From NCBI RefSeq assembly GCF_000425905.1, contig NZ_AUEI01000007.1, positions 1 through 64,000 on the forward strand: a DNA stretch of 64,000 nt, read 5' to 3'. The notes beneath the pieces are model-generated. The model saw only the letters and a program-made list of their open reading frames with translations, searched no databases and had not been told where the DNA came from. This DNA is from Lactobacillus psittaci DSM 15354 (GTDB lineage Bacteria; Bacillota; Bacilli; Lactobacillales; Lactobacillaceae). Of this stretch, positions 1 through 64,000 are shown piece by piece. Positions within the stretch are counted from its first letter, which is position 1. Each line of letters begins with the position of its first letter. Made by a program: the position numbers and the translations under genes.

Positions 1-28
1 CAGTACTAATCAGTCGAGAACTTGACCA
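1..28 (+). rRNA. 23S ribosomal RNA, 3' end only
   Basis: The first bases carry the typical 3' terminus of Gram-positive 23S rRNA (the CTAATCAGTCGAG block followed by the ACTTGACC tail). Only the last few bases lie in the window, so the exact 3' end is approximate. A short hairpin at about 61-82 (TTTTGAGC paired with GCTCAAAA) lies between 23S and 5S and is probably part of the processing region of the rRNA operon transcript. Confidence 0.8.
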
Positions 29-86
29 AAGCGCAAGGTTTTTAGTTGGTTGAAATTCAGTTTTGAGCGTAAAAGCTCAAAAAAGA

Positions 87-204
87 GTGCGGTGGCGATA
101 GCAAGAAGGATACACCTGTACCCATGCCGAACACAGAAGTTAAGCTTCTTCACGCCGAGAGTAGTTGGTGGGAAACTGCCTGCGAGGGTAGGTAGCTGCC
201 ACGC
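87..204 (+). rRNA. rrf: 5S ribosomal RNA
   Basis: This roughly 117-base stretch has the conserved 5S core (CCGAACACAGAAGTTAAGC, then GAGAGTAGTTGGTGGGAAACT) and its ends pair (GTGCGGTGGC near 87 with GCTGCCACGC near 195-204). It sits about 60 bases after the 23S end, as usual in an rRNA operon. End positions may be off by one or two bases. Confidence 0.95.
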
Positions 205-217
205 TCTTTTTTAATAT

Positions 218-290
218 TCCGGTTTAGCTCAGTTGGTAGAGCGCTTGACTGTTAATCAAGATGTCGTCAGTTCGAATCTGGCAACCGGAG
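218..290 (+). tRNA. tRNA-Asn (anticodon GTT)
   Basis: A 73-base cloverleaf: acceptor TCCGGTT pairs with AACCGGA, the D-stem is GCTC/GAGC, the anticodon stem CTTGA/TCAAG holds GTT at 251-253, and the T-arm contains TTCGAAT. CCA is not encoded. It is the only tRNA after this 5S gene and is followed at once by a terminator, so it closes the rRNA operon. Confidence 0.97.
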
Positions 291-297
291 CAAACGA

Positions 298-327
298 AAG
301 ACAGACCCTACGGCCTGTCTTTTTTTG
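298..327 (+). terminator. Rho-independent terminator of the rRNA operon
   Basis: AGACAG at 299-304 pairs with CTGTCT at 315-320 in a hairpin that is followed by a run of T. It ends the 23S-5S-tRNA-Asn transcript. The remaining 328-505 holds nothing I can identify. Confidence 0.85.
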
Positions 328-505
328 TATTTCTGTTTTTGTTATCTATTTGGAAATTTAAAATAACTAGTTATGCAGTTAGGGAGTCACCAACCAAAAT
401 TAAAAACATAAAATAGCTATCAGCTTTATAGAGTGAAATATTTGTAGGAATTTTTAATACCTTCATATAAGTTAACCTAATGTCTTGGTAACAAAACTTT
501 ATGTA

Positions 506-536
506 AAAAAAAGAAAGCTTTCGCTTTCTTTTTTAT
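506..536 (-). terminator. Terminator for the nucleoside deoxyribosyltransferase gene (bidirectional)
   Basis: AAGAAAGC and GCTTTCTT form a tight hairpin with A-run and T-run flanks at 505-536. It lies directly after the stop codon of the minus-strand gene and could also stop plus-strand transcription. Confidence 0.8.
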
Positions 537-1012
537 TAATATACAGCACCTTCGTAAAAACTGAAGCGTGGCTTGTTGAAATCAAAATCTTTTAATTCGC
601 TAATTTTAATTACATTATCAGCGACGCCCCAACTCATAAGGTTAATTGGCTTACCGTAATCTTCATCTGGAACTACTAGCAAAATATATTTTCCTTGGCC
701 CATTGCGTATCCAAGTTCCATTCCTAAACCAACATCTTCTTCCTCAGGAAGGTAAACGCCAAGCATAATATCACTAGTTTTAATTCCGATTAAATCATTT
801 GTATATGTTGCGCTAGCCCATTCTTTATCTCTTAAGTATTCAGGATGTTCATCAACTCGAATACCTTTGTACTGATTTTGAAGTGGTACATAACTGTGAT
901 CTAAATCGACTGTTGGATTAGCTTTTAGTGCATCCATTGCGGCATCATATGCTTTTGTTTGCTTTTCGTTAAACCAACCTGCGCCAAAATATAAAGTTCT
1001 TGTACGAGTCAT
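536..1012 (-). CDS. ntd: Nucleoside 2-deoxyribosyltransferase (type II)
   Basis: A 158-residue protein that very closely resembles the well-studied 157-residue lactobacillus enzyme which transfers 2-deoxyribose between purine and pyrimidine bases in nucleoside salvage. The N-terminal YFGAGWF loop, the DIMLGVY strand and the GLGMELGYA helix are all present. The catalytic glutamate is Glu99 here (Glu98 in the reference numbering), and the C-terminus ends FYEGAVY like the family. It is cytoplasmic and works as a hexamer in known members. The gene is monocistronic, starts at ATG 1012, and has its own terminator. Confidence 0.95.
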   Translation of the reverse strand: MTRTRTLYFGAGWFNEKQTKAYDAAMDALKANPTVDLDHSYVPLQNQYKGIRVDEHPEYLRDKEWASATYTNDLIGIKTSDIMLGVYLPEEEDVGLGMELGYAMGQGKYILLVVPDEDYGKPINLMSWGVADNVIKISELKDFDFNKPRFSFYEGAVY

Positions 1013-1114
1013 AATTTTATCCTTTCTTTTTCTCTTTTTAACAATATCATGGAAACAATTATAAAAAAAGACTTGAAAATTTGGATAAATAAAGAGGCAA
1101 AGAATATGGCCTCT

Positions 1115-1915
1115 TTATGCTAGATAAATTTGGCGTAAATCCATAATATCAGCAGAAGATAGTTTCATCTCGCTACGTAAATAATTATTAATTGATTCGA
1201 AATCTTCATTAATACGTTTAATTGTAAAGTCGAAATATTCAGGATGTACAGTTTGTATATCTCTAATTGACTGTAAAATATTTTCGCTTTTACCTTTTGC
1301 TTTTTCTTGATTTAAAAGATTTTCAACGAAATCTTGAGTTGTGATGTTTGTTAATAAATAATCTTCACGAATTTTAGATAATGGAACTCCTAAGCTGGCG
1401 AGTAAGAGTATTGCTCCGAATCCTGTCCTATCTTTCCCGGCAGTACAGTGAAATAAGACAACTTCATTATCATTTTTGTTTGAAAGTAGTAATTCAAAGA
1501 AGCGACGATAAGCTTCTTTGGCCGTCTGACTGTGAATCATATCATCATATGCAAGTAACATATGATCAAAACCAAAGTTAGGATCTTTTTCAGATTCAGT
1601 CTCTAAGGCATCAATGCTTTTAGAAGAATTGGTTAAATCATCACTAAAAACAGGTGTAAATTCATAGCTTGCTCCTTCTGGAACGCGATCAGGCTCATTG
1701 TCTTGTTCGCGTTTAGTACGGAAGTCAATGTCATATTTAACACCGTAATTGGTAAGATATTTTAAATCTTCATTAGTTAGATTAGCTAAATTGCCAGTTC
1801 TTAATAGTTTATGATACTTGATCTTTTTGCCAGAAATAGTTTCATAACCGCCTAGTTCGCGGAAATTTCTACCACCAACAATATCAATAAGCTGATTAGT
1901 AAATTCTATTCCCAA
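1115..1915 (-). CDS. Tyrosine-protein phosphatase (LipA/DSP-like family)
   Basis: It encodes a cysteine-dependent phosphatase. The P-loop HCTAGKDRTG is complete, with the nucleophilic Cys and the Arg of the C-x5-R motif, and the N-terminal GGRNFRELGGY block is the signature of the Listeria LipA-like tyrosine/phosphoinositide phosphatase family. No signal peptide is seen, so it is probably cytoplasmic. Start choice: no ATG is available. A TTG at 1915 has GAGGA seven bases upstream and gives 266 residues; an upstream TTG at 1966 would add 17 residues but its GAGG is ten bases away. Either is possible. It is divergent from uspA. The substrate cannot be told from sequence. Confidence 0.85.
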   Translation of the reverse strand: MGIEFTNQLIDIVGGRNFRELGGYETISGKKIKYHKLLRTGNLANLTNEDLKYLTNYGVKYDIDFRTKREQDNEPDRVPEGASYEFTPVFSDDLTNSSKSIDALETESEKDPNFGFDHMLLAYDDMIHSQTAKEAYRRFFELLLSNKNDNEVVLFHCTAGKDRTGFGAILLLASLGVPLSKIREDYLLTNITTQDFVENLLNQEKAKGKSENILQSIRDIQTVHPEYFDFTIKRINEDFESINNYLRSEMKLSSADIMDLRQIYLA

Positions 1916-1987
1916 AGTTATTCCTCGACTTTCTTTGATATTATTGGTATACAATTTTACCAACAATTTTATTAATCCTCAAGCCTA

Positions 1988-2001
1988 TAAAAGCGCTTTA
2001 A
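1988..2001. promoter_or_regulatory. Weak cre-like palindrome upstream of uspA
   Basis: TAAAAGCGCTTTAA matches the catabolite-response element consensus TGWAANCGNTNWCA at 12 of 14 positions and abuts a likely -10 (TATGAT at 2003-2008) of uspA. The two mismatches fall in the important outer TG/CA positions, so CcpA binding is only a possibility. Confidence 0.3.
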
Positions 2002-2046
2002 ATATGATAAAATAGACTTATAGGAAAAGTCTAGGAGATGTGCATT

Positions 2047-2511
2047 ATGAGTAATGACTACAAAAATATACTAGTACCAGTTGATGGATCTGAATCAGCA
2101 GAACGTGCTTTTGACAAGGCTGTTAAGATTGCAATTGATAATGGTGGAAAAATTGATGTTCTTAATGTAATTGATACTCGTCAGTTTATTGGTGAAATGC
2201 AAGATACATTAATTAGTGGTGATACTATTTATCAAATGACCCAAGATGCTGAAGAGTATCTTGCTAATCTTAAAAAGTGGGCAAAAGAAAAGTTTGATTT
2301 TGACAAAGTAGATTATCATATTCGGTATGGTAGTCCTAAGAGAATCATTTCTGTTGATTTCATAAAGGACCATCATAATGATTTAATTATCATGGGTGCA
2401 ACTGGTTTAAATGCAGTTGAAAGAATGTTAATGGGATCAGTTACAGAATATGTAAATCAACATGCAATGGCTGATGTCTTAATTGTTAAGACTGATTTAG
2501 ATAACAAATAA
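2047..2511 (+). CDS. Universal stress protein, UspA family
   Basis: A 154-residue single-domain Usp protein. The N-terminal ILVPVDGSESAERA strand-loop-helix and the nucleotide-binding motif G-x2-G-x9-GS (GATGLNAVERMLMGSV, near residues 115-130) mark an ATP-binding Usp. Such proteins are cytoplasmic dimers tied to general stress and energy status; the precise role is unknown. An ATG at 2038 lies directly against the AGGAG at 2033-2037 and is too close, so ATG 2047 (nine-base spacing) is the start. The gene is monocistronic with a terminator at 2531. Confidence 0.92.
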   Translation: MSNDYKNILVPVDGSESAERAFDKAVKIAIDNGGKIDVLNVIDTRQFIGEMQDTLISGDTIYQMTQDAEEYLANLKKWAKEKFDFDKVDYHIRYGSPKRIISVDFIKDHHNDLIIMGATGLNAVERMLMGSVTEYVNQHAMADVLIVKTDLDNK

Positions 2512-2530
2512 AAACCGAACATTAATTTTG

Positions 2531-2558
2531 AGCGGCCAATTAAGTTGACCGCTTTTTA
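2531..2558 (+). terminator. Terminator after uspA
   Basis: AGCGGCCAA pairs with TTGACCGCT (one mismatch) and is followed by TTTTTATTT. Confidence 0.8.
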
Positions 2559-2617
2559 TTTCAATTGATACCTACCAATTCCATAAAAATAGGAATACAT
2601 AAATTGTGTCAAAATAC

Positions 2618-2646
2618 TTGGATTTTTTTGTTATTTCTGTTATCAT
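2618..2646 (+). promoter_or_regulatory. Promoter of the phn leader and operon
   Basis: TTGGAT at 2618-2623 and TATCAT at 2641-2646 are separated by 17 bases, and TG precedes the -10 by one base (extended -10). Transcription would start near 2653, leaving about 210 bases of leader before phnD. Confidence 0.6.
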
Positions 2647-2687
2647 TCTAATAACGAACATTATTATTGTGATGAGGGGGGATTATG

Positions 2688-2795
2688 ATGAGATTTGCAG
2701 TTTCTACTAAAATTGTAGCTGTGGCAAAGAGCATCGTATTCCCTTTCGATGCTCTTGTTCGCGTTTCTAGTAATGATTACAAGTATAGGGCTTAA
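2688..2795 (+). CDS. Putative leader peptide of the phn operon (35 residues)
   Basis: A short ORF too small for usual gene finding. It begins with two consecutive ATGs (2685 and 2688); the second has the better spacing (six bases) from the G-rich Shine-Dalgarno GAGGGGGG, and gives 35 residues ending NDYKYRA. The stretch encoding residues about 14-24 forms a 10-bp hairpin (AAGAGCATCG with CGATGCTCTT). Behind the stop come an AT-rich hairpin and a T-run, then phnD. The composition (VSTKIVAVAKSIVFPFDALV) is amphipathic and has no lipobox. I do not recognise the peptide. It may be a translated regulatory leader or a small protein in its own right. Confidence 0.5.
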   Translation: MRFAVSTKIVAVAKSIVFPFDALVRVSSNDYKYRA

Positions 2796-2829
2796 TATTA
2801 ACGCTTTTTTGTTGATATTGAGTCTTTTT
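2794..2829 (+). promoter_or_regulatory. Possible attenuator hairpin between leader ORF and phnD
   Basis: AATATTAAC and GTTGATATT can pair (one mismatch) around GCTTTTTT, and GAGTCTTTTTTT follows. This looks like a weak intrinsic terminator placed between the leader ORF and phnD. The stem is AT-rich, so efficiency is uncertain. Confidence 0.4.
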
Positions 2830-2864
2830 TTGTGTCGTTGTTCATTATTTTTGTGGAGGATATT

Positions 2865-3800
2865 ATGAGAAAGTTTAAAAAGGCACTTGCCTTCGCTTTT
2901 GCGTTAATTGTTGCTGTAGTTGCCACTGCATGTGGCTCTAAATCTGCATCAACTTCTAAAAATGGTTATACCCCTAAGTCTTTGACTGTTCAATTTGTGC
3001 CAAGCCAAGCAGCTGATAAGCTTGAAGCACGTGCCAAGCCACTTGAAAAGATGCTTTCAAAGAAATTGGGTATTCCTGTTAAGATTTCTATGTCAACAGA
3101 CTACAATACTGTTGTTGAAGCAATGAAATCAAAGAAAATTGATGTTGGTTTCTTACCACCTGATGGTTATGTTTTAGCCCACAAGCAAAAAGCAGCTGAT
3201 GTTTTACTTCAAGCTGAACGTTACGGTATTAAGCAACCTGGTGGTGTGCAAACTAAGCAATTAGTTAAGTTTTATCGCGCAGAAATCCTCGTTAAGAAGG
3301 GCTCAAAGATTAAATCTTGGAAAGATTTAAAGGGCAAGAGTATTTCAGTTCAAAATCCAACTTCTTCAGCAGGTTACATTTTCCCTATGGCTGAACTTAA
3401 GAAGAAGGGCCTTGATTTAACTAAGAAAGGCAATGCTAAGTTAGTTACTGTAACTGGTCATGACCAAGCTGTTTTGAATGTTTTAAACGGTGATACTGAT
3501 GCTGCATTTGTATTTGAAGATGCACGTAACACTGTTAAAAAAGATAATCCTAAGATTATGAGTCAAGTTGTACCTCTTTACTTTACTAAGAATATTCCAA
3601 ATGATACTATCTCAGTTCGTTCTGACATGAATAAGTCATTTAGAAAGAAATTAGCAAAAGCATTTATCGCAATTGGTAAGTCTAAAGATGGTAAGAAGTT
3701 AATCGAAAGTATCTACAGCCATGAAGGCTATGACTACACTAGTGATAAAGACTTTAATATTGTTCGCGAATATGACAAGATTGTTGGCGAAAACAATTAA
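2865..3800 (+). CDS. phnD: Phosphonate/phosphate-ester ABC transporter, substrate-binding lipoprotein
   Basis: A 311-residue binding protein of the PhnD family (type II periplasmic fold). Residues 1-23 are a lipoprotein signal peptide ending VVATAC, so the mature protein is anchored through Cys23 to the outer face of the membrane. The NPTSSAGYIFP block and the DVGFLPPDGYV segment are typical of PhnD/PtxB proteins that bind phosphonates or phosphite-like anions. ATG 2865 has GTGGAGG six bases upstream; an earlier in-frame start at 2832 lacks a ribosome site and would spoil the signal peptide. It leads a four-gene transporter operon. No C-P lyase genes are nearby, so the real substrate may be an alkylphosphonate, a phosphate ester or another anion. 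Confidence 0.9.
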   Translation: MRKFKKALAFAFALIVAVVATACGSKSASTSKNGYTPKSLTVQFVPSQAADKLEARAKPLEKMLSKKLGIPVKISMSTDYNTVVEAMKSKKIDVGFLPPDGYVLAHKQKAADVLLQAERYGIKQPGGVQTKQLVKFYRAEILVKKGSKIKSWKDLKGKSISVQNPTSSAGYIFPMAELKKKGLDLTKKGNAKLVTVTGHDQAVLNVLNGDTDAAFVFEDARNTVKKDNPKIMSQVVPLYFTKNIPNDTISVRSDMNKSFRKKLAKAFIAIGKSKDGKKLIESIYSHEGYDYTSDKDFNIVREYDKIVGENN

Positions 3801-3834
3801 TAAAACAAACTAATAATAAGGAGTTAATAGATCC

Positions 3835-4608
3835 ATGGCAGACAAGCCAATGATTGAATTAAAGAACGTAACCAAGGTTTATGATAATGGAACTGTTGGT
3901 TTAAAGAATATTAACTTAACTATCAACAAAGGTGACTTTGTAGTGGTAGTCGGTTTATCAGGTGCAGGTAAGTCAACTTTATTGCGTGCGATTAATAGAT
4001 TACATGATGTTAGTGAAGGTGACATTTTGATTGATGGTGAATCAATCACTAATGCACGAGGCAAGAATTTACGATTAATCCGTCGTAATATTGGTATGAT
4101 TTTCCAAAGCTTTAACTTAGTAAAGCGTTCAAGCGTATTACGTAATGTTTTAACTGGCCGTGTAGCTTACTACCCATCATGGAAGTCAACTTTCAACTTA
4201 TTTAGCAAAGAAGATAAGCAAAAAGCATATGAGGCTTTACAAAGAGTTGATATGGCTAATAAAGTTTATGCTAGAGCTGATGAATTATCTGGTGGGCAAC
4301 AACAAAGAGTTGCGATTGCTAGAGTTTTAGCTCAAAATCCAAAAATTATTTTAGCTGACGAACCAACTGCTTCCCTTGACCCTAAGACTAGTCGCAGAGT
4401 TATGCAAGACTTGAAAATGCTTAATGAAGAATTAGGTATGACAGTTATTGCTAATTTGCACTCTGTCGAATTGGCACGTGAATTTGGTAAGCGAGTAATT
4501 GGTGTTCGTGCTGGTGAAGTAGTTTACGATGGTCTTATGGAAGAAACTTCACAAGAAGTCTTTGATAATATATACAGTGGTAAGACCAAGGAGGAAATCA
4601 ATGCCTAA
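3835..4608 (+). CDS. phnC: Phosphonate-type ABC transporter, ATP-binding protein
   Basis: A 257-residue ABC ATPase. Walker A is GLSGAGKST (residues 40-48), the signature LSGGQQQR is at 151-158, and Walker B ILADEP at 172-177. The long insert between the Q-loop and the signature ([16 protein letters not shown]...YYPSWKSTF) is the hallmark of PhnC. It powers uptake through the two PhnE permeases encoded next. Its 3' end overlaps phnE by eight bases, which points to translational coupling. Confidence 0.94.
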
Positions 4609-5401
4609 TCTTGATCCCAAATTAGTGGAACTTCCAAAAAAGAAATTCCATTACCTAAATTTGGTCTGGTTGGTAGTGATGGTTGGTGGATTATTCTTAT
4701 CTATCAATGAGACTAATACTAGTTTATCTGCTTTTTTTGCAAACTTTGGTCAATTCGCAGAAATCTTCGAACAAATGGCTAAGCCAGATTGGAGCTATGC
4801 TGCAACTGCAATTCCTTATTTAATTGAAACTATTAAGATGGCAATCTTAGGTACTGTTATCGGTTCTGCAATTGCCTTTGTATATTCATTATTAATTGCT
4901 CGGAATATTATTAAAAATCGGGTTGTTACTGGGGTATTACGCTTTATCATGAATATCATCAGAACTTTACCTGACTTGTTACTTGGTGCAATCTTTGTTG
5001 CTGTTGTTGGTATTGGCCCTGTTGCAGGTATTTTAGCTTTAACAGTTTTCACTTTTGGTGTGGTTGTTAAGTTATTTTATGAAGCAATTGAAACCATTGA
5101 TGAAGGTCCAAGTGAAGCAGTTATTGCATGTGGTGGTAACAAGCTTAATATGATTTCGTTTGCGGTTTTACCACAAATTTTGCCATACTTTGTTAGCTAT
5201 ACCTTGTATGCATTTGAAATTAACGTCCGTGCCTCAACTGTATTAGGTTATATTGGTGCTGGTGGTATTGGTTTGTACTTGAAGCAAACACTTGATATTT
5301 TTGACTATGCAAAGACTGGTATGATCATTATTGCAATTTTTGTTGTGGTATTAATCATTGACTACGTATCATCTAAGGCAAGGGAGGCATTGATGAAATA
5401 A
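4601..5401 (+). CDS. phnE: Phosphonate-type ABC transporter, permease 1
   Basis: A 266-residue integral membrane protein with about six hydrophobic segments and the EAA-loop of BPD permeases ([18 protein letters not shown]) that docks on PhnC. ATG 4601 follows AAGGAGGAAATCA, whereas an earlier in-frame start at 4529 lies inside phnC without a ribosome site. The stop codon overlaps the next ATG (TAATG), so the two permeases are coupled. Confidence 0.92.
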
Positions 5402-6213
5402 TGGATAAGCAACATGCAAAATTACCCGCAAGAAAAGTCTCTCTTACTAGTCGTGTGATGAAATGGGCGATTACCATTGTTACGATTGGCTTGGTTATTT
5501 GGTCAATGACTGGTATTAATTTCTCTGGAATTAAGCAAACAGCAGCTCAAATTACAGGCGCTATTCTTAATGGTTTAATTCACCCTGACTGGTCATATGT
5601 TTATAACGGTAGTGGTGAAGACTTAGTTTCCCAATTATGGCAAACATTATGTATTGCCTTTTTAGGTACTTTTATTAGTGCAATTATCTCAGTTCCATTT
5701 GCTTTTTGGGCTGCAACTAGAAAAAATAAGCATTGGGCAATTTCACGTTCAGGTAAAGTGGTTTTAACTTTTATTAGATGTTTCCCTGAAATTGTTTTAG
5801 CCTTAATGTTTATTAAAGCTGTTGGTCCGGGTTCTGCAGCTGGGGTATTAGCGCTTGGTTTTCACTCAGTAGGGATGTTAGCAATGCTTTTCTCAGAAGC
5901 AATTGAAAGTTTGGATGAAGGTCCAAGTGAAGCTGTAGTTGCTACAGGTGGCTCAAGATGGAATGTAGCTATGTTTGCGACATTACCTGATTTAATGCCA
6001 GCTTTGATTTCAAACACACTTTACCGTTTTGACGTTTCTGTTCGTTCAGCTTCAATTTTAGGTATTGTTGGTGCTGGTGGTATTGGTTATCCTTTGACCA
6101 TTGCTTTACAATATCGTCAATGGAATAAAGTTGGAATAATTTTGATTGGAATTGTTGTGATGGTTATTGCCATTGACTGGATTTCTGGAGCAATCAGAAA
6201 GAAATTAGTTTAA
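5401..6213 (+). CDS. phnE: Phosphonate-type ABC transporter, permease 2
   Basis: A 270-residue paralogue of the preceding permease with the same EAA-loop (EGPSEAVVATGGSRWNVAMF) and membrane segment pattern. The two PhnE proteins very likely form the heterodimeric channel of one transporter. The start codon overlaps the previous stop by one base. The operon ends in a strong terminator at 6233. Confidence 0.92.
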   Translation: MDKQHAKLPARKVSLTSRVMKWAITIVTIGLVIWSMTGINFSGIKQTAAQITGAILNGLIHPDWSYVYNGSGEDLVSQLWQTLCIAFLGTFISAIISVPFAFWAATRKNKHWAISRSGKVVLTFIRCFPEIVLALMFIKAVGPGSAAGVLALGFHSVGMLAMLFSEAIESLDEGPSEAVVATGGSRWNVAMFATLPDLMPALISNTLYRFDVSVRSASILGIVGAGGIGYPLTIALQYRQWNKVGIILIGIVVMVIAIDWISGAIRKKLV

Positions 6214-6232
6214 AATCTATTAACTTAAAGCA

Positions 6233-6259
6233 AAGAAGGGGCTATCCCCTTCTTTTTTT
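6233..6259 (+). terminator. Terminator of the phn operon
   Basis: AAGAAGGGG and CCCCTTCTT form a perfect nine-base-pair stem with loop CTAT, followed by TTTTTTG. Confidence 0.92.
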
Positions 6260-6294
6260 GTTATAATAAAGACTGTATTTTTAGGAGGACATAT

Positions 6295-6777
6295 ATGGAT
6301 ACCATAAAAATTATCAAGCTAGCTGACGAGTTGGCAACTAATCAAAGTCAATATTTACAAAATACTGACAAAATTGATGCAGAAGCTATCTATAAAGTAA
6401 TTAATTCACTTGAAGTTTTAACCAAGCCAATCAAGGCTTACTTTGGCATGTCACAAGATGAATATTATGCAACTGAAAGTGACCATAAGTTAACTTTACT
6501 TGATATGAATGACAAATTGGATCAATTACATGACCGAATTTTGACTAACCACGTTGATGGTTATGTTGATCAAGCTGAAATTAATTTAACTTATAATCAT
6601 GAAAATCCATATGAAGATGGTATGTATGATGCTGAAACAGACTATCATGTTTTGACATATAGTCTAAAGGTGATTGCTGCAACTTTGGCTGTAGCACCTA
6701 CAGAACTTAAAAAAGTCATTTCTAAAGATGCTGTTCTTTCAGTAGGCCTTGCTACCTATGCCTTAACTAATCAGTAA
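6295..6777 (+). CDS. Conserved hypothetical protein (160 residues)
   Basis: A cytoplasmic, acidic, mostly helical protein that I do not recognise. It has no signal peptide or membrane segment. A patch of acidic and aromatic residues (NPYEDGMYDAETDYH, near residues 102-116) is the most distinctive feature. ATG 6295 is preceded by AGGAGG seven bases away. It has a terminator on each side, so it is a single-gene unit between the phn operon and the metallophosphoesterase gene. Confidence 0.75.
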   Translation: MDTIKIIKLADELATNQSQYLQNTDKIDAEAIYKVINSLEVLTKPIKAYFGMSQDEYYATESDHKLTLLDMNDKLDQLHDRILTNHVDGYVDQAEINLTYNHENPYEDGMYDAETDYHVLTYSLKVIAATLAVAPTELKKVISKDAVLSVGLATYALTNQ

Positions 6778-6784
6778 AAAGGTA

Positions 6785-6811
6785 AAAGACCTGTAAAACC
6801 AGGTCTTTTTG
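6785..6811 (+). terminator. Terminator after the 160-residue hypothetical gene
   Basis: AAAGACCTG pairs with CAGGTCTTT and is followed by a T-run. Confidence 0.88.
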
Positions 6812-6826
6812 TGTAAGGGGGATTAA

Positions 6827-8209
6827 ATGCTTAAAATTTTCGAAAATACACTTAAGCAAGTGTTAAAAGCACATGTTAGACCAAATAAACCAGCTGTTGA
6901 ATTAGACCCTATGCAAAAGTATCACAAGGTAGGTGAATACGAAGTAGGAGCAGATGACCATACACCTGGTAATGAAAAGTATATATTAACCGTTTATCAA
7001 AATGATAAGGGTATACTTTACCAAGCTTTAAGCCCCCAAAAGACAGATCGGTTAGCTGCCACCTATATTCGTCGTTTTGATGAGCGGTTAGGTCGATTTA
7101 GAGCATTTCAAAATCGAAAAAACGGCATGCGCTATCGGGTACTTGAATATCTTGATCAATTTATGAAGCAGGTTAAAGAGCAGATTCGAAGCGGAAACAA
7201 TTCAATCAATATCGGTGTTTTAACTGATACTCACTATAAGGATACTGATTCAGTTGATTTTTATGGGCATAATGGTTTAATTCATGTTCGTGAATTTAGT
7301 TATCTAGAAAATTTCGGCCTATTACATTTAAAAGCTCATTTAGGAGATTGGATTGATGGGTCTGATCCAGGACTTATTAGTGAAAGTGAGTTGATTAAAT
7401 TACGTAATAGTTTTAAATCAGCAAGAACTCCTTTTGCTATGATTAAGGGAAATCATGATGAAAATGATAAGTTTGATGAACATCATGATTTGAAGGCCAG
7501 CTTTCCTGAAGATGAGTTTGAAAAAATAATGTGGCCAACCATGTATAATCAAGCTGCATTACGCTATGTATCTCGTTATCATGGAGTTGCATATTTTGAT
7601 AAAGATGACTTAAGGGTGATTTTTCTTAATACGTCTGATGTTCCCTATATAATTGATGAAAATGGAAAGAAAAAATATGATACCAAGTTAACCTTGGCGA
7701 TTAGAGAAGACCAAGTTGAAGAACTGATTGAAATACTTGAAGGGTCATCTGGTAAAAGAATCATCATTATGAGTCACGGCAATCCAATTAATCGTAAGGG
7801 TGGGAATGCCATGAAGTATAATGGTAGATCTTTACACGAATTACTTGTAGCCTTTAATCAAAACCAAAAAGGGCGAATGCATTCACATAATGTGCCACCA
7901 GAGTTTACTTTAAGTAACGACTTTGACTTTACTAATGTTGAAAATGCTAAAGTTATTGCATACTTTTGTGGGCATCGACATGTAGAAGATCAATTTAGAA
8001 TTAACGGTATACAGTATATCTTTTTCAATTGTTCCGCCTTAATGGGGCCTAATCATGTTTTAACGACTAAATACAATAAGAACTGGAATCGGCAAATCGA
8101 TGATATAACTGAATTTGCTGGTTATGTAGTTAATGTGGATTTGGTAAAAGGAAAGATTCAAATCTTTGGCTATGGTGCAGCCAGTTCTAAGCGAGTTTAT
8201 GATATTTAG
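6827..8209 (+). CDS. Metallophosphoesterase (calcineurin-like)
   Basis: A 460-residue enzyme with all five metal-binding blocks of the calcineurin-like phosphoesterase fold: DTHY at 134-137, GDWIDGSD at 173-180, GNHD at 208-211, then MSHGNP and GHRHVED near residues 313 and 381. These bind two metal ions and hydrolyse phosphomono- or diesters. There is no signal peptide, so it is probably cytoplasmic. The first 125 residues are an extra domain that I do not recognise. Start ATG 6827 follows AAGGGGG. Its position after a phosphonate/phosphate-ester transporter hints at phosphate-ester use, but this is only context. Confidence 0.87.
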   Translation: MLKIFENTLKQVLKAHVRPNKPAVELDPMQKYHKVGEYEVGADDHTPGNEKYILTVYQNDKGILYQALSPQKTDRLAATYIRRFDERLGRFRAFQNRKNGMRYRVLEYLDQFMKQVKEQIRSGNNSINIGVLTDTHYKDTDSVDFYGHNGLIHVREFSYLENFGLLHLKAHLGDWIDGSDPGLISESELIKLRNSFKSARTPFAMIKGNHDENDKFDEHHDLKASFPEDEFEKIMWPTMYNQAALRYVSRYHGVAYFDKDDLRVIFLNTSDVPYIIDENGKKKYDTKLTLAIREDQVEELIEILEGSSGKRIIIMSHGNPINRKGGNAMKYNGRSLHELLVAFNQNQKGRMHSHNVPPEFTLSNDFDFTNVENAKVIAYFCGHRHVEDQFRINGIQYIFFNCSALMGPNHVLTTKYNKNWNRQIDDITEFAGYVVNVDLVKGKIQIFGYGAASSKRVYDI

Positions 8210-8311
8210 ATTTTCTAAATAAGATACAACTATTATGGCTTTTAGACTATAATAGAAAATTGATATTTAACAAAATTGTAAAATTTCAAACTAGAAAAGA
8301 GCGAAAAATTT

Positions 8312-10261
8312 ATGTGTGGTATCGCAGCCTTTTACGATCCAGAAATTAATGACAAACAAGCAGCCATTGGTAAAATGATGGAAACTATCAAGCACCGTGG
8401 TCCAAGTTCTGACGGTATGTTTACCAATGATGTAATGGCATTAGGTTTTAGAAGACTTTCTATCATTGACCTTCGCGGAGGTTCTCAACCCATTTTTAAT
8501 GAAGATAAGTCAAAGTCTATTATTTTTAATGGTGAAATCTACAACTATAAGCCAATTAGAGAAGATTTAATTAAAGCTGGACATACTTTTACAACTGAAG
8601 CTGATACTGAAGTTTTACTCCATGGTTATGAAGAATGGGGTATGGCTGGACTTTTGAAAAAAGTTCGCGGGATGTTTGCTTTTATCATTTGGGATGAAGA
8701 TAAACATGCTATGTATGGTGCTCGTGACTTCTTTGGAATTAAGCCAATGTATTATGCCAACAAAGATGGTAAGTTAATTGTTGGTAGTGAGTTAAAGAGT
8801 TTCTTGGCTTTTCCTAATTTTAAAAAGGAACTTAATACTGAAGCAGTTAAGCCATATTTGATGAATCAATATAATGACTTAGATGAAACTTTCTTTAAGG
8901 GGGTATACCGCTTCCCAGCAGGACATTACTTTGAATTTAAAGATGGTAAGCTTGATATTCGTCAATATTGGGATGCAGAATATAAAGAAAATAGCTTATC
9001 ATTTGAAGAAACATTAGACAAAATCAATGAAGATTTGAAAGAAACTGTTGAACTCTACCATAATGCGGATGTTCCAGTTGGTGCCTTCTTGTCTGAAGGG
9101 GTTGACTCAAGTTTTGTCACTAGTATTTTGAATCCAGAAGATGTTTTCTCAATTAGTTTTGATGATTCAACTTATGATGAAGCTTCAAAGGCTAAGGCTT
9201 TAGCAGATTTAAAGGGATGGAATTTCTATTCCGATAAGGTAAATGCTGATGAAGCAATGAGAGACTTCCCTGAAATGCAATACCACATGGATGAACCTGA
9301 TGCTAACCCATCAATTATTCCATTATGGTATTTATCAAAATTAGCTAGAAAGCATGTTACTGTTGCACTTTCTGGTGAAGGTGCAGATGAATTATTTGCT
9401 GGTTACGTTAACTATGGGATGCATACCCATAATAATGTAATTAAAGTTTTTACTTCAGGCTTAAAGAAATTACCCAAGGGTGTTCAAGTTAGTCTTGCTC
9501 GTGGCATTAAGAAGATGCCAAACTTCCCAGGAAAAGTTCATATGTACACTAATTTGGCTAAGCCTAGTGAATTTTATGTTGGTCAATCAGTAATTTATGA
9601 TATTGATAATCCAACTATTTTCTCAAGTGATGCAGCTAACAGTTTCTTAAAGCCAGAATATCGTAATGATTTAACTACTAACGGTCTTTACCAAAAAGAC
9701 TTTAAGAAAGTAAAAGATTTAGATAATGTTAAGCAAATGCAATATATCGACTTACACCACTTCATGTTAAATGATATTTTGCAAAAGGCTGACAAGATTT
9801 CAATGGCTCACTCACTTGAACTGAGAGTACCATATCTTGACCGTAAGATTGCTGAACTTGCTAACTCAATCCCAACTAAGTATTTAGTAAATAAGCATGA
9901 TACTAAGTATGCATTACGTAAGGCAAGTGAACGTGTGTTGCCTGAAGAATGGGCTAAGCGTCCAAAGCTTGGCTTTCCAACACCAATCAAGCAATGGTTA
10001 CAAGAAGAACGTTTTTACAAGCAAGTTCGTGAACTCTTTACTAGTGACTTTGTTAAAGAGATTTTTGATCAAGATAAGATTGTTAACTTGCTTGATGAAA
10101 ACTATAAAGGAGACGGCTCTCACCGTCGTCAAATTTGGGCAATTTATACCTTCCTTGTTTGGTATAAGTTATACTTCGTTGATTACGAAAACACAGTTAA
10201 AAAGTACCAACATGTTCAACCTGAAGTTGATGCTTTAATCAAGCAAGGAAAGTTGCTTTAA
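8312..10261 (+). CDS. asnB: Asparagine synthetase-type amidotransferase (AsnB/AsnH), probable peptidoglycan D-Asp amidation
   Basis: A 649-residue class II amidotransferase. Cys2 (MCGIAAF) is the glutaminase nucleophile, exposed after removal of Met1. RHRGPSSDG and NGEIYN belong to the glutamine site, and LSGEGADELFAGY to the C-terminal synthetase domain. The pyrophosphate loop reads SEGVDSS at 261-267 where SGGxDSS is usual. The gene lies 40 bases upstream of D-aspartate ligase and is co-oriented. Together with the known Lactococcus case of an AsnH that amidates D-Asp of the peptidoglycan cross-bridge, this suggests the substrate is cell-wall D-Asp rather than free aspartate. Free-asparagine synthesis cannot be excluded. 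A TATAAT at 8248-8253 is a likely -10. Confidence 0.88.
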   Translation: MCGIAAFYDPEINDKQAAIGKMMETIKHRGPSSDGMFTNDVMALGFRRLSIIDLRGGSQPIFNEDKSKSIIFNGEIYNYKPIREDLIKAGHTFTTEADTEVLLHGYEEWGMAGLLKKVRGMFAFIIWDEDKHAMYGARDFFGIKPMYYANKDGKLIVGSELKSFLAFPNFKKELNTEAVKPYLMNQYNDLDETFFKGVYRFPAGHYFEFKDGKLDIRQYWDAEYKENSLSFEETLDKINEDLKETVELYHNADVPVGAFLSEGVDSSFVTSILNPEDVFSISFDDSTYDEASKAKALADLKGWNFYSDKVNADEAMRDFPEMQYHMDEPDANPSIIPLWYLSKLARKHVTVALSGEGADELFAGYVNYGMHTHNNVIKVFTSGLKKLPKGVQVSLARGIKKMPNFPGKVHMYTNLAKPSEFYVGQSVIYDIDNPTIFSSDAANSFLKPEYRNDLTTNGLYQKDFKKVKDLDNVKQMQYIDLHHFMLNDILQKADKISMAHSLELRVPYLDRKIAELANSIPTKYLVNKHDTKYALRKASERVLPEEWAKRPKLGFPTPIKQWLQEERFYKQVRELFTSDFVKEIFDQDKIVNLLDENYKGDGSHRRQIWAIYTFLVWYKLYFVDYENTVKKYQHVQPEVDALIKQGKLL

Positions 10262-10301
10262 GGCAAAAAAACTTAAAAATAATATAAAGGAAGCAAATTG
10301 A

Positions 10302-11570
10302 ATGACCACAAAATTTACACCAGTTTTACTTGGTAGTGATATTAACGTATATGGAATGGCAAGATCATTTCATGAAGCATATGGAATTAAAGTTGAAGCT
10401 TGGGCAAGTGTCCAATTAGCTGCTACTAGATATTCAAAGATTGTTGATGTCAAGACCTATCCAGGTTTTAGCGAAGACCCTGAGTTTATTAAAGTGATGC
10501 GTCAAAAAGTCGAAGAATATAAGAATCATGAAGAACCAGTGATTTTAATTGCTTGCGGCGATGGCTATGCTGAATTATTAGCTAAACACAAGGAAGAACT
10601 ATCTAAGGCCTTTATCGTTCCTTATATTGATTATGACTTACTCAAGAAGCTAATCTCTAAAGAAGGCTTCTATGAGTATGCCGAAAAATATGGACTTCCA
10701 TATCCTAAGACTAAGATTATTACCATGGCTGACTTCAAAGCTGAAGATTATCTAACAATTCCTTTCAATTATCCTGTTGAATTGAAACCTGAAGATCCAG
10801 TTTCTTGGCTTGATTGTCAATTCGAAGGTAGAAAAAAGACCTTTACTATCAAGTCTGAAGATGAATTGGCTGATATTGTAACTAAAATTTATACTAATGG
10901 TTACAAGGCTGACTTAATCTTACAAGACTTTATCCCTGGTGATGATTCTAATATGAGAGTATTAAATGCCTATGTTGATAAGAATCACCAAGTTAAAATG
11001 ATGTGTTTAGGTCATCCATTACTTGAAGATCCAACTCCACAATCAATTGGTAATTATATGGCTATTTTACCTGAATATAACCAAGACTTATATGACTTAG
11101 TCCAAGGCTTCCTTGAAAGAATTAATTATACTGGAATGGCTAACTTTGACATTAAGTATGATAGTCGTGATGGTCAATATAAATTCTTCGAAATTAACTT
11201 GCGTCAAGGTCGCTCAAGTTTTTATGTAACTATGAATGACTGTAACTTGGCTAAGTGGTATATTGATGATTACGTTGATGATAAGTTGAAAAATCAAGAT
11301 ACTGTTTATGCTAATAAGTTAGCTTCAAGTCATGTTCTTTGGTTAGGAGTACCAAAGAAGATTTTTACTCACTATGCAGTAGATAATGATTCTAAGCGTG
11401 AAGCAGCCAAGCTAATTAAAGAGGGTAGATGTGGTACTACAGTCTTTTATAATCATGACAAGGGCTTTATGCGAAGCTTATTAATGCGTTATATGTTCCA
11501 TAACTACGTTGGACGCTTTAAGAAGTACTTCGAAGTTAACAAGGGGCAATATTTTGAAAAGAAGAACTAG
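10302..11570 (+). CDS. asl: D-aspartate ligase (ATP-grasp), peptidoglycan cross-bridge
   Basis: A 422-residue ATP-grasp enzyme that closely follows the Enterococcus faecium D-aspartate ligase: the N-terminal PVLLGSDINVYGMARSF, the IACGDGYAELL block, DFIPGDDSNMRVLNAYVD, CLGHPLLEDPTPQSIGNY and FEINLRQGRSSFYVT are all present. It attaches D-Asp to the side chain of L-Lys in UDP-MurNAc-pentapeptide, giving the D-isoasparaginyl bridge of lactobacilli and enterococci. It is cytoplasmic. The upstream asnB-type gene would convert the bridging D-Asp into D-Asn. A terminator follows at 11592. An aspartate racemase is needed but is not in the window. Confidence 0.93.
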   Translation: MTTKFTPVLLGSDINVYGMARSFHEAYGIKVEAWASVQLAATRYSKIVDVKTYPGFSEDPEFIKVMRQKVEEYKNHEEPVILIACGDGYAELLAKHKEELSKAFIVPYIDYDLLKKLISKEGFYEYAEKYGLPYPKTKIITMADFKAEDYLTIPFNYPVELKPEDPVSWLDCQFEGRKKTFTIKSEDELADIVTKIYTNGYKADLILQDFIPGDDSNMRVLNAYVDKNHQVKMMCLGHPLLEDPTPQSIGNYMAILPEYNQDLYDLVQGFLERINYTGMANFDIKYDSRDGQYKFFEINLRQGRSSFYVTMNDCNLAKWYIDDYVDDKLKNQDTVYANKLASSHVLWLGVPKKIFTHYAVDNDSKREAAKLIKEGRCGTTVFYNHDKGFMRSLLMRYMFHNYVGRFKKYFEVNKGQYFEKKN

Positions 11571-11591
11571 TGCAATATCTAGTTTTAAATA

Positions 11592-11622
11592 ACAGCAACA
11601 TCTACAAGATGTTGCTATTTTG
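11592..11622 (+). terminator. Terminator of the asnB-asl unit
   Basis: AGCAACATCT pairs with AGATGTTGCT around ACA, followed by ATTTTG. The T-run is short. Confidence 0.75.
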
Positions 11623-11687
11623 TTAGAAAAATTTTTTAAAAAAAGCTTTGCTAGATACAAAAAGGCGAGTTAATAAGCTTTTGCTAA

Positions 11688-11734
11688 CTACAATATATAT
11701 TAGACTACTAAAAACGCACTACAATATATTGTGT
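11688..11734 (+). promoter_or_regulatory. Two NrdR boxes upstream of nrdD
   Basis: CTACAATATATATTAG (11688-11703) and CTACAATATATTGTGT (11719-11734) both fit the NrdR box (ACACWATATATWGTGT); the second has the perfect core CAATATATTG. Their starts are 31 bases apart, three helical turns, which is the classic arrangement for the ATP/dATP-sensing repressor NrdR. The second box overlaps the likely -35 region of a promoter with TATAAT at 11754-11759. Confidence 0.85.
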
Positions 11735-11788
11735 AGACGTGCTATTATGTATCTATAATGATTCTAGGTTACGGAGAGGAAAATAAAT

Positions 11789-13996
11789 ATGCTTAAAGAA
11801 ACGCCTAACTTAAAAGCAGAGCTTGAGGTATTAACTAAGCCTACAACTTTAATTAAGAGAGACAATACTAAGACTGATTTTGAAACTTATAAATTACAGT
11901 TAGTGATTCGTAATTTGCATCTTGAAGCACATGAACTTGAAATTATAAAAGAAATTATGTCTGGCTTAGATGATACAAGTGTATCTGCTCAAGAAGTTAG
12001 TGAGGCATTTGTTAATGCTTTGACTAAGTTAGGCTTTTCTGAAGCTGCTAAGGCTTATGTTGAATACCGTAAGCAAGATGAAGCTGATTGGCAAAAGCAA
12101 ATTGATACTAAGGCACGTTTAAAGAGAATGATTGAAGGAGATCCTTCAATTGTTAATGAAAATGCCAACAAAGATAGTGAAATCTTTTCAACCCAACGTG
12201 ATTTAACCGCTGGTACTGTTGGTAAAACTGTTGGTTTAACAATGATGCCTGAACATATTGCTAAGGCCCACTTACGTGGTGATATTCACTGGCACGACTT
12301 GGATTACACACCACTTTCACCAATGACTAACTGCTGTTTAATTGACTTTAAAGAAATGCTTACTAATGGTTTCAAAGTTGGTAATGCATTCATGACAAGT
12401 CCTAATTCAATTGGTGTCGCTACTAGTCAAGTTGCTCAAATTATTACCCAAGTTGCTTCAAGTCAATATGGTGGTTGTTCATTTGATCGAGCTGATGAAG
12501 TATTAGCACCATTTGCTCAAAAGAACTATGATCGTCACCTTGAAGAAGCTAAGGAATTTATTGATGACGAAGAAAAGGCCAAGGCTTTTGCTAAAAAGCG
12601 TACTCAAAAAGATATCTATGATGCAATGCAAAGTCTTGAATATGAAATTAACACCATGTTCTCAAGCCAAGGCCAAACTCCATTTACTACTTTAGGATTT
12701 GGTTTAGGTACTAACTGGATTGAAAAGGAAATTCAAAAGGATATCTTGAAGATTCGTTTAGCAGGTCTTGGTAAAGATAAACGGACTGCAATTTTCCCTA
12801 AGTTGGTCTTCACTTTAAAGAAGGGCCTCAACTTAAATCCAGGAGACCCTAATTATGATGTTAAGCAAATTGCTTTGGAATGTGCTACTTACCGGATGTA
12901 TCCTGACGTTGTAAGTTATGATACTATCAAACGGTTAACTGGTTCATTTAAAGCTCCAATGGGTTGCCGTTCATTTTTACAAGGTTGGAAAGACGAAAAT
13001 GGTAAAGAAGTTAATTCAGGTCGAATGAATTTAGGGGTTATTACCTTAAACTTACCTAGAATTGCTATCGAATCCCGTGGTGACAAAGACTTATTCTGGA
13101 AGATCTTTGAAGATAAAGTAAAAATTGTTCATGATGCTATGAACATTAAAGCTGCAAGATGTCGTGAAGCAAAACCAGAAAATGCACCGGTATTATATGA
13201 AAATGGTGCATTTGGTAAGCGTCTTAAGCCAGATGAAGATGTAAATCAATTATTTGAAAATGGTCGTTGTACTGTTTCATTTGGTTACATTGGTTTATAC
13301 GAAGTGGGTACCGTCTTCTATGGTCCAAACTGGGAACACAATAAAGAAGCTCATGACTTTACTGTAGAAATTGTTAAACGGATGCATGATTGGTGTGCAT
13401 ACTGGGAAAAGACTGAAAAGTATCACTACCATTACTCTGTATACTCAACCCCATCAGAAAGTTTAACTGATAGATTCTGTGTACTTGATACTAAGAAGTT
13501 CGGTAAAATTAAGGACATTACTGATAAGGAATACTACACTAACAGTTTCCACTACGATGTTCGTAAGCACCCAACGCCATTTGAAAAGCTTGAATTTGAA
13601 AAGGATTACCCTCCATACGCAGCTGGTGGTTTTATTCACTACTGTGAATACCCTAACTTAAAGCAAAACCCTAAGGCTTTAGAAGCAGTATGGGACTTTG
13701 GCTATGATAAAGTAGGTTATCTTGGTACTAATACTCCAATTGACCGCTGCTTTAAGTGTGGTTTTGCAGGTGAATTTAAAGCAACTGCTAAAGGCTTTGA
13801 ATGTCCTGTATGTGGTAATCATGACCCTGAAACTTGTGATTGTGTTAAGCGTACTTGTGGGTACTTGGGTAACCCACTTAAGCGTCCAATGGTTCATGGA
13901 CGTCATGAAGAAATTGCGCACAGAGCTAAGCACATGAACTTAGGCATGGTTAGAGATCAAGCTCAAGAAGAGGAAAGAATGCAAAATGCCAAGTAA
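11789..13996 (+). CDS. nrdD: Anaerobic (class III) ribonucleoside-triphosphate reductase
   Basis: A 735-residue enzyme that makes deoxyribonucleotides without oxygen, using formate as reductant in known members. An ATP-cone lies at about residues 20-110, followed by the reductase barrel. Near the C-terminus a four-cysteine zinc site (CFKCGFAG and CPVCGNHD) precedes the glycyl-radical loop RTCGYLGN, with the radical glycine at about residue 691. The radical is installed by NrdG, encoded next with an 11-base overlap. ATG 11789 has GAGAGGA upstream. Two NrdR boxes control the promoter. Confidence 0.97.
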   Translation: MLKETPNLKAELEVLTKPTTLIKRDNTKTDFETYKLQLVIRNLHLEAHELEIIKEIMSGLDDTSVSAQEVSEAFVNALTKLGFSEAAKAYVEYRKQDEADWQKQIDTKARLKRMIEGDPSIVNENANKDSEIFSTQRDLTAGTVGKTVGLTMMPEHIAKAHLRGDIHWHDLDYTPLSPMTNCCLIDFKEMLTNGFKVGNAFMTSPNSIGVATSQVAQIITQVASSQYGGCSFDRADEVLAPFAQKNYDRHLEEAKEFIDDEEKAKAFAKKRTQKDIYDAMQSLEYEINTMFSSQGQTPFTTLGFGLGTNWIEKEIQKDILKIRLAGLGKDKRTAIFPKLVFTLKKGLNLNPGDPNYDVKQIALECATYRMYPDVVSYDTIKRLTGSFKAPMGCRSFLQGWKDENGKEVNSGRMNLGVITLNLPRIAIESRGDKDLFWKIFEDKVKIVHDAMNIKAARCREAKPENAPVLYENGAFGKRLKPDEDVNQLFENGRCTVSFGYIGLYEVGTVFYGPNWEHNKEAHDFTVEIVKRMHDWCAYWEKTEKYHYHYSVYSTPSESLTDRFCVLDTKKFGKIKDITDKEYYTNSFHYDVRKHPTPFEKLEFEKDYPPYAAGGFIHYCEYPNLKQNPKALEAVWDFGYDKVGYLGTNTPIDRCFKCGFAGEFKATAKGFECPVCGNHDPETCDCVKRTCGYLGNPLKRPMVHGRHEEIAHRAKHMNLGMVRDQAQEEERMQNAK

Positions 13997-14702
13997 AGAT
14001 CATAATGCTCAAGAAGGCCCTGATATTCGTCATAATTATATTAAGGTAAATGTTGGTGGTGATACTATTTTTGTTGATAGTAACCAGTACTTACCTAATA
14101 TAAAAAAAGATCGTGCTGCTAGAAAATTACGCAAGCACCGACCTAAGGACCCTAAGCCTAAGGAATGGCTAGCTAGTGAACACTCTTTACAAAAGATTGC
14201 TGATTATAAACCATTTAACTTCGTTGATGGTGAAGGTGTTCGCTGTAGTTTATATGTTTCAGGTTGTTTATTTGACTGCCCGGGATGTTACAACTTAGTT
14301 GCTCAAAACTTTAATTATGGTCGTCCTTATACTCAAGAATTAGAGGACCAAATTATCAAAGATATGTCAGAAGATTATGTCCAAGGATTAACCTTGCTTG
14401 GTGGTGAGCCATTTTTAAATACGCAGGTTTGTTTAAAGATTGTTAACCGAGTTAGAAAAGAATTTGGTCATTCAAAGGATATTTGGTCTTGGTCTGGTTA
14501 TACATGGGATGAACTAATGCAAGAATCAGATGATAAGTTAGAGTTATTATCTAAAATTGATATTTTAGTTGATGGCCGATTTGAAGAAGATTTAAAAGAC
14601 TTAACTTTACAATTTAGAGGCTCGTCTAACCAAAGAATTATTGATGTACCAGCTTCATTTAAGGCTGGGAAAGTTGTGATTTGGAATAATTTAGTACATT
14701 AA
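13986..14702 (+). CDS. nrdG: Anaerobic ribonucleotide reductase activating protein (radical SAM)
   Basis: A 238-residue radical SAM enzyme. The CxxxCxxC motif (Cys94, Cys98, Cys101 in GCLFDCPGC) binds a 4Fe-4S cluster and S-adenosylmethionine; the LGGEPFLN motif follows. It generates the glycyl radical on NrdD. The core KPFNFVDGEGVRCSLYVSGC is typical, but about 70 residues precede it, longer than E. coli NrdG. The extension is basic (RKLRKHRPKDPKPKE) and of unknown role. The gene overlaps nrdD by 11 bases, implying coupled translation. Confidence 0.95.
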   Translation: MPSKDHNAQEGPDIRHNYIKVNVGGDTIFVDSNQYLPNIKKDRAARKLRKHRPKDPKPKEWLASEHSLQKIADYKPFNFVDGEGVRCSLYVSGCLFDCPGCYNLVAQNFNYGRPYTQELEDQIIKDMSEDYVQGLTLLGGEPFLNTQVCLKIVNRVRKEFGHSKDIWSWSGYTWDELMQESDDKLELLSKIDILVDGRFEEDLKDLTLQFRGSSNQRIIDVPASFKAGKVVIWNNLVH

Positions 14703-14711
14703 GGATAAGCA

Positions 14712-15278
14712 ATGGAAGAAAAGCAACTTGAGTTAGTCAATGAAATTATCCAAAAATTACAAACTGTAATTGATCCGGAATTATATGTTGATATTGTCAA
14801 TTTAGGCTTAATCTATGGGATTGATTTAGATGATGATAATAATTGTATAATTACCATGACATTAACAGTAATGGGGTGTCCTTTGAGTGGTGTTTTAGAT
14901 GATGCTATTCAAAAAGCTGTTATGTCAGTTACTGAAGTTAAATCATGTGAAATAAAACTTGTTTGGTCACCAGCTTGGAGTGTGGAAAGAATGTCTGATG
15001 CCGCGAAAACTCAATTAAATGTTTGGTCAAAAGATTTGTCAAGTTATGATACTTCTAAGAAAGTAATTAATTTTTCAACACCAGTAAAAAAATATGTTGA
15101 TAAATATGATGGCTTTTTAGATTTATTATTAAGTTTAGGCTTTGATCATTTTAAGATTCCACATATGGTTGATACAGTTGGACGTGTGATGACTTTAAAA
15201 CAGGCGTCAGAAGCAATGAAGGTTAACTTACCAGAAGTTAAATCTAAGCTAGAAAAAGCAGGTTATCATGTTCAATAG
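14712..15278 (+). CDS. MIP18/SufT-type metal-sulfur cluster protein with DUF1858-like C-terminus
   Basis: A 188-residue two-domain protein. Residues about 5-95 are a MIP18 (DUF59) domain with DPELYVDIVNLGLIY and the conserved cysteine in LTVMGCPLSG (Cys56), found in proteins that help mature Fe-S enzymes. Residues about 115-188 (DLLLSLGFDHFKIPHM...MTLKQASEAM) look like a DUF1858 domain. It begins nine bases after nrdG and ends at a terminator, so it is probably the third gene of the nrdDG operon. A role in loading the Fe-S cluster of NrdG is a reasonable inference but untested. Confidence 0.85.
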   Translation: MEEKQLELVNEIIQKLQTVIDPELYVDIVNLGLIYGIDLDDDNNCIITMTLTVMGCPLSGVLDDAIQKAVMSVTEVKSCEIKLVWSPAWSVERMSDAAKTQLNVWSKDLSSYDTSKKVINFSTPVKKYVDKYDGFLDLLLSLGFDHFKIPHMVDTVGRVMTLKQASEAMKVNLPEVKSKLEKAGYHVQ

Positions 15279-15281
15279 AAG

Positions 15282-15318
15282 AAAAGGGAATGAAACTTAG
15301 ATTTCATTCCCTTTTTTA
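15282..15318 (+). terminator. Terminator of the nrdD-nrdG-MIP18 operon
   Basis: AAAAGGGAATGAAA pairs with TTTCATTCCCTTTT around a short loop, followed by T residues. It is long and strong. Confidence 0.92.
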
Positions 15319-15442
15319 TATATAGCTAATTTAAAAACTCATTTCTATTGTAGCATGGTAAGACACCTAATGTAAGCTCTTACTTTTTTGAACTTAAGTG
15401 TTAAAATGAAACTCAATGTGAAAATGATATAAGGAGGATATT

Positions 15443-16732
15443 ATGAAGCTTTATAAAAAGTTGATGCTATTAGGGCTAAGCATGTTACTAGCTGTATGTT
15501 TAGTAGCTTGTTCAAATAAAAAGAATGATAGCTCAGATGCACAAATTCCAAGTAAGGTAACTAAGAAGACCACCATTACTTTTTGGAACGCCATGGTAGG
15601 TCCACTTCAAAATAATTTACAAGCCTTAACTAAGGAATTTGAAAAAGAAAATCCTAATATTAAAGTTAAGCTCGAATATCAAGGTAGTTATGAAGATATT
15701 AAGTCTAAAGTTCAAAACACTTTAGTTACTCCTAAAAACTTACCAACAATTGCTCAATCTTATGCTGGTTATCTTTATACTGCAGCTGATGGTAACTATT
15801 TACAAGATTTAACTCCATATATTAATAATAAAGGTGTAGGTTGGGGAAGTTTAAAGAATTCTAATATCAACACTTCACTTTTAAAAGGTGCCCAAATTAA
15901 GGGAAAGCAATATGGAATTCCTTTTAATAAGTCTGTTGAAGTTCTTTACTATAACAAGACTTTACTTGATAAATATCAGATTAAAGTTCCAACTACAATG
16001 GCTGAATTGAAAAAAGCGGCCCAAGAAATTTATGAAAAGACCAATCATCAAGTGGTAGGTGCTGGCTTTGATAATTTAAGTGCATACTATACTGATGGGA
16101 TGAAAGAAGCAGGCTACAACTTTAACGATAAGATTAACTTTACTGGTAGTGCTTCTAAAAAAATAGTCAAATATTATGTAGATGGCATTAAAAAAGGTTA
16201 TTTCATGACAGCTGGGTCACAAAAGTATTTATCAGTACCTTTTGCCAATGAAAAAGTCGCAATGTATGTTAGTGCTAGTGCGGGTGAAGCTTATGTTAAG
16301 AAGAGTCTTAATGGTAAGTTTGAATATGGAATAGCTAACCGTCCATCTAAATATAATATGGCTCGTGGTAGTGATATTTACATGTTTAAACAAGCAAGTA
16401 ACATGCAAAAAGCTGCAGCATTCAAGTATATTAAATTTTTAACTTCAAAATCTAGTCAGCTTAAATGGGCTACTGAGACAGGCTATATTCCTGTAAATAA
16501 TACCGCCTTAAATTCCAGTGAATATAAGAATAACAAGTCAATGAAGTCAGCTCCAGTTGTCAGTCAAGCAATGAAGCGTCTTTACAATTTCCCAGTTACT
16601 AAAAATTCAGAAACAACCTTCAATGATTTAAAGTCAATCTTAGAAGGAATCTTCTCACAGAGTAAGAAAGCTAACCTTAATAGTCTACTAAAGACTGGTA
16701 AGGCTAAGTTTGATAGCGATTGGAAACAATAA
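15443..16732 (+). CDS. Extracellular solute-binding lipoprotein, sugar/glycerol-3-phosphate type (family 1)
   Basis: A 429-residue ABC binding protein. Residues 1-23 are a lipoprotein signal with lipobox LVAC (Cys23). The mature part has the family 1 pattern: TITFWNAMVGPLQ near the N-terminus, then the GIPFNKSVEVLYYNKTLLDK block that resembles UgpB/MalE-like proteins. Sugars, sugar phosphates or glycerophosphodiesters are likely ligands. No permease or ATPase gene lies beside it; it is bounded by terminators on both sides. It must borrow a transporter encoded elsewhere, or act as a sensor. Confidence 0.88.
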   Translation: MKLYKKLMLLGLSMLLAVCLVACSNKKNDSSDAQIPSKVTKKTTITFWNAMVGPLQNNLQALTKEFEKENPNIKVKLEYQGSYEDIKSKVQNTLVTPKNLPTIAQSYAGYLYTAADGNYLQDLTPYINNKGVGWGSLKNSNINTSLLKGAQIKGKQYGIPFNKSVEVLYYNKTLLDKYQIKVPTTMAELKKAAQEIYEKTNHQVVGAGFDNLSAYYTDGMKEAGYNFNDKINFTGSASKKIVKYYVDGIKKGYFMTAGSQKYLSVPFANEKVAMYVSASAGEAYVKKSLNGKFEYGIANRPSKYNMARGSDIYMFKQASNMQKAAAFKYIKFLTSKSSQLKWATETGYIPVNNTALNSSEYKNNKSMKSAPVVSQAMKRLYNFPVTKNSETTFNDLKSILEGIFSQSKKANLNSLLKTGKAKFDSDWKQ

Positions 16733-16742
16733 ATTGAGCTAA

Positions 16743-16778
16743 AAAAAGAGAGTAAGTTAATCAACTTACTCTCTTTTG
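16743..16778 (+). terminator. Terminator after the orphan solute-binding protein gene
   Basis: AAAGAGAGTAAGTT and AACTTACTCTCTTT form a perfect 14-bp stem with loop AATC, with T residues after it and A residues before it. Confidence 0.92.
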
Positions 16779-16903
16779 AGTAGTCGTGTCTAATCAATAA
16801 CTCAATTTCATCATAGCACTTATTCGGCTTTTTGTCGCACACTTTTTTTGCTCAAAGCTAACTTTACTGCTAAACTTAGGATAATAAGTTTGGAGGAGAA
16901 ATT

Positions 16904-18118
16904 ATGAAAACGGCACATGGTGCTAGTGGGGCTAAGGAAGTAAATATACATTCGCTCTTGTTAGGAGAATTAATTACTTGGCTAGGCTCGAGTTTTATAT
17001 GGCCACTTACTTCAGTTTATTTAAAAGATCAACTTCATGTTAGTTTAACTTGGGTTGGGGTAGTATTATTTTTTAACTGCATGGCAAATTTAGTCGGCTC
17101 AATGATTGCCGGAAGACTTTATGATCGTATTAATCCCTATCCTTTAATCGTAGTAGGATTAGCATGTGATGCTTTTGTTTTGTTTTTATTAGCAGTATTT
17201 CCAGGTTGGCCTGAATATTGGTTATGGTTAACTTTAGCAGGATTTTTTGCTGGCTGGGATGGGGCCTTGATTAATTCGATGGCTACGAGTATAAAAAAAG
17301 TCCCAAGTAAAAAAGTCTTCAATTTGATTTATTTCGCTCAAAATATTGGAGTAGTGACTGGAACTTTAGTAGTTGGCTATTTATATGACTTTTCTGTAAT
17401 TTTTTTATTTATTTTAGCAGGGATTTTGTATACTCTTGCAACAGTTAACGCCATTATTAACTATCGACCGATTGTGCAATATCACAAAGAGGTTATAAAA
17501 AATCAAGTTAAGGCTCAGAAAGTTAAAGTTGCTTTACCTAAAGCAAATAAATTAATGAATTGGGGTTTATTCTTAACTTTAGGGATAACCTGGTTAATGT
17601 ACATGAATTGGGAATCTAACTTATCAGTTTATATTGTCGGATTGGGTATACCATTTCATATGTATAGTTTGCTTTGGACTGTAAATGCTCTAATTATTGT
17701 AATTGTTCAAGCAGTCTTAACTCATTTTGAGCATATCTTTAAATCAACCTTCCAGCAGGTTTGTTTTGGAATTTTAATGTTTTCATTGTCTTTTGTGACT
17801 TTAGTTTTTGCCCGCGAGTTTTATCAATTCTTGATATCAATGATAGTTTTGACATTAGGTGAAGCAACTGCTTTCCCTGCCATTCCTTCTTATGTCAATG
17901 ATTTAACTCCAATTGAAGTTAAGGGAGAGTATCAAGGATTAACGATTGTCGCTAGCTCAGCTGGACGTGCAATAGGGCCACTAATTGGTGGTTTAATTAT
18001 AGACCATTTTAGATATATTCCATTTTTCATTTTTGCAGCGATAGTAATTTTCTTTTGTTTAGTTGTATTAGTACCGATGCATACTCATATCAAGCCAAAA
18101 ATTAAATTATTTAAGTAA
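16904..18118 (+). CDS. MFS transporter (multidrug exporter type)
   Basis: A 404-residue membrane protein with about 12 hydrophobic segments. The loop after TM2 (GRLYDRINPYP, near residue 70) is the MFS motif A (G-x-x-x-D-R). The overall pattern resembles MdtG/YttB-like drug exporters, but the substrate is unknown. ATG 16904 follows GGAGGAG. It is monocistronic with a terminator directly after the stop codon. Confidence 0.85.
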   Translation: MKTAHGASGAKEVNIHSLLLGELITWLGSSFIWPLTSVYLKDQLHVSLTWVGVVLFFNCMANLVGSMIAGRLYDRINPYPLIVVGLACDAFVLFLLAVFPGWPEYWLWLTLAGFFAGWDGALINSMATSIKKVPSKKVFNLIYFAQNIGVVTGTLVVGYLYDFSVIFLFILAGILYTLATVNAIINYRPIVQYHKEVIKNQVKAQKVKVALPKANKLMNWGLFLTLGITWLMYMNWESNLSVYIVGLGIPFHMYSLLWTVNALIIVIVQAVLTHFEHIFKSTFQQVCFGILMFSLSFVTLVFAREFYQFLISMIVLTLGEATAFPAIPSYVNDLTPIEVKGEYQGLTIVASSAGRAIGPLIGGLIIDHFRYIPFFIFAAIVIFFCLVVLVPMHTHIKPKIKLFK

Positions 18119-18140
18119 GACATCGTAAGATGTCTTTTTT
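18117..18140 (+). terminator. Terminator after the MFS gene
   Basis: AAGACATC pairs with GATGTCTT around GTAA and runs into TTTTTT; it begins within the stop codon region. Confidence 0.85.
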
Positions 18141-18213
18141 AATAAATTTAATAATAGACAAATATGCTTTAATAATGATATCATGTGTTTAACATTTTAA
18201 AAGGAGGCTTTTG

Positions 18214-20157
18214 ATGAATAAATTAGCTGTACGTGGTGGCGCAGGAGATATTACTAGTCCTAAATCTGGCGTTCGCCCTCAAGATAACTTATATTTAGCT
18301 GTTAACTCTGATTGGCTTAAGACAATTGAAATTCCAGCTGACCGTTCAAGTATGGGAAGCTTTGGTAAAATCGATGAAAATGTAGAAAAGCAATTGATGC
18401 AAGATTTTGCTAATTTTGCTGATGGTAAAAAGGCGATTCCAAATGTTTCTAACTTAGATAAGGCTGTTGCGCTATATAAAGTTGCTCGCGATTTTGATAA
18501 GCGTAATAGTGAAGGTGCCGAACCAATTAAGGCAAGACTTAAGCAATTACTTGATTTAAAAGATTTTGCTGATTTAAAAGAAAAGGCCTTAGAACTTGAT
18601 AAAGAAGGTCTTCCAGTGCCTTTATTTTTCGGTGTTGAACCAGACATGAAGAATACTAAGGTTAACATTTTGAAAAATGTTGGTCCAAGCACTATTTTGC
18701 CAGATACAGTAACTTATCAAACAGAAGCTAAAGACCAATTGCTTCCAATTTATCAAAAGCAAACTATTAACTTGCTAGAGATGGCTGGCTTGAGTTCAGC
18801 TGAAGCAGAAAAATATGTTGAAAAGGCGCTTGCATACGATGCTAGAATTGCCAAGGTAGTTAAGTCTAGTGAAGAATGGGCTGATTATCCAGCAAGCTAT
18901 AACCCAATGAGTTTAGCTGATTTTGCAGCTAAGTTTAAGAGCTATGATATTGTTAGTCATATTGAAGGCTTAGTTGGAATGAAACCGGACCGAGTAATTG
19001 AAGCAGATCCAGGTTACTTAGATCATGCAGAAGAATTATTTAATGAAAGTGTTTTTGAAGAAATTAAAGGCTGGATGTTAGCTCGCTTTATCAATAATGC
19101 CGCAGCAAGTTTATCAGCTGATTTCCGTCAAGCTGCTTTCCCATTTAGTCAGGCTTTATATGGCCAAGCAGAACTTTCAAGTGGTGAAAAGCAAGCTTAC
19201 CGACTTGCTAATAGTCAATTTAGTGAAGTAGTTGGTATTTACTACGGTCAAACTTACTTTGGTAAAGACGCTAAGGCCGATGTTATCGACATGATTCATA
19301 AGATGATTAAAGTCTATGAAAAGCGTTTATCAGAAAATTCTTGGCTTTCAAAGGCTACTCGTGATAAGGCTATTGTTAAGTTACAAGCTTTGGAACTTAA
19401 GATTGGCTACCCAGAAAAAAGTGAGGAAGTATATAACCGATTCAAGGTTGATGAAAGTGCTAGCTTATATGAAAACTTAGCTGAAAATAGTAAGATTTCA
19501 CAAGCATATGAATATGAACAACTTCCTAAGCCAGTTGATCGGAGCGTTTGGGCAATGCCTGGTAACTTAGTCAATGCATGCTATGATCCACAAAGAAATG
19601 ACTTAACTTTCCCAGCTGCAATTTTACAAAAGCCATTCTACGATTTGAATCAAACTAGAAGCGAAAACTACGGTGGTATTGGAGTAGTTATAGCTCATGA
19701 AATTTCTCACGCCTTTGATAACAATGGTTCTCAGTTTGACGAGTTTGGTAACATGGTTAACTGGTGGCAAGATGAAGACTATGCTGAATTTAAGAAGCGG
19801 ATTCAAGCTGAAATTAAATTGTTTGATGGAATTCAATATGGTCCAGTTAAGCTTAATGGAAAGCAAATTGTTTCAGAAAACATTGCCGATCAAGGTGGAT
19901 TAACCGCTGCTGTTCATGCAGCAAAAGGCGAAGGGGATGCAAGTATGCAAGAACTCTTCGAAAACTTTGCTCGTGTATGGGCAATTAAGCAAAAAGAAGA
20001 AGCAATCAAGAGTATTACTGCTATTGATGTTCATGCTCCAGGTCCACTTCGTGCTAACGTCCAAAGTCAATGCCAAGAAGAATTTTACAAGGCTTTTGTT
20101 GTTAAGCCTGGTGATGGTATGTATCTAGAACCAGAAAAGCGGGTTGAAATCTGGTAA
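18214..20157 (+). CDS. pepO: Oligoendopeptidase O (M13 family zinc metallopeptidase)
   Basis: A 647-residue neprilysin-type endopeptidase without signal peptide, so cytoplasmic like other lactobacillus PepO. The zinc site HEISH is at residues 495-499 and the third ligand lies in ENIADQGGL; VNACYDPQRND matches the substrate-binding NAYY-type motif, with a Cys in place of the first Tyr. It degrades casein-derived oligopeptides. The ATG at 18214 is eight bases from GGAGG; the TTG directly before it is less likely. Terminator at 20166. Confidence 0.94.
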   Translation: MNKLAVRGGAGDITSPKSGVRPQDNLYLAVNSDWLKTIEIPADRSSMGSFGKIDENVEKQLMQDFANFADGKKAIPNVSNLDKAVALYKVARDFDKRNSEGAEPIKARLKQLLDLKDFADLKEKALELDKEGLPVPLFFGVEPDMKNTKVNILKNVGPSTILPDTVTYQTEAKDQLLPIYQKQTINLLEMAGLSSAEAEKYVEKALAYDARIAKVVKSSEEWADYPASYNPMSLADFAAKFKSYDIVSHIEGLVGMKPDRVIEADPGYLDHAEELFNESVFEEIKGWMLARFINNAAASLSADFRQAAFPFSQALYGQAELSSGEKQAYRLANSQFSEVVGIYYGQTYFGKDAKADVIDMIHKMIKVYEKRLSENSWLSKATRDKAIVKLQALELKIGYPEKSEEVYNRFKVDESASLYENLAENSKISQAYEYEQLPKPVDRSVWAMPGNLVNACYDPQRNDLTFPAAILQKPFYDLNQTRSENYGGIGVVIAHEISHAFDNNGSQFDEFGNMVNWWQDEDYAEFKKRIQAEIKLFDGIQYGPVKLNGKQIVSENIADQGGLTAAVHAAKGEGDASMQELFENFARVWAIKQKEEAIKSITAIDVHAPGPLRANVQSQCQEEFYKAFVVKPGDGMYLEPEKRVEIW

Positions 20158-20165
20158 AAATAATG

Positions 20166-20201
20166 AAAAACGACTTGTATCATTTGATACAGGCCGTTTT
20201 A
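20166..20201 (+). terminator. Terminator between pepO and the TetR gene (bidirectional)
   Basis: AAAACG and TGTATC pair with GATACA and CGTTTT in an interrupted hairpin with A-run and T-run flanks. It can serve the convergent TetR gene as well. Confidence 0.75.
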
Positions 20202-20216
20202 TTATATATGGATATT

Positions 20217-20774
20217 TTATAATGCTAGAATGTCAATAGGAGTGCTTTCACGATAAATTTTGATAATTTTCAATAATTCTTCTGGACTTTCTTTCATTTC
20301 TCGACGAATCCACAACGTGAAGATAGTAGCAATCCCACTGAAAACCACTTCATAAGCATAAGGCTGTTTAATAGGACCTTTATTTTGATTATGGTACTTT
20401 GAGAAAATTTTTACTAATGTTTTATAGAAATCTGCAATAAATTCTGCATACAAATCACTATTTAATATTGAAAATAGTAGTTTTTGATGTTTGATTATGT
20501 AATTAATAACTTCTTTTAGGGAAGCTTCGGAAAAGAAATGTGGATTTTGAGGTTCAATTTTTAGGCAGGCAGAAATATCGGTCAAGATAGTTTCTTTAAT
20601 ATTTCGCCATAGGTCATTCTTATCGAGATAATTTAAATAAAAAGTCCCCCGATTAATTTGGGCTTTTTTAGTAATGCTAGAAACAGTCATCTTTTGATAA
20701 CCTTCGGTTTTTAATAAGTAAATAAAAGCATCTTTAATTTTCTGTTTAGAATTTGTTCTTCGAATATTTCCCAT
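20217..20774 (-). CDS. TetR family transcriptional regulator
   Basis: A 185-residue regulator. The N-terminal 50 residues form the TetR helix-turn-helix (QKIKDAFIYLLKTEGYQKMTVSSITKKAQINRGTFYLNYLDKNDL). The C-terminal part resembles the TetR_C_8 type often found near ABC exporters. It is divergent from the ABC exporter genes at 20889-24151 and probably represses them and itself; candidate operator repeats lie in between. ATG 20774 is preceded by AAGGAG. Confidence 0.9.
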   Translation of the reverse strand: MGNIRRTNSKQKIKDAFIYLLKTEGYQKMTVSSITKKAQINRGTFYLNYLDKNDLWRNIKETILTDISACLKIEPQNPHFFSEASLKEVINYIIKHQKLLFSILNSDLYAEFIADFYKTLVKIFSKYHNQNKGPIKQPYAYEVVFSGIATIFTLWIRREMKESPEELLKIIKIYRESTPIDILAL

Positions 20775-20806
20775 AATTTTCTCCTTATATCAACACCTTA
20801 TTAAAA

Positions 20807-20871
20807 AATGTACATAGAAAGCAAAGACAAAGGTGCTAGAATACTTGCATAGTAAATCAACACAATGTACA
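20807..20871. promoter_or_regulatory. Candidate operator repeats of the TetR/ABC divergent region
   Basis: AATGTACA occurs at 20807-20814 and again at 20864-20871, and ATCAACAC occurs at 20789-20796 and 20856-20863. The TGTACA core is palindromic. These repeats flank the likely promoters of both divergent transcripts, as expected for a local repressor. Promoter elements themselves are not clear. Confidence 0.4.
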
Positions 20872-20888
20872 GATTAGGAGTGAATAAT

Positions 20889-21590
20889 ATGTCAATAATT
20901 GATGTAAAAAACAGTTCTAAAGAATATAAAACTGGTAATACAACAGTTCTTGCTAATAAGAATATTACTTTTTCAGTTGATAAAGGTCAACTAGTAATTA
21001 TTCTCGGATCATCTGGAGCAGGAAAATCTACTTTGCTCAATATTTTGGGAGGTATGGATACCAATACTAGTGGGGATGTTATTATCAATGGCAATAACAT
21101 TGCTAACTATTCTAGAAAAGAATTAACAGCTTATCGTAGAAAAGATGTTGGTTTTGTATTTCAGTTCTACAACTTGGTTCCTAATTTAACAGCTAAAGAA
21201 AATGTAGAATTAGCTGCTGAAATTGTACCTAATGCAATGGAAGCAAGTGAAGCGTTAGATGCAGTGGGGCTGGGAGATAGAATGAATAACTTCCCTGCAC
21301 AATTATCAGGAGGACAACAACAACGTGTTGCTATTGCCCGGGCAATAGCAAAAAATCCAGCTATTTTACTTTGTGATGAACCAACTGGAGCGCTTGACTA
21401 TCAAACTGGTAAGCATGTTTTGAAAATTTTACAAGAAATGAGTACTAAAAAAGGTTCAACAGTTGTTATTGTTACTCATAATGCCGCAATCGCACCGATT
21501 GCCAATCAAGTAATTCATGTTCATGATGGTCAAGTTAAGAAGATTGAAAAGAATGAACATCCAACAGATATTTCTGAAATTGAATGGTAA
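20889..21590 (+). CDS. ABC transporter ATP-binding protein (MacB/LolD-like)
   Basis: A 233-residue ATPase with Walker [10 protein letters not shown] (40-48), signature LSGGQQQR (138-145) and Walker [13 protein letters not shown] (158-169). The CDEPTGALD form is typical of ATPases paired with FtsX-type permeases that export peptides, drugs or lipids. ATG 20889 has TAGGAG six to seven bases upstream, which rules out the in-frame ATG at 20865. It is coupled to the permease gene 17 bases downstream. Confidence 0.93.
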
Positions 21591-21607
21591 TAGCTAGGAG
21601 AATTTGA

Positions 21608-24151
21608 ATGAAGAAAAAGATTCTATGGAAAGATGCTTGGCAAGCAATAACTGGATCTTTAGGTAGATTTGTTGCAATTTTCATGTTAATGATGGTGGCC
21701 GTCTTTACCTTTATAGGGCTTAAAATGACGGGGCCAGATATGAGAAGCACAGCTGTTGATTCATTTAAGAATAATAATTTAGCTGATATAACAGTTGTTT
21801 CAAATTATGGCTTAAATAGTAAAGATAAACAAAAAATCGAAAATCAATCTGGTGTAAAGAAGATTGAATATAGTTATCTTCAAGATTCTACTGTTAATGA
21901 TAGTAAAAAGAGTTTAAGGGTATATTCTGAAAGTAAGAAGATATCTAAAGTGGAACTTACTAAGGGTCATATGCCTAAAAATAACTCTGAAATTGTTATC
22001 TCCTATTTGTTGAAAGATAAGTATAAACTTGGTAAAAAGATAACTTTAGACAATCACAGTAGTTTAAAGCATAAAAAGTTTAAAGTTGTAGGTTATGTTC
22101 GCTCAAGTGAGTATTTAGATAAACACGATATGGGGCAAACCACTGTAGGTACAGGTCAATTATCTGGCTTTGCTTTTGTAAAGAAGTCTGCCTTTAAATC
22201 TGGTACAACAACTGGAATAGCTAGAATTACTTATAAAAAGACTGCTAAAATGAATCCATATTCAACTAAGTATTCTAACTATATTAATGACAAGGAAAAA
22301 GATTTAAAGAAGGAATTAGATAAGAATATTTCAGCTAAAGAAAATAAAACCAAAAATAAAATTGCTGAAATTAATGATAGTTTAACTAAGTTAAATGCAA
22401 TTGTAGCGGTTAAACCTGAATATCAGAGCCAGATTAAGCAACTTGAAAGTGCTAAAGCGAAGCTTGAACATTTGAATAAACCTAGCTACACAGTTAATAC
22501 TCGTGATGAATTCCCAGGTTATGAAAATTATCGTTCAAATGCGGAAAGAATTGACGTTTTATCTAATATCTTCCCAGTATTCTTATTTGCGATTTCTGCC
22601 TTAGTTTCTTTAACTACAATGACTAGATTTGTGGAAGAAGAAAGAATTAATATTGGTACTATGAAGGCGATTGGTTATAGCAATTTTGATGTAGCTAAGA
22701 AATTTATCGTTTATAGTATGCTTTCAAGTACATTGGGTGTTATTTTGGGTGCATTTGGTGGATTTAGAATCTTACCTGGCATTATCTTTGAAGCCTATGC
22801 AGCAAATTCAACTATGACTGGTTTTAGAAGCCAATTTTCTTTAGCTTGGCTAATATTGGGATTAGTTGTTGCATGGGCATGTACGACTTTAGCAGCACTT
22901 TACGCCTTAAAGAAAGATGTTAAAGACCGTCCAGCTCAATTATTACTACCTAAACCACCTAAAAAAGGCTCAAAAATTTTCCTTGAAAGAATCACACCAT
23001 TATGGAGTAGATTAAGCTTTAACCATAAGGTTACCTTCAGAAACCTCTTTAGATATAAGACAAGAATGTTAATGACAATCTTTGGGGTTGCTGGTTGTAC
23101 AGGATTATTAGTAATGGCTTTTGGTATTCGAGATTCACTTTCAGGAATTAGTAAGAATCAATATACCAACATTATCAAATATGACATGATTGCGGTTAAA
23201 AACTCAAATCCTAGTTCTAAACAAACCTCAGACTTATTGGATGAACTAGATTCAAATAGTGTTAAGCGCTATAAGCAGATTCACTTTACTACTTTGAATC
23301 GTAATCTTGGGGAAGACAAGACTAAGCAAACTATTAATGTGATTGTTCCTAAGGCTAATACTGACTTATCTAAGTATATTAATTTAATGAGCAGTTCTAC
23401 TGGAAAGAAATTAAAATTAACTAATAACGGTGTAATTATTTCTGAAAAGTTGGCTCAATTAACCAATGCTAAGGTTGGACATTATATTAAGTTAAAAGAT
23501 ACTAACGATAAGTGGAAAAAATTCAAAGTTAGTGGCATTTGTGAAATGTATATGGGTCACTACATGGTAATGAATAACCAAGCTTATAAGCATTACTTTG
23601 ATAAAGAATATAAGACTAATGGTTATTTGATAACTACTAAGTCAGGTAAATTACAAACAGTTTCTGAAAAACTGATGGCTACTGGCGCAATTAAAGGTAT
23701 TAATCAAAATGTTAACAATAAGAAAACAATTGATAACTTGATTAATTCACTTAATAAAGTTATTTTGATTTTGATTGCGATTTCTACAATTTTGGCATTG
23801 GTTGTTATCTATAATTTAACTAATATTAATGTTGACGAAAGAATGCGTGAACTTTCAACTATTAAAGTATTGGGATTCTTTGATAAAGAAGTTACGATGT
23901 ACATTTATCGGGAAACAATTATTCTTTCAATTCTAGGTATCTTAGCTGGATATTTAGTCGGTATTTGGTTACATAGCTTTATTATTACCACCTTACCACC
24001 CGTTAATGCTATGTTTGATCCTAATATGTACATATCTAACTTTATTTACTCAGCCCTCATTCCAGCAGTAATCACTACTGTCTTAGCATTTATTATGCAC
24101 AAGAAGATTAAAGACGTTGATATGCTAGATGCTTTAAAGTCAGTTGAATAG
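21608..24151 (+). CDS. ABC transporter permease with two FtsX domains
   Basis: An 847-residue membrane protein. One N-terminal segment (about 17-37) precedes a large extracellular domain rich in Lys and Ser, then comes a first FtsX domain (about 320-430) with ERINIGTMKAIGY; a second extracellular domain follows the segment near 490, and the last FtsX domain (about 740-847) carries DERMRELSTIKVLG. This two-FtsX layout is typical of Gram-positive permeases for antimicrobial peptide resistance or lipoprotein handling. Its substrate is not known. The promoter of a candidate small RNA lies inside its last codons. Confidence 0.9.
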   Translation: MKKKILWKDAWQAITGSLGRFVAIFMLMMVAVFTFIGLKMTGPDMRSTAVDSFKNNNLADITVVSNYGLNSKDKQKIENQSGVKKIEYSYLQDSTVNDSKKSLRVYSESKKISKVELTKGHMPKNNSEIVISYLLKDKYKLGKKITLDNHSSLKHKKFKVVGYVRSSEYLDKHDMGQTTVGTGQLSGFAFVKKSAFKSGTTTGIARITYKKTAKMNPYSTKYSNYINDKEKDLKKELDKNISAKENKTKNKIAEINDSLTKLNAIVAVKPEYQSQIKQLESAKAKLEHLNKPSYTVNTRDEFPGYENYRSNAERIDVLSNIFPVFLFAISALVSLTTMTRFVEEERINIGTMKAIGYSNFDVAKKFIVYSMLSSTLGVILGAFGGFRILPGIIFEAYAANSTMTGFRSQFSLAWLILGLVVAWACTTLAALYALKKDVKDRPAQLLLPKPPKKGSKIFLERITPLWSRLSFNHKVTFRNLFRYKTRMLMTIFGVAGCTGLLVMAFGIRDSLSGISKNQYTNIIKYDMIAVKNSNPSSKQTSDLLDELDSNSVKRYKQIHFTTLNRNLGEDKTKQTINVIVPKANTDLSKYINLMSSSTGKKLKLTNNGVIISEKLAQLTNAKVGHYIKLKDTNDKWKKFKVSGICEMYMGHYMVMNNQAYKHYFDKEYKTNGYLITTKSGKLQTVSEKLMATGAIKGINQNVNNKKTIDNLINSLNKVILILIAISTILALVVIYNLTNINVDERMRELSTIKVLGFFDKEVTMYIYRETIILSILGILAGYLVGIWLHSFIITTLPPVNAMFDPNMYISNFIYSALIPAVITTVLAFIMHKKIKDVDMLDALKSVE

Positions 24152-24161
24152 ATGATATAAT
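24133..24161 (+). promoter_or_regulatory. Promoter of candidate small RNA
   Basis: TTTAAA at 24133-24138 and a perfect TATAAT at 24156-24161 are separated by 17 bases. The -35 lies inside the 3' end of the ABC permease gene. A transcript would start near 24168. Confidence 0.6.
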
Positions 24162-24167
24162 TATTAG

Positions 24168-24333
24168 CGACGAGTCGATAAAGAACGCGAGATGCGTATA
24201 TTTATCAGGGGACATCTGCTTTTAATAGCAAGGCACGGGAAGTGCTGATGTTTTGGAAGACCTATTGTGAACGTGGAATTCCAACTTTGCCCAGTTAAGA
24301 CCACTTCTTTCCATGAGAAGTGGTCTTTTTTTC
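24168..24333 (+). ncRNA. Candidate structured small RNA between the ABC permease gene and gpmA
   Basis: About 165 bases without a credible ORF, framed by a promoter (TATAAT at 24156) and a strong terminator. By eye it folds into: a hairpin closed by GATAAA (24177) and TTTATC with an inner CGC/GCG; a three-way junction closed by ACATC/GATGT that holds two small hairpins (TGC...GCA and GCAC-GGGA-GTGC); a stem TTGGAA/TTCCAA; and the terminator. I do not recognise it as SRP, 6S, tmRNA or RNase P RNA. It could be a free small RNA or a premature-termination leader of gpmA, though gpmA seems to have room for its own promoter. Confidence 0.5.
24297..24333 (+). terminator. Terminator of the candidate small RNA
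   Basis: AAGACCACTTCT and AGAAGTGGTCTT form a perfect 12-bp stem with a seven-base loop, followed by TTTTT. Confidence 0.92.
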
Positions 24334-24411
24334 CGCTTTTTAACCTATGCAAACAAGTTTATCCGTTGTAAAATAGTTAGTGAAACATTGAATTATTAAA
24401 GGAGATATTTC

Positions 24412-25104
24412 ATGTCAAAATTAGTTTTAATCCGTCACGGTCAAAGTGAATGGAACCTTTCAAACCAATTTACTGGTTGGGTAGATGTAAACCTTTCAGA
24501 TAAAGGTGTTGAAGAAGCTAAAAAAGCTGGTCGTTTAATTAAGGAACACGGCTTGAAGTTTGATCAAGCTTACACTTCAGTATTGAAGCGTGCTATCAAG
24601 ACTTTGCACTTTGCACTTGAAGAAAGTGACCAACTTTGGATTCCTGAAACTAAGACTTGGAGACTTAACGAACGTCACTACGGTGCTCTTCAAGGCTTAA
24701 ACAAGAAGGCTACTGCTGAAAAGTACGGCGATGAACAAGTTCACATTTGGCGTCGTTCATACGATGTTTTGCCACCAGCAATTGATGATAACAACGAATA
24801 CAGTCAAGCACATGACCGTCGTTACTCAAACTTAGACCCTAACATCGTTCCAAAGGCAGAAAACTTACATGTATGTTTAGACCGTGTAATGCCATTCTGG
24901 GAAGATCACATTGCTCCTGACTTATTAGCAGGTAAGAATGTTATTATTGCGGCTCACGGTAACTCACTTCGTGCTTTAACTAAGTACATTGAACGTATTT
25001 CTGATGAAGACATTATGGACGTTGAAATGAAGACTGGTGAACCAGTTGTTTACACTTTTGACGATAAGTTGAACGTAACTGACAAGGTTAAGTTAGACGA
25101 TTAA
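24412..25104 (+). CDS. gpmA: 2,3-bisphosphoglycerate-dependent phosphoglycerate mutase
   Basis: A 230-residue glycolytic enzyme that interconverts 3- and 2-phosphoglycerate. The RHGQSEWN motif (residues 8-15) provides the phospho-accepting His9; [20 protein letters not shown] and the second His in [10 protein letters not shown] are all present. ATG 24412 follows AAAGGAG. The codon use is strongly biased (CAC, GGT, AAG), as expected for a highly expressed gene. Own terminator at 25123. Confidence 0.97.
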
Positions 25105-25122
25105 TTACATAATAGTAGCACA

Positions 25123-25152
25123 AAAAAGGCATCCATAATGGATGCCTTTTTC
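25123..25152 (+). terminator. Terminator after gpmA
   Basis: AAAAAGGCATCC pairs with GGATGCCTTTTT around ATAAT. Confidence 0.92.
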
Positions 25153-25340
25153 GTATCAACTTGTTCCAAAAATAAATAAAAAAGTTCGGAACTCTTTTAT
25201 TATAATAATTAGTGAAATATTTATCAAGTTGGTAAAGTTTTTTACAATTTAGTTATGAAAAGCCATTTTTCGTGCGTTTAATTGTTTTTTTAGATAAAAT
25301 AATTGCAATAGTAAACTATTTATAAAAAAGGAAAGAATAT

Positions 25341-26462
25341 ATGGATAATAATCACCCAAGTAATTCAAGAGTTGAACTTCATCAAGCGGATTATCGTCAA
25401 AAGCGCCGGCTATGGAGAAAATTACTCTTGCTTACGATAGTTATTGTGCTTGGAGCATTGGCTTATTTTGGTTATGTTTACTTAAGAACCAAAGGTGCAA
25501 TTGATCAAACTTATGATAATAAAAATGCTGTTTCTACTAAGAGCTCAACTTTTGATGGTAAGAAGAAGTTCGCGGTTCTTTTGTTAGGAACAGATACGGG
25601 TGCTTTTGATAGAACAGAAAAAATGGGAAATACTGATACAATTATTGTAGCAGTGGTAAATCCTGCAAAGAAAAAATACACCTTGATGTCGATACCGCGC
25701 GATACCTTAGCTGAAATGGTGGGGACCAAGAAATTTACTGCTGAGAAGATTAATGCGGCATATTCTATTGGTGGGGCTAAGATGGCTATGAAGTCTGTTT
25801 CTGTCTTGATTAATGTACCAATTAAATATTATGCAGTTGTTAATATGGGTGGCTTGCGTAAGATGGTTAATGGCGTAGGTGGAGTTGTAGTTAAACCCCC
25901 TCTTAGCTTTACTTACGGAGGTTATAGTTTTAAGAAAGGTCAAAAAACTAAACTTAATGGTAGCCAGGCCCTTGCATATGCTCGAATGAGATATGATGAT
26001 CCACAAGGTGACTATGGTCGACAATTACGCCAAAGACAAGTTATTATTTCAATGATTCAACATGCGGCTTCAATTAAGACTTTGGTAAATTTGGAATCAA
26101 TTTTGAATTCAGTTTCTAATAATATTAGAACCAATTTATCCTTTAACAATTTAATGGCAATTTTCCAAAATTACCGCTCAAGTACTAAAAATTCTGATAG
26201 TGATTATTTACATGGTACTGGAGTTTATATTGATGAAGCTTCGTATCAAGTTATGAGCGATAAGGAATTGCAGCGTGTTTCAAATATCTTGAGAAGTGAG
26301 TTGGGCCTTGAAAAAGAGACTATCAGCAATAATGAAACTTATCAAAATAAGCGTAATGAAGAAAATGGGTTTAGTTATAGCAGTACTAGCAATCAAAATT
26401 ATACTATCTACTCTTATAATAAGAGTAGCAGTGATAGTAATGACGACTCAGGAGAGGATTAA
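25341..26462 (+). CDS. LytR-CpsA-Psr (LCP) family protein
   Basis: A 373-residue membrane-anchored enzyme of the family that transfers wall teichoic acid or polysaccharide chains from lipid carriers to peptidoglycan. A cytoplasmic basic stretch (RQKRRLWRK) precedes one membrane segment (about 27-47); the LCP domain starts near residue 75 with FAVLLLGTDTG and includes NTDTIIVAVVNPAKK, SIPRDT and the conserved arginines in ARMRYDDPQGDYGRQLRQRQ. The C-terminal tail is rich in Ser, Asn and Tyr and probably disordered. It is two bases upstream of plsY. Confidence 0.92.
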   Translation: MDNNHPSNSRVELHQADYRQKRRLWRKLLLLTIVIVLGALAYFGYVYLRTKGAIDQTYDNKNAVSTKSSTFDGKKKFAVLLLGTDTGAFDRTEKMGNTDTIIVAVVNPAKKKYTLMSIPRDTLAEMVGTKKFTAEKINAAYSIGGAKMAMKSVSVLINVPIKYYAVVNMGGLRKMVNGVGGVVVKPPLSFTYGGYSFKKGQKTKLNGSQALAYARMRYDDPQGDYGRQLRQRQVIISMIQHAASIKTLVNLESILNSVSNNIRTNLSFNNLMAIFQNYRSSTKNSDSDYLHGTGVYIDEASYQVMSDKELQRVSNILRSELGLEKETISNNETYQNKRNEENGFSYSSTSNQNYTIYSYNKSSSDSNDDSGED

Positions 26463-26464
26463 TA

Positions 26465-27082
26465 GTGGAAAAGCTTATTGCTATAATAATTGGCTATATT
26501 TTTGGCAATTTCTTATTTGCCTTAATAGTGGGAAAATATTTTTTACATGCTGATCCAACTAAGGCTGGCTCGGGTAATCCAGGAACTGCTAATGTCGGTG
26601 CAGTTTATGGTAAGAAATGGGGCTTTTTAACTTTAGTAGGAGATGCACTTAAAAGTGTATTGTCCTTATTAATCACTTATTTACTCTTTAAAAACCAGCT
26701 TTTGTTAGCATACTGTGGTTTGGGATTAATGCTAGGGCATTGTTATCCTGTAGTTAATCATTTCAAGGGTGGTAAGGGAGTAGCAGTTGTAGGAATTACT
26801 ATTTTAGCTGTTGATTTTAAGACTGCTTTGATTAGTTTGCTCTTGGCCCTAGTTTTAGTAATAGGGATGCAAAATTTAACAATTCCACCTATTTTCTTTA
26901 CTTTTTGCTTTGTAGCTGTTAACTTATATAATCACCAGCTTGAAATTGCTTTAGTAATTGGATTAGCTGGAATTGTTATGATTCATAAGTTTTGGAAAGA
27001 TATTATAGATTTTATTCAAGGTAGAGGAAAAAGGGTAGATATCCTATTTAGCATTAAGCGAAAATTGGGATTATTAAAGTAA
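26465..27082 (+). CDS. plsY: Glycerol-3-phosphate acyltransferase PlsY
   Basis: A 205-residue membrane protein that acylates glycerol-3-phosphate with acyl phosphate, the first step of phospholipid synthesis. GSGNPGTANVGAVYG (near residue 37) and GHCYPVVNHFKGGKGVAV are the family motifs. The start is a GTG at 26465, directly behind the LCP stop and AGGAGAGG. The start GTG overlaps no other frame start, and an in-frame ATG is not available before the first motif. Confidence 0.93.
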   Translation: MEKLIAIIIGYIFGNFLFALIVGKYFLHADPTKAGSGNPGTANVGAVYGKKWGFLTLVGDALKSVLSLLITYLLFKNQLLLAYCGLGLMLGHCYPVVNHFKGGKGVAVVGITILAVDFKTALISLLLALVLVIGMQNLTIPPIFFTFCFVAVNLYNHQLEIALVIGLAGIVMIHKFWKDIIDFIQGRGKRVDILFSIKRKLGLLK

Positions 27083-27097
27083 AAAATTGAAACATAG

Positions 27098-27153
27098 AAA
27101 AAAGGCGGATGCATTACCGTGCTTTAAAAGTGGCAATGCATCTGCCTTTTTAT
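27098..27153 (+). terminator. Terminator after plsY
   Basis: A long stem (AAAAGGCGGATGCATT with AATGCATCTGCCTTTT, one wobble pair) with a 19-base loop, followed by TATT. Confidence 0.85.
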
Positions 27154-27213
27154 TAATCTTATCTAGTATTTATACCTTCTTTTGATAAAATATTAGTCAG
27201 GAAGGATTTAATG

Positions 27214-28293
27214 ATGAAAATAGAAAAGAAAAGAATTGCTTACTTAGATGTTTTACGTATTCTATCCATGTTTTTTATTGTTCTAATTCATGTATCTGGA
27301 TCAATGGCATGGTATAACACGATTCCTAAATCAAGAAGTTGGCAATTTTTGAATTTATTAGATGGAATTAGTCGTTTTAGTGTGCCTATCTTTCTGATGA
27401 TTTCGGGATGTATTTTCTTAAATTTGAAGCGAGAAATAACACACAGCCAACTTTTGCATAAGAATATCAAAAGAATTGCAATTGCTTTTTTTACTTGGAG
27501 TTTGGTATATGCACTCTATGAGTATTGGGCTATTCCAGGTATAGCTAAGTCAGTAGTAATTGGAATGTTTTTTGCCGGACATTATCATATGTGGTTTTTA
27601 CCATGTATCGTAGGGATGTATCTCATTACCCCTTTATTGAGAATGTGGGCTAAAGATGAACGTAAGTTACGTTATTTTTTAATCTTAACGATTATCTTTG
27701 CGATTTTGATTCCGTCTGTACTAGATTTTTTCAAAGCTTTTAAGAATATTTTACCTGTGGCCATTTGGAATATAATGAAGAAAGTACAGACAACATACTT
27801 ACGATCAACTTTCGAATTTCCTTTAGGTTTAACTGTATATTTTGTTTTAGGATATTACTTAGATCAATATCAGTTAGATAAAACAAAGCGGATATGTTTA
27901 TATTCTGTAGCTCTTATAGTTAATATTCTAACTTCACTAGCTAGTGGTTGGTTAAGTTTTCATTTTAACAAGCCAATGGTATTTAACTATTCATATACTT
28001 CAATTAACAATTTTTTATTTGCAATCGCAATTTTTGTTTTTATCAAGCAAGTTTTAAAGAATAAATACATAAGTAATCATAATTTACTGGTCAAATGGTC
28101 CAATTTAATGTTTGCAGTTTACTTAGTCCATGTTTTGTTTGTCCATATTCTAATAGAAAGAGCCCATGTTAATATATTATGGCCTAATGGCTTAATTGGT
28201 CCAATCTTAGTTTCGATTATAATTTTTATTTTATCGAATATTGTGGCATTTATTTTAAGTAAAATACCGCTTGTTAACAAATATTGTATGTAA
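27214..28293 (+). CDS. Acyltransferase family 3 membrane protein
   Basis: A 359-residue integral membrane protein with about ten hydrophobic segments. RIAYLDVLRILSMFFIVLIHVSG at the N-terminus is the conserved start of acyltransferase-3 (OafA/WecH-like) proteins, with the catalytic His of the LIHVSG motif. It lacks the extracellular SGNH domain of OatA. These enzymes O-acetylate surface polysaccharides or other envelope glycans; the target here is unknown. Two ATGs are adjacent (27211 and 27214); the second has better spacing from GGAAGGA. Confidence 0.85.
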   Translation: MKIEKKRIAYLDVLRILSMFFIVLIHVSGSMAWYNTIPKSRSWQFLNLLDGISRFSVPIFLMISGCIFLNLKREITHSQLLHKNIKRIAIAFFTWSLVYALYEYWAIPGIAKSVVIGMFFAGHYHMWFLPCIVGMYLITPLLRMWAKDERKLRYFLILTIIFAILIPSVLDFFKAFKNILPVAIWNIMKKVQTTYLRSTFEFPLGLTVYFVLGYYLDQYQLDKTKRICLYSVALIVNILTSLASGWLSFHFNKPMVFNYSYTSINNFLFAIAIFVFIKQVLKNKYISNHNLLVKWSNLMFAVYLVHVLFVHILIERAHVNILWPNGLIGPILVSIIIFILSNIVAFILSKIPLVNKYCM

Positions 28294-28310
28294 AAGATTA
28301 GAGTTATTCA

Positions 28311-28339
28311 TTGACTAAAACTTATTTAGCTTATATGAT
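28311..28339 (+). promoter_or_regulatory. Promoter of the tyrS T-box transcript
   Basis: TTGACT at 28311-28316 and TATGAT at 28334-28339 are separated by 17 bases, directly upstream of the T-box. Confidence 0.8.
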
Positions 28340-28344
28340 ATTGA

Positions 28345-28556
28345 TAACACGAAAAAAGATAGTAGTCCCTTAATTCAGTGTTCAGAGAACTAGCGTTGTG
28401 GTGAGAGCTAGACAGGTTAAGAAGCGACGAAGTACAGTGTACGGGGCGTAATTCCTCGTTAGCAACTATAAAGGCGCGCATAGCGCAAACGTGGGTGGTA
28501 CCACGGCTATCTAATGATTATTAGTCGTCCCTTGATTTAATCAAGGGACGTTTTTT
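28345..28556 (+). promoter_or_regulatory. Tyrosine T-box riboswitch
   Basis: A T-box leader that senses uncharged tRNA-Tyr and controls tyrS by antitermination. The AGAGA and GGTG motifs of Stem I are near 28384 and 28400, the likely specifier codon TAC is at 28433-28435, and the T-box sequence TGGGTGGTACCACGG is at 28492-28506. It ends in a strong terminator (CGTCCCTTGAT with ATCAAGGGACG, 28526-28550, then TTTTTT) that competes with the antiterminator. Confidence 0.95.
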
Positions 28557-28573
28557 ATTTGATGGAGGAAATT

Positions 28574-29836
28574 ATGGCAAAGTTTGATATCTTAGAAGAC
28601 CTTAAATGGCGTGGCGCCATTAATCAACAAACTGATGAGGAAGGTTTAAAGAAGTACTTAGCTGAACATGATGATTTGGCACTTTACTGCGGTACTGACC
28701 CAACAGGAGACTCACTTCATATTGGACACTTGATTCCATTTATGATTTTGAAGAGATTCCAACTTGCTGGTTATCATCCGGTAATTATTATTGGTGGAGG
28801 TACTGGTTCAATTGGTGACCCATCAGGTAGAAAGACTGAACGTGTCCTTCAAAGCGATGAACAAGTGCACCATAATGAAGTTGCTTTAACTAACCAAATG
28901 AAAAAGTTATTTGGTACTGAAAACTTCCAAATCGTTAATAACCGTGACTGGCTTGGTAAGATGAGCTTACTTGAATTTTTACGTGATTACGGTAAATTGT
29001 TCCAAATTAATAACATGCTTGCTAAGGATGTAGTTGCTAGTCGTCTTGAAAATGGTATTAGCTTTACTGAATTTACTTACCAAATTTTACAAGGTATCGA
29101 CTTCTACATCTTAAACCGTGACTATGGTGTACAAATGCAAATTGGTGGTAGTGATCAATGGGGTAACATTACCTCAGGTATCGACTTAATTCACCGTTTA
29201 GAAGGTAATGACCGTCCAGCCTTTGGTTTGACTATTCCATTGATGCTTAAGGCTGATGGTACTAAGTTTGGTAAGTCTGCTGGTGGAGCTGTTTGGCTTG
29301 ATCCTGAAAAGACTAGTCCTTACGAATTTTACCAATTCTGGATTAATCAAGATGACCGTGATGTTGTTAAATACCTCAAGTACTTTACTTTCTTAAGTCA
29401 TGAAGAAATTGAAGCTTTAGCTGAAAAGGTTAAGACTGAACCTTGGAAGCGTGAAGCTCAAAAGACTTTAGCCGCTGAAGTTACTAAGTTTGTTCATGGT
29501 GAAGCAGGACTTAAGGAAGCTCAAATGATTACTGATGCTTTATTCTCAGGTAATGTGAAGGAATTATCAGTTAAGCAAATTGAACAAGCACTTAAGAATG
29601 CACCAAGTGCAGAAAGTACCACTGAAAAGAAGAACTTGGTAGAATTTTTAGTAGATACTAAGATTGAATCTTCAAAGCGCCAAGCACGTGAAGATGTTCA
29701 AAATGGGGCAATCTATGTCAATGGTGACAAAATCCAAGACCTAGAATTTGAAGTTGATCCAAGTGCTTCATTTGAAGGTAAGTACGTAATTATCCGTAAG
29801 GGTAAGAGAAAATACACTTTAGTTACTATTAAGTAA
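28574..29836 (+). CDS. tyrS: Tyrosyl-tRNA synthetase
   Basis: A 420-residue class I synthetase. HIGH is at residues 49-52, the KMSKS-type loop is KFGKS at 231-235, and an S4 RNA-binding domain closes the C-terminus (about 350-420). ATG 28574 has GGAGG upstream; an in-frame start at 28559 lies in the terminator and is not used. It is controlled by the upstream T-box. No ordinary plus-strand terminator follows; the tRNA-Thr gene comes only 32 bases later. Confidence 0.97.
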   Translation: MAKFDILEDLKWRGAINQQTDEEGLKKYLAEHDDLALYCGTDPTGDSLHIGHLIPFMILKRFQLAGYHPVIIIGGGTGSIGDPSGRKTERVLQSDEQVHHNEVALTNQMKKLFGTENFQIVNNRDWLGKMSLLEFLRDYGKLFQINNMLAKDVVASRLENGISFTEFTYQILQGIDFYILNRDYGVQMQIGGSDQWGNITSGIDLIHRLEGNDRPAFGLTIPLMLKADGTKFGKSAGGAVWLDPEKTSPYEFYQFWINQDDRDVVKYLKYFTFLSHEEIEALAEKVKTEPWKREAQKTLAAEVTKFVHGEAGLKEAQMITDALFSGNVKELSVKQIEQALKNAPSAESTTEKKNLVEFLVDTKIESSKRQAREDVQNGAIYVNGDKIQDLEFEVDPSASFEGKYVIIRKGKRKYTLVTIK

Positions 29837-29841
29837 TAAAA

Positions 29842-29866
29842 AATACCTAGCCGTTGGCTAGGTATT
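29842..29866 (-). terminator. Terminator hairpin, oriented for minus-strand transcripts
   Basis: AATACCTAGCC and GGCTAGGTATT form a perfect 11-bp stem. On the minus strand a T-run follows (AAAAAA on the plus strand just before it), so it should stop transcripts of the minus-strand YfhO gene. On the plus strand no T-run follows, only ATGCC of the tRNA, so tyrS messages may read through. Confidence 0.7.
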
Positions 29867-29868
29867 AT

Positions 29869-29941
29869 GCCGTTTTAGCTCAGGAGGTAGAGCACCGCCG
29901 TGGTAAGGAGGAGGTCGCCAGTTCAAATCTGGCAAACGGCT
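29869..29941 (+). tRNA. tRNA-Thr (anticodon GGT)
   Basis: A 73-base cloverleaf: acceptor GCCGTTT/AAACGGC, D-stem GCTC/GAGC, T-arm GCCAG-TTCAAAT-CTGGC, anticodon GGT at 29902-29904. The anticodon stem CCGCC/GGAGG has a G-A mismatch in the middle pair and a G instead of a pyrimidine at position 32, which is unusual. CCA is not encoded. It has no obvious promoter and is probably made from the tyrS transcript. Its last base overlaps the stop codon of the opposing gene. Confidence 0.9.
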
Positions 29942-32565
29942 TATTGTTTTTTCTTAAAATAGATTATCTCAAACACGAAGATAATTAATCCGATAAGTGT
30001 AATTAGAAGCCCTAATTTCAGTCCTGGCATCGTATGAGTAAATTCAACATTGTGAGTGCCAGGAGATAGTTTCAGAGCCATAAAAATACCGAAGGACTTA
30101 CTGATAGGAACTATTTTGCCATCAACTTTAGCTTTCCAGCCCCAAGAATATGGAATAGTAGTTACTAAACTTTGTCCTTTTTTAATTGTGACTGTGCCAT
30201 CAATTTTGTTACCCCTTAAAGTAGTAAGTTGCATCTTATTTTGATTAGCTTTTTTGATTACTTTTTGCAAATTTTGTTCGTTTAAAAGATATAAATTAGG
30301 ATTCATTAGCTTAAATTGAGTGATGCTAGGTTTAAAGTAAATCTTTAAAGAGACTGTGCCAGATTTTGGAACTGTAACCCCTATTGGCTGATTAGCAAAT
30401 TGCATTGAAGTGAAATTTTGTCCATTGAGTGTAAGCTTATCTACACTACCATCACGATTGATTAATTTCATTAAGTTTTGATCAAGCATGATATATCCAG
30501 TTGAATTAGGTTTTGCTTGGTAAGTTGCAGTCAAGATTATGGCTTTACTGTCTTTGCGGGAAAGATAGCTATAATCAGAATCTGATTTTATGCTTGCAGT
30601 TTTAGCAGTTAACTTAGCTTTAATCGCTTTTCCAAAGTAGGTGTAGTTTGAGCCAGTGAGTGCATTAATAGCAAGTGTTTGGTTTAGTAAAGCACCATAT
30701 CTACCTCTTAATATAGTATTTGTAGGTAGTTGTCCAGAAAAAGCAAGTGGAAAGACTTTAGAAGAGTATGCTGTATGATATTTATCTTGATAGATGATAG
30801 TTTTATTTTTTAAATCATTTCGTAAGCCATAATTTCCATACTGAGCGATGGAATCAGTAGGTAATGTAGAGACAAGATAAGTTTTAATACCAAATAAAGC
30901 ATCAGTTACTTGGGTACCAGTATTATAGAAATAGAAGTAGTATAAGCCTTGTAATCCAAGTTGTGAATATAAAATACTTACATTTGAATTATTGTTTGAA
31001 GAAAAAACAGTAGCACCACGATAGTTGAAGGTATATGCTTCACCACGATCTTGGTCTAATACAAAACTCTTTTCCAAGCGTTCATCTTTAGCTGATGCAG
31101 GTAAAGCATTAATTAATTTTTGAGTAGATTTAGTATAGGAACTATAGTTAGCTGGTGCTGGTTTAGTAGTTGTTATTACTACAGCTCCTTTGTTTGTAGC
31201 AAAGAGATAACTAGCATTGGCAAATAATTCTAAAATAATTAGACTAGATAAGATAAGAGGTCGAATCTTTTTTAGTGAATAAAGAGTATAGGTTAGGATA
31301 ACAATGATTAAAACAACCAAACTAGCAATTAACTCTTCAAAATTAAAGCTAACACCCCAGCGCTTGTAAAGGCTAATTCTACTGTAGCTACCAACAATAA
31401 ATAAAAGTGCAGTCAGTGTTGAACAGATAATAACTTGCTTTTTATTAAGAGTGTTCTTTTTAAGTTGCAAGCAGGCAATATAAACGATGATAAAGTTAAT
31501 TAAAAAAGCAAAACGATAAGGATATGAATTTGGGGCTTGGCCTGCATGCCAGATAAAGTAAAGTTTAGTTGTTAAAAGTCCTGAGCAAGTGAATAATAAA
31601 ATTAAAAAAGTGGCAATTCGGTTTTTAAGGCTAAACTTTTTATTAAAGAAATAAAGGATAGCAAGAATTAGAGTTAAACTTCCGGTATAAATAAGTGGAA
31701 TATAGACATTAAAGGCCCCCTGGAAAAATAAGTTAGCAGGAATATCTAACCATAATTGGAGATGGCTAATAGGCGAATAATATGATTGGACTGAAAGTTT
31801 ATTTTCAATTAGATTCAAGAAAGTAGGGATTTCAATAAATGCTGTTAATAAAGCTGCTGTGATTGAACTAAGAGCAAAAATAAATGTTTGCTTGAAAAAT
31901 AACTTCCAAGTTGAAAAGTTAAGATAAGCTTGATATAAAAAGTAACCTATTAAAAATAAGCAAACCATGTAAGCAGTATAGTAATTGGCAATAATTAGTA
32001 CTGCTAGGGATGCTACATATAAAATAGAAAACTTACCATGGCAGATTTTGGTTAATCCGATAAGTACCAATGGAAGCAATGCGATAGAATCTAGCCACAT
32101 GATGTTACCTGAATAACAAATAACATAACTAGATAAGGCATAACACAAGGACATAGCTACCATTAGCTCTTGTTTAATTGGATTTAACTTATTAAGCATG
32201 TAGGTAAAAGCACCTGCAGCTAGCATTACTTTAGTGACAATAATTGTATATAAAGCTAAGGTCATTTCATTTGCAGGGAAAAGTAGAGCAATAAGATTAA
32301 ATGGGCTTGTTAAATAATAGCCCCAATTGCCGGCAGTATTACCACCTAGGCCATTAGAAAAGCTATAGGAAAAGTCACTAAATCCTCCAAAGACTACATG
32401 GCGAAAATATTGGAAAAATGATAAATACTGAGTCATCAAATCCCCAGAAATAATCATGCCACCAGTGAATGGGTTAGTACCACCAATCCAACTGGCAATA
32501 AAGAAGATTATACCTGCTAAAAGTGCAGAAACAATCCAAAGATGTTTTTTAAAAAAAGTTATCAT
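29941..32565 (-). CDS. YfhO family membrane protein (first copy)
   Basis: An 874-residue protein with about 12-13 membrane segments in its first 460 residues (starting near residue 7), a long extracellular part (about 470-850), and a final membrane segment ending KKKQ. Family members in Bacillus and Listeria act as flippase-like or glycosyltransferase-type proteins in lipoteichoic acid glycosylation; that role is a guess here. GGMIISGDLMTQYLSFFQYFRHVVFGG and FSNGLGGNTAGNWGYYLTSPFN are conserved with the second copy at 35925-38504. The stop codon overlaps the tRNA-Thr gene end on the other strand. Confidence 0.85.
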   Translation of the reverse strand: MITFFKKHLWIVSALLAGIIFFIASWIGGTNPFTGGMIISGDLMTQYLSFFQYFRHVVFGGFSDFSYSFSNGLGGNTAGNWGYYLTSPFNLIALLFPANEMTLALYTIIVTKVMLAAGAFTYMLNKLNPIKQELMVAMSLCYALSSYVICYSGNIMWLDSIALLPLVLIGLTKICHGKFSILYVASLAVLIIANYYTAYMVCLFLIGYFLYQAYLNFSTWKLFFKQTFIFALSSITAALLTAFIEIPTFLNLIENKLSVQSYYSPISHLQLWLDIPANLFFQGAFNVYIPLIYTGSLTLILAILYFFNKKFSLKNRIATFLILLFTCSGLLTTKLYFIWHAGQAPNSYPYRFAFLINFIIVYIACLQLKKNTLNKKQVIICSTLTALLFIVGSYSRISLYKRWGVSFNFEELIASLVVLIIVILTYTLYSLKKIRPLILSSLIILELFANASYLFATNKGAVVITTTKPAPANYSSYTKSTQKLINALPASAKDERLEKSFVLDQDRGEAYTFNYRGATVFSSNNNSNVSILYSQLGLQGLYYFYFYNTGTQVTDALFGIKTYLVSTLPTDSIAQYGNYGLRNDLKNKTIIYQDKYHTAYSSKVFPLAFSGQLPTNTILRGRYGALLNQTLAINALTGSNYTYFGKAIKAKLTAKTASIKSDSDYSYLSRKDSKAIILTATYQAKPNSTGYIMLDQNLMKLINRDGSVDKLTLNGQNFTSMQFANQPIGVTVPKSGTVSLKIYFKPSITQFKLMNPNLYLLNEQNLQKVIKKANQNKMQLTTLRGNKIDGTVTIKKGQSLVTTIPYSWGWKAKVDGKIVPISKSFGIFMALKLSPGTHNVEFTHTMPGLKLGLLITLIGLIIFVFEIIYFKKKQ

Positions 32566-32721
32566 GATAAATCATCCATTCATTTTAGTTACAACTAAAA
32601 TTTATTATACAAGAATGCTGTCATCAAAAACAGATATGTTATGAGCTTCTGACTTTGGTGGATTATTTTTTAATGCTAGAATAACTATAACTATCTAATC
32701 AATGATTATTAAGGAGAAAAC

Positions 32722-34035
32722 ATGAAACGCGAACTAACAATGGCAGAAATTGCCAAATTTCAAAAAGATTATCATGAAAAAGCCCAAAATAATGTTGCTA
32801 AATTAGCTGTTGTAAATAATGGTTTGCTCAACGCTAGTTATAACCATGAAGGAGTAAATAAACTTAATCGTACTTTTTCAATTGAGGTTCCAACTGATAA
32901 TGTAACTAACCAAAAACAATCTGGACGGTGCTGGTTGTTTGCAGCCTTAAATACTTTGCGCCATAAATTTGCTCAAACTAATAAGGTGAAGAACTTTACC
33001 TTGTCACAAAGCTATTTATTTTTCTGGGATCGAATTGAACGTGCCAATATCTTCTTTGAAAATATCATTGAAACTGCAACTCAGCCACTTGATGATCGTG
33101 TAGTTCAATCTTATATGGCAGCCCCAGATACTGATGGTGGTCAATGGGCAATGGCGGTTTCACTTATTAGAAAATATGGCTTAGTACCTAGCTATGCTCA
33201 AGCAGAAAGCTTTACTGCTAATAACACTTCAGCCTTTAATCAAGCTTTGAATATAAAATTGCGCCAAGACGCCTTAGTTTTACGGGACTTGGTAAAAAAC
33301 AATAAGTTAGATGAGGCTGAAGAAAAACGTCAAGAATTCTTAAGTGAAGTTTATCAAATGGCAGTTATTGCTTTTGGTGAACCGGTACAAAAGTTTGACT
33401 TAGAATATCGTGATGATGAAGGTAAATATCATATGGATGCTAACCTCAGTCCATTAGATTTCTTCCATAACTACTTTGAAGATGATTTAGATGATTATGT
33501 AGTCTTGTTTAATGCACCTGATCATGAATTCGATAAACTTTATAGTTTGCCATTTGAAGATAATGTTGTAGGTGGCAGTCCTGTTAAGTTCTTAAATACT
33601 AAAATTGATAACTTAAAAGCAGCAGCTATTGCTCAACTTAAAGCTGGAGAGACTATTTGGTTTGGTTGCGATGTTGGCAAAGCAAGTGATCGTCAAAATG
33701 GTATTTTGAGTAGAGATTTATATTTAACTGACTTAGTTTTAGGCATTGAAACTAATCTTTCTAAGAAAGAGCGATTACTAACTAGAGCATCTGGGTCAAC
33801 TCATGCCATGACTTTAGTAGGGGTAGACATAGTTGATGATAAGCCAAGACAATGGAAAGTTGAAAACTCTTGGGGTGAAAAAGTAGGTAAAAATGGTTAC
33901 TTTGTCATGGATGATGCTTGGTTTGATGAATACCTGTTTAAGGTAGTCGTTAAGAAACAATATTTACCAGATAAATTAGTCAAGCTTTGGGAAGGACCAG
34001 CAACTGAAGTTAAACCTTGGGATTCAATGGCTTAA
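32722..34035 (+). CDS. C1B cysteine peptidase of the PepC/PepE/PepG group (copy 1)
   Basis: A 437-residue bleomycin hydrolase-type peptidase. The active-site Cys70 lies in QSGRCWLFAALN, the His in THAMTLVGVD and the Asn in VENSWG. It is cytoplasmic. It is related to the paralogue at 39225-40541 and both end in WDS(M/L)A. Their length fits the lactobacillus endopeptidases PepE and PepG (about 437-438) better than aminopeptidase PepC (about 449), so endopeptidase activity is likely but not certain. ATG 32722 follows AAGGAG. Confidence 0.9.
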   Translation: MKRELTMAEIAKFQKDYHEKAQNNVAKLAVVNNGLLNASYNHEGVNKLNRTFSIEVPTDNVTNQKQSGRCWLFAALNTLRHKFAQTNKVKNFTLSQSYLFFWDRIERANIFFENIIETATQPLDDRVVQSYMAAPDTDGGQWAMAVSLIRKYGLVPSYAQAESFTANNTSAFNQALNIKLRQDALVLRDLVKNNKLDEAEEKRQEFLSEVYQMAVIAFGEPVQKFDLEYRDDEGKYHMDANLSPLDFFHNYFEDDLDDYVVLFNAPDHEFDKLYSLPFEDNVVGGSPVKFLNTKIDNLKAAAIAQLKAGETIWFGCDVGKASDRQNGILSRDLYLTDLVLGIETNLSKKERLLTRASGSTHAMTLVGVDIVDDKPRQWKVENSWGEKVGKNGYFVMDDAWFDEYLFKVVVKKQYLPDKLVKLWEGPATEVKPWDSMA

Positions 34036-34044
34036 TTGAATAGA

Positions 34045-34076
34045 GAAAAAACTAGCTTTAATTAGCTAGTTTTTTA
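34045..34076 (+). terminator. Terminator after C1B peptidase copy 1
   Basis: AAAAAACTAGCT pairs with AGCTAGTTTTTT around TTAATT. Confidence 0.88.
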
Positions 34077-34145
34077 TTTACTACAAAAAGGGCAATTGTG
34101 TTACTTAGTACTTTTAAAAAGTTAGCTAGTTTCTATAATTAAAAC

Positions 34146-34159
34146 TGTAAGCGCTTTAA
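34146..34159 (+). promoter_or_regulatory. cre site upstream of oleate hydratase
   Basis: TGTAAGCGCTTTAA matches the consensus TGWAANCGNTNWCA at 13 of 14 positions. It lies just behind a TATAAT (34134-34139) and overlaps the start region, a place where CcpA would block transcription. Confidence 0.6.
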
Positions 34160-34172
34160 GGAGAAAAGAAAT

Positions 34173-35864
34173 ATGAAAAACAAAGCTATTATGATCGGAG
34201 CAGGTCTTGCTAATATGGCAGCCGCAGTCTATTTAATTCAAGAAGGTAAATGGTCTGGAAGTAATATTACTTTTTATGCATTAGATAAACATGGGTCAAA
34301 TGATGGTAGTGCAGCAAATGAAGCTAGTGAAGAATATTGGAATCAAAATCATCCAATGGAAAACACTAAGGGATTTATTGCTCGTGGCGGTAGAATGCTT
34401 AACTATCGTACTTATGTTGATTTAATGGATTTGTTGTCAAGAATTCCTTCTGCTACAGAAGCAGGTATGAGTGCAGAAGAAGATACACGAGACTTTGATA
34501 GTAAGCATAGAACTTTTGATAAAGCTCGCTTACTTGAAGGTGGCATCGGTATTGTTGATGGCCGTAAGCTGGGCTTGAATAATATGGATAGAATTTTCTT
34601 AAGTCGTTTAGTTATGATGCCAGATGATCAGGAAGAAAAGCTTGATAATGTCACAATTGCAGAATACTTTAAGGATGATCCTCATATATTCCAAACTAAC
34701 TTCTGGTACATGTGGGAAACTACTTTTGCCTTTAGAGTTCAATCATCTGCTCAAGAATTACGCCGTTACATGCACCAGATGATTTATGAATTTACTCAAA
34801 TTGAGCACTTAGTTGGTGTTAATCGGACGCGTTATAACCAATATGAAAGTATTATGCTTCCATTAATTAAGTACTTGCAAAAACAAGGCTGTAAATTTGT
34901 GATGAATCGGAGAGTTACAGACTTTGAATTTAAAGACACTCCAATGCAAGATGAAATTACAGTAACAGCACTTAAGATGGAAAATACTGAAACTGGTAAG
35001 GAAGAAAAAGTTGAAGTTGATAATCAAACAGCAGTCTTCTTTACGAACGGATCAATTACTGATTCAGCAACTTTAGGTGATTTCAACACTCCAGCACCTG
35101 AAAATATGGATTATGGTGCAGCGTCTTCATTATGGAAGAAGGCCTGTGAGCACTTTTACAATTTAGGTAATCCAGATAAGTTCTTTAATAATCGTAATGC
35201 TTCAGAATGGGTAAGTTTTACTTTAACCACTAAAGATCATACTTTATTAAATGAAATTACTAGAATTACCACTCAAGTTCCAGGAAATGCTCTTAACTCA
35301 TTTATTTCGACTAGTCCGATTACGCCATTAGGACAAAAAGATGTAAACATGTCAATTGTAGTTCACCATCAACCTCACTTCACTGCGCAAAAGCCTAATG
35401 AAACGGTCATTTGGGGTTACTTCTTATATCCAAGACGCAAGGGTGAATTTATTGATAAGCAATATATCAAGATGACCGGTAAAGAAATGTTACAAGAGTT
35501 GATAGGGCAACTTTCTAAGGTTGATCCTGGACCACACAATATTAAAGATTTAGAAGATAAGATTTTGGCTAGCGTAATTAACTGTATTCCATGTTATATG
35601 CCATATGCTTCAGCCTTGTTTAACAACCGTGCTAAGAGTGATCGCCCAGAAATCATTCCTAAACATTCAACTAACTTGGCCTTTACTGGTGAATTTGTTG
35701 AACAGCCTTACCAAATGATTTTTACTGAAGAAAGTGCTGTTCGTTCTGGTGAAGTGGCAGCTTTTCACTTTGCAGGTGTGCCAATGAGTAAATTGGTTTC
35801 AACTCCAAGATATGATAAAGATCCAAAGACCTTGATGAAGGCAACTAAGAGAATGTTTAGTTAA
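34173..35864 (+). CDS. ohyA: Oleate hydratase (myosin-cross-reactive antigen)
   Basis: A 563-residue FAD-dependent enzyme that adds water to the double bond of oleic and linoleic acid to give 10-hydroxy fatty acids, a detoxification route in lactobacilli. The FAD-binding GAGLANMAAAVYL (residues 9-21) and MDLLSRIPSATEAGMSAEED with the catalytic acid region are typical, as is SWYTMWETTFAFR-like FWYMWETTFAFRVQSSAQELRRY. It is cytoplasmic or loosely membrane-bound. A cre-like site at its promoter points to glucose repression. Terminator at 35880. Confidence 0.94.
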   Translation: MKNKAIMIGAGLANMAAAVYLIQEGKWSGSNITFYALDKHGSNDGSAANEASEEYWNQNHPMENTKGFIARGGRMLNYRTYVDLMDLLSRIPSATEAGMSAEEDTRDFDSKHRTFDKARLLEGGIGIVDGRKLGLNNMDRIFLSRLVMMPDDQEEKLDNVTIAEYFKDDPHIFQTNFWYMWETTFAFRVQSSAQELRRYMHQMIYEFTQIEHLVGVNRTRYNQYESIMLPLIKYLQKQGCKFVMNRRVTDFEFKDTPMQDEITVTALKMENTETGKEEKVEVDNQTAVFFTNGSITDSATLGDFNTPAPENMDYGAASSLWKKACEHFYNLGNPDKFFNNRNASEWVSFTLTTKDHTLLNEITRITTQVPGNALNSFISTSPITPLGQKDVNMSIVVHHQPHFTAQKPNETVIWGYFLYPRRKGEFIDKQYIKMTGKEMLQELIGQLSKVDPGPHNIKDLEDKILASVINCIPCYMPYASALFNNRAKSDRPEIIPKHSTNLAFTGEFVEQPYQMIFTEESAVRSGEVAAFHFAGVPMSKLVSTPRYDKDPKTLMKATKRMFS

Positions 35865-35879
35865 AATGCATTAGTATAA

Positions 35880-35917
35880 TGAAAAAGAGCCACTACACGT
35901 ATGTAGCGACTCCTTTT
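35880..35917 (+). terminator. Terminator between ohyA and the second yfhO (bidirectional)
   Basis: AAAGAG, CCACTACA and TGTAGCGACTC pair as an interrupted stem with A-run before and T-run after, so it can end both converging genes. Confidence 0.8.
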
Positions 35918-35924
35918 TTATATT

Positions 35925-38504
35925 CTAAGATTTACGCTTCTTGAAAAAATAAACTTCAATAGCCAATAAAATAATTCCTATTAGTGAAATAGCGATTCCA
36001 AGTTTAAATCCAGGCATCTCATTTCGTAGTACAATCTTATAATTACCAGCTGGTAAATCAAGTGCAATAAAGCTATTTAATACTTTTTTGATTTTTACAG
36101 GCTTACCATTAGCGGTAGCGCTCCAACCTTTAGTATATGGAAAAGTAGTTATTAATGCTTGACCATCTTTAATCTTAACATTTCCTGAAACTAAGTTCCC
36201 TCTCCATATATTAATTCTCATTCGTCGAGCTTTCGCTATTTTGATAACTTGGGCTAAAGCCTTTTGATTTAAGAGGTAAAGTTTAGGATCAATAATAGAT
36301 TTTTGAGTAATATTTTCCCGGAAGTAGAGTTTTAAAACAACTTTACCATTAGCAGGAACATGCACACCAATTGGTTGTAAACTTACGGGAGTGGTTCGGA
36401 ATGCTTGACCATTTAAAGTGATTTTATCTACAGCGGAGAGTTTGTCATTATAATCGGCCCAAGACATTAAACTAGGATCCATTAAAATATAACCACTTGT
36501 ATTTGGCTTGGCTTTATAAGAGAAGGTAACAACTGATTTTTGAGGTTTGATTTGTTTTAGAATTAATTGCTTCTTTTCATGTGATAATGTCATGTTATCA
36601 CTTGTTTCTTGAGCAGAAATAGCCTTACTGAAATAAGTATAGTGGTTTTTAGTTAATGCATTTAAAATCTTTGCTTGGTTAGATAGTGGCTCATTTTCCT
36701 TGAGATTAAGATTGTTAACTCTGTAGCCGGCAAACGCTAAAGGGAAGCCTTGGGTTTGATAAGCAGTATTTTCTTTGTCTTGATACCAAATCTTGCTTCC
36801 AATTAAATCATTGCGCAAGCCATAGTTATAAAATCCCTTAAAGTCACTTGGACGGTTAGTTTTTATGAAAGTCTTTAGACCATAAAAAGCATCAGTTAAT
36901 TGTGTCCCTGTAGAGTAGAAAGTGTAATAGCCTCTACTTGGTAAGCCAAGAAGACCGCCTAGAGCACTAATTTGTATGCTATTGTTAGATGTAAAGACAC
37001 TTACTCCATGGTAGTTTAATAAGTAACTATCACTACGGTCATTATTGATCAAGAAAGATTTATCTAAACGCTGATTTTTAGCTGAACTAGGTAGTTTGCT
37101 AAGTAAAGCTGCTGTTTGTTCAGTATAAGGATTATATGGTGTAACATTTTTACTAATTTTAGAGTAAGAATAGTAGGTATTGGCAAAAATATCTAAAATA
37201 ATAAAAAGTGCAAGCCATTTAGGTTTAATTAACTTGTGCAAATACAGATTAAAGAGAATAACAGCCAATATGAATACAACTATTGTAGCAATAACCGTAT
37301 TAGTTTCTATAACCAATAATTTGCGACTAACCAACAAGTAAATCAGAATTAAAACAGCAAAACAAGCATTATAAATGTAACTATCACGCTTTTTGCTTAT
37401 TTGAATAGTTGTAGCTGATATTGTTGCAAGATAAGCAATTGTGAATACGATTATAAAGGCATAGCGAAAAGGATAAAATTGAGGTGGCTGTCCTCCATGC
37501 CATAATAAATAAATTTTGGTAGAGAATAAACCAGAAAAGAGAAATAGCAAAAAGACAGCAGAAGCTATACGTTGCTTTAATGCAATTGATGAATTAAAGA
37601 AAAATGCAATTAAAAATAATGTAGCAAGTGTTCCTATGTAAACTAAAGGAATTAATAAACGATTACCTGCAAAAAGAAAATTAGCTGGTAGAACAGATAA
37701 TAGTAACTTAGTTTGAATAGGAGTAACAAGTAAATGGTAGTTTAACTTATTTTCTAATAAGTTGAAAAAGGTTGGTACACTAGCAATACATGAAATTAAG
37801 CCGGCAGTAAATGATGATATTATAAATAAGCGAGCAGATTTCCAAAAGGCTTTCCAATTAGTAAATTCAAGAAATGCTTGATAGATAAAAAATGCACCCA
37901 AGAATACACATACCATGTAAGCTGTATAGTAATTTGCCACAATAGTTATTGCTAAAAAAATAACATAGAGGATTGAAAAATTCCCTTTTATAATTTTTAA
38001 CAAGCCATAAACTATGAATGGTAGAAAAGCAATTGCGTCAAGCCACATCAAGTTCCCAAAGTAACTGAGAACATAAGCAGACAATGAATAAGCAACTCCT
38101 AACCCCATAGCCCAACTTTCTGGGACTTTTTTAATACTTTTGGCAAAGAAATAAAAACTACCAGAAGCAATCATTATTTTTAATAAGATAATAGTATAAA
38201 TTGCTAAATTTACTTTAGCAGCCGGAAATAGTAGAACCACAAAGTTTAAAGGACTTAAAAGATAATATCCCCAATTTCCTGCCATACTACCACCTAGGCC
38301 ATTGGCAAAACTATAAGAAAAATCGCTTAAATTTCCTAATAAAATATGGTGCAAATATTGAAAAAATGACAAATATTGATCTAAAATATCGCCAGAATTT
38401 AAAGTACCACCGAAGTATGGATTAGTTCCGGTAAGTAATCCCGCTAATAAGAAGATTATTGCAGAAATAGTTACAGGAATGACAAATTTAGGTATTTTTT
38501 TCAT
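35925..38504 (-). CDS. YfhO family membrane protein (second copy)
   Basis: An 859-residue paralogue of the protein at 29941-32565, with the same pattern: about 12-13 membrane segments at the N-terminal half, a large extracellular region, and a last segment ending KKRKS. GTLNSGDILDQYLSFFQYLHHILLGN and FANGLGGSMAGNWGYYLLSPLN align with the first copy. ATG 38504 follows GGGGAGAAAA; 30 residues of an earlier in-frame extension have no ribosome site and no family match. The function, perhaps in lipoteichoic acid decoration, is inferred from family members only. Confidence 0.85.
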   Translation of the reverse strand: MKKIPKFVIPVTISAIIFLLAGLLTGTNPYFGGTLNSGDILDQYLSFFQYLHHILLGNLSDFSYSFANGLGGSMAGNWGYYLLSPLNFVVLLFPAAKVNLAIYTIILLKIMIASGSFYFFAKSIKKVPESWAMGLGVAYSLSAYVLSYFGNLMWLDAIAFLPFIVYGLLKIIKGNFSILYVIFLAITIVANYYTAYMVCVFLGAFFIYQAFLEFTNWKAFWKSARLFIISSFTAGLISCIASVPTFFNLLENKLNYHLLVTPIQTKLLLSVLPANFLFAGNRLLIPLVYIGTLATLFLIAFFFNSSIALKQRIASAVFLLFLFSGLFSTKIYLLWHGGQPPQFYPFRYAFIIVFTIAYLATISATTIQISKKRDSYIYNACFAVLILIYLLVSRKLLVIETNTVIATIVVFILAVILFNLYLHKLIKPKWLALFIILDIFANTYYSYSKISKNVTPYNPYTEQTAALLSKLPSSAKNQRLDKSFLINNDRSDSYLLNYHGVSVFTSNNSIQISALGGLLGLPSRGYYTFYSTGTQLTDAFYGLKTFIKTNRPSDFKGFYNYGLRNDLIGSKIWYQDKENTAYQTQGFPLAFAGYRVNNLNLKENEPLSNQAKILNALTKNHYTYFSKAISAQETSDNMTLSHEKKQLILKQIKPQKSVVTFSYKAKPNTSGYILMDPSLMSWADYNDKLSAVDKITLNGQAFRTTPVSLQPIGVHVPANGKVVLKLYFRENITQKSIIDPKLYLLNQKALAQVIKIAKARRMRINIWRGNLVSGNVKIKDGQALITTFPYTKGWSATANGKPVKIKKVLNSFIALDLPAGNYKIVLRNEMPGFKLGIAISLIGIILLAIEVYFFKKRKS

Positions 38505-38586
38505 TAAATTTTCTCCCCAATTAACAAAACAATTAGACCCCTTATTATAGCTTATTCTTGGTGAAGAAAGCCAATTTCTGTATAAA

Positions 38587-38607
38587 TTTAACATTTAGTA
38601 TGTTAAA
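38587..38607. promoter_or_regulatory. Palindrome between yfhO copy 2 and the 170-residue gene
   Basis: TTTAACAT and ATGTTAAA form a perfect eight-base inverted repeat with a five-base spacer. TTAACA inside it could serve as a -35 with TATTCG 17 bases downstream. It resembles a repressor operator; the regulator is unknown. Confidence 0.45.
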
Positions 38608-38646
38608 ATGTATTCGTTTTATTTCTTGTTTTGGAGGATATGAAAT

Positions 38647-39159
38647 ATGAATAATTTAGTAGGTAAGGGAAAAGAAATTTGGAGTAAGCACAAAATTATT
38701 GTTAGTATTGTAGCTGTGATTTTGTTGCTTTGGGCTTATAATAGCTATCAAGAAAATTTTGGCAAGATTGATCCATTAGATGGAGTTGATCGAGTAGCAT
38801 GGAGAATAGAAGATGGACAAGGCTATTGGACATATCTAAATTCCGATAAGGCAAAGATTGCTACTAAAATGAGGGTAGCTTTACTTAGAAAAATGGGTGG
38901 TCAATCTGCTATTTCAGCAATTGAAAAGAATTCTAAATGGTATTATGATGACGATGATTATAAACCAATTGTTAATGCTATAGGGCAAAAAAAGACTAAT
39001 CAATTAATCGATGAATTAGATATATTAAAGAGGTCTATTAAATACGATATTCAATCTGGAAAATTGATTGTAAGTCTTGATATTCCACAGTCTGAAGCTG
39101 ATAAAGACGGAATAAAACTAGAGAAACATGAGTTTAGTACAGATATTAATAAAAATTAG
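38647..39159 (+). CDS. Hypothetical membrane-anchored protein (170 residues)
   Basis: I do not recognise this protein. It has one membrane segment (residues about 18-33, IIVSIVAVILLLWAY) followed by a charged domain (DGVDRVAWRIEDGQGYWTYLNSDKAK...). The order suggests a short cytoplasmic tail and an extracytoplasmic domain. ATG 38647 follows TTGGAGG. It is monocistronic, with a palindrome upstream and a terminator downstream. Confidence 0.75.
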   Translation: MNNLVGKGKEIWSKHKIIVSIVAVILLLWAYNSYQENFGKIDPLDGVDRVAWRIEDGQGYWTYLNSDKAKIATKMRVALLRKMGGQSAISAIEKNSKWYYDDDDYKPIVNAIGQKKTNQLIDELDILKRSIKYDIQSGKLIVSLDIPQSEADKDGIKLEKHEFSTDINKN

Positions 39160-39166
39160 CTAAAAA

Positions 39167-39214
39167 CAAAAAATCAAGAAATCCTATAAAAAAAGGAAAT
39201 CTTGATTTTTTTGT
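39167..39214 (+). terminator. Bidirectional terminator between the 170-residue gene and C1B peptidase copy 2
   Basis: AAAAAATCAAGA and TCTTGATTTTTTT pair around a 20-base middle section that contains a smaller stem; A-run and T-run flank it, so it can act in both directions. Confidence 0.82.
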
Positions 39215-39224
39215 TTAATCTTTA

Positions 39225-40541
39225 TTATGCTAATGAATCCCAAGCAGGAAGTTGTTGAGCAGGGCCTTCAGCTAATTTTTGTTGTTCGCTAGTCAAATAC
39301 TTTTTGTGGACAACTACTTCATAAACATATTCTTCAAACCAATCTTGACTCATAACGTAGTAGCCCTTCTTTGCAACTTTTTCGCCCCATGAATTTTCAA
39401 CTTTCCATTGACGAACCTCACCGTTATCTTCGTCAACACCGACCAAAGTCATAGCGTGAGAAACTTCACCCATACCAGTTTCAAGCCGTTCTTTCTTAGT
39501 CATAGTCAGGTCAACGCCAAACAAGTCATCTAACTTGTATAAGTCAGTTGCTAAAAAGCCAGTCTTATTTTCTTTTTGTTTACCAACATCATTACCAAAC
39601 CAAACTGCTTCACCGTCTTTTAATTGGGCAATTGCAGCACTAGTTAGAAATTCCATTGGAACGTTCAAAAGCTTAATAGGGTACTTGCCTTGAACATTGT
39701 CTTCAGATGGTAATGCAAAAAGCTTGTTGTATTCATGATCAGGTGCGTTAGTTAAAACAACATAATCACTCAAATCAACATCTTTGAAGTACTTGTTATA
39801 AAATTCGACAGGAGTTAAGTTCTTTTCTAAGTGATACTTCTTATCATCATCACGATATTCTAAGTCAAATTTCTTAGGCGGTTCACCAACAGCGATTGCA
39901 GTCATGCGGTAAACTTCACTTAAAAACTTTTTGCGAGCCTTTTGTGCAGCTTCTAAGTCACCAGCTTGCGCCAATTTTCTAAGAACTAAAGCATCTTTCT
40001 TTTCTTTTTGTGCTAAAGCTTCTGCTAAAGCAGCAGTGTTGTTAGTGTTGGCAGTTTCAGGCATAGCGTAAGTAGGAACAACGCCATATTTTTCAACTAA
40101 TGAAATTGCCATATGCCATTGACCACCATCATGACCAGCGAAGTCAAAGTAAGCTTTAACTTCACGGTCATCCAATGGCTTGTCCGCATTTTCTAAAACA
40201 TAATTATAGAAGTTATTAGCACGTTCTACTTTATCCCAGAAAAAGTTATAAGCTTGTGAAAAAGTAAAATTCTTAACTTTATATTCTTTGCCAAAATGGT
40301 GACGCAAAACATTTAAAGTGGCAAATAACCAGCAACGACCAGATTGAAGTTGATTAGTTACATTATCAGTATCTAATTCAGTTGAAAATACGTGAGTTAA
40401 ACGATGTGATACAGCGTCGTTATATGATGCTTCTAATACACCGCTTCTTTTGGCGGCTCGGGCTACAACTTGGCTAGTAGGATCAGCATTAAATTCACGA
40501 CTAAAGTCTTCTAATTCTTGCAAAGTTAATTCATTGGCCAT
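39225..40541 (-). CDS. C1B cysteine peptidase of the PepC/PepE/PepG group (copy 2)
   Basis: A 438-residue paralogue of the peptidase at 32722-34035. The active-site Cys70 is in QSGRCWLFATLN, His in SHAMTLVGVD and Asn in VENSWG. The length matches lactobacillus endopeptidase PepE (438 residues). Codon use is strongly biased, more than in copy 1, pointing to higher expression. ATG 40541 follows AGAGGA. The two peptidases probably handle different peptide pools. Confidence 0.9.
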   Translation of the reverse strand: MANELTLQELEDFSREFNADPTSQVVARAAKRSGVLEASYNDAVSHRLTHVFSTELDTDNVTNQLQSGRCWLFATLNVLRHHFGKEYKVKNFTFSQAYNFFWDKVERANNFYNYVLENADKPLDDREVKAYFDFAGHDGGQWHMAISLVEKYGVVPTYAMPETANTNNTAALAEALAQKEKKDALVLRKLAQAGDLEAAQKARKKFLSEVYRMTAIAVGEPPKKFDLEYRDDDKKYHLEKNLTPVEFYNKYFKDVDLSDYVVLTNAPDHEYNKLFALPSEDNVQGKYPIKLLNVPMEFLTSAAIAQLKDGEAVWFGNDVGKQKENKTGFLATDLYKLDDLFGVDLTMTKKERLETGMGEVSHAMTLVGVDEDNGEVRQWKVENSWGEKVAKKGYYVMSQDWFEEYVYEVVVHKKYLTSEQQKLAEGPAQQLPAWDSLA

Positions 40542-40733
40542 AATCTTATCCTCTTCTTTTAATATTCTTTAATAAGTTAATTAATAATATATCATAAACA
40601 CTTAAAAAAGTCAGAAGAAAAATCAAATTCACAAAAAAATACCTTCTTTTATTTAACAAGTATGCAAAATAAACTATAATATACTTGCACCTGAAAAAGG
40701 TGCACTGCCACATATTTTAGGAGGAATTTTGTT

Positions 40734-41234
40734 ATGAAATTAACAAAGAAGACTTTGTTATCTGCTGCAGCTATTCTATTAGTTGCTAGCGGTTTAACTG
40801 CTTGCTCTAATAACAAGAGTGCAAGTTCGAATTCAGTAGCTACTAGTTCTAAAACAGTGAAAAAACACAAAGTGCACAAGCACAAGACTAGTGATGATAC
40901 TGAAAGTTCAACTTCAAGCAGTGAAACCAGTTCAAGCAGCTCTAGTTCAGTTGCAAGCTCTGCTACAAATTCAGGTTCAAACAATACCTCTGCTACTGGT
41001 AAAGTTAGCGATAGCACTTTTAAAGCTATTGCCAATCACTGGTTGAAGGTTGCTAATAAGCCTGCAAGTTATAGCAGTCATGTGCGTGTAAGCTACTCTG
41101 GTGAAACTAGTCGAGGCAAAGAATTTTTAGTCACAACTACTGATTCAGATGGTATTGAAGCACATTATTACTTGAATAGTAATGGTTTATACTACTACGA
41201 TGTACTTAACGATAAACTTGTAGAGGTTAATTAA
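40734..41234 (+). CDS. Small Ser-rich lipoprotein (paralogue A)
   Basis: A 166-residue surface lipoprotein. Signal peptide 1-24 has the lipobox LTAC. A low-complexity Ser/Thr/Lys linker (about 27-90) leads to a folded C-terminal domain (about 95-166) ending HYYLNSNGLYYYDVLNDKLVEVN. The next gene has the same plan and a related end, so the two are paralogues. I do not know the function. A TATAAT at 40675-40680 and a TGCACC/GGTGCA hairpin at 40686-40704 lie in the leader. GGAGG precedes the ATG. Confidence 0.82.
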   Translation: MKLTKKTLLSAAAILLVASGLTACSNNKSASSNSVATSSKTVKKHKVHKHKTSDDTESSTSSSETSSSSSSSVASSATNSGSNNTSATGKVSDSTFKAIANHWLKVANKPASYSSHVRVSYSGETSRGKEFLVTTTDSDGIEAHYYLNSNGLYYYDVLNDKLVEVN

Positions 41235-41257
41235 GTTACTATTGGAGGATTTTCATC

Positions 41258-41794
41258 ATGAAGTTTAGGAATAAGTTTCTTATTTCAGCTGCTACCTTAG
41301 TGTTAGTAGCTGGCATAGCCAGCGGATGCTCAAGTAAGACAAAGAGCAACACTCAGTCTGCTACCTCTTCTAGGGTAAGACATAAAAAGAGTGTTAAGAA
41401 GCACAAGAGGGCGAAGAAGTTAGAAACTACTGCTTCTGCTTCATCTACCAGTGAAGTGGATTCAAACAGCAGCCAAACTTCTACTTCCGCTTCCCACGTG
41501 CGGAATACATATACTACTAATTCAGCTCAAAATAATCAGGCCAGTGCTAGTCAAAATCAAAATATGAATTCTAGTGCAATTAGACAAGCTGGCCAAGATT
41601 GGAGTAAGCGCGGAGGGTATAAATCAGCTAGTCCAGATAGTTTTCTTTACTATTTTGGTAAAGATGGCAACAATACAATTATTCAGATAGCTGAAAAATC
41701 TAGTGGCCACGTTGTTGCCAATTACTATTTAACCCCATCTGGTGCTTTGTATTATGATAATATTTCTACCAATAATAGAGTAAGGGTTAATTAG
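41258..41794 (+). CDS. Small Ser-rich lipoprotein (paralogue B)
   Basis: A 178-residue lipoprotein with signal peptide and lipobox IASGC (Cys24), a Ser/Thr/Asn-rich linker, and a C-terminal domain ending NYYLTPSGALYYDNISTNNRVRVN, similar to paralogue A. GGAGG is nine bases upstream of ATG 41258. The stop codon is directly followed by the ATG of a GreA paralogue, so all three genes seem to form an operon. Function unknown. Confidence 0.82.
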   Translation: MKFRNKFLISAATLVLVAGIASGCSSKTKSNTQSATSSRVRHKKSVKKHKRAKKLETTASASSTSEVDSNSSQTSTSASHVRNTYTTNSAQNNQASASQNQNMNSSAIRQAGQDWSKRGGYKSASPDSFLYYFGKDGNNTIIQIAEKSSGHVVANYYLTPSGALYYDNISTNNRVRVN

Positions 41795-42256
41795 ATGGTT
41801 TATTTTCAAAAGATGACCCCGCAAGGGTATAAGCAAATTGAAGCTGAAATTGCTGAACTCAAAAAGGATCGTCCTCGCCGTATTAAAGCACTCCAAGAAG
41901 CGCGTAGCTTAGGAGATTTATCTGAAAACAGTGAATATACCGAAGCTAAGAAAGAGTTACGACACTTAGAAAGTCGTTTGCGTTATCTAGGTAAGCAACT
42001 TAAATATGCAGAAATTGTAGAACCTACCAATAATGGCAAGGTTGATTTGGGCAAACATGTACGACTCAAATTTGAAGATGATGAAACTAGCGATGTTTAT
42101 GAGATTGTAGGTCGGCTAGAGGCTGACCTCGATCAGGGAAAGATTTCTTTTGACTCACCATTAGGAGTGGCCATCATGAAACATAGCGCTGGCGAAGTTG
42201 TCACAGTTGAGGCGCCAGCGGGTTCATATCAAGTTACAATTGAAGCAATTTTATAA
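41795..42256 (+). CDS. greA: Transcription elongation factor GreA (paralogue)
   Basis: A 153-residue Gre factor. The N-terminal coiled coil carries the tip motif GDLSENSEY (acidic Asp41 and Glu44) that enters the RNA polymerase secondary channel and stimulates cleavage of backtracked RNA. The C-terminal FKBP-like domain (about 80-153) binds polymerase. It is slightly shorter than standard GreA (about 157). It begins with no gap after the lipoprotein gene, an odd partner for a transcription factor, and is probably not the housekeeping greA. AAGGG provides a weak ribosome site. Confidence 0.88.
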   Translation: MVYFQKMTPQGYKQIEAEIAELKKDRPRRIKALQEARSLGDLSENSEYTEAKKELRHLESRLRYLGKQLKYAEIVEPTNNGKVDLGKHVRLKFEDDETSDVYEIVGRLEADLDQGKISFDSPLGVAIMKHSAGEVVTVEAPAGSYQVTIEAIL

Positions 42257-42261
42257 TTTAG

Positions 42262-42296
42262 AAAGACTACTTGATCAGGACAAGTAGTCTTTTTGT
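42262..42296 (+). terminator. Terminator after the greA paralogue
   Basis: AAAGACTACTTG pairs with CAAGTAGTCTTT around ATCAGGA; T-run follows. Confidence 0.9.
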
Positions 42297-42313
42297 TTGT
42301 CTTTTTTAACTAC

Positions 42314-42342
42314 TTGTCTTTTTACTCGAACGTGTGTACAAT
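42314..42342 (+). promoter_or_regulatory. Promoter with LexA (SOS) box upstream of the Y-family polymerase
   Basis: TTGTCT (42314-42319) and TACAAT (42337-42342) are 17 bases apart. CGAACGTGTGTACA at 42327-42340 fits the Gram-positive LexA box CGAACN4GTTCG at 8 of 10 fixed positions and overlaps the -10. Confidence 0.65.
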
Positions 42343-42378
42343 TTTAGTTGATGCAAACATTTGTTCAAGGAGATAATT

Positions 42379-43689
42379 ATGTATGACTATCGGTATGAAC
42401 CAAGTAGAATGATTTTTATGATTGACAATAAGTCTTTTTATGCAAGCTGTGAATGTATACGTTTAGGTCTTAATCCGATGACAACAGCCTTAGCGGTTTT
42501 ATCACATCAACCTGGTAGTAAGGAAGAGTCTAGTTTAATCATGGCCGCTTCGCCGTTAGCTAAGAAGAAATATGGTCTTAACAATGTTATGCGTGCTAGA
42601 CAATTACCACCTAAATCTCGGCGACCTGATTTAATTTTAGTTGAGCCACATATGAATCTTTACATTAAGAAAAGTATGGAAGTTTTGAAGATTTTTGAGA
42701 AGTATGCGGCTAGAGAGGATATTCATGTTTATTCAATTGATGAAAGCATGATTGATATGACAGAATCTTGGAAACTTTTTGGTAATGACCCGTATATGGT
42801 AGGACGCCGAATTCAAAAAGACATCAAGAATGAAATAGGCTTATATACTACTTGTGGAATTGGTGAAAATCCACTACTTGCTAAACTGGCTATGGATATT
42901 GATGCAAAAAAGCGGTGGAGTATGATTTCATTTTGGCATTATATTGATGTACCAGATACGATTTGGCAGATTAAGGATTTAGAGCAGGTATGGGGAATTA
43001 ATAGAAGAATAGCAGATCGGCTAAGAAAATTGGGAATTCATGATATGAATGAGCTAGCTCATAGTGATCCTGAGCTTTTAAAAGCAGAGTTTGGAATTAT
43101 GGGGGAGCAATTATTTGCAATGAGTTGGGGTGTAGATCGGAGTATTATCCGCCAGCCCTATCACCCTAAAAATAAAAGCTACGGAAATTCTCAAGTATTG
43201 ATGAAAGATTATACTAAACGTTCTGAAATTGTGGTAGTTATTCGAGAGATAGCTGAACAAGTAGCTGCTAGAATCCGTTTTCGCAACTTACAAACGCAAC
43301 TTGTCCATTTACAAATAGGCTTTTCTTATTTTGAAAGAGGAAAGCGCAAGGGCTTTAATGTTAGTGAAAAAGTCTCCGCTACTAATGATAATTCTGAATT
43401 AACTAAAGAAGTGATTGCCTTGTTTGATTGTTATTGGGAAGGTGAAAGCGTTCGAACAATTGGAGTAAGTTATAGTAATTTAATCAGTGCTGATGTGCAG
43501 CAGTTAAGCATGTTTATGAGTCCTGAAAGACAAGCGAAAAAGCGTAATTTTGATTACACAATTGATAAAATTAGAGCAAAATATGGATTCGTTAGTTTGG
43601 TTAAAGCTTCAAGCCTGCTACCTGGTGCAACTGCAATTCAGCGCAGTCGACTGGTAGGAGGGCATAATGGTGGGAATAGCTATGAGTAG
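42379..43689 (+). CDS. Y-family DNA polymerase (UmuC/UvrX-like)
   Basis: A 436-residue translesion polymerase. The catalytic residues are present: Asp16 in MIDNKSFYASCE and Asp121-Glu122 in YSIDESMID; GENPLLAKLAMD and the helix-hairpin-helix VWGINRRIADRLRKLGI follow. ATG 42379 has AAGGAG upstream; an earlier in-frame start at 42361 is rejected. The LexA box at the promoter marks it as part of the SOS response. The gene overlaps a YolD-like gene, the usual partner in Firmicutes. Confidence 0.92.
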   Translation: MYDYRYEPSRMIFMIDNKSFYASCECIRLGLNPMTTALAVLSHQPGSKEESSLIMAASPLAKKKYGLNNVMRARQLPPKSRRPDLILVEPHMNLYIKKSMEVLKIFEKYAAREDIHVYSIDESMIDMTESWKLFGNDPYMVGRRIQKDIKNEIGLYTTCGIGENPLLAKLAMDIDAKKRWSMISFWHYIDVPDTIWQIKDLEQVWGINRRIADRLRKLGIHDMNELAHSDPELLKAEFGIMGEQLFAMSWGVDRSIIRQPYHPKNKSYGNSQVLMKDYTKRSEIVVVIREIAEQVAARIRFRNLQTQLVHLQIGFSYFERGKRKGFNVSEKVSATNDNSELTKEVIALFDCYWEGESVRTIGVSYSNLISADVQQLSMFMSPERQAKKRNFDYTIDKIRAKYGFVSLVKASSLLPGATAIQRSRLVGGHNGGNSYE

Positions 43690-44047
43690 TGATGAAGTGG
43701 TTTTTAATTTCTTTAAAAATTATCGAGATCGAGGAATGAAAAAGTGGTCCGGCTTCTTTTTGAGTGACCATATTAGTAAGATTAATCAAGCTGATAAAGA
43801 GGAAACACAATCTTATCCTGCTAAAAGTAGAATGAGCGAACATGAAATTAGCCAAATTTTACTAAAAAGTTTTAGTAATCACTTATTAGTTAGGTTACAG
43901 TTAAAGTTGGTTGATGAAGATGGAAATTATCTACCAGATATTGAAGGCTTTGTTTTGGGATGTACAGATGACAAAATATTAATCGATAATCAAATGATAT
44001 CTCTAGCCGATATTAATCATATTGAAAATATAGATATAAAAAAATAA
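43667..44047 (+). CDS. YolD-like protein
   Basis: A 126-residue protein whose end (LVRLQLKLVDEDGNYLPDIEGFVLGCTDDKILIDNQMISLADINHIENI) fits the YolD-like family, small proteins encoded next to UvrX/UmuC-type polymerases in Gram-positive bacteria and proposed to stand in for UmuD. ATG 43667 sits five bases behind GGAGG and overlaps the polymerase gene by 23 bases, implying coupled translation. An ATG at 43682 is an alternative start. Confidence 0.8.
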   Translation: MVGIAMSSDEVVFNFFKNYRDRGMKKWSGFFLSDHISKINQADKEETQSYPAKSRMSEHEISQILLKSFSNHLLVRLQLKLVDEDGNYLPDIEGFVLGCTDDKILIDNQMISLADINHIENIDIKK

Positions 44048-44075
44048 GCTTCTGGAAAACCAGAAAGCTTATTTT
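44045..44075 (+). terminator. Terminator after the YolD-like gene (bidirectional)
   Basis: AATAAGCTTCTGG and CCAGAAAGCTTATT pair with one bulge; A-run and T-run flank. The hairpin overlaps the last codons of the opposing transporter pseudogene. Confidence 0.8.
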
Positions 44076-45292
44076 TAGGCTTGCTTCAATTTCTTTATGG
44101 ATTTTCTGATTAAAAATGAAACAAGTAGTGATAATAAATCAATAATAATAAAGATAGATAAGGTTGTATTGTAGTTACCGCCGTGGCTAGTATAGGTGAT
44201 AATGGTGGGACCAACCATACCGGCGATAGCCCACGCAGTTAAAGTATAGCCATGTAATGCACCTAGTTCTAAAGTTCCAAATACATCACCGAGGTATGCA
44301 GGAATGACTGAAAAACCTGCTCCATAACATGAAAGTAGTAAACACAAAGCAATTGAGAAGAGCCACTGCTGTCTTAACAAGAGGATAATTGCTAGACAAA
44401 CAATATCGACTACAAAGATTAATGAATAAGTTAGGGGGCGACCTATGTAGTCTGATAAAGTAGCCCATACTAACCGCCCAAAGCCGTTAAAGAGCCCAAT
44501 TACTCCTACTAATGCGGCTGCACTTGCGACATCCATTTTTACCATTCCTTGAGCCATGGGTGAGGCCAAGGAAACTAGACCTATTCCAGTAGTAATATTA
44601 ATGAAAAACATAAACCATAAGCCATAAAAAACTGGAGTTTTGAGGGCAGCGTTGGCTTTCATCTGAACTCCGGTAGCAGATTTCGGTTTCTCTGCTTTGA
44701 TAGCAGCAGGTAAGTCGCCTGCTTGTGGGCGCTTGATAAATTGAGCACTAATAAGCATAACTACCAAATAAACTAGACCCAAAATGTAAAAAGTATTGAC
44801 TAAACCGATACTTTTTATACCCATTAAAATGTGGGCTACTGTACTGGTTAATAGGGCAGCAAAACCAAAGCCCATGATTGCTAACCCGGTAGCTAAACCA
44901 CGCTTATCAGGGAACCATTTGATAATGGTTGAAACTGGTGTAACATAGCCAGAACCAAGTCCCACACCACCAATCACACCGTAGCAAAGATATAACAGCC
45001 AAAGCTAATGAGAACTAATTGCAAATCCAGTTGAGATGACTCCGAGCCCGAATAATAGTGCAGAAACTGTACCAGTGATAGTAGGCCCATATTTTTCGAC
45101 CGCTCTACCCATGAATGCGGCTGACATCCCTAAGAAGAAAATTGCTAAGCTGAAAGCAAAGGTAACTTCCTTAATGGACCAGCCAGTTTGAGTAGCAATT
45201 GGTTTAGTGAATACGCTCCAAGCATAAACAGAACCAATCATTAGGTGTAAAACGACACCAGCTAAGGCAACGACATAGCGATTGTGTTTCAA
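44075..45292 (-). pseudogene. OFA-type MFS transporter interrupted by an in-frame TAG
   Basis: Read through, the frame encodes about 405 residues of a 12-segment MFS protein of the oxalate/formate antiporter family (MIGSVYAWSVFTKPI; GVGLGSGYVTPVSTIIKWFPDKRGLATG). A single TAG at 45005-45007 splits it into 95 and 300 residues. Both sides stay in the same frame and join without loss (…GFAISSH, stop, LWLLYLCYGVIGGVG…). CAG to TAG, one transition, would explain it. The start is TTG 45292 with GGAGGT six bases upstream. A promoter (TTGACC, 16 bases, TATAGT) lies at 45335-45362. It may be a recent pseudogene, a sequencing error or a rare readthrough case. Confidence 0.85.
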
Positions 45293-45334
45293 ATTTTTAC
45301 CTCCATGTAACCTCTAAATATTGACTACGTTTTA

Positions 45335-45362
45335 ACTATACCCCTAAATATTGTGGGGTCAA
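45335..45362 (-). promoter_or_regulatory. Promoter of the OFA-type transporter gene
   Basis: On the minus strand TTGACC (45357-45362) and TATAGT (45335-45340) are separated by 16 bases. Confidence 0.6.
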
Positions 45363-45367
45363 TTTAA

Positions 45368-45401
45368 ATTGTATAATACAATCTACAAGATGTACTATAC
45401 A
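45368..45401. promoter_or_regulatory. Two palindromes in the glycerate kinase/OFA divergent region
   Basis: ATTGTATAATACAAT (45368-45382) is a perfect 7-1-7 palindrome; TGTACTATACA (45391-45401) is a related 4-3-4 palindrome. They overlap a likely glycerate kinase promoter (TTGTAT 45369-45374, TACTAT 45393-45398). The form fits a GntR-type operator. Confidence 0.55.
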
Positions 45402-45487
45402 AAATTAATGAGTATCAACGGCTAAGGTATCATAAAAATTTTTAAATAAATAATAGAATTTGAGATAATATGAATGAGGTGAAAAAT

Positions 45488-46639
45488 ATGAAATTTGTTA
45501 TTGCACCAGATTCATATAAGAATTGTTTGTCTGCTTTTGAAGTGGCTAAAGCAATTCATGCTGGAATTAATCAGATTTTTCCAAAAGCAGAGTATGAAGT
45601 AGTACCGATGGCAGATGGCGGAGAAGGAACCACCACTGCCTTGGTTGAAGCGCGAGAAGGAAAATATGAAAAAGTCTTAGTTCATAATCCATTTAACCAA
45701 TTAGTCGAGGTACAATATGGTTTTATTGATAAGCAGATAGCCGTAATTGAAGTTGCGGCAGCAAGTGGCATCCAGTATAGAGATGCACAGCATAATTCGC
45801 CCCTACTAGCTTCTAGTTATGGTACTGGTGAAATAATCTTAGATGCCCTTAAAAAGGGTGCCAAAAAAATAGTGCTAGGATTAGGTGGTAGTGCGACAGT
45901 TGATGGCGCTAGTGGAATCTTACAAGCTATTGGTGCTAAGTTTCTTGATAAAAACGATTCTGAATTACAATTAGGACCAGCAAATTTAAAGGAATTAGCT
46001 AAAATCGATTTTAGTGAAGTTGATCCTAAGATTTTAAAAGTTCCAATTTTATTAGCAAGTGATGTAACCAATCCATTATTAGGTGAAGAAGGTGCAGCTA
46101 AAGTTTTTGCCCCACAAAAGGGAGCAGATGCTGTTATGGTTGAACAATTAGAAGATAATTTAAGCCAGTTTGCTAAAATTGCTTGTAACTATACTGGGAA
46201 GGATTATATTAATACACCTGGTGCAGGGGCAGCAGGTGGTATTGGTTTTGGGCTTTTAACTTTTTTGAATGCGAAAATTGAACCCGGCGTTAAGTTAATT
46301 GCTAAATTATCGCAATTAGCAGAAAAATGCCAACATGCAGATTATATATTTACTGGTGAAGGTAGAACTGATTTTCAAACTAAATTTGGTAAGACTCCAT
46401 ATGGAGTAGCTCAAGTTGCTAAAAAAGTGTCACCTAATGCCAAGGTAATAATTGTCTCTGGTAGTATTAGCGAAGATGCGGATGAACTGTGTCAGAATGG
46501 AATTATTGATGCTTTGTTTACAGCACCTGTTGGAGCTAAAAGCTTAGATCAAGCTATTAAGGGCGCAAAAAGTGATATAACTTATACTAGTAAAGAAATT
46601 GCCCGCTTGTTAAAAGTAAATACCTCTTTAAAAAATTAA
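45488..46639 (+). CDS. glxK: Glycerate kinase
   Basis: A 383-residue cytoplasmic enzyme that phosphorylates glycerate with ATP. The GlxK/GarK family start MKFVIAPDSYKNCLSAFEVAKAI and the GLGGSATVDGASGILQAIGAKF and GAGAAGGIGFGL motifs are present. ATG 45488 follows GAGGTGA; an in-frame ATG at 45470 has no ribosome site. Divergent from the broken OFA transporter, which may have imported its substrate or a precursor; this pairing is an inference. Confidence 0.93.
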   Translation: MKFVIAPDSYKNCLSAFEVAKAIHAGINQIFPKAEYEVVPMADGGEGTTTALVEAREGKYEKVLVHNPFNQLVEVQYGFIDKQIAVIEVAAASGIQYRDAQHNSPLLASSYGTGEIILDALKKGAKKIVLGLGGSATVDGASGILQAIGAKFLDKNDSELQLGPANLKELAKIDFSEVDPKILKVPILLASDVTNPLLGEEGAAKVFAPQKGADAVMVEQLEDNLSQFAKIACNYTGKDYINTPGAGAAGGIGFGLLTFLNAKIEPGVKLIAKLSQLAEKCQHADYIFTGEGRTDFQTKFGKTPYGVAQVAKKVSPNAKVIIVSGSISEDADELCQNGIIDALFTAPVGAKSLDQAIKGAKSDITYTSKEIARLLKVNTSLKN

Positions 46640-46671
46640 ATATAGATTAGGTAAATAATTACTAATTTTAT

Positions 46672-46701
46672 TTGATTAATTATACAAAAACTTGCTATAC
46701 T
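46672..46701 (+). promoter_or_regulatory. Promoter of second candidate small RNA
   Basis: TTGATT (46672-46677) and TATACT (46696-46701) are 18 bases apart, with TG one base before the -10. A transcript would begin near 46708 in a region without genes. Confidence 0.55.
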
Positions 46702-46707
46702 TATCTT

Positions 46708-46931
46708 GACCAGTGCTATGAAATGCGCTGGCTTTGCACTACATTTCTCAAATAGCCTAAGGGCTATATCTTCATGATGGAATCTTCTATTAGAGTAGGA
46801 GATTGTTATCCTCTTTCAATATCAGTAGTTTTGAGAGCTACTGGTTATCTTCAAAAACATTTTTGTTTTTTTATTCATTTTTTACAAATCTCAATTTTTA
46901 AGAAGTCCACGTTACTGTGGGCTTCTTTTTT
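46708..46931 (+). ncRNA. Candidate structured small RNA between glycerate kinase and glycerol facilitator genes
   Basis: This gene-free stretch of 334 bases has a promoter, several stable hairpins and a strong terminator. By eye: CCAGTGC/GCGCTGG near 46710-46731, ATAGCC/GGGCTAT near 46754-46770, AATCTTCTA/TAGGAGATT near 46782-46805, CAGTAG/CTACTG near 46823-46843, then a weak AT-rich hairpin with T-run at 46852-46872 and the strong terminator at 46900. The 19-codon ORF inside has no ribosome site. I do not recognise the RNA family. The downstream gene is on the other strand, so this is not a leader of a neighbouring gene. Confidence 0.5.
46900..46931 (+). terminator. Terminator of the second candidate small RNA
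   Basis: AAGAAGTCCAC pairs with GTGGGCTTCTT (11 pairs with one wobble), loop GTTACT, then TTTTTT. Confidence 0.88.
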
Positions 46932-46932
46932 G

Positions 46933-46960
46933 CAAAAAAAAGAAGGCGAGTAGCCTTCTA
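46933..46960 (-). terminator. Terminator of the glycerol facilitator gene
   Basis: AGAAGGC and GCCTTCT pair around GAGTA; on the minus strand a long T-run follows. Confidence 0.88.
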
Positions 46961-46973
46961 AAAAAGTATTTGC

Positions 46974-47702
46974 TTATTTAATAATAGTATTTAAGCCACA
47001 AGCGATAAATGCGCCTAAAAGTGGACCAAACATTGGTACCCAAGCATATTCCCAGTGAGCACTTGACTTGTTTGGAATTGGTAAAATAGTGTATGCAAAT
47101 CTAGGAGCCCAATCACGAGCAGGGTTAATTGCGAATCCAGTTGTTTCACCAAATGATTGACCAATAACCATGATTAATAAACCAAGAATAAGTGGCTTTA
47201 GGCCAGTAGTAAAGTTACCTAAGTGACCTAAAATGAAAACAAAAATAGTAGTAGCGATAACCTCACTTAAAAAGTTGAAAAGTGGGTGACTGATTGCAGG
47301 ACCAGTAGTAAAAATACCTACGTGGTTACCTTCTTCTTCAGTTTTGGTTGCTTTGAAGTGTGGGTAGTAGTGAATAGCAATGATTGCAGCCCCAACAAAA
47401 GCACCTAAGAATTGAGCAATTAAATAACTAGGAACTTGGTTCCAAGTAAAGCCATCAACATGGAAAAAGGCGAAACTCAAGGTAACTGCAGGATTTAAGT
47501 GGCCTTTTGAGCCCAAAGAGCCAGCAACGTAAACTGCAAAAGTAATTGCCAATCCCCAAGTCATAGTAATGAAGTGCCAATTTGTTCCTTTAGCAGCAGA
47601 GTGCTTTAAGTTGCTCGCAGCACCGATACCAATACCGAGTACTAATAAAATCATGGTTCCGAAGAATTCACCGATGAATCCATTCGCAATTAAGTTGTGC
47701 AT
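46974..47702 (-). CDS. glpF: Glycerol uptake facilitator (aquaporin family)
   Basis: A 242-residue channel with six membrane segments and the two half-helices: HLNPAVT (NPA at 70-72) and INPARDW (NPA at 193-195). Asp197 after the second NPA is the mark of glycerol-conducting GlpF channels. Glycerol, and possibly dihydroxyacetone, water or lactic acid, passes. ATG 47702 follows GGGGATA. The gene is single, with an inverted repeat in its leader and a terminator behind. Confidence 0.93.
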   Translation of the reverse strand: MHNLIANGFIGEFFGTMILLVLGIGIGAASNLKHSAAKGTNWHFITMTWGLAITFAVYVAGSLGSKGHLNPAVTLSFAFFHVDGFTWNQVPSYLIAQFLGAFVGAAIIAIHYYPHFKATKTEEEGNHVGIFTTGPAISHPLFNFLSEVIATTIFVFILGHLGNFTTGLKPLILGLLIMVIGQSFGETTGFAINPARDWAPRFAYTILPIPNKSSAHWEYAWVPMFGPLLGAFIACGLNTIIK

Positions 47703-47741
47703 AAAATATCCCCTTTAGATATAAAATAAGTAGATGAAACT

Positions 47742-47789
47742 GCAATATGACGGTAAACTTCAATTAAAAGTAAAGGTTTCTCATATTGC
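47742..47789 (-). promoter_or_regulatory. Inverted repeat in the glpF leader
   Basis: GCAATATGA (47742-47750) and TCATATTGC (47781-47789) are perfect inverted repeats, and AAACTT/AGGTTT can pair inside. It lies 40-90 bases before the glpF start, as an RNA hairpin or an operator. Confidence 0.45.
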
Positions 47790-47867
47790 GCCGTGCATAA
47801 GTATATCAGCTTGTTATTTAAAAAGCTAGCAAAATTTTTACTGTGTCAAATAATATGCTCGCAAAAT

Positions 47868-47920
47868 AAAAAAACGTTGATAACTCGAAATTTATAAAAG
47901 TGAGTTTATCAACGTTTTTT
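47868..47920 (-). terminator. Terminator of the MFS gene
   Basis: AAAAAACGTTGATAACTC pairs with GAGTTTATCAACGTTTTTT (one bulged base) around a 14-base loop. Confidence 0.88.
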
Positions 47921-47926
47921 AGTAGA

Positions 47927-49168
47927 TTATTTTTGAGTGTTAGACTTTTTCAAAGTTACTCTTACAGCAACAAATAATGTAATTACTTCAATAGTAGTTA
48001 ATAATACTAATGCATATTTAACACCTGTTACACCTGCAAGGCTTGTTACAGTTGTTGTTAAAATAGGAGCTACTGCTAAAAGAATAGTATTAAGTAAACC
48101 AATAGTTGAACCTAAAATATTCCGATCAACAGTTGTGACTAACCATTGTGACATTTTAATTGAACCTACACTGATAGCAACTGCCATTAAAAAGTAAACA
48201 GCTAAAATAAGTTTGATATTTGCAATAAATGCGGCAACAGTTGTCATAATGCTAAGTACCAATGTAATAATAATTACATTAAAGATAGACATCTTTTTAA
48301 ATAATTGTGGCCCAAATAAACTACCAATAGTTGCTCCAGCACCAACCACTACTCCAACTAAAGCAACAGTAAAACTGTAGTTATAAATAATCATAGTTGA
48401 ACGGCTTGCTGCTGCAACAATTGGAATCAAAGCACCAATAGTAGTTAAAATCCCATTAACTAAAGCGATAATCAAAACAATAGTCAATAAACCGTGTTCC
48501 TTTTTAGCTTGAGTGTAGGAAGTCTTCATAGTTTCAATAAAGCCTTTATCATTAGTTTGATTAATAACTTCATTTGAAGATTTCTTATGCTTTAATCCTA
48601 CACTTACATATAGAAAACCTGCTAATAAGAAAGTTACCGCATTGATAAATGCTAAGTTTGAATAAGATAAAAATAATAATAATCCTGCTCCAAGGAATTG
48701 AGCACAAGTATTTATAATTTCAGAAACTCCACTTGCAAAGCCTTCTGCTTCAGCAAAGTCTTTTTCACCTACAATATTTACAAGTAATGGAGCTGCAAGA
48801 CCAGTTGAATATGAACCAATAGTATCTGAAATAAAATTAATAATAATTACCATAATTACCAAATTCCATTCAGAAATATTAGTAATAAAAAGAATACCTA
48901 CCAAACTGTATAGTAAGAATCTAATTACAGCCATTAAAAATAAAGTTTTAAATTTGTTCTTGGTCTTATCAGCTAAAAATCCTCCAAAAACAGAGAAAAG
49001 CTTAGGTACAGATTCAGAGATTGCAATCAAAGATAAAGCCAATGTGTAATTATTTAACTTACTTGCGTAAGTCATTAATGCTAAATAAAATAAAATATCG
49101 CCTGTAGTGGACAAGAAACTAGCAATTGAGAATTTCTTAAATTCATTGTTTTTCAGAAAGACATTCAT
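47927..49168 (-). CDS. MFS transporter, divergent from an Rgg-type regulator
   Basis: A 413-residue membrane protein with about 12 segments. The motif-A loop reads GGFLADKTKNKFK near residue 60. It resembles MFS_3 or enterobactin-exporter-like efflux proteins. ATG 49168 follows GGAGGAAAAA. It is divergent from an Rgg/GadR/MutR-type regulator, a common arrangement where the regulator controls the exporter. The substrate is unknown; a peptide or small toxic compound is a guess. Confidence 0.85.
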   Translation of the reverse strand: MNVFLKNNEFKKFSIASFLSTTGDILFYLALMTYASKLNNYTLALSLIAISESVPKLFSVFGGFLADKTKNKFKTLFLMAVIRFLLYSLVGILFITNISEWNLVIMVIIINFISDTIGSYSTGLAAPLLVNIVGEKDFAEAEGFASGVSEIINTCAQFLGAGLLLFLSYSNLAFINAVTFLLAGFLYVSVGLKHKKSSNEVINQTNDKGFIETMKTSYTQAKKEHGLLTIVLIIALVNGILTTIGALIPIVAAASRSTMIIYNYSFTVALVGVVVGAGATIGSLFGPQLFKKMSIFNVIIITLVLSIMTTVAAFIANIKLILAVYFLMAVAISVGSIKMSQWLVTTVDRNILGSTIGLLNTILLAVAPILTTTVTSLAGVTGVKYALVLLTTIEVITLFVAVRVTLKKSNTQK

Positions 49169-49276
49169 GATATTTTTCCTCCGTCAGCATCAATCTTTTA
49201 AGTAAATAATAAAGGCAGTATAATAAAATTATTAATATAGTCGTATTTGAATATATAAGCTGGAGGAGGAGCTGAC

Positions 49277-50140
49277 ATGACAATTGGCGACTTACTAAAA
49301 GAATATCGAATTGAGCAAGGTAAATATCAGAAAGAATTTACAAATGATGGACAAATAGTCAGTCAATCCTTTTACTCTAAAGTAGAGAAGAACATTAATA
49401 GAATTACCGCTGATAGCTTATTAGAATTACTACACTACAATAAAATTTCCTTGTGGGAATTTTTTAGTAGATTGAATCAAAGCGACGACTTCATGCACCA
49501 ACAAGTTGAGAGTTTTCACAAAATAATGGTAGAAGCATATTATGCTAATGATAAAGCGAAGGTTAAACAGTTAAAACCATTAATTAAAGAAAGCTACTTA
49601 TCAGATAAAGGAAAAGAAGAAGAGCTATTACTTGTTGAAGCTGTATTAGAAGTGATGAAAGATCCTACAGAGGAGCCGGATTTAGAATTAAGGAATAAAA
49701 TTAAAGAAAAAATTTTTAATATTCCTAGCTTTAATCAAACTAAGATGGAATTGTTCTGTAATTTCATGTATTTTTATGACTTTGAAAGTAATAAAGTTAT
49801 AGCTCAAAGGATAATTAAACAACATATTGCGACAAACGATATCAAATTACAGAAGCCACTATTAGGAATAATAGTTAATATGCTAGCTCTTTCATTTGAT
49901 GCTGGAAAAGAAAAAACTGAAACTGAATTCTTTATAGAAAGTGCTAAAAAAATAAAAATGCATCCAGAATTAACATTTTATAAACTAGCATTATTATTTT
50001 TTACCAATCTAATTAGTTATCGTAAAACAGGAGAGCCAAAATACTATCAACAAAGCAGTGATATGGCGGATACAATGCTTTTAGTTGGATTAACTGGATA
50101 TGGAAAAATACTACATGATTTGTTAGTTAAGTATAAATAA
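49277..50140 (+). CDS. Rgg/GadR/MutR family transcriptional regulator
   Basis: A 287-residue regulator. Residues 1-60 are a Cro/C1-type helix-turn-helix (MTIGDLLKEYRIEQGKYQKEFTNDGQIVSQSFYSKVEKN); the remaining part is an all-helical, TPR-like region with many aromatic and Lys residues, as in the Rgg family, which often binds short secreted peptides. ATG 49277 is preceded by GGAGGAGG. It lies between the divergent MFS gene and an untracked 49-codon membrane peptide gene, so it is a candidate for a peptide-sensing locus. Confidence 0.85.
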   Translation: MTIGDLLKEYRIEQGKYQKEFTNDGQIVSQSFYSKVEKNINRITADSLLELLHYNKISLWEFFSRLNQSDDFMHQQVESFHKIMVEAYYANDKAKVKQLKPLIKESYLSDKGKEEELLLVEAVLEVMKDPTEEPDLELRNKIKEKIFNIPSFNQTKMELFCNFMYFYDFESNKVIAQRIIKQHIATNDIKLQKPLLGIIVNMLALSFDAGKEKTETEFFIESAKKIKMHPELTFYKLALLFFTNLISYRKTGEPKYYQQSSDMADTMLLVGLTGYGKILHDLLVKYK

Positions 50141-50182
50141 GACAAATGTTGACATTTAATAATTCTTGCATCAATATGATAA

Positions 50183-50197
50183 TTGAAAGCGGTTGCT
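50183..50197 (+). promoter_or_regulatory. cre-like site before the 49-residue peptide gene
   Basis: TTGAAAGCGGTTGCT fits the relaxed cre consensus WTGNAANCGNWNNCW at every fixed position. It lies between a probable promoter (TTGACA 50149-50154, TATGAT 50175-50180, spacing 20) and the GGAGG ribosome site. Confidence 0.45.
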
Positions 50198-50216
50198 CAA
50201 GAGTGGAGGGATTATC

Positions 50217-50366
50217 ATGCTTACTAAATTTAGACTCCGTATTGCTACAATAATAATGCTAATTATTACATTAATTAGTTTGTTTTTTTCTAATTTACGT
50301 ACACTATCTTTAATTTCAGTTTTTATCACGTTATTGTTATCATACTTATATCATCTAACTGAATAA
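50217..50366 (+). CDS. Small membrane peptide next to the Rgg-type gene (49 residues)
   Basis: An ORF too short for usual calling but with a strong ribosome site: GGAGG seven bases before ATG 50217. The peptide is basic at the N-terminus (KFRLR) and has two hydrophobic stretches (residues about 9-24 and 29-45) with NLR between them and the tail YHLTE. It looks like a two-helix membrane peptide. It is longer than typical SHP pheromone precursors (20-35 residues). It could be a pheromone precursor, a regulatory or toxin-like peptide, or a small accessory protein. It lies in a 360-base gap between the regulator and the L,D-transpeptidase gene. Confidence 0.6.
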   Translation: MLTKFRLRIATIIMLIITLISLFFSNLRTLSLISVFITLLLSYLYHLTE

Positions 50367-50440
50367 TAGATAGATATTTAATAATCAAAGTTACCTAAAT
50401 ATAAAAATAGCATAAACTCATATTGAATTAATGACAAAGA

Positions 50441-50481
50441 AAACCCTGAATTGGAATATTTTTCCAATCCAGGGCTTTTTA
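50441..50481 (+). terminator. Bidirectional terminator between the peptide gene and the L,D-transpeptidase gene
   Basis: AACCCTGAATTGGAA pairs with TTCCAATCCAGGGC (one mismatch) around TATTT, T-run after it and A-run before it. Confidence 0.9.
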
Positions 50482-50500
50482 AGTCTTATTTTTCTATTCA

Positions 50501-51697
50501 CTAGTAAACAATTACAGGTTCATGTTGAATAACATTATCCCAAACCTTTTTGATTTCACTAGGCTTGATGTTAACACAGCCATGACTACCACCTTTTAAG
50601 TAAGCAGTCTTAGACCAATCAGTTCTCCAACTAGCATCATGCAAGCCGCAACCACTTAAAGTAAATGGCATCCAGTAACTAACCGTTGATGCATAAGAAG
50701 AACCATCATCATTTTGACCTCTCAAAGTACTTGGAGATTCTTTATATTCAATGTACCAAACACCTTTAGGAGTAGCATCACTACTTGCACCACTACTACT
50801 TTCCTTAGTACCTGTAACTACATCATTTAAGGTAACAACTACTTTACCATGACGAACAATCCATAATTTTTGCTTTTCAATTGAAACGACTACATAGTTT
50901 TCACCAAGACCGTGATTGACGGTGGTGTAGCCAGTTCCATAAGTAGTATAACCTAAACCATAAATTGCTTTAGAGCCATCAACACTAGATTCACCATTAG
51001 CAAAGGCAGTTTCAACTAAATTAACTGCACGTTTAGTGAAAATTCCCCAACCGTAGCTTTCGTTTTTTACTGTAATCTTAGAACCAGATGGTGTGGTAAA
51101 TTCATAACTCTTCTTTAAAGTGGTTACTTCTTTATCCATTGCATCTAGCTTTTTGGTAAGTAAATCACTATCCTTGAAATGAAATTCTCCGCCGTAATAT
51201 TCAACAGTAGTAAAAAGATCTTTAGCTGCTAGTGAGTATGTTTTACTGCCAACTTTATAATCTAGTTTTGCTTTATATAAGCTAGCTAACTTACTTTTAG
51301 CTGTTGCTAAAGTTGAATCCGCAAAATTCCAGCTTTTTGAAGAAGGCAAATCTGTATGTTGCTTCTTAAAATATTTCTTAATATCTTTACTATTGGTGAC
51401 TTCGACATTGTCTAATTTCATACTTTTAATTTTGCCGTTAGTCATAGTAGCTCCGATTTTAGCTTTTTGATTTATTTTCTTAACTGCTTGATTAACGGTT
51501 AGGCCACCTACTTTAACACCGTAAATCTTAACATTTTGGTTAAAATGCTTACTAGTGTAGCGCATCGTAGTAGCCTTTTGTGTTTCAAGATGATTGTGAT
51601 AAATTAAACCTCCACAAATAGAGAGGATAACAATTAATGCAAGAATTGGAATTAAAAGTCGATTCTGACTAATTTCTTTTGCATGTTTAGCTTTCAA
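50501..51697 (-). CDS. L,D-transpeptidase (YkuD family)
   Basis: A 398-residue membrane-anchored enzyme. Residues about 14-32 form one membrane segment; a PG-binding domain of the YkuD-associated type (about 55-230) leads to the catalytic domain (about 265-398). The active-site motif GGSHGCVNIKPSE carries Cys374 and the neighbouring His. It forms 3-3 peptidoglycan cross-links or attaches proteins. In this organism 3-3 links would compete with D-Asp-bridged 4-3 links. Divergent from pepN. Confidence 0.92.
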   Translation of the reverse strand: MKAKHAKEISQNRLLIPILALIVILSICGGLIYHNHLETQKATTMRYTSKHFNQNVKIYGVKVGGLTVNQAVKKINQKAKIGATMTNGKIKSMKLDNVEVTNSKDIKKYFKKQHTDLPSSKSWNFADSTLATAKSKLASLYKAKLDYKVGSKTYSLAAKDLFTTVEYYGGEFHFKDSDLLTKKLDAMDKEVTTLKKSYEFTTPSGSKITVKNESYGWGIFTKRAVNLVETAFANGESSVDGSKAIYGLGYTTYGTGYTTVNHGLGENYVVVSIEKQKLWIVRHGKVVVTLNDVVTGTKESSSGASSDATPKGVWYIEYKESPSTLRGQNDDGSSYASTVSYWMPFTLSGCGLHDASWRTDWSKTAYLKGGSHGCVNIKPSEIKKVWDNVIQHEPVIVY

Positions 51698-51842
51698 AAA
51701 AATTCGCCACCTATATATGTGTATATTGACCTAATGGTTCGCATATATTTTAACAGAAATTAAGCAAATAATGCTAAAATTATGTTTTTTCTGGTATGAT
51801 TCAAGTAGTAACCTTTTTAATTTAAAACTAAGGAGAAAAATT

Positions 51843-54374
51843 ATGGGAAAAATTAATCGTTTTTATGATGCATTTCACCCTGACCATTATGACCTATTTA
51901 TTGATGTTAATCGAGAAAATAAGCAAATTACTGGGACTTCAACTATTACTGGTGAAGCGTTAAATAGAGAAGTAAATGTTCATCAAAAGTTTATGAGCAT
52001 TAGCAAGGTAACTCAAGATGGCGAAGCAGTACCTTTTGAAGTAGATGAAAAGGCAGAAGCAATTAAAATTACATTAGCTAAAGCTGGCAATACAACTATT
52101 AGTATTGATTACAGTGCACCACTTACAGATACAATGATGGGTATTTATCCTTCATACTACCAGTTAAATGGTAAAAAAGAAGAAATTATTGGTACTCAAT
52201 TTGAAACTACTTTTGCTCGTCAAGCATTCCCATGTATTGACGAACCAGAAGCTAAAGCAACTTTTAGTTTAGCACTTAAATTCGATGAAAAGCCTGGCGA
52301 AATTGCTTTGGCTAACATGCCAGAAACTAAAGTGGAAAATGGCGTGCACTACTTTGAAAAGACCGTTAAGATGTCAACTTACTTAGTTGCATTTGCCTTT
52401 GGTGACTTGCAATCTAAGATGACTGAAACTAAGAGCGGAGTAAAAGTAGGTGTCTTTGCTACTAAGGCTCACAAGGCTAAAGAATTAGACTTTGCTTTAG
52501 ATATTGCTAAACGTGCAATTGAATTTTATGAAGACTTCTACCAAACTCCTTATCCATTGCCACATTCATGGCAATTAGCTTTACCTGACTTTAGTGCTGG
52601 TGCGATGGAAAACTGGGGACTGGTAACTTACCGTGAAGCTTACTTGTTGCTTGATCCAGACAACACTCCACTTGACATGAAGAAGTTAGTGGCAACTGTA
52701 ATTACACACGAACTTGCTCACCAATGGTTTGGTGATTTAGTAACTATGAAGTGGTGGGACAACTTATGGCTTAACGAAAGTTTTGCTAACATGATGGAAT
52801 ATTTATCACTTGACCACTTAGAACCAAGCTGGAATGTTTGGGAAATGTTCCAATCTTCAGAAGCACCAGCTGCTTTGACTCGGGATGCAACTGATGGCGT
52901 TCAATCAGTTTATGTTGAAGTAAAAGATCCAGCAGAAATCGATACTTTATTTGATGGTGCAATCGTTTATGCTAAGGGTTCTAGAATGTTAGTAATGGTT
53001 AGAGCTCTTTTAGGTGACAAGGCACTACAAAAGGGCCTTAAGTATTACTTTGACCACCATAAGTTTGGTAATACTACTGGGGATGACTTGTGGAATGCTT
53101 TATCAACTGCAACTGACTTAAACATTGCTGAAATTATGCACTCATGGCTTAACCAACCAGGTTATCCTGTAGTGAATGCTTTTGTTGAAGATGGCCACTT
53201 GAAGTTGACTCAAAAGCAATTCTTTGTTGGTGAAGGCGAAGACAAGGGCCGAATTTGGCAAATTCCATTGAATGCTAACTTTGATTCACCAGCCATCATG
53301 ACTGAAAAAGAATTAGATTTAGGCGACTACGAAACTTTACGTAAGCAAGCTGGTCATGCATTAAGAATTAATGTTGGTAACACTACACACTGCGTTGTTA
53401 AATACGACGAAACTTTGATGAATGATATCTTAGCAGAAGTAGAAGATTTAGACTCAATTAGTAAGTTGCAATTACTACAAGATTTACGTTTACTCAGTGA
53501 AGGTCGCGAAAGTTCATACGCTGAAGTTGTTCCTTTACTTGATAAGCTTAAGGATTCTAAGTCAAACCTTGTAAATAACGCTATTTACACTACTGCTAGA
53601 AAGTTACGTCAATTTGTAACTCCAGATTCAGATGCTGAAAACTACTTGAAGCAATTCTACAACCGCTTAAGTGAAGACCAAGTTAAGCGTTTAGGTTGGG
53701 AAGTTAAAGCTGGAGAAAGCGATGAAGACAAGTTAACTCGTCCATACGTTTTAAGTGCTAGTCTTTATGGTGGTAATATTGATTCAGTTCGTGCAGCTCA
53801 CAAACTTTACCAAGAACATGAAGATGATCTAGAAAGCTTAAACGCTGATGTTCGTCCATATGTTTTGATTAATGAAGTTAAGAATTGTGGTTCAAGCGAA
53901 TTGACTGATAAGTTGATTAAGCTTTACCAAACTACAAGTGATGCCAGCTTCAAGAGCGACTTAACAGCTGCAATTACTTCATCTAAGAGTGAAAGTGAAC
54001 TTGAAAAAGTTGTATCTTACTTTAAGAATGCTGATGTGGTTAAGCCACAAGACTTACGTGGTTGGTTTGCAAGCGTCTTGAACAACAAGCTTGGTGAACA
54101 ACTCGCTTGGGACTGGATTAGAGACGAATGGGCATGGCTTGATAAGACTGTTGGTGGTGATATGGAATTTACTACTTTCATCACAGTAATTGCTAGAAAC
54201 TTTAAGACCGCTAAACGTCTTGAAGAATTTAAGGCCTTCTTTGAACCTAAGCTTGATCAACCAATGTTAACTCGTGAAATCAAGATGGATACCAAGGTTA
54301 TTGCAACTAGAGTTGACTTAGTTGAAGCTGAAAAAGTTAAGGTTAATGCTACTATTAAGAACTTGTTTATCTAA
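51843..54374 (+). CDS. pepN: Aminopeptidase N (lysyl aminopeptidase)
   Basis: An 843-residue M1 family zinc aminopeptidase. The exopeptidase motif GAMEN is at residues 253-257 and the zinc site HELAH at 289-293, with the third ligand Glu in LWLNESFANMMEY. It is cytoplasmic and frees N-terminal residues from peptides. ATG 51843 follows AAGGAG; an in-frame start at 51771 is rejected. Codon use is strongly biased, so expression is high. Terminator at 54388. Confidence 0.97.
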   Translation: MGKINRFYDAFHPDHYDLFIDVNRENKQITGTSTITGEALNREVNVHQKFMSISKVTQDGEAVPFEVDEKAEAIKITLAKAGNTTISIDYSAPLTDTMMGIYPSYYQLNGKKEEIIGTQFETTFARQAFPCIDEPEAKATFSLALKFDEKPGEIALANMPETKVENGVHYFEKTVKMSTYLVAFAFGDLQSKMTETKSGVKVGVFATKAHKAKELDFALDIAKRAIEFYEDFYQTPYPLPHSWQLALPDFSAGAMENWGLVTYREAYLLLDPDNTPLDMKKLVATVITHELAHQWFGDLVTMKWWDNLWLNESFANMMEYLSLDHLEPSWNVWEMFQSSEAPAALTRDATDGVQSVYVEVKDPAEIDTLFDGAIVYAKGSRMLVMVRALLGDKALQKGLKYYFDHHKFGNTTGDDLWNALSTATDLNIAEIMHSWLNQPGYPVVNAFVEDGHLKLTQKQFFVGEGEDKGRIWQIPLNANFDSPAIMTEKELDLGDYETLRKQAGHALRINVGNTTHCVVKYDETLMNDILAEVEDLDSISKLQLLQDLRLLSEGRESSYAEVVPLLDKLKDSKSNLVNNAIYTTARKLRQFVTPDSDAENYLKQFYNRLSEDQVKRLGWEVKAGESDEDKLTRPYVLSASLYGGNIDSVRAAHKLYQEHEDDLESLNADVRPYVLINEVKNCGSSELTDKLIKLYQTTSDASFKSDLTAAITSSKSESELEKVVSYFKNADVVKPQDLRGWFASVLNNKLGEQLAWDWIRDEWAWLDKTVGGDMEFTTFITVIARNFKTAKRLEEFKAFFEPKLDQPMLTREIKMDTKVIATRVDLVEAEKVKVNATIKNLFI

Positions 54375-54387
54375 TTTTATAGCAAAA

Positions 54388-54419
54388 TAAAAAGGTACTA
54401 CTAAGTGTGGTACCTTTTT
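54388..54419 (+). terminator. Terminator after pepN (bidirectional)
   Basis: AAAAAGGTAC and GTACCTTTTT pair around TACTAAGTGTG. Confidence 0.88.
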
Positions 54420-54439
54420 GTATGTAAAAGTTTAATTGC

Positions 54440-55099
54440 TTAAAATTTAGTCTCTTTAATGTCATCTTCAGGACGATGTTTAAGAATTCTTAATACGCGC
54501 CAAGGATAAGTCATACCTTCAGGAAACGGTGACAAGTTAACAGTGATTTGATGATGTTCAAATTGGTAATTAAGTGGATTTCTTTCATCAATCCATTCAA
54601 TTCGAGTAGGTTCGAGTTCAAAATTTCCAACTGTAACAGATGTAGGAAGTGGACTTTTAATGAAGACATAAATCTGATAAGGAGCATGACGATTCTGAAG
54701 TGCAAAACTGTTACCACTTGTGGTTAAGCTTGAAGCTTCACCCTCATTTAAAGCGTGGCCGAACCAGTGCATCCAGTCATTAATAATGGTTAAAGCTGTT
54801 TTTTGTTCTGGTTTGATATCACCATCGGCTTCTAAAGTTAGGTCAAAAATTGCTGCTTGATTATTTTTACGGCAGTGTACAATCTTATCGATTACATTTT
54901 CACTGGCTAATTCTTCACCACTAACTTCGACTAACTGGATTGTGTATTCGTCACAAGCTGCTTGATATGGAGCTAGATTGCTGGCATTAGAGATGCTAAT
55001 AGCGCGAGCACCAACATCACGTACAGTTTTTACTAATTCAGCAGGATTAGCTTGCTCATTTACGTTGAAGTTAAAAATAATTCCAAAATCTGGATTCAT
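54440..55099 (-). CDS. Conserved hypothetical protein (219 residues)
   Basis: A cytoplasmic protein without membrane segments. The N-terminal part (NPDFGIIFNFNVNEQANPAELVKTVRDVGARAISISNASN) looks like the start of an alpha/beta barrel, and the rest is rich in aromatic residues and ends in a charged tail. I cannot assign a family. ATG 55099 follows GGGAGG; an earlier in-frame start at 55114 sits inside that ribosome site. It lies alone between pepN and pepD. Confidence 0.75.
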   Translation of the reverse strand: MNPDFGIIFNFNVNEQANPAELVKTVRDVGARAISISNASNLAPYQAACDEYTIQLVEVSGEELASENVIDKIVHCRKNNQAAIFDLTLEADGDIKPEQKTALTIINDWMHWFGHALNEGEASSLTTSGNSFALQNRHAPYQIYVFIKSPLPTSVTVGNFELEPTRIEWIDERNPLNYQFEHHQITVNLSPFPEGMTYPWRVLRILKHRPEDDIKETKF

Positions 55100-55173
55100 A
55101 TCTTGTCCTCCCAAAAGTATTCTTTAATATTTTACCGTATATTTAAAATAAATAAAAATTTAGCGCACTAAAT

Positions 55174-55206
55174 AAAAACAGCAACTGACTAAGTTGCTGT
55201 TTTTAT
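55174..55206 (-). terminator. Bidirectional terminator after pepD
   Basis: AAAAACAGCAACT pairs with AGTTGCTGTTTTT around GACTA. Confidence 0.9.
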
Positions 55207-55215
55207 TGATTTGGA

Positions 55216-56628
55216 TTATAAGTTTGGATCCATCACAAAAGCTAATGGTGATTCAGCTGATTGCTTAGTAATTAAACTAGCACATAAATCTTGATAGTTT
55301 TTGATTGCTACTTTTGCCATCTTGGCGTTAGCTTCGTCAATTAGATTTTGTTTTTCGGTTTGATTACTCAAGGTAGCTAATTTTTCATCAGTTTCGTAAC
55401 GGATTTGGCAAACTTGTTTGCTTGTATCATCTTGTACACTAGTTAATTCTTTAGCATATTTACTCCATGAGCGATCAGCTAAGATACTAGCCAGTTTAAA
55501 TACCCAATAAGCAGAATCAGCTGAATATGTTTCAGTTCCTTTATCCCACATTTCAGGTACTTTAGTTCCTTGAGGATAAAATGGAATATATACTCCTTGT
55601 GAAGTAACTCCCATACATAACCAATGTACCATCTTGTCCCCATTTAGTTCTAGTAAGTGGCTTTCTTGTGTAGTGGCAACACTGATAGGACGGAAAGTAG
55701 CGGTATGCTTATTTTTTTCACTTACTAAATCATAAGGCGTATTTTGATAATGATCACTTAAGACTCTTTGGGCATCTTGAATTGAGATTGGCCGGTCAGG
55801 CTTTTCCAAAAATGGCAAGTAATAGTCTTGGGGATTCTTTTGCTTGGAAGGAGTCAATAAACGTTGACCAGTCCAAACTCTTGGAGTGTTATAATGCAAG
55901 TCTGATTCATCTTGAGTTCCAAAGATATGACGCCAATTAAATGGTTTATCCTTGGGCCATAAGTTGTTGTTATAAACGAAATCTTGTAAGCCTGCAGAGT
56001 AAATGAAATTATTGGAATCATTAAAATCAATTTCTTGAATGGCCAATTGATTTGCGACAACAGCATAAGAATCATCAGGGATCCTTTGAGCAACATAATG
56101 GTGGCCACTACCAATTTCAAAATACCAAGCTTCGTTTGGATCAGCAAACAAAATTCCATCAGCTTCAGCAGCTCCATGAGTACGAATGATTTCACCTAAG
56201 CGTTCAATTCCTTCGCGAGCTGTTTTGATATATGGTAAAACGCAAGTTACCATTGCTTCTTCTAAAATTCCATTTTCAGTATCAAAAGGGTCAGCAGCTA
56301 AGACTCTAGCGTTAGCATAAGCAGATTCAGTTGCACTCATTGCAACATGAAATTCATTAATTCCATCTTCTTCAAAAACACCATATTTATCGGTCCATTC
56401 AGGTGTACTAGAGTAGGCATAACTCTTTTCTGGAAGTGGTATGCTAAATTTATTATCTTTAGAAGTAAAAACGCTATTTTGACTTTCTTTGGCTGGATTA
56501 AAGGCTAAATGCTTGGGCCAAGCAGTTTTACAGTCTTCATTTCTACCGATAATAACACTACCAGTAATTGAAGCTTTTTTACCAATTAAAATTGATGTAC
56601 AGGCAGAGCGACCATGTTTAATAATCAT
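55216..56628 (-). CDS. pepD: Dipeptidase (C69 family, PepD)
   Basis: A 470-residue Ntn-hydrolase-like dipeptidase. The nucleophile is Cys10 in SACTSILIGKKASITGSVIIGRNED; the leading nine residues would be processed off in active enzyme. ATG 56628 is used; a GTG at 56637 is too close to the AGAAAG ribosome site. It is cytoplasmic and hydrolyses a wide range of dipeptides, complementing PepN. Confidence 0.93.
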   Translation of the reverse strand: MIIKHGRSACTSILIGKKASITGSVIIGRNEDCKTAWPKHLAFNPAKESQNSVFTSKDNKFSIPLPEKSYAYSSTPEWTDKYGVFEEDGINEFHVAMSATESAYANARVLAADPFDTENGILEEAMVTCVLPYIKTAREGIERLGEIIRTHGAAEADGILFADPNEAWYFEIGSGHHYVAQRIPDDSYAVVANQLAIQEIDFNDSNNFIYSAGLQDFVYNNNLWPKDKPFNWRHIFGTQDESDLHYNTPRVWTGQRLLTPSKQKNPQDYYLPFLEKPDRPISIQDAQRVLSDHYQNTPYDLVSEKNKHTATFRPISVATTQESHLLELNGDKMVHWLCMGVTSQGVYIPFYPQGTKVPEMWDKGTETYSADSAYWVFKLASILADRSWSKYAKELTSVQDDTSKQVCQIRYETDEKLATLSNQTEKQNLIDEANAKMAKVAIKNYQDLCASLITKQSAESPLAFVMDPNL

Positions 56629-56704
56629 ATTTGTCACACTTTCTATTGTTTTATATTATAATTATAAAATAACAAAATATTTTTAAAAAGGGAGCGGTTT
56701 TGTT

Positions 56705-56914
56705 ATGGAAGATAAAAGTATTACATTAACTACAGATTATGCAACTAATAGTATTAATATGAATTTTTCTGATAACTTAACCGATGGTCAAGAAATCGGT
56801 TATATTTTATCTGCCTCATTCTTGTCATACGCTATCAATCAAGGCTTATCTAAAGAAGAAATTGTAAAATTGGTTTCTGAAGGATATGATGAGTTTACTA
56901 GTGATAATAATTAA
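56705..56914 (+). CDS. Small acidic hypothetical protein (69 residues)
   Basis: A short, acidic, probably helical protein without membrane segment. GGAG lies ten bases before ATG 56705. It is followed after 33 bases by a TetR gene on the same strand. I do not recognise it. Confidence 0.6.
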   Translation: MEDKSITLTTDYATNSINMNFSDNLTDGQEIGYILSASFLSYAINQGLSKEEIVKLVSEGYDEFTSDNN

Positions 56915-56947
56915 ATCATTAGATACTATATTTGAGGGTAAGTATTA

Positions 56948-57547
56948 ATGGCTAGAAAAAAGGAAATTCGACGCCAGCAGATTCTTGATGTGGCTTATAA
57001 ATTAGCATTACGTGATGGTGTAAAGAGTTTAACAGCACGTAACATTGCACAAGTGGGTAAATTTTCAACCCAACCAATTTATCTGGAATTTAGTAATATG
57101 GCCGATTTAAGAAAGCAAGTTTTGCGTATTATGGCTACTAATTTACGTAAAGAAATTTCTAGTAAGGCTTATATTGGCAAGGCTTTAGTAGACTTAGATT
57201 TAGCATATGTTGAATTTGCTCAAGAAGAATATGATGCCTTTAAAGCAATGTTTACCGATGGAAAACTTGCAAGTAAGATTTTATCATCTACTTTAATGAA
57301 GCTGGGAATAGAGTGTTTTTATAAGCAATATCAAAATGTTGATGTTGATGACGAAAAAATTGAATTAGTGATTATGGCTAATTGGATTGCCGCAACTGGA
57401 ATTGCATCATTAGTTGTGAATAGAGTAGCTACTTTTACTCAAGAACAGATGGTTGATGTTTTTGAAAAACAAATAGAAGAAAGTCTTGAGAATAAAGATT
57501 TAAGTTATGTTAAGCAAAATCCGATGTTTATAGTTGCTGAAGAATAG
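56948..57547 (+). CDS. TetR family transcriptional regulator
   Basis: A 199-residue regulator with the N-terminal TetR helix-turn-helix (RRQQILDVAYKLALRDGVKSLTARNIAQVGKFSTQPIYLEFSNMADLR). The position of Tyr in TQPIYLEF corresponds to the DNA-recognition turn. Its target is not evident; the neighbours are flavin reductase genes 155 bases downstream, beyond a terminator. GAGGG is nine bases before ATG 56948. Confidence 0.88.
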   Translation: MARKKEIRRQQILDVAYKLALRDGVKSLTARNIAQVGKFSTQPIYLEFSNMADLRKQVLRIMATNLRKEISSKAYIGKALVDLDLAYVEFAQEEYDAFKAMFTDGKLASKILSSTLMKLGIECFYKQYQNVDVDDEKIELVIMANWIAATGIASLVVNRVATFTQEQMVDVFEKQIEESLENKDLSYVKQNPMFIVAEE

Positions 57548-57553
57548 ATTAAC

Positions 57554-57587
57554 GATAGTATTGCTTTTAATGGCAGTACTATTTTTT
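57554..57587 (+). terminator. Terminator after the TetR gene
   Basis: ATAGTATTGC pairs with GCAGTACTAT (one wobble), loop TTTTAATG, followed by TTTTTT. Confidence 0.85.
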
Positions 57588-57701
57588 GTCTTATAATAAG
57601 CAAAGAGTTATTAATTAAAGTTATTAATTGATTTTGTCTTGGTTTATGTGAAAAAGTTAACTATAATAAAGATATATGTTTTTGAGAAAGGTGGCCTTTT
57701 A

Positions 57702-58238
57702 ATGAAAATTCTTGCACTTGTTGGTAGTAATGCAGAAAACTCATTTAATCGCAAATTACTATTAGCAATTAAGAAGCGCTTTACTAGACACGAAATAGAA
57801 CTTGCTGAGATTAAGGATTTGCCATTATATAAAGAGAAATCAGCTACACCAGCTGCAATCAGTGAATTGGCAAATAAGATTAGCAACAGTGATTTGGTTT
57901 TAATTGGAACACCTGAACAACAACACTCAGTTACTAGCGCATTGAAGAGCTGTCTAGAATGGCTTTCTTCAAATGAACACCCGTTTAATGGGAAAAAGGT
58001 GGCAATTGTTGGTACTTCAGTGCTTGCTCAAGGTAGTGGAAGAAGTCAAACTCGTTTGAAGAGCATTTTGGCCTCACCAGGTTTTGGTTGTGAAGTATTT
58101 AATGGTGATGAATTTATGTTGGGCTTAGCTGGCCAAGCTTTTGATGAAGAAGGTAACTTAACTAATGAAAAAACTTTGGAATTCTTAGATAAGTTCTTTG
58201 GTGAAGTTGAAACTTGGTATCAGAAAGTTTCTGAATAG
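57702..58238 (+). CDS. NAD(P)H-dependent flavin reductase, first of a tandem pair
   Basis: A 178-residue FMN-reductase-type flavodoxin-fold protein: [16 protein letters not shown] binds the flavin phosphate; the family motif TPEYxHxIPxALK reads [13 protein letters not shown] here, so the tyrosine is missing. ATG 57702 follows GAAAGGTGG; an in-frame start at 57639 is rejected. It is nine bases upstream of a close paralogue. In Lactobacillus johnsonii a tandem pair of NADH-flavin reductases of this kind makes hydrogen peroxide; the same role is likely here. Confidence 0.87.
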
Positions 58239-58247
58239 GAGGCAACA

Positions 58248-58796
58248 ATGAAATTATTAGCTTTAGTTGGAACAAATGCCGATTTTTCATATAATCGTTT
58301 CTTAGCTCACTTTATCGCCAAGCGTTACCATAAACAAGCAGAAATTGAAGTAGTAGAAATCAATGACTTGCCTTTATTTGGCCGTGAATTCAGTGCTAAT
58401 GAAGCAGTTGAAGTATTTAGAAATAAGATTAAACAAGCCGATGGTATAATCGTTACAACTCCAGAATACGATCATGCTATTCCAGCAGCTTTAAAGAGTG
58501 CTTTAGAATGGTTAGGATCACATTCTGGTAGTAATGTAATGAAGATGAAGCCGGTTATGGTTGTAGGTACTTCTTATGGAATGATGGGTGCAGCTCGTGC
58601 TCAAGAAGATGCAAGAGAAATTTTGCTGTCACCAGATATGACTGCTAATGTATTACCTGGTAACGAAGTTTTGATTGGCAATGCCTTTGGTAACTTTGAT
58701 AAAGAAACCGGCGATTTGACCAATGAAGATTACATCAAGCAACTTGATCAAGTAATGCAGAACTTTGTTGCTTTTGTTAAGCAAAATTTGAAGTAA
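58248..58796 (+). CDS. NAD(P)H-dependent flavin reductase, second of a tandem pair
   Basis: A 182-residue paralogue of the preceding protein with the canonical motif TPEYDHAIPAALKSALEWLG near residue 67 and the GTSYGMMGAARAQ loop. GGAGG lies five bases before ATG 58248. The pair probably forms a heteromer producing H2O2 from NADH and oxygen, as described for the johnsonii group; this is taken from family knowledge. Confidence 0.89.
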   Translation: MKLLALVGTNADFSYNRFLAHFIAKRYHKQAEIEVVEINDLPLFGREFSANEAVEVFRNKIKQADGIIVTTPEYDHAIPAALKSALEWLGSHSGSNVMKMKPVMVVGTSYGMMGAARAQEDAREILLSPDMTANVLPGNEVLIGNAFGNFDKETGDLTNEDYIKQLDQVMQNFVAFVKQNLK

Positions 58797-58801
58797 AAAA
58801 T

Positions 58802-58838
58802 AAAGTCTTTATCTTTTTAAGGTGAAGACTTTTTTGTT
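58802..58838 (+). terminator. Terminator after the flavin reductase pair
   Basis: AAGTCTT pairs with AAGACTT around an AT-rich loop, followed by TTTTG. Confidence 0.75.
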
Positions 58839-58886
58839 TTGTCGCTAGCAAGTTTTACGTATAATTGACTTGAGGTGAAGCTTGTA

Positions 58887-59645
58887 ATGAAAATAATAAT
58901 TTCTCCAGCCAAGAAAATGGTTAAGACTGATAGTTTTTTGCCCCGGAGCCAGCCAGTCTTTTTAAATAAAGCCGAAGAATTAATAGCTTTTTTACGAGAA
59001 AGAGATTTTGAGCAATTAAGCGAAATTTGGCAGGCAAGTCCGGCAATTACTCGTGAAGGGCAAAGACAACTAGCTGATTTTAATAGTGCGAAAGCAACTG
59101 TTCCAGCAATTGCAACATATAGTGGAATCCAGTATCAATATATGGCAGCAGATTTGTTTACAGAGCGAGCTTTAGATTATAGTCAGCAACATTTGCGCAT
59201 TCTCTCTGGCTTGTATGGTGTTTTACGCCCATTTGATGCAGTGTGTCCTTATCGCTTAGAGTTAAAAAATAAAATGATAGGATTTCGTGATTATAGCTTG
59301 TATCATTTTTGGGGGAGTTTAATTCATGACGAATTATTCAAAGATGATCAAGTTGTCATAAATCTCGCATCTAAAGAATATGCTAGGGTAGTGAAGCCAT
59401 ACTTGAAATCAGATGAGCGAATGATTACTATTGATTTTTTAGAAAAAAGAGCTCAAGGTTATAAAACAATTGGGACACACGCTAAGATGAGTCGTGGAGA
59501 AATGACCAGATTTATTTGTGAAAATCAAATAAAAACGCCTGAAGAACTTCAAGCGTTTAGTGATTTTTCTTATAAATTTGATGTGAGTGTCAGTGATGAC
59601 AATACTTATGTCTTTAAGACTGATTTTGACTTTAAAAGAAAGTAG
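58887..59645 (+). CDS. yaaA: Peroxide stress protein YaaA
   Basis: A 252-residue protein of the YaaA (DUF328/UPF0246) family with the hallmark IISPAKKM near the N-terminus and SGLYGVLRPFDAVCPYRLELKNKM. In E. coli it lowers free iron during H2O2 stress and so limits oxidative DNA damage. It lies directly after the H2O2-forming flavin reductases, an apt place. The start is ATG 58887, with GAGGTGA upstream, rather than the ATG at 58875. It overlaps the converging esterase gene by 14 bases. Confidence 0.9.
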   Translation: MKIIISPAKKMVKTDSFLPRSQPVFLNKAEELIAFLRERDFEQLSEIWQASPAITREGQRQLADFNSAKATVPAIATYSGIQYQYMAADLFTERALDYSQQHLRILSGLYGVLRPFDAVCPYRLELKNKMIGFRDYSLYHFWGSLIHDELFKDDQVVINLASKEYARVVKPYLKSDERMITIDFLEKRAQGYKTIGTHAKMSRGEMTRFICENQIKTPEELQAFSDFSYKFDVSVSDDNTYVFKTDFDFKRK

Positions 59646-60378
59646 TAGGTCTTAAAAAATCTGTAGTTAGCCTGATAGCTTCTTTTTGACTATCTCCTGT
59701 GAAGCGATGATCAGCTTCAATTAAATGAAGAGTAGAATTTTCGTAAATATCATGATATTTTTGACTATATTTATAATCAACAACTTGGTCTGATTTGCCA
59801 TGAATTAAGCAGACAGGGCCAGTGAAGTTTTTAGAAGTCTCATAAATTGGTAAGTTTTGTGCTATTCGAAGGTAAAAACCACCTAATTCTTTTCCTTTAT
59901 AAGGGATGATATCTGGAATCTTTTTAGGATTATAGCTAACGCCTTGGGTTGAACCCGCTAAAGCGTCATCTTTCAAGCAAGCAGCAGGAGCTAGTAAGAC
60001 TAACTTATCAATTAAATCGGGATAAAGACCTGCTAGCATTGAGGCAATAACGCCACCTTGAGAATGACCAACTAAGTAAATGTGGTTTATATGTGGATTA
60101 GTTTTAACATATGATAAGACACAATTTGCATCAGCTATTTCATTTAAAACGGTCATATCCTTGAAGGCACCATCACTTTCACCATGACCATTAAAATCAA
60201 AACGAATGCTGGAGACATTTTCATTACATAGGTTTTGTGCTAGTTGCTTTAATAAGTCAGTATTTCGATTGGCTGTAAAACCATGCATAATGATTGCTAA
60301 ATCATAGCGCTCACCGAAAGGATTGAGCTGCTCACAGACGATATTTAATCCATCGCGTTTAAGTGTAAAAATCGACAT
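59632..60378 (-). CDS. Cinnamoyl/feruloyl esterase-like alpha/beta hydrolase
   Basis: A 248-residue cytoplasmic hydrolase that closely parallels the characterised cinnamoyl esterase of Lactobacillus johnsonii. Catalytic Ser106 is in GHSQGG, Asp197 in HGKSDQVV, and His224 in IEADHRF; the oxyanion region HGFTANRNT and the DFNGHGESDG loop are also kept. It would cleave hydroxycinnamate esters of plant food. ATG 60378 follows GGAGTGG; a longer in-frame reading to 60465 is rejected. Confidence 0.9.
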   Translation of the reverse strand: MSIFTLKRDGLNIVCEQLNPFGERYDLAIIMHGFTANRNTDLLKQLAQNLCNENVSSIRFDFNGHGESDGAFKDMTVLNEIADANCVLSYVKTNPHINHIYLVGHSQGGVIASMLAGLYPDLIDKLVLLAPAACLKDDALAGSTQGVSYNPKKIPDIIPYKGKELGGFYLRIAQNLPIYETSKNFTGPVCLIHGKSDQVVDYKYSQKYHDIYENSTLHLIEADHRFTGDSQKEAIRLTTDFLRPTTFF

Positions 60379-60448
60379 AAATTCCACTCCTATCAATGCT
60401 ATTTTAACGCTTTTTAGGATGTTATTTGCTAAAGAAAGGATAAAAACT

Positions 60449-61048
60449 ATGAAATTAACCCTCATTCGTCACGGTCAAACCGATTTGAACAAAGAAAATC
60501 GTATTCAAGGTGGAGGAATTGATCAACCTTTAAATGAAACTGGAATTATGCAGGCTCAGCAAGCTGCTAAGAATTTTGATATTAGTGGATATGACTTAGT
60601 TTATGCTAGTCCATTAAAGCGAGCACGGAAGACAGCTGAAATTTTTGTTCATGATGAAAAGCCAATACATTTTGACGAGCGTTTAAAAGAAATGGACTTT
60701 GGTGAATGGGATACCCTAAGAGTAATTGACCTTTATAAAAAGTATCCTAAGGGATTCACTAGTGATGGATATATTGCAAATGGCTACTTGCGATATGCTC
60801 CAAGTGGAGAAAGTTTTGAAGACGTAGCCCAAAGGGCTAGTGAATTTGTGGACGAATTAATCGATAAGTATCCAGATAAGAATGTTTTGGTTGTTTGTCA
60901 TGGTACTTTAATTAAGACCTTAGTGGCACATTATTTTGCAAATGGTAATCTTGATATTTTTAGACAAGTTGAAAATTGTGCCATTAGTAAATTTGTATTT
61001 GAAGAAAATCGCAGACAAGTACAAATGTACAATCATGTAATTGGTTAA
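60449..61048 (+). CDS. Histidine phosphatase family protein
   Basis: A 199-residue phosphoglycerate mutase-like phosphatase. The RHGQTDLN motif (residues 7-14) carries the phospho-accepting His8, and the second His is in VVCHGTLIKTL. It belongs with small-molecule or protein phosphatases rather than with the mutase GpmA, which is encoded at 24412. The substrate is unknown. ATG 60449 follows AAAGGA; the reading upstream overlaps the esterase gene on the other strand. Confidence 0.88.
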   Translation: MKLTLIRHGQTDLNKENRIQGGGIDQPLNETGIMQAQQAAKNFDISGYDLVYASPLKRARKTAEIFVHDEKPIHFDERLKEMDFGEWDTLRVIDLYKKYPKGFTSDGYIANGYLRYAPSGESFEDVAQRASEFVDELIDKYPDKNVLVVCHGTLIKTLVAHYFANGNLDIFRQVENCAISKFVFEENRRQVQMYNHVIG

Positions 61049-61055
61049 AATCCTA

Positions 61056-61080
61056 AGAAGCTATATTAGCTTCTTTTTTT
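61056..61080 (+). terminator. Terminator after the histidine phosphatase gene
   Basis: AGAAGCTA pairs with TAGCTTCT around TAT, followed by TTTTTT. Confidence 0.88.
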
Positions 61081-61091
61081 ATGATAGAATA

Positions 61092-61146
61092 TTGACATGG
61101 TGTCACAAAATGTTAGAATAAAGTTTGACAGGTGACATAGTGTCAC
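61092..61146 (+). promoter_or_regulatory. Promoter with two operator palindromes for the TetR/ABC operon
   Basis: TTGACA (61092-61097), TAGAAT (61114-61119), 16 bases apart with TG before the -10. Palindromes TGACATGGTGTCA (61093-61105) and TGACATAGTGTCA (61133-61145) lie over the -35 and downstream of the -10. Their centres are 40 bases apart. They are probable binding sites for the TetR protein encoded next. Confidence 0.75.
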
Positions 61147-61160
61147 TTGAAAGGAGAACT

Positions 61161-61682
61161 ATGGTTAAGTCGACTTTTGAAAATTTAAAACAGGAAAAGA
61201 AGGCAAGGATAACTCAAGCTCTTTTAAAAGAGTTTAGTAATCATCCATTAGCAGATACGCAGGTTGCTAGAATTGTTGCTGATAGTGAAATAGCTCGTGG
61301 AGCTTTTTATAAATATTTTGATGATCTTGAAGATGCATATAAATATGTTTATAAAATGGCAATTAAAGAAATCCATGCGCCAATGTCAATGCGTGAATTT
61401 AATCCAGATTTGATTTGTCAATTGGTTTCTGATTTTGTAACTAAGTCTGAAGCTAGTCCTTATTATGACTTGATTAAGATGCATTTATCCAAAAATGAGA
61501 GTCTAGTTGCACAAAACTTACAACAAAAAGCTGTAGCAATGTCAAAATTAGGAGCAAAAGAATGGTCTGCCATGGTATTGAGCCATGAGACAATCAAGTT
61601 AGCCTTATTTGATCCTGAACACCGTAGTCTTTACCTAGATCGTTTAAGAAAGAGTATTGAATTACTAGGAAAGGGAGACTAA
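61161..61682 (+). CDS. TetR family transcriptional regulator (autoregulatory)
   Basis: A 173-residue regulator with a TetR helix-turn-helix in residues about 8-55 (KKARITQALLKEFSNHPLADTQVARIVADSEIARGAFYKYFDDLEDAY). ATG 61161 follows AAGGAG and lies 15 bases behind the second operator palindrome; the in-frame start at 61125 would overlap both operators. It is first in an operon with an FtsX permease and ABC ATPase and very likely represses it. Confidence 0.9.
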   Translation: MVKSTFENLKQEKKARITQALLKEFSNHPLADTQVARIVADSEIARGAFYKYFDDLEDAYKYVYKMAIKEIHAPMSMREFNPDLICQLVSDFVTKSEASPYYDLIKMHLSKNESLVAQNLQQKAVAMSKLGAKEWSAMVLSHETIKLALFDPEHRSLYLDRLRKSIELLGKGD

Positions 61683-61684
61683 AA

Positions 61685-62743
61685 ATGTTTTTGGCATTAA
61701 AGGAAATTAAGCGAGAAAAAATGCGTTATGGCTTAATTGTCCTAATGATTTTTTTAATTAGCTACTTAATTTATATGCTTACTGGATTAGCCTTTGGGTT
61801 AGCCTCTGAAAATACCCAAGCAATTACTAGTTGGCAAACTAAGCGAGTCGTTTTAAATGAAAGTAGTAATGTTAGTTTGAGCCAGTCATTGATTAGTAAG
61901 AAGGATATAGATCAACTCAAATTAACTAAAGACGAAAGCTTTGTTGGTCAAACTCCAGTTGTAGCTAAGAAAGAATCAAGATCTACACTTTCCGCTCAAT
62001 TTATTGGCTTAAAGAAGAGTCAGTACATTTATCAAGATTTGACTTTGATAAGTGGACGTAAGTGGCAAAAGTCAAATGAAGTTGTTGCTGATGTTGCCTT
62101 TAAACAAAAAGGATATAAATTAGGCGATAAAGTGACTTTGAATGGCTCCAATCAAACCTACAAGATAGTTGGGTTTGCTAAAAATGCCAAGATTAATATT
62201 GCTCCAATTTTATATGGAAATTTGTCTACCTGGAGAAGCTTGAAATTATTAAGCCCTCAAGTTGCAGCTTCTGGAATTATTAGTAAGCGTAATTATCGGA
62301 CTAACTTAAAGGACTTAAAGAGTTATAATTTAGCTACTTTTAAGAATAAATTGCCAGGTTATAAGGCTCAAAATATGACTTTTGAATTAATGATTGGCTT
62401 CTTATTTATAATTTCTTTGATTATTGTAGCTGTCTTTTTGTACATTTTAACCATGCAAAAGTTACCTAATTTTGCAGTTATGAGGGCACAAGGAATTGGA
62501 GGAAAAACTTTAGTTAGCTATACAATTTGGCAATCATTGATACTGGTTATTTCTGGTTGTGTAATTGCACTCTTGGTGATGCTATTAACAACAAAAGTAT
62601 TACCAGCAGCAGTTCCAATTGAATTTACTGCCATAATCGCAAGTAGTGGTGTTTTAGGCATGATTGCTATGGGACTACTTGGTAGTTTGATTCCAGTAAG
62701 AAGTATTTTACGTGTTGATCCTAAAATGGCGATTGGAGGCTAA
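61685..62743 (+). CDS. ABC transporter permease, FtsX family
   Basis: A 352-residue membrane protein: one N-terminal segment (about 16-37), an extracellular domain (about 40-225) and an FtsX domain with three segments (about 230-345). The layout matches DevC-like exporters (MacB type with a single FtsX domain). It begins two bases after the TetR stop and three bases before the ATPase gene, so it is translationally coupled. The substrate is unknown. Confidence 0.9.
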   Translation: MFLALKEIKREKMRYGLIVLMIFLISYLIYMLTGLAFGLASENTQAITSWQTKRVVLNESSNVSLSQSLISKKDIDQLKLTKDESFVGQTPVVAKKESRSTLSAQFIGLKKSQYIYQDLTLISGRKWQKSNEVVADVAFKQKGYKLGDKVTLNGSNQTYKIVGFAKNAKINIAPILYGNLSTWRSLKLLSPQVAASGIISKRNYRTNLKDLKSYNLATFKNKLPGYKAQNMTFELMIGFLFIISLIIVAVFLYILTMQKLPNFAVMRAQGIGGKTLVSYTIWQSLILVISGCVIALLVMLLTTKVLPAAVPIEFTAIIASSGVLGMIAMGLLGSLIPVRSILRVDPKMAIGG

Positions 62744-62746
62744 GCG

Positions 62747-63418
62747 ATGACAGCAGTCGAATTGAAAAATGTTACCAAGATTTATGGTAAGGGCGAAGCA
62801 AAAACCATTGCCGTTAAGGATATAAACTTTGAAGCGGAAAGTGGACAGTTAGTTTTACTTGAAGGTCCTTCAGGAGCAGGTAAGAGTACACTTTTGACAA
62901 TTATGGGAGCCTTGCAAAAGGCAAGTAGTGGTCAAGTTTTGATTGAAGGTCAAGAAATTAATGCTTTGTCTACTAAACAAAGTGATCAGCTTAGATTAAC
63001 AACTATTGGTTTTGTCTTGCAAGAACATAATTTGGTCCCATTTTTAAAAGTTAAAGATCAATTTAAGCTAGTAGATAAAGTGAAGAAATATGGCAACTTA
63101 ACAGCTAAGGAATTACAAGAATTATTGGTTCAACTAGGGATAGAGCAACTCGTAGATAAATATCCTAATGAATTATCTGGTGGTCAAATGCAAAGAGCAG
63201 CCATTGCTAGAGCTCTCTATGCCAACCCTAAAATAATTTTAGCTGATGAGCCAACCGCTTCTCTTGATAGCGAACGAGTTAAAGAAGTGGGGCGTTTATT
63301 TAAACAACTGGCCAAAGAAAAAGATAAAGCGATTATTTTAGTGACTCATGATCAACGTTTAGAACAATTTAGTGATCAAATTTATGATGTCTTAGATGGG
63401 ACGATTTCAAAGCGTTAA
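62747..63418 (+). CDS. ABC transporter ATP-binding protein (DevA/LolD-like)
   Basis: A 223-residue ATPase: Walker A GPSGAGKST (40-48), Q-loop LQEHNLVPFL, signature LSGGQMQR (143-150) and Walker [13 protein letters not shown]. It partners with the FtsX permease just upstream. ATG 62747 follows GGAGG. The terminator at 63427 closes the operon. Confidence 0.93.
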   Translation: MTAVELKNVTKIYGKGEAKTIAVKDINFEAESGQLVLLEGPSGAGKSTLLTIMGALQKASSGQVLIEGQEINALSTKQSDQLRLTTIGFVLQEHNLVPFLKVKDQFKLVDKVKKYGNLTAKELQELLVQLGIEQLVDKYPNELSGGQMQRAAIARALYANPKIILADEPTASLDSERVKEVGRLFKQLAKEKDKAIILVTHDQRLEQFSDQIYDVLDGTISKR

Positions 63419-63426
63419 CTGATAGG

Positions 63427-63457
63427 AGATATCCGCTCTATAGTGGATATCTTTTTT
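63427..63457 (+). terminator. Terminator of the TetR/ABC operon
   Basis: AGATATCC pairs with GGATATCT around GCTCTATAGT, followed by TTTTTT. Confidence 0.88.
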
Positions 63458-63480
63458 ATTTAAAATCTCAGTAAAAAAAC

Positions 63481-63509
63481 TTGCAATTAAAATATTTATC
63501 AGGTATTCT
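63481..63509 (+). promoter_or_regulatory. Promoter of the metal-binding lipoprotein gene
   Basis: TTGCAA (63481-63486) and TATTCT (63504-63509) are 17 bases apart. No clear metal-regulator palindrome is visible. Confidence 0.5.
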
Positions 63510-63549
63510 GTTATGATTTACATCTATAAAGTTAGAAGGGATATGAAAT

Positions 63550-64000
63550 ATGAGATTTAAAAAGATTATGAGTTTATTGCTTGTTGTTGCAGTATCTGTT
63601 GTTGCAATAGCTTGTAGTAAAAATAAGGCAAATGATAATAATAAAATTCAAGTTGTAACTTCAACTAATGTCTATGCCGATATTGCTAAGAATATTGTTG
63701 GTAAATACGGTAAAGTTACAGCCATTATCAAAAATGGAGATACTGATCCTCATGATTTTGAACCGACAACTAAATCCGGTTTAGTATTAAGTCATGCTGA
63801 CATTATCATCGCTAATGGTATGGGCTATGACAATTGGATGCAAAAATTAGCTAAAGCTAATGGAAAAAAAGCTGTTAGAGTTGGCGAAGATATCATGAAA
63901 TATAAAAGTAATGCTAATCCCCATATTTGGTATAACTTACAAATGCCAACAAAGTATGTTAACTACTTGGTTCGTCGTTTAACCAAACTTGATAAGAAGC
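63550..64000 (+). CDS. Zinc/manganese ABC transporter substrate-binding lipoprotein (partial)
   Basis: The first 150 codons of a ZnuA/AdcA-type protein, cut by the window end. Residues 1-22 are a lipoprotein signal with lipobox IAC (Cys22). VVTSTNVYADIAKNIVG and the metal-ligand block DTDPHDFEPT are characteristic of zinc or manganese binding proteins; NPHIWYN continues the pattern with a second histidine ligand. ATG 63550 is chosen because its frame gives the signal peptide; an ATG at 63543 is out of frame. AGAAGGG precedes it. Confidence 0.88.
   Translation, partial: MRFKKIMSLLLVVAVSVVAIACSKNKANDNNKIQVVTSTNVYADIAKNIVGKYGKVTAIIKNGDTDPHDFEPTTKSGLVLSHADIIIANGMGYDNWMQKLAKANGKKAVRVGEDIMKYKSNANPHIWYNLQMPTKYVNYLVRRLTKLDKK

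Follow-up and report, generated by a model that had tools for sequence, protein, structure and literature searches.

The gap between the glycerate kinase gene and a glpF-like gene of Lactobacillus psittaci DSM 15354 raises the question of whether its 334 gene-free bases (46640-46973 of the 64,000-nucleotide stretch analysed here, the window) encode a small RNA in its own right, the tail of the upstream message, or nothing that functions. A preliminary description of this DNA had pointed to a gene-free stretch of this length and had argued that its candidate RNA is no leader of the next gene; both points stand, glpF being on the opposite strand. The source genome comprises 1.54 Mb in 23 contigs and is 99.86% complete. 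Our tentative answer, held at somewhat under an even chance, is a separate small RNA gene that is species-restricted and acts by base pairing, its target being left open, and the narrower proposition that the candidate is made as a separate transcript we regard as evenly balanced. A species-restricted small RNA is a plausible description of the candidate, and one that is ordinary in kind. The features that bear on the question are the following.

45470-46639, plus strand: glycerate kinase gene (Pfam PF02595, E 3.3e-132)
46643-46680, plus strand: weak hairpin that follows the stop codon of glycerate kinase and overlaps the -35 hexamer (-5.4 kcal/mol)
46672-46701, plus strand: promoter-like site TTGATT-18-TATACT with an extended -10 (TG), a consensus match only
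46708-46931, plus strand: predicted RNA of ~224 nt, from folding and a start inferred from the -10 hexamer
46710-46731, plus strand: hairpin H1, 7 pairs (-11.4 kcal/mol, 0 of 200 shuffles as stable)
46752-46767, plus strand: hairpin H2, 6 pairs (-8.1 kcal/mol, 1 of 200 shuffles as stable)
46776-46810, plus strand: hairpin H3 (-11.2 kcal/mol, 1 of 200 shuffles as stable)
46808-46821, plus strand: mostly unpaired C+U-rich linker joining H3 to H4, with duplex energies that prefer Shine-Dalgarno regions
46821-46845, plus strand: hairpin H4, 11 pairs (-10.7 kcal/mol, 0 of 200 shuffles as stable)
46853-46870, plus strand: A+U hairpin followed by a T run, a weak terminator at best (-3.6 kcal/mol, 7 of 200 shuffles)
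46871-46899, minus strand: probable 29-nt relic, in which the 5' UTR and the 3' flank of an NlpC/P60 gene are joined (exact match)
46883-46899, plus strand: 17 nt complementary to the NlpC/P60 5' UTR at -37 to -21 (perfect match)
46900-46931, plus strand: intrinsic terminator of the plus-strand transcript, with T run (-14.7 to -15.7 kcal/mol, 0 of 200 shuffles)
46941-46959, minus strand: glpF-side terminator (terminator scan)
46974-47702, minus strand: glpF-like glycerol channel gene of the MIP family (Pfam PF00230, E 3e-36)

The structural part of the preliminary description was borne out: its four hairpins were each recovered at their places when folded one by one, and the terminator that it called strong folds strongly. 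The candidate stretch folds well above its shuffles, with a z of -6.1 for 46708-46935 and of -4.4 for 46708-46873, where the terminator is left out (0 of 200 shuffles for each); the z of the opposite strand of 46640-46960 is -3.2. The folding of H1-H4 is unusual, not unique, in the 64 kb, since a z as low is found in 28 of 1194 segments of 146 bases taken from both strands, a comparison that used 20 shuffles each and that includes segments near the candidate itself. By eye, the H1 loop GAAAU could in addition pair with AUUUC at 46743-46747 to form five pairs, mostly A-U. The terminator scan reports the glpF-side terminator only; the plus-strand terminator is missed by the scan rule because part of its T run lies inside the stem. 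A length of 170 to 224 bases had been proposed for the RNA, of which the shorter figure depends on the A+U hairpin, a poor terminator, and ~224 nt is therefore the likelier.

The promoter fares less well. Its hexamers, TTGATT at 46672-46677 and TATACT at 46696-46701 preceded by TG, are present as described, but the epithet "good" is not borne out by a count of promoter-like sites, four in 1001 bases versus 3.5 expected, which is at the level of chance. A survey of the window for extended -10 sites (TG plus five of six -10 matches) yields 18, eight of them intergenic; five of the eight stand before a same-strand gene, and the candidate's site is among the other three. In the preferred reading RNA polymerase would start near 46708 from the TTGATT/TATACT site and transcription would stop at 46900-46931, to give a ~224-nt RNA with four hairpins and unpaired linkers, and the unpaired parts would then pair in trans with mRNAs near the ribosome-binding site. 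A separate small RNA is suggested because a promoter-like site, a structured body and a strong terminator follow on one strand and because gaps elsewhere in the window with a delayed terminator contain RNA elements; two pairing results described below, the 17-nt complement and the leaning of linkers 3 and 4 toward ribosome-binding sites, also speak for it. It is made less sure by the chance-level promoter count, by the failure to find a homologue in which conserved pairing might be seen and by target energies that are also at chance.

The chief competitor, possible if doubtful, is that the stretch forms the long structured 3' UTR with which the glycerate kinase mRNA ends, and from which processing might release a 3'-UTR-derived RNA. 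That mRNA would read past the weak hairpin and end at 46900-46931, the hairpins protecting its 3' end. The candidate lies on the same strand, no strong terminator occurs for 287 nt past the stop codon, the hairpin in between reaches only -5.4 kcal/mol and the promoter-like site is at chance level. The promoter motif, hairpins and terminator were correctly placed in the preliminary description; their strand also suits a 3' UTR. Against this, a 3' UTR of such length is rare in the window, four independent hairpins are unneeded for an mRNA end, and an extended -10 site stands at the right place.

The 3' ends in the window were surveyed with 55 genes hand-picked from its 60 ORFs, which gave 37 gene ends. 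At 28 of the 37 a hairpin terminator with an energy of at most -8 kcal/mol stands no more than 65 nt from the gene end, and glycerate kinase is among the nine without; its first strong terminator is the one 287 nt downstream, and the hairpins downstream of it that pass the rule have energies of -6.3, -6.9, -6.2 and -8.3 kcal/mol at 36, 125, 163 and 204 nt. Two of the other eight ends belong to an overlapping gene pair, gene 6827-8209 has no terminator in its 102-nt gap, gene 49277-50140 has a weak terminator only, and the terminator is delayed behind four genes (21608-24151, 27211-28293, 28559-29836 and 29941-32565). All four of these gaps contain an RNA element detected by Rfam: a COG3610-DE RNA (RF03066) at 24172-24284 on the plus strand (82.1 bits versus a cut-off of 73.5), between genes 21608-24151 and 24412-25104; a tRNA at 29869-29941 that is common to two of the gaps; and a T-box at 28344-28535 on the plus strand (60.5 bits, under the cut-off of 93, E 6e-13). 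This small and after-the-fact survey favours the presence of an RNA element in the glycerate kinase-glpF gap. The T-box leader precedes the tyrosyl-tRNA synthetase gene, 28559-29836.

A feature of a different sort is found toward the 3' end of the candidate. A gene for a secreted NlpC/P60 wall hydrolase (G000:C4:132614-133318, locus L107; 234 aa, NlpC/P60 domain E 8.1e-30) is located on the same contig 86 kb away, and the minus strand from 46899 to 46871 is a perfect copy of its 5' UTR and 3' flank joined at a shared GTA; deletion of C4:132591-133340, between two GTA triplets, yields the identical 29 bases. None of 2000 shuffles attains a junction of 29 nt (maximum 24), and among the intergenic strands of the contig (92 tested) the next best value is 22. 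Genome-wide BLAST of the predicted RNA returned 24 matches at E 10, itself included, in which the segment adjoining the 17-mer matches 23 to 45 nt past the hydrolase stop codon (E 0.025) and the 17-mer match itself has an E of 0.086. Gapped alignment of the gap with the NlpC/P60 flanks scores 31.85 versus a shuffle maximum of 29.20 (0 of 2000), and since the intergenic strand 25105-25340 reaches 28.35 with an A+T-rich gapped alignment, the relic claim rests on the exact 29-nt junction. Judged by this junction, 46871-46899 very probably originated as the relic of a duplicated hydrolase gene whose coding region was lost; a history in the opposite direction, or a short element common to both places, is a possible source of the identity. 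Neither half of the relic is present at the hydrolase orthologue of the nearest genome (G022), the 17-mer was not seen by eye in the printed 5' ends of 29 other genus loci, and in a string search of the retrieved loci AATTGAGATTTGTA and GTAAAAAATGAATAA occur solely in source-genome loci. The relic adds to the earlier interpretation of the RNA gene something that is not visible from the window alone, and it appears to be the part most worth following, its origin being interesting and unproven.

By length of perfect match the best partner of the putative RNA would be the hydrolase mRNA (C4:132614-133318), with 17 nt. The pairing would end three bases before a GAGAGG Shine-Dalgarno-like stretch and could hinder 30S loading, and the site would be within the 5' UTR if, as we infer, the transcript of the hydrolase begins directly downstream of TATTAT at 132522. 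With up to two mismatches allowed, the 17-mer has no location in the whole genome other than the candidate and the hydrolase 5' UTR, and a reversed control has none. Of 3000 shuffled RNAs, 3 match some start region of the contig over 17 nt; among 3654 stretches of real sequence 6 do so, in three events, when the candidate's own two are set aside. The 17-nt segment is within the longest unpaired stretch of the predicted fold, 46871-46899, and its opening cost is low (1.2 kcal/mol). Common DNA descent explains the 17-nt match well enough without function; from the complementarity, antisense control of the hydrolase would be possible, and that the RNA in fact pairs with and lowers the hydrolase mRNA we think unlikely.

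Target scans covered the start regions of one contig, 178 of 1543 kb. Pairing with the hydrolase 5' UTR has a net energy of -12.1 kcal/mol and ranks second of 149 start regions, and the top target, gene 41258-41794 at -12.7 kcal/mol, was rejected with an energy within the range of shuffles. By these accessibility-aware energies the best target of the candidate is outdone by that of 6 of 15 shuffled RNAs, and the energies therefore support no target. Two small adjoining lipoprotein-like genes (166 and 178 aa), neither of which matches a Pfam family, occupy 40734-41794 on the plus strand of the window. For the single-stranded parts, linker 3 (46808-46821) has a mean duplex energy of -7.66 over 154 start regions versus -5.22 over coding pieces (0 of 60 shuffles), linker 4 (46844-46854) has a preference for ribosome-binding sites that 3 of 60 shuffles equal, and the weak preference of linker 2 (46766-46776) is equalled by 8 of 60; the H1 loop, linker 1 and the A+U tail display no start-region preference (31, 38 and 45 of 60 shuffles). 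The preference of the linkers for Shine-Dalgarno regions is partly one of C+U composition and is a hint only.

The relic also bears on the reading in which there is no functional RNA and the gap is decayed DNA between converging genes, made up of gene remnants and the terminators of both neighbours. The 29-nt fusion of NlpC/P60 flanks is what such decay could leave, and the lack of a homologue in relatives is in keeping with it; we nevertheless consider this reading unlikely, in that decay does not build H1-H4, each matched by 0 to 1 of 200 shuffles, and the only repeat elsewhere in the genome of any piece of these hairpins, the A+T-rich part aside, is one 14-nt match.

In 75 genus genomes neither a DNA search nor a covariance model built on the single sequence found a convincing homologue, and DNA searches of 397 family genomes, of phages and of plasmids found none either. 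In the genus, at E 0.001, the DNA search matched five genomes, the own one included, and the four other matches are 23 to 49 bases long: that in L003 is within a long ORF, presumably DNA polymerase PolC, and that in L002 is an A+T-rich stretch between ORFs, so neither was retained, and those in L004 and L005 are short alignments. In the family 28 of the 397 genomes matched, the own one included; among the 30 matches listed one is the candidate itself, 26 fall in its A+T-rich 3' part (query 183-247) and three elsewhere. The covariance model, built from one sequence given twice, matched 13 of the 75 genus genomes at E 1, its own included and the others at E 0.007 to 0.49; three of the 12 others, examined in context, are antisense inside long ORFs and were discarded. 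A search with laxer filters at E 5 matched 15 of 39 relatives, the own genome included, none of them better, and one match (E 1.4) was obtained in 29 glycerate kinase loci of other species. The phage search and a 22-mer scan of IMG/VR gave no match, the plasmid search gave one in Borreliella (E 2e-3) on the A+T-rich promoter side, a 20-mer contig scan gave one Prevotella contig that is taken for chance, and peptide patterns for a close sister species had 31 matches in the contig collection, none a relative; the phage, plasmid, IMG/VR and contig searches may omit the window's own or very near records.

The neighbouring genes are widespread, with glycerate kinase relatives in 55 of the 75 genus genomes, the own one included (best other 54% identity), and glpF relatives in 70 of 75 (best other 80%). 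In the nearest genome the two are at separate places, with identities of only 54% and 80%, a divergence that puts the genus out of reach of a covariation test. A glpF-like gene is near glycerate kinase in one of the 29 loci of other species (L011), where it is 38% identical and differently arranged. That no homologue was found therefore argues only weakly against function. The glpF gene itself has an apparent leader of about 100 bases (47703-47810, minus strand), as does that of G022 (1380-1500 of L058), and the two leaders have some like words by eye. A search of the literature by titles and opening abstract lines found no paper on the glycerate kinase-glpF locus.

A further reading, which we think improbable, is that a small RNA arose from a defunct duplicate of the gene that it targets and that its 17-nt antisense seed restrains the surviving hydrolase. 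A duplicated hydrolase gene would first have entered the glycerate kinase-glpF gap on the other strand, its coding region would have been lost between two GTA triplets to leave the UTR junction, and a nearby promoter would read that junction from the opposite strand to produce the antisense seed. If true, this would be a caught-in-the-act case of a bacterial small RNA gaining its target, the complementarity having come all at once with a remnant of the target gene and not through accumulated mutations. If the separate small RNA is real, an orphan regulatory RNA would be added to a genus with few that are characterised; if there is only a 3' UTR and a gene relic, the locus is ordinary.

The preliminary description could not place the RNA in a known family, and an Rfam search agrees, with no family at cut-off in the gap. 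Permissive settings gave 17 matches up to E 10, all far under cut-off; the best by E is ar9 on the other strand (E 0.12), and the best by bits on the plus strand is csRNA (RF02379), which at 26.5 bits versus a cut-off of 57 (E 0.29) does not reach membership and whose match at 46646-46735 spans the promoter region and, of the hairpins, only H1. RF00013 (6S) has no match in the gap or in the whole source genome; a control in this search matched in 5 of 14 genomes, and the 6S gene of the species is therefore one that is not recognised. The candidate is similar to 6S RNA in length, near 200 nt, but 6S is a rod with a central bulge and the candidate four separate hairpins. In lactic acid bacteria 6S is usually between rarA and uspA, and one Lactobacillus group has a non-canonical 6S structure (PMC8414754); the candidate is between glycerate kinase and a MIP channel. 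Location, shape and the missing RF00013 match count against the candidate being 6S. Nor does it fit a type I toxin mRNA: the four plus-strand ORFs of at least 20 aa in the gap have no Pfam match at E 1, and the longest, 46774-46953 (59 aa), crosses the terminator and has its stop codon beyond it. That the candidate is a divergent form of some known RNA (6S, csRNA, a type I toxin-antitoxin RNA or a riboswitch left without its gene) is thus highly improbable, even with the 6S of the genome unaccounted for and a weak csRNA match in its favour.

Among demonstrated RNAs the nearest in arrangement is ArgX of Lactococcus lactis, an experimentally shown small RNA functionally tied to the argR gene before it (PMC6586332). 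ArgX and the candidate are alike as lactic acid bacterial RNA genes directly behind a same-strand protein gene; ArgX has its own promoter and acts on mRNAs, both of which are predictions for the candidate, and its demonstrated tie to the preceding gene sets ArgX apart. The sLLM2- and sLLM1042+ RNAs of Lactococcus cremoris affect wall physiology and are backed by expression data and phenotypes (PMC13109727); the candidate, a prediction from sequence, resembles them in its link to the wall, its longest match being to a wall hydrolase mRNA.

A protein search with the hydrolase listed 27 matching places in the 1.54-Mb source genome. Upstream of the hydrolase gene, at C4:132495-132511, is TGTAACAATTATGTAAC, which we take to fit a WalR box. 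The 178 kb contain four such WalR-like boxes, and many relatives of the hydrolase also have repeats of this sort in front of them.
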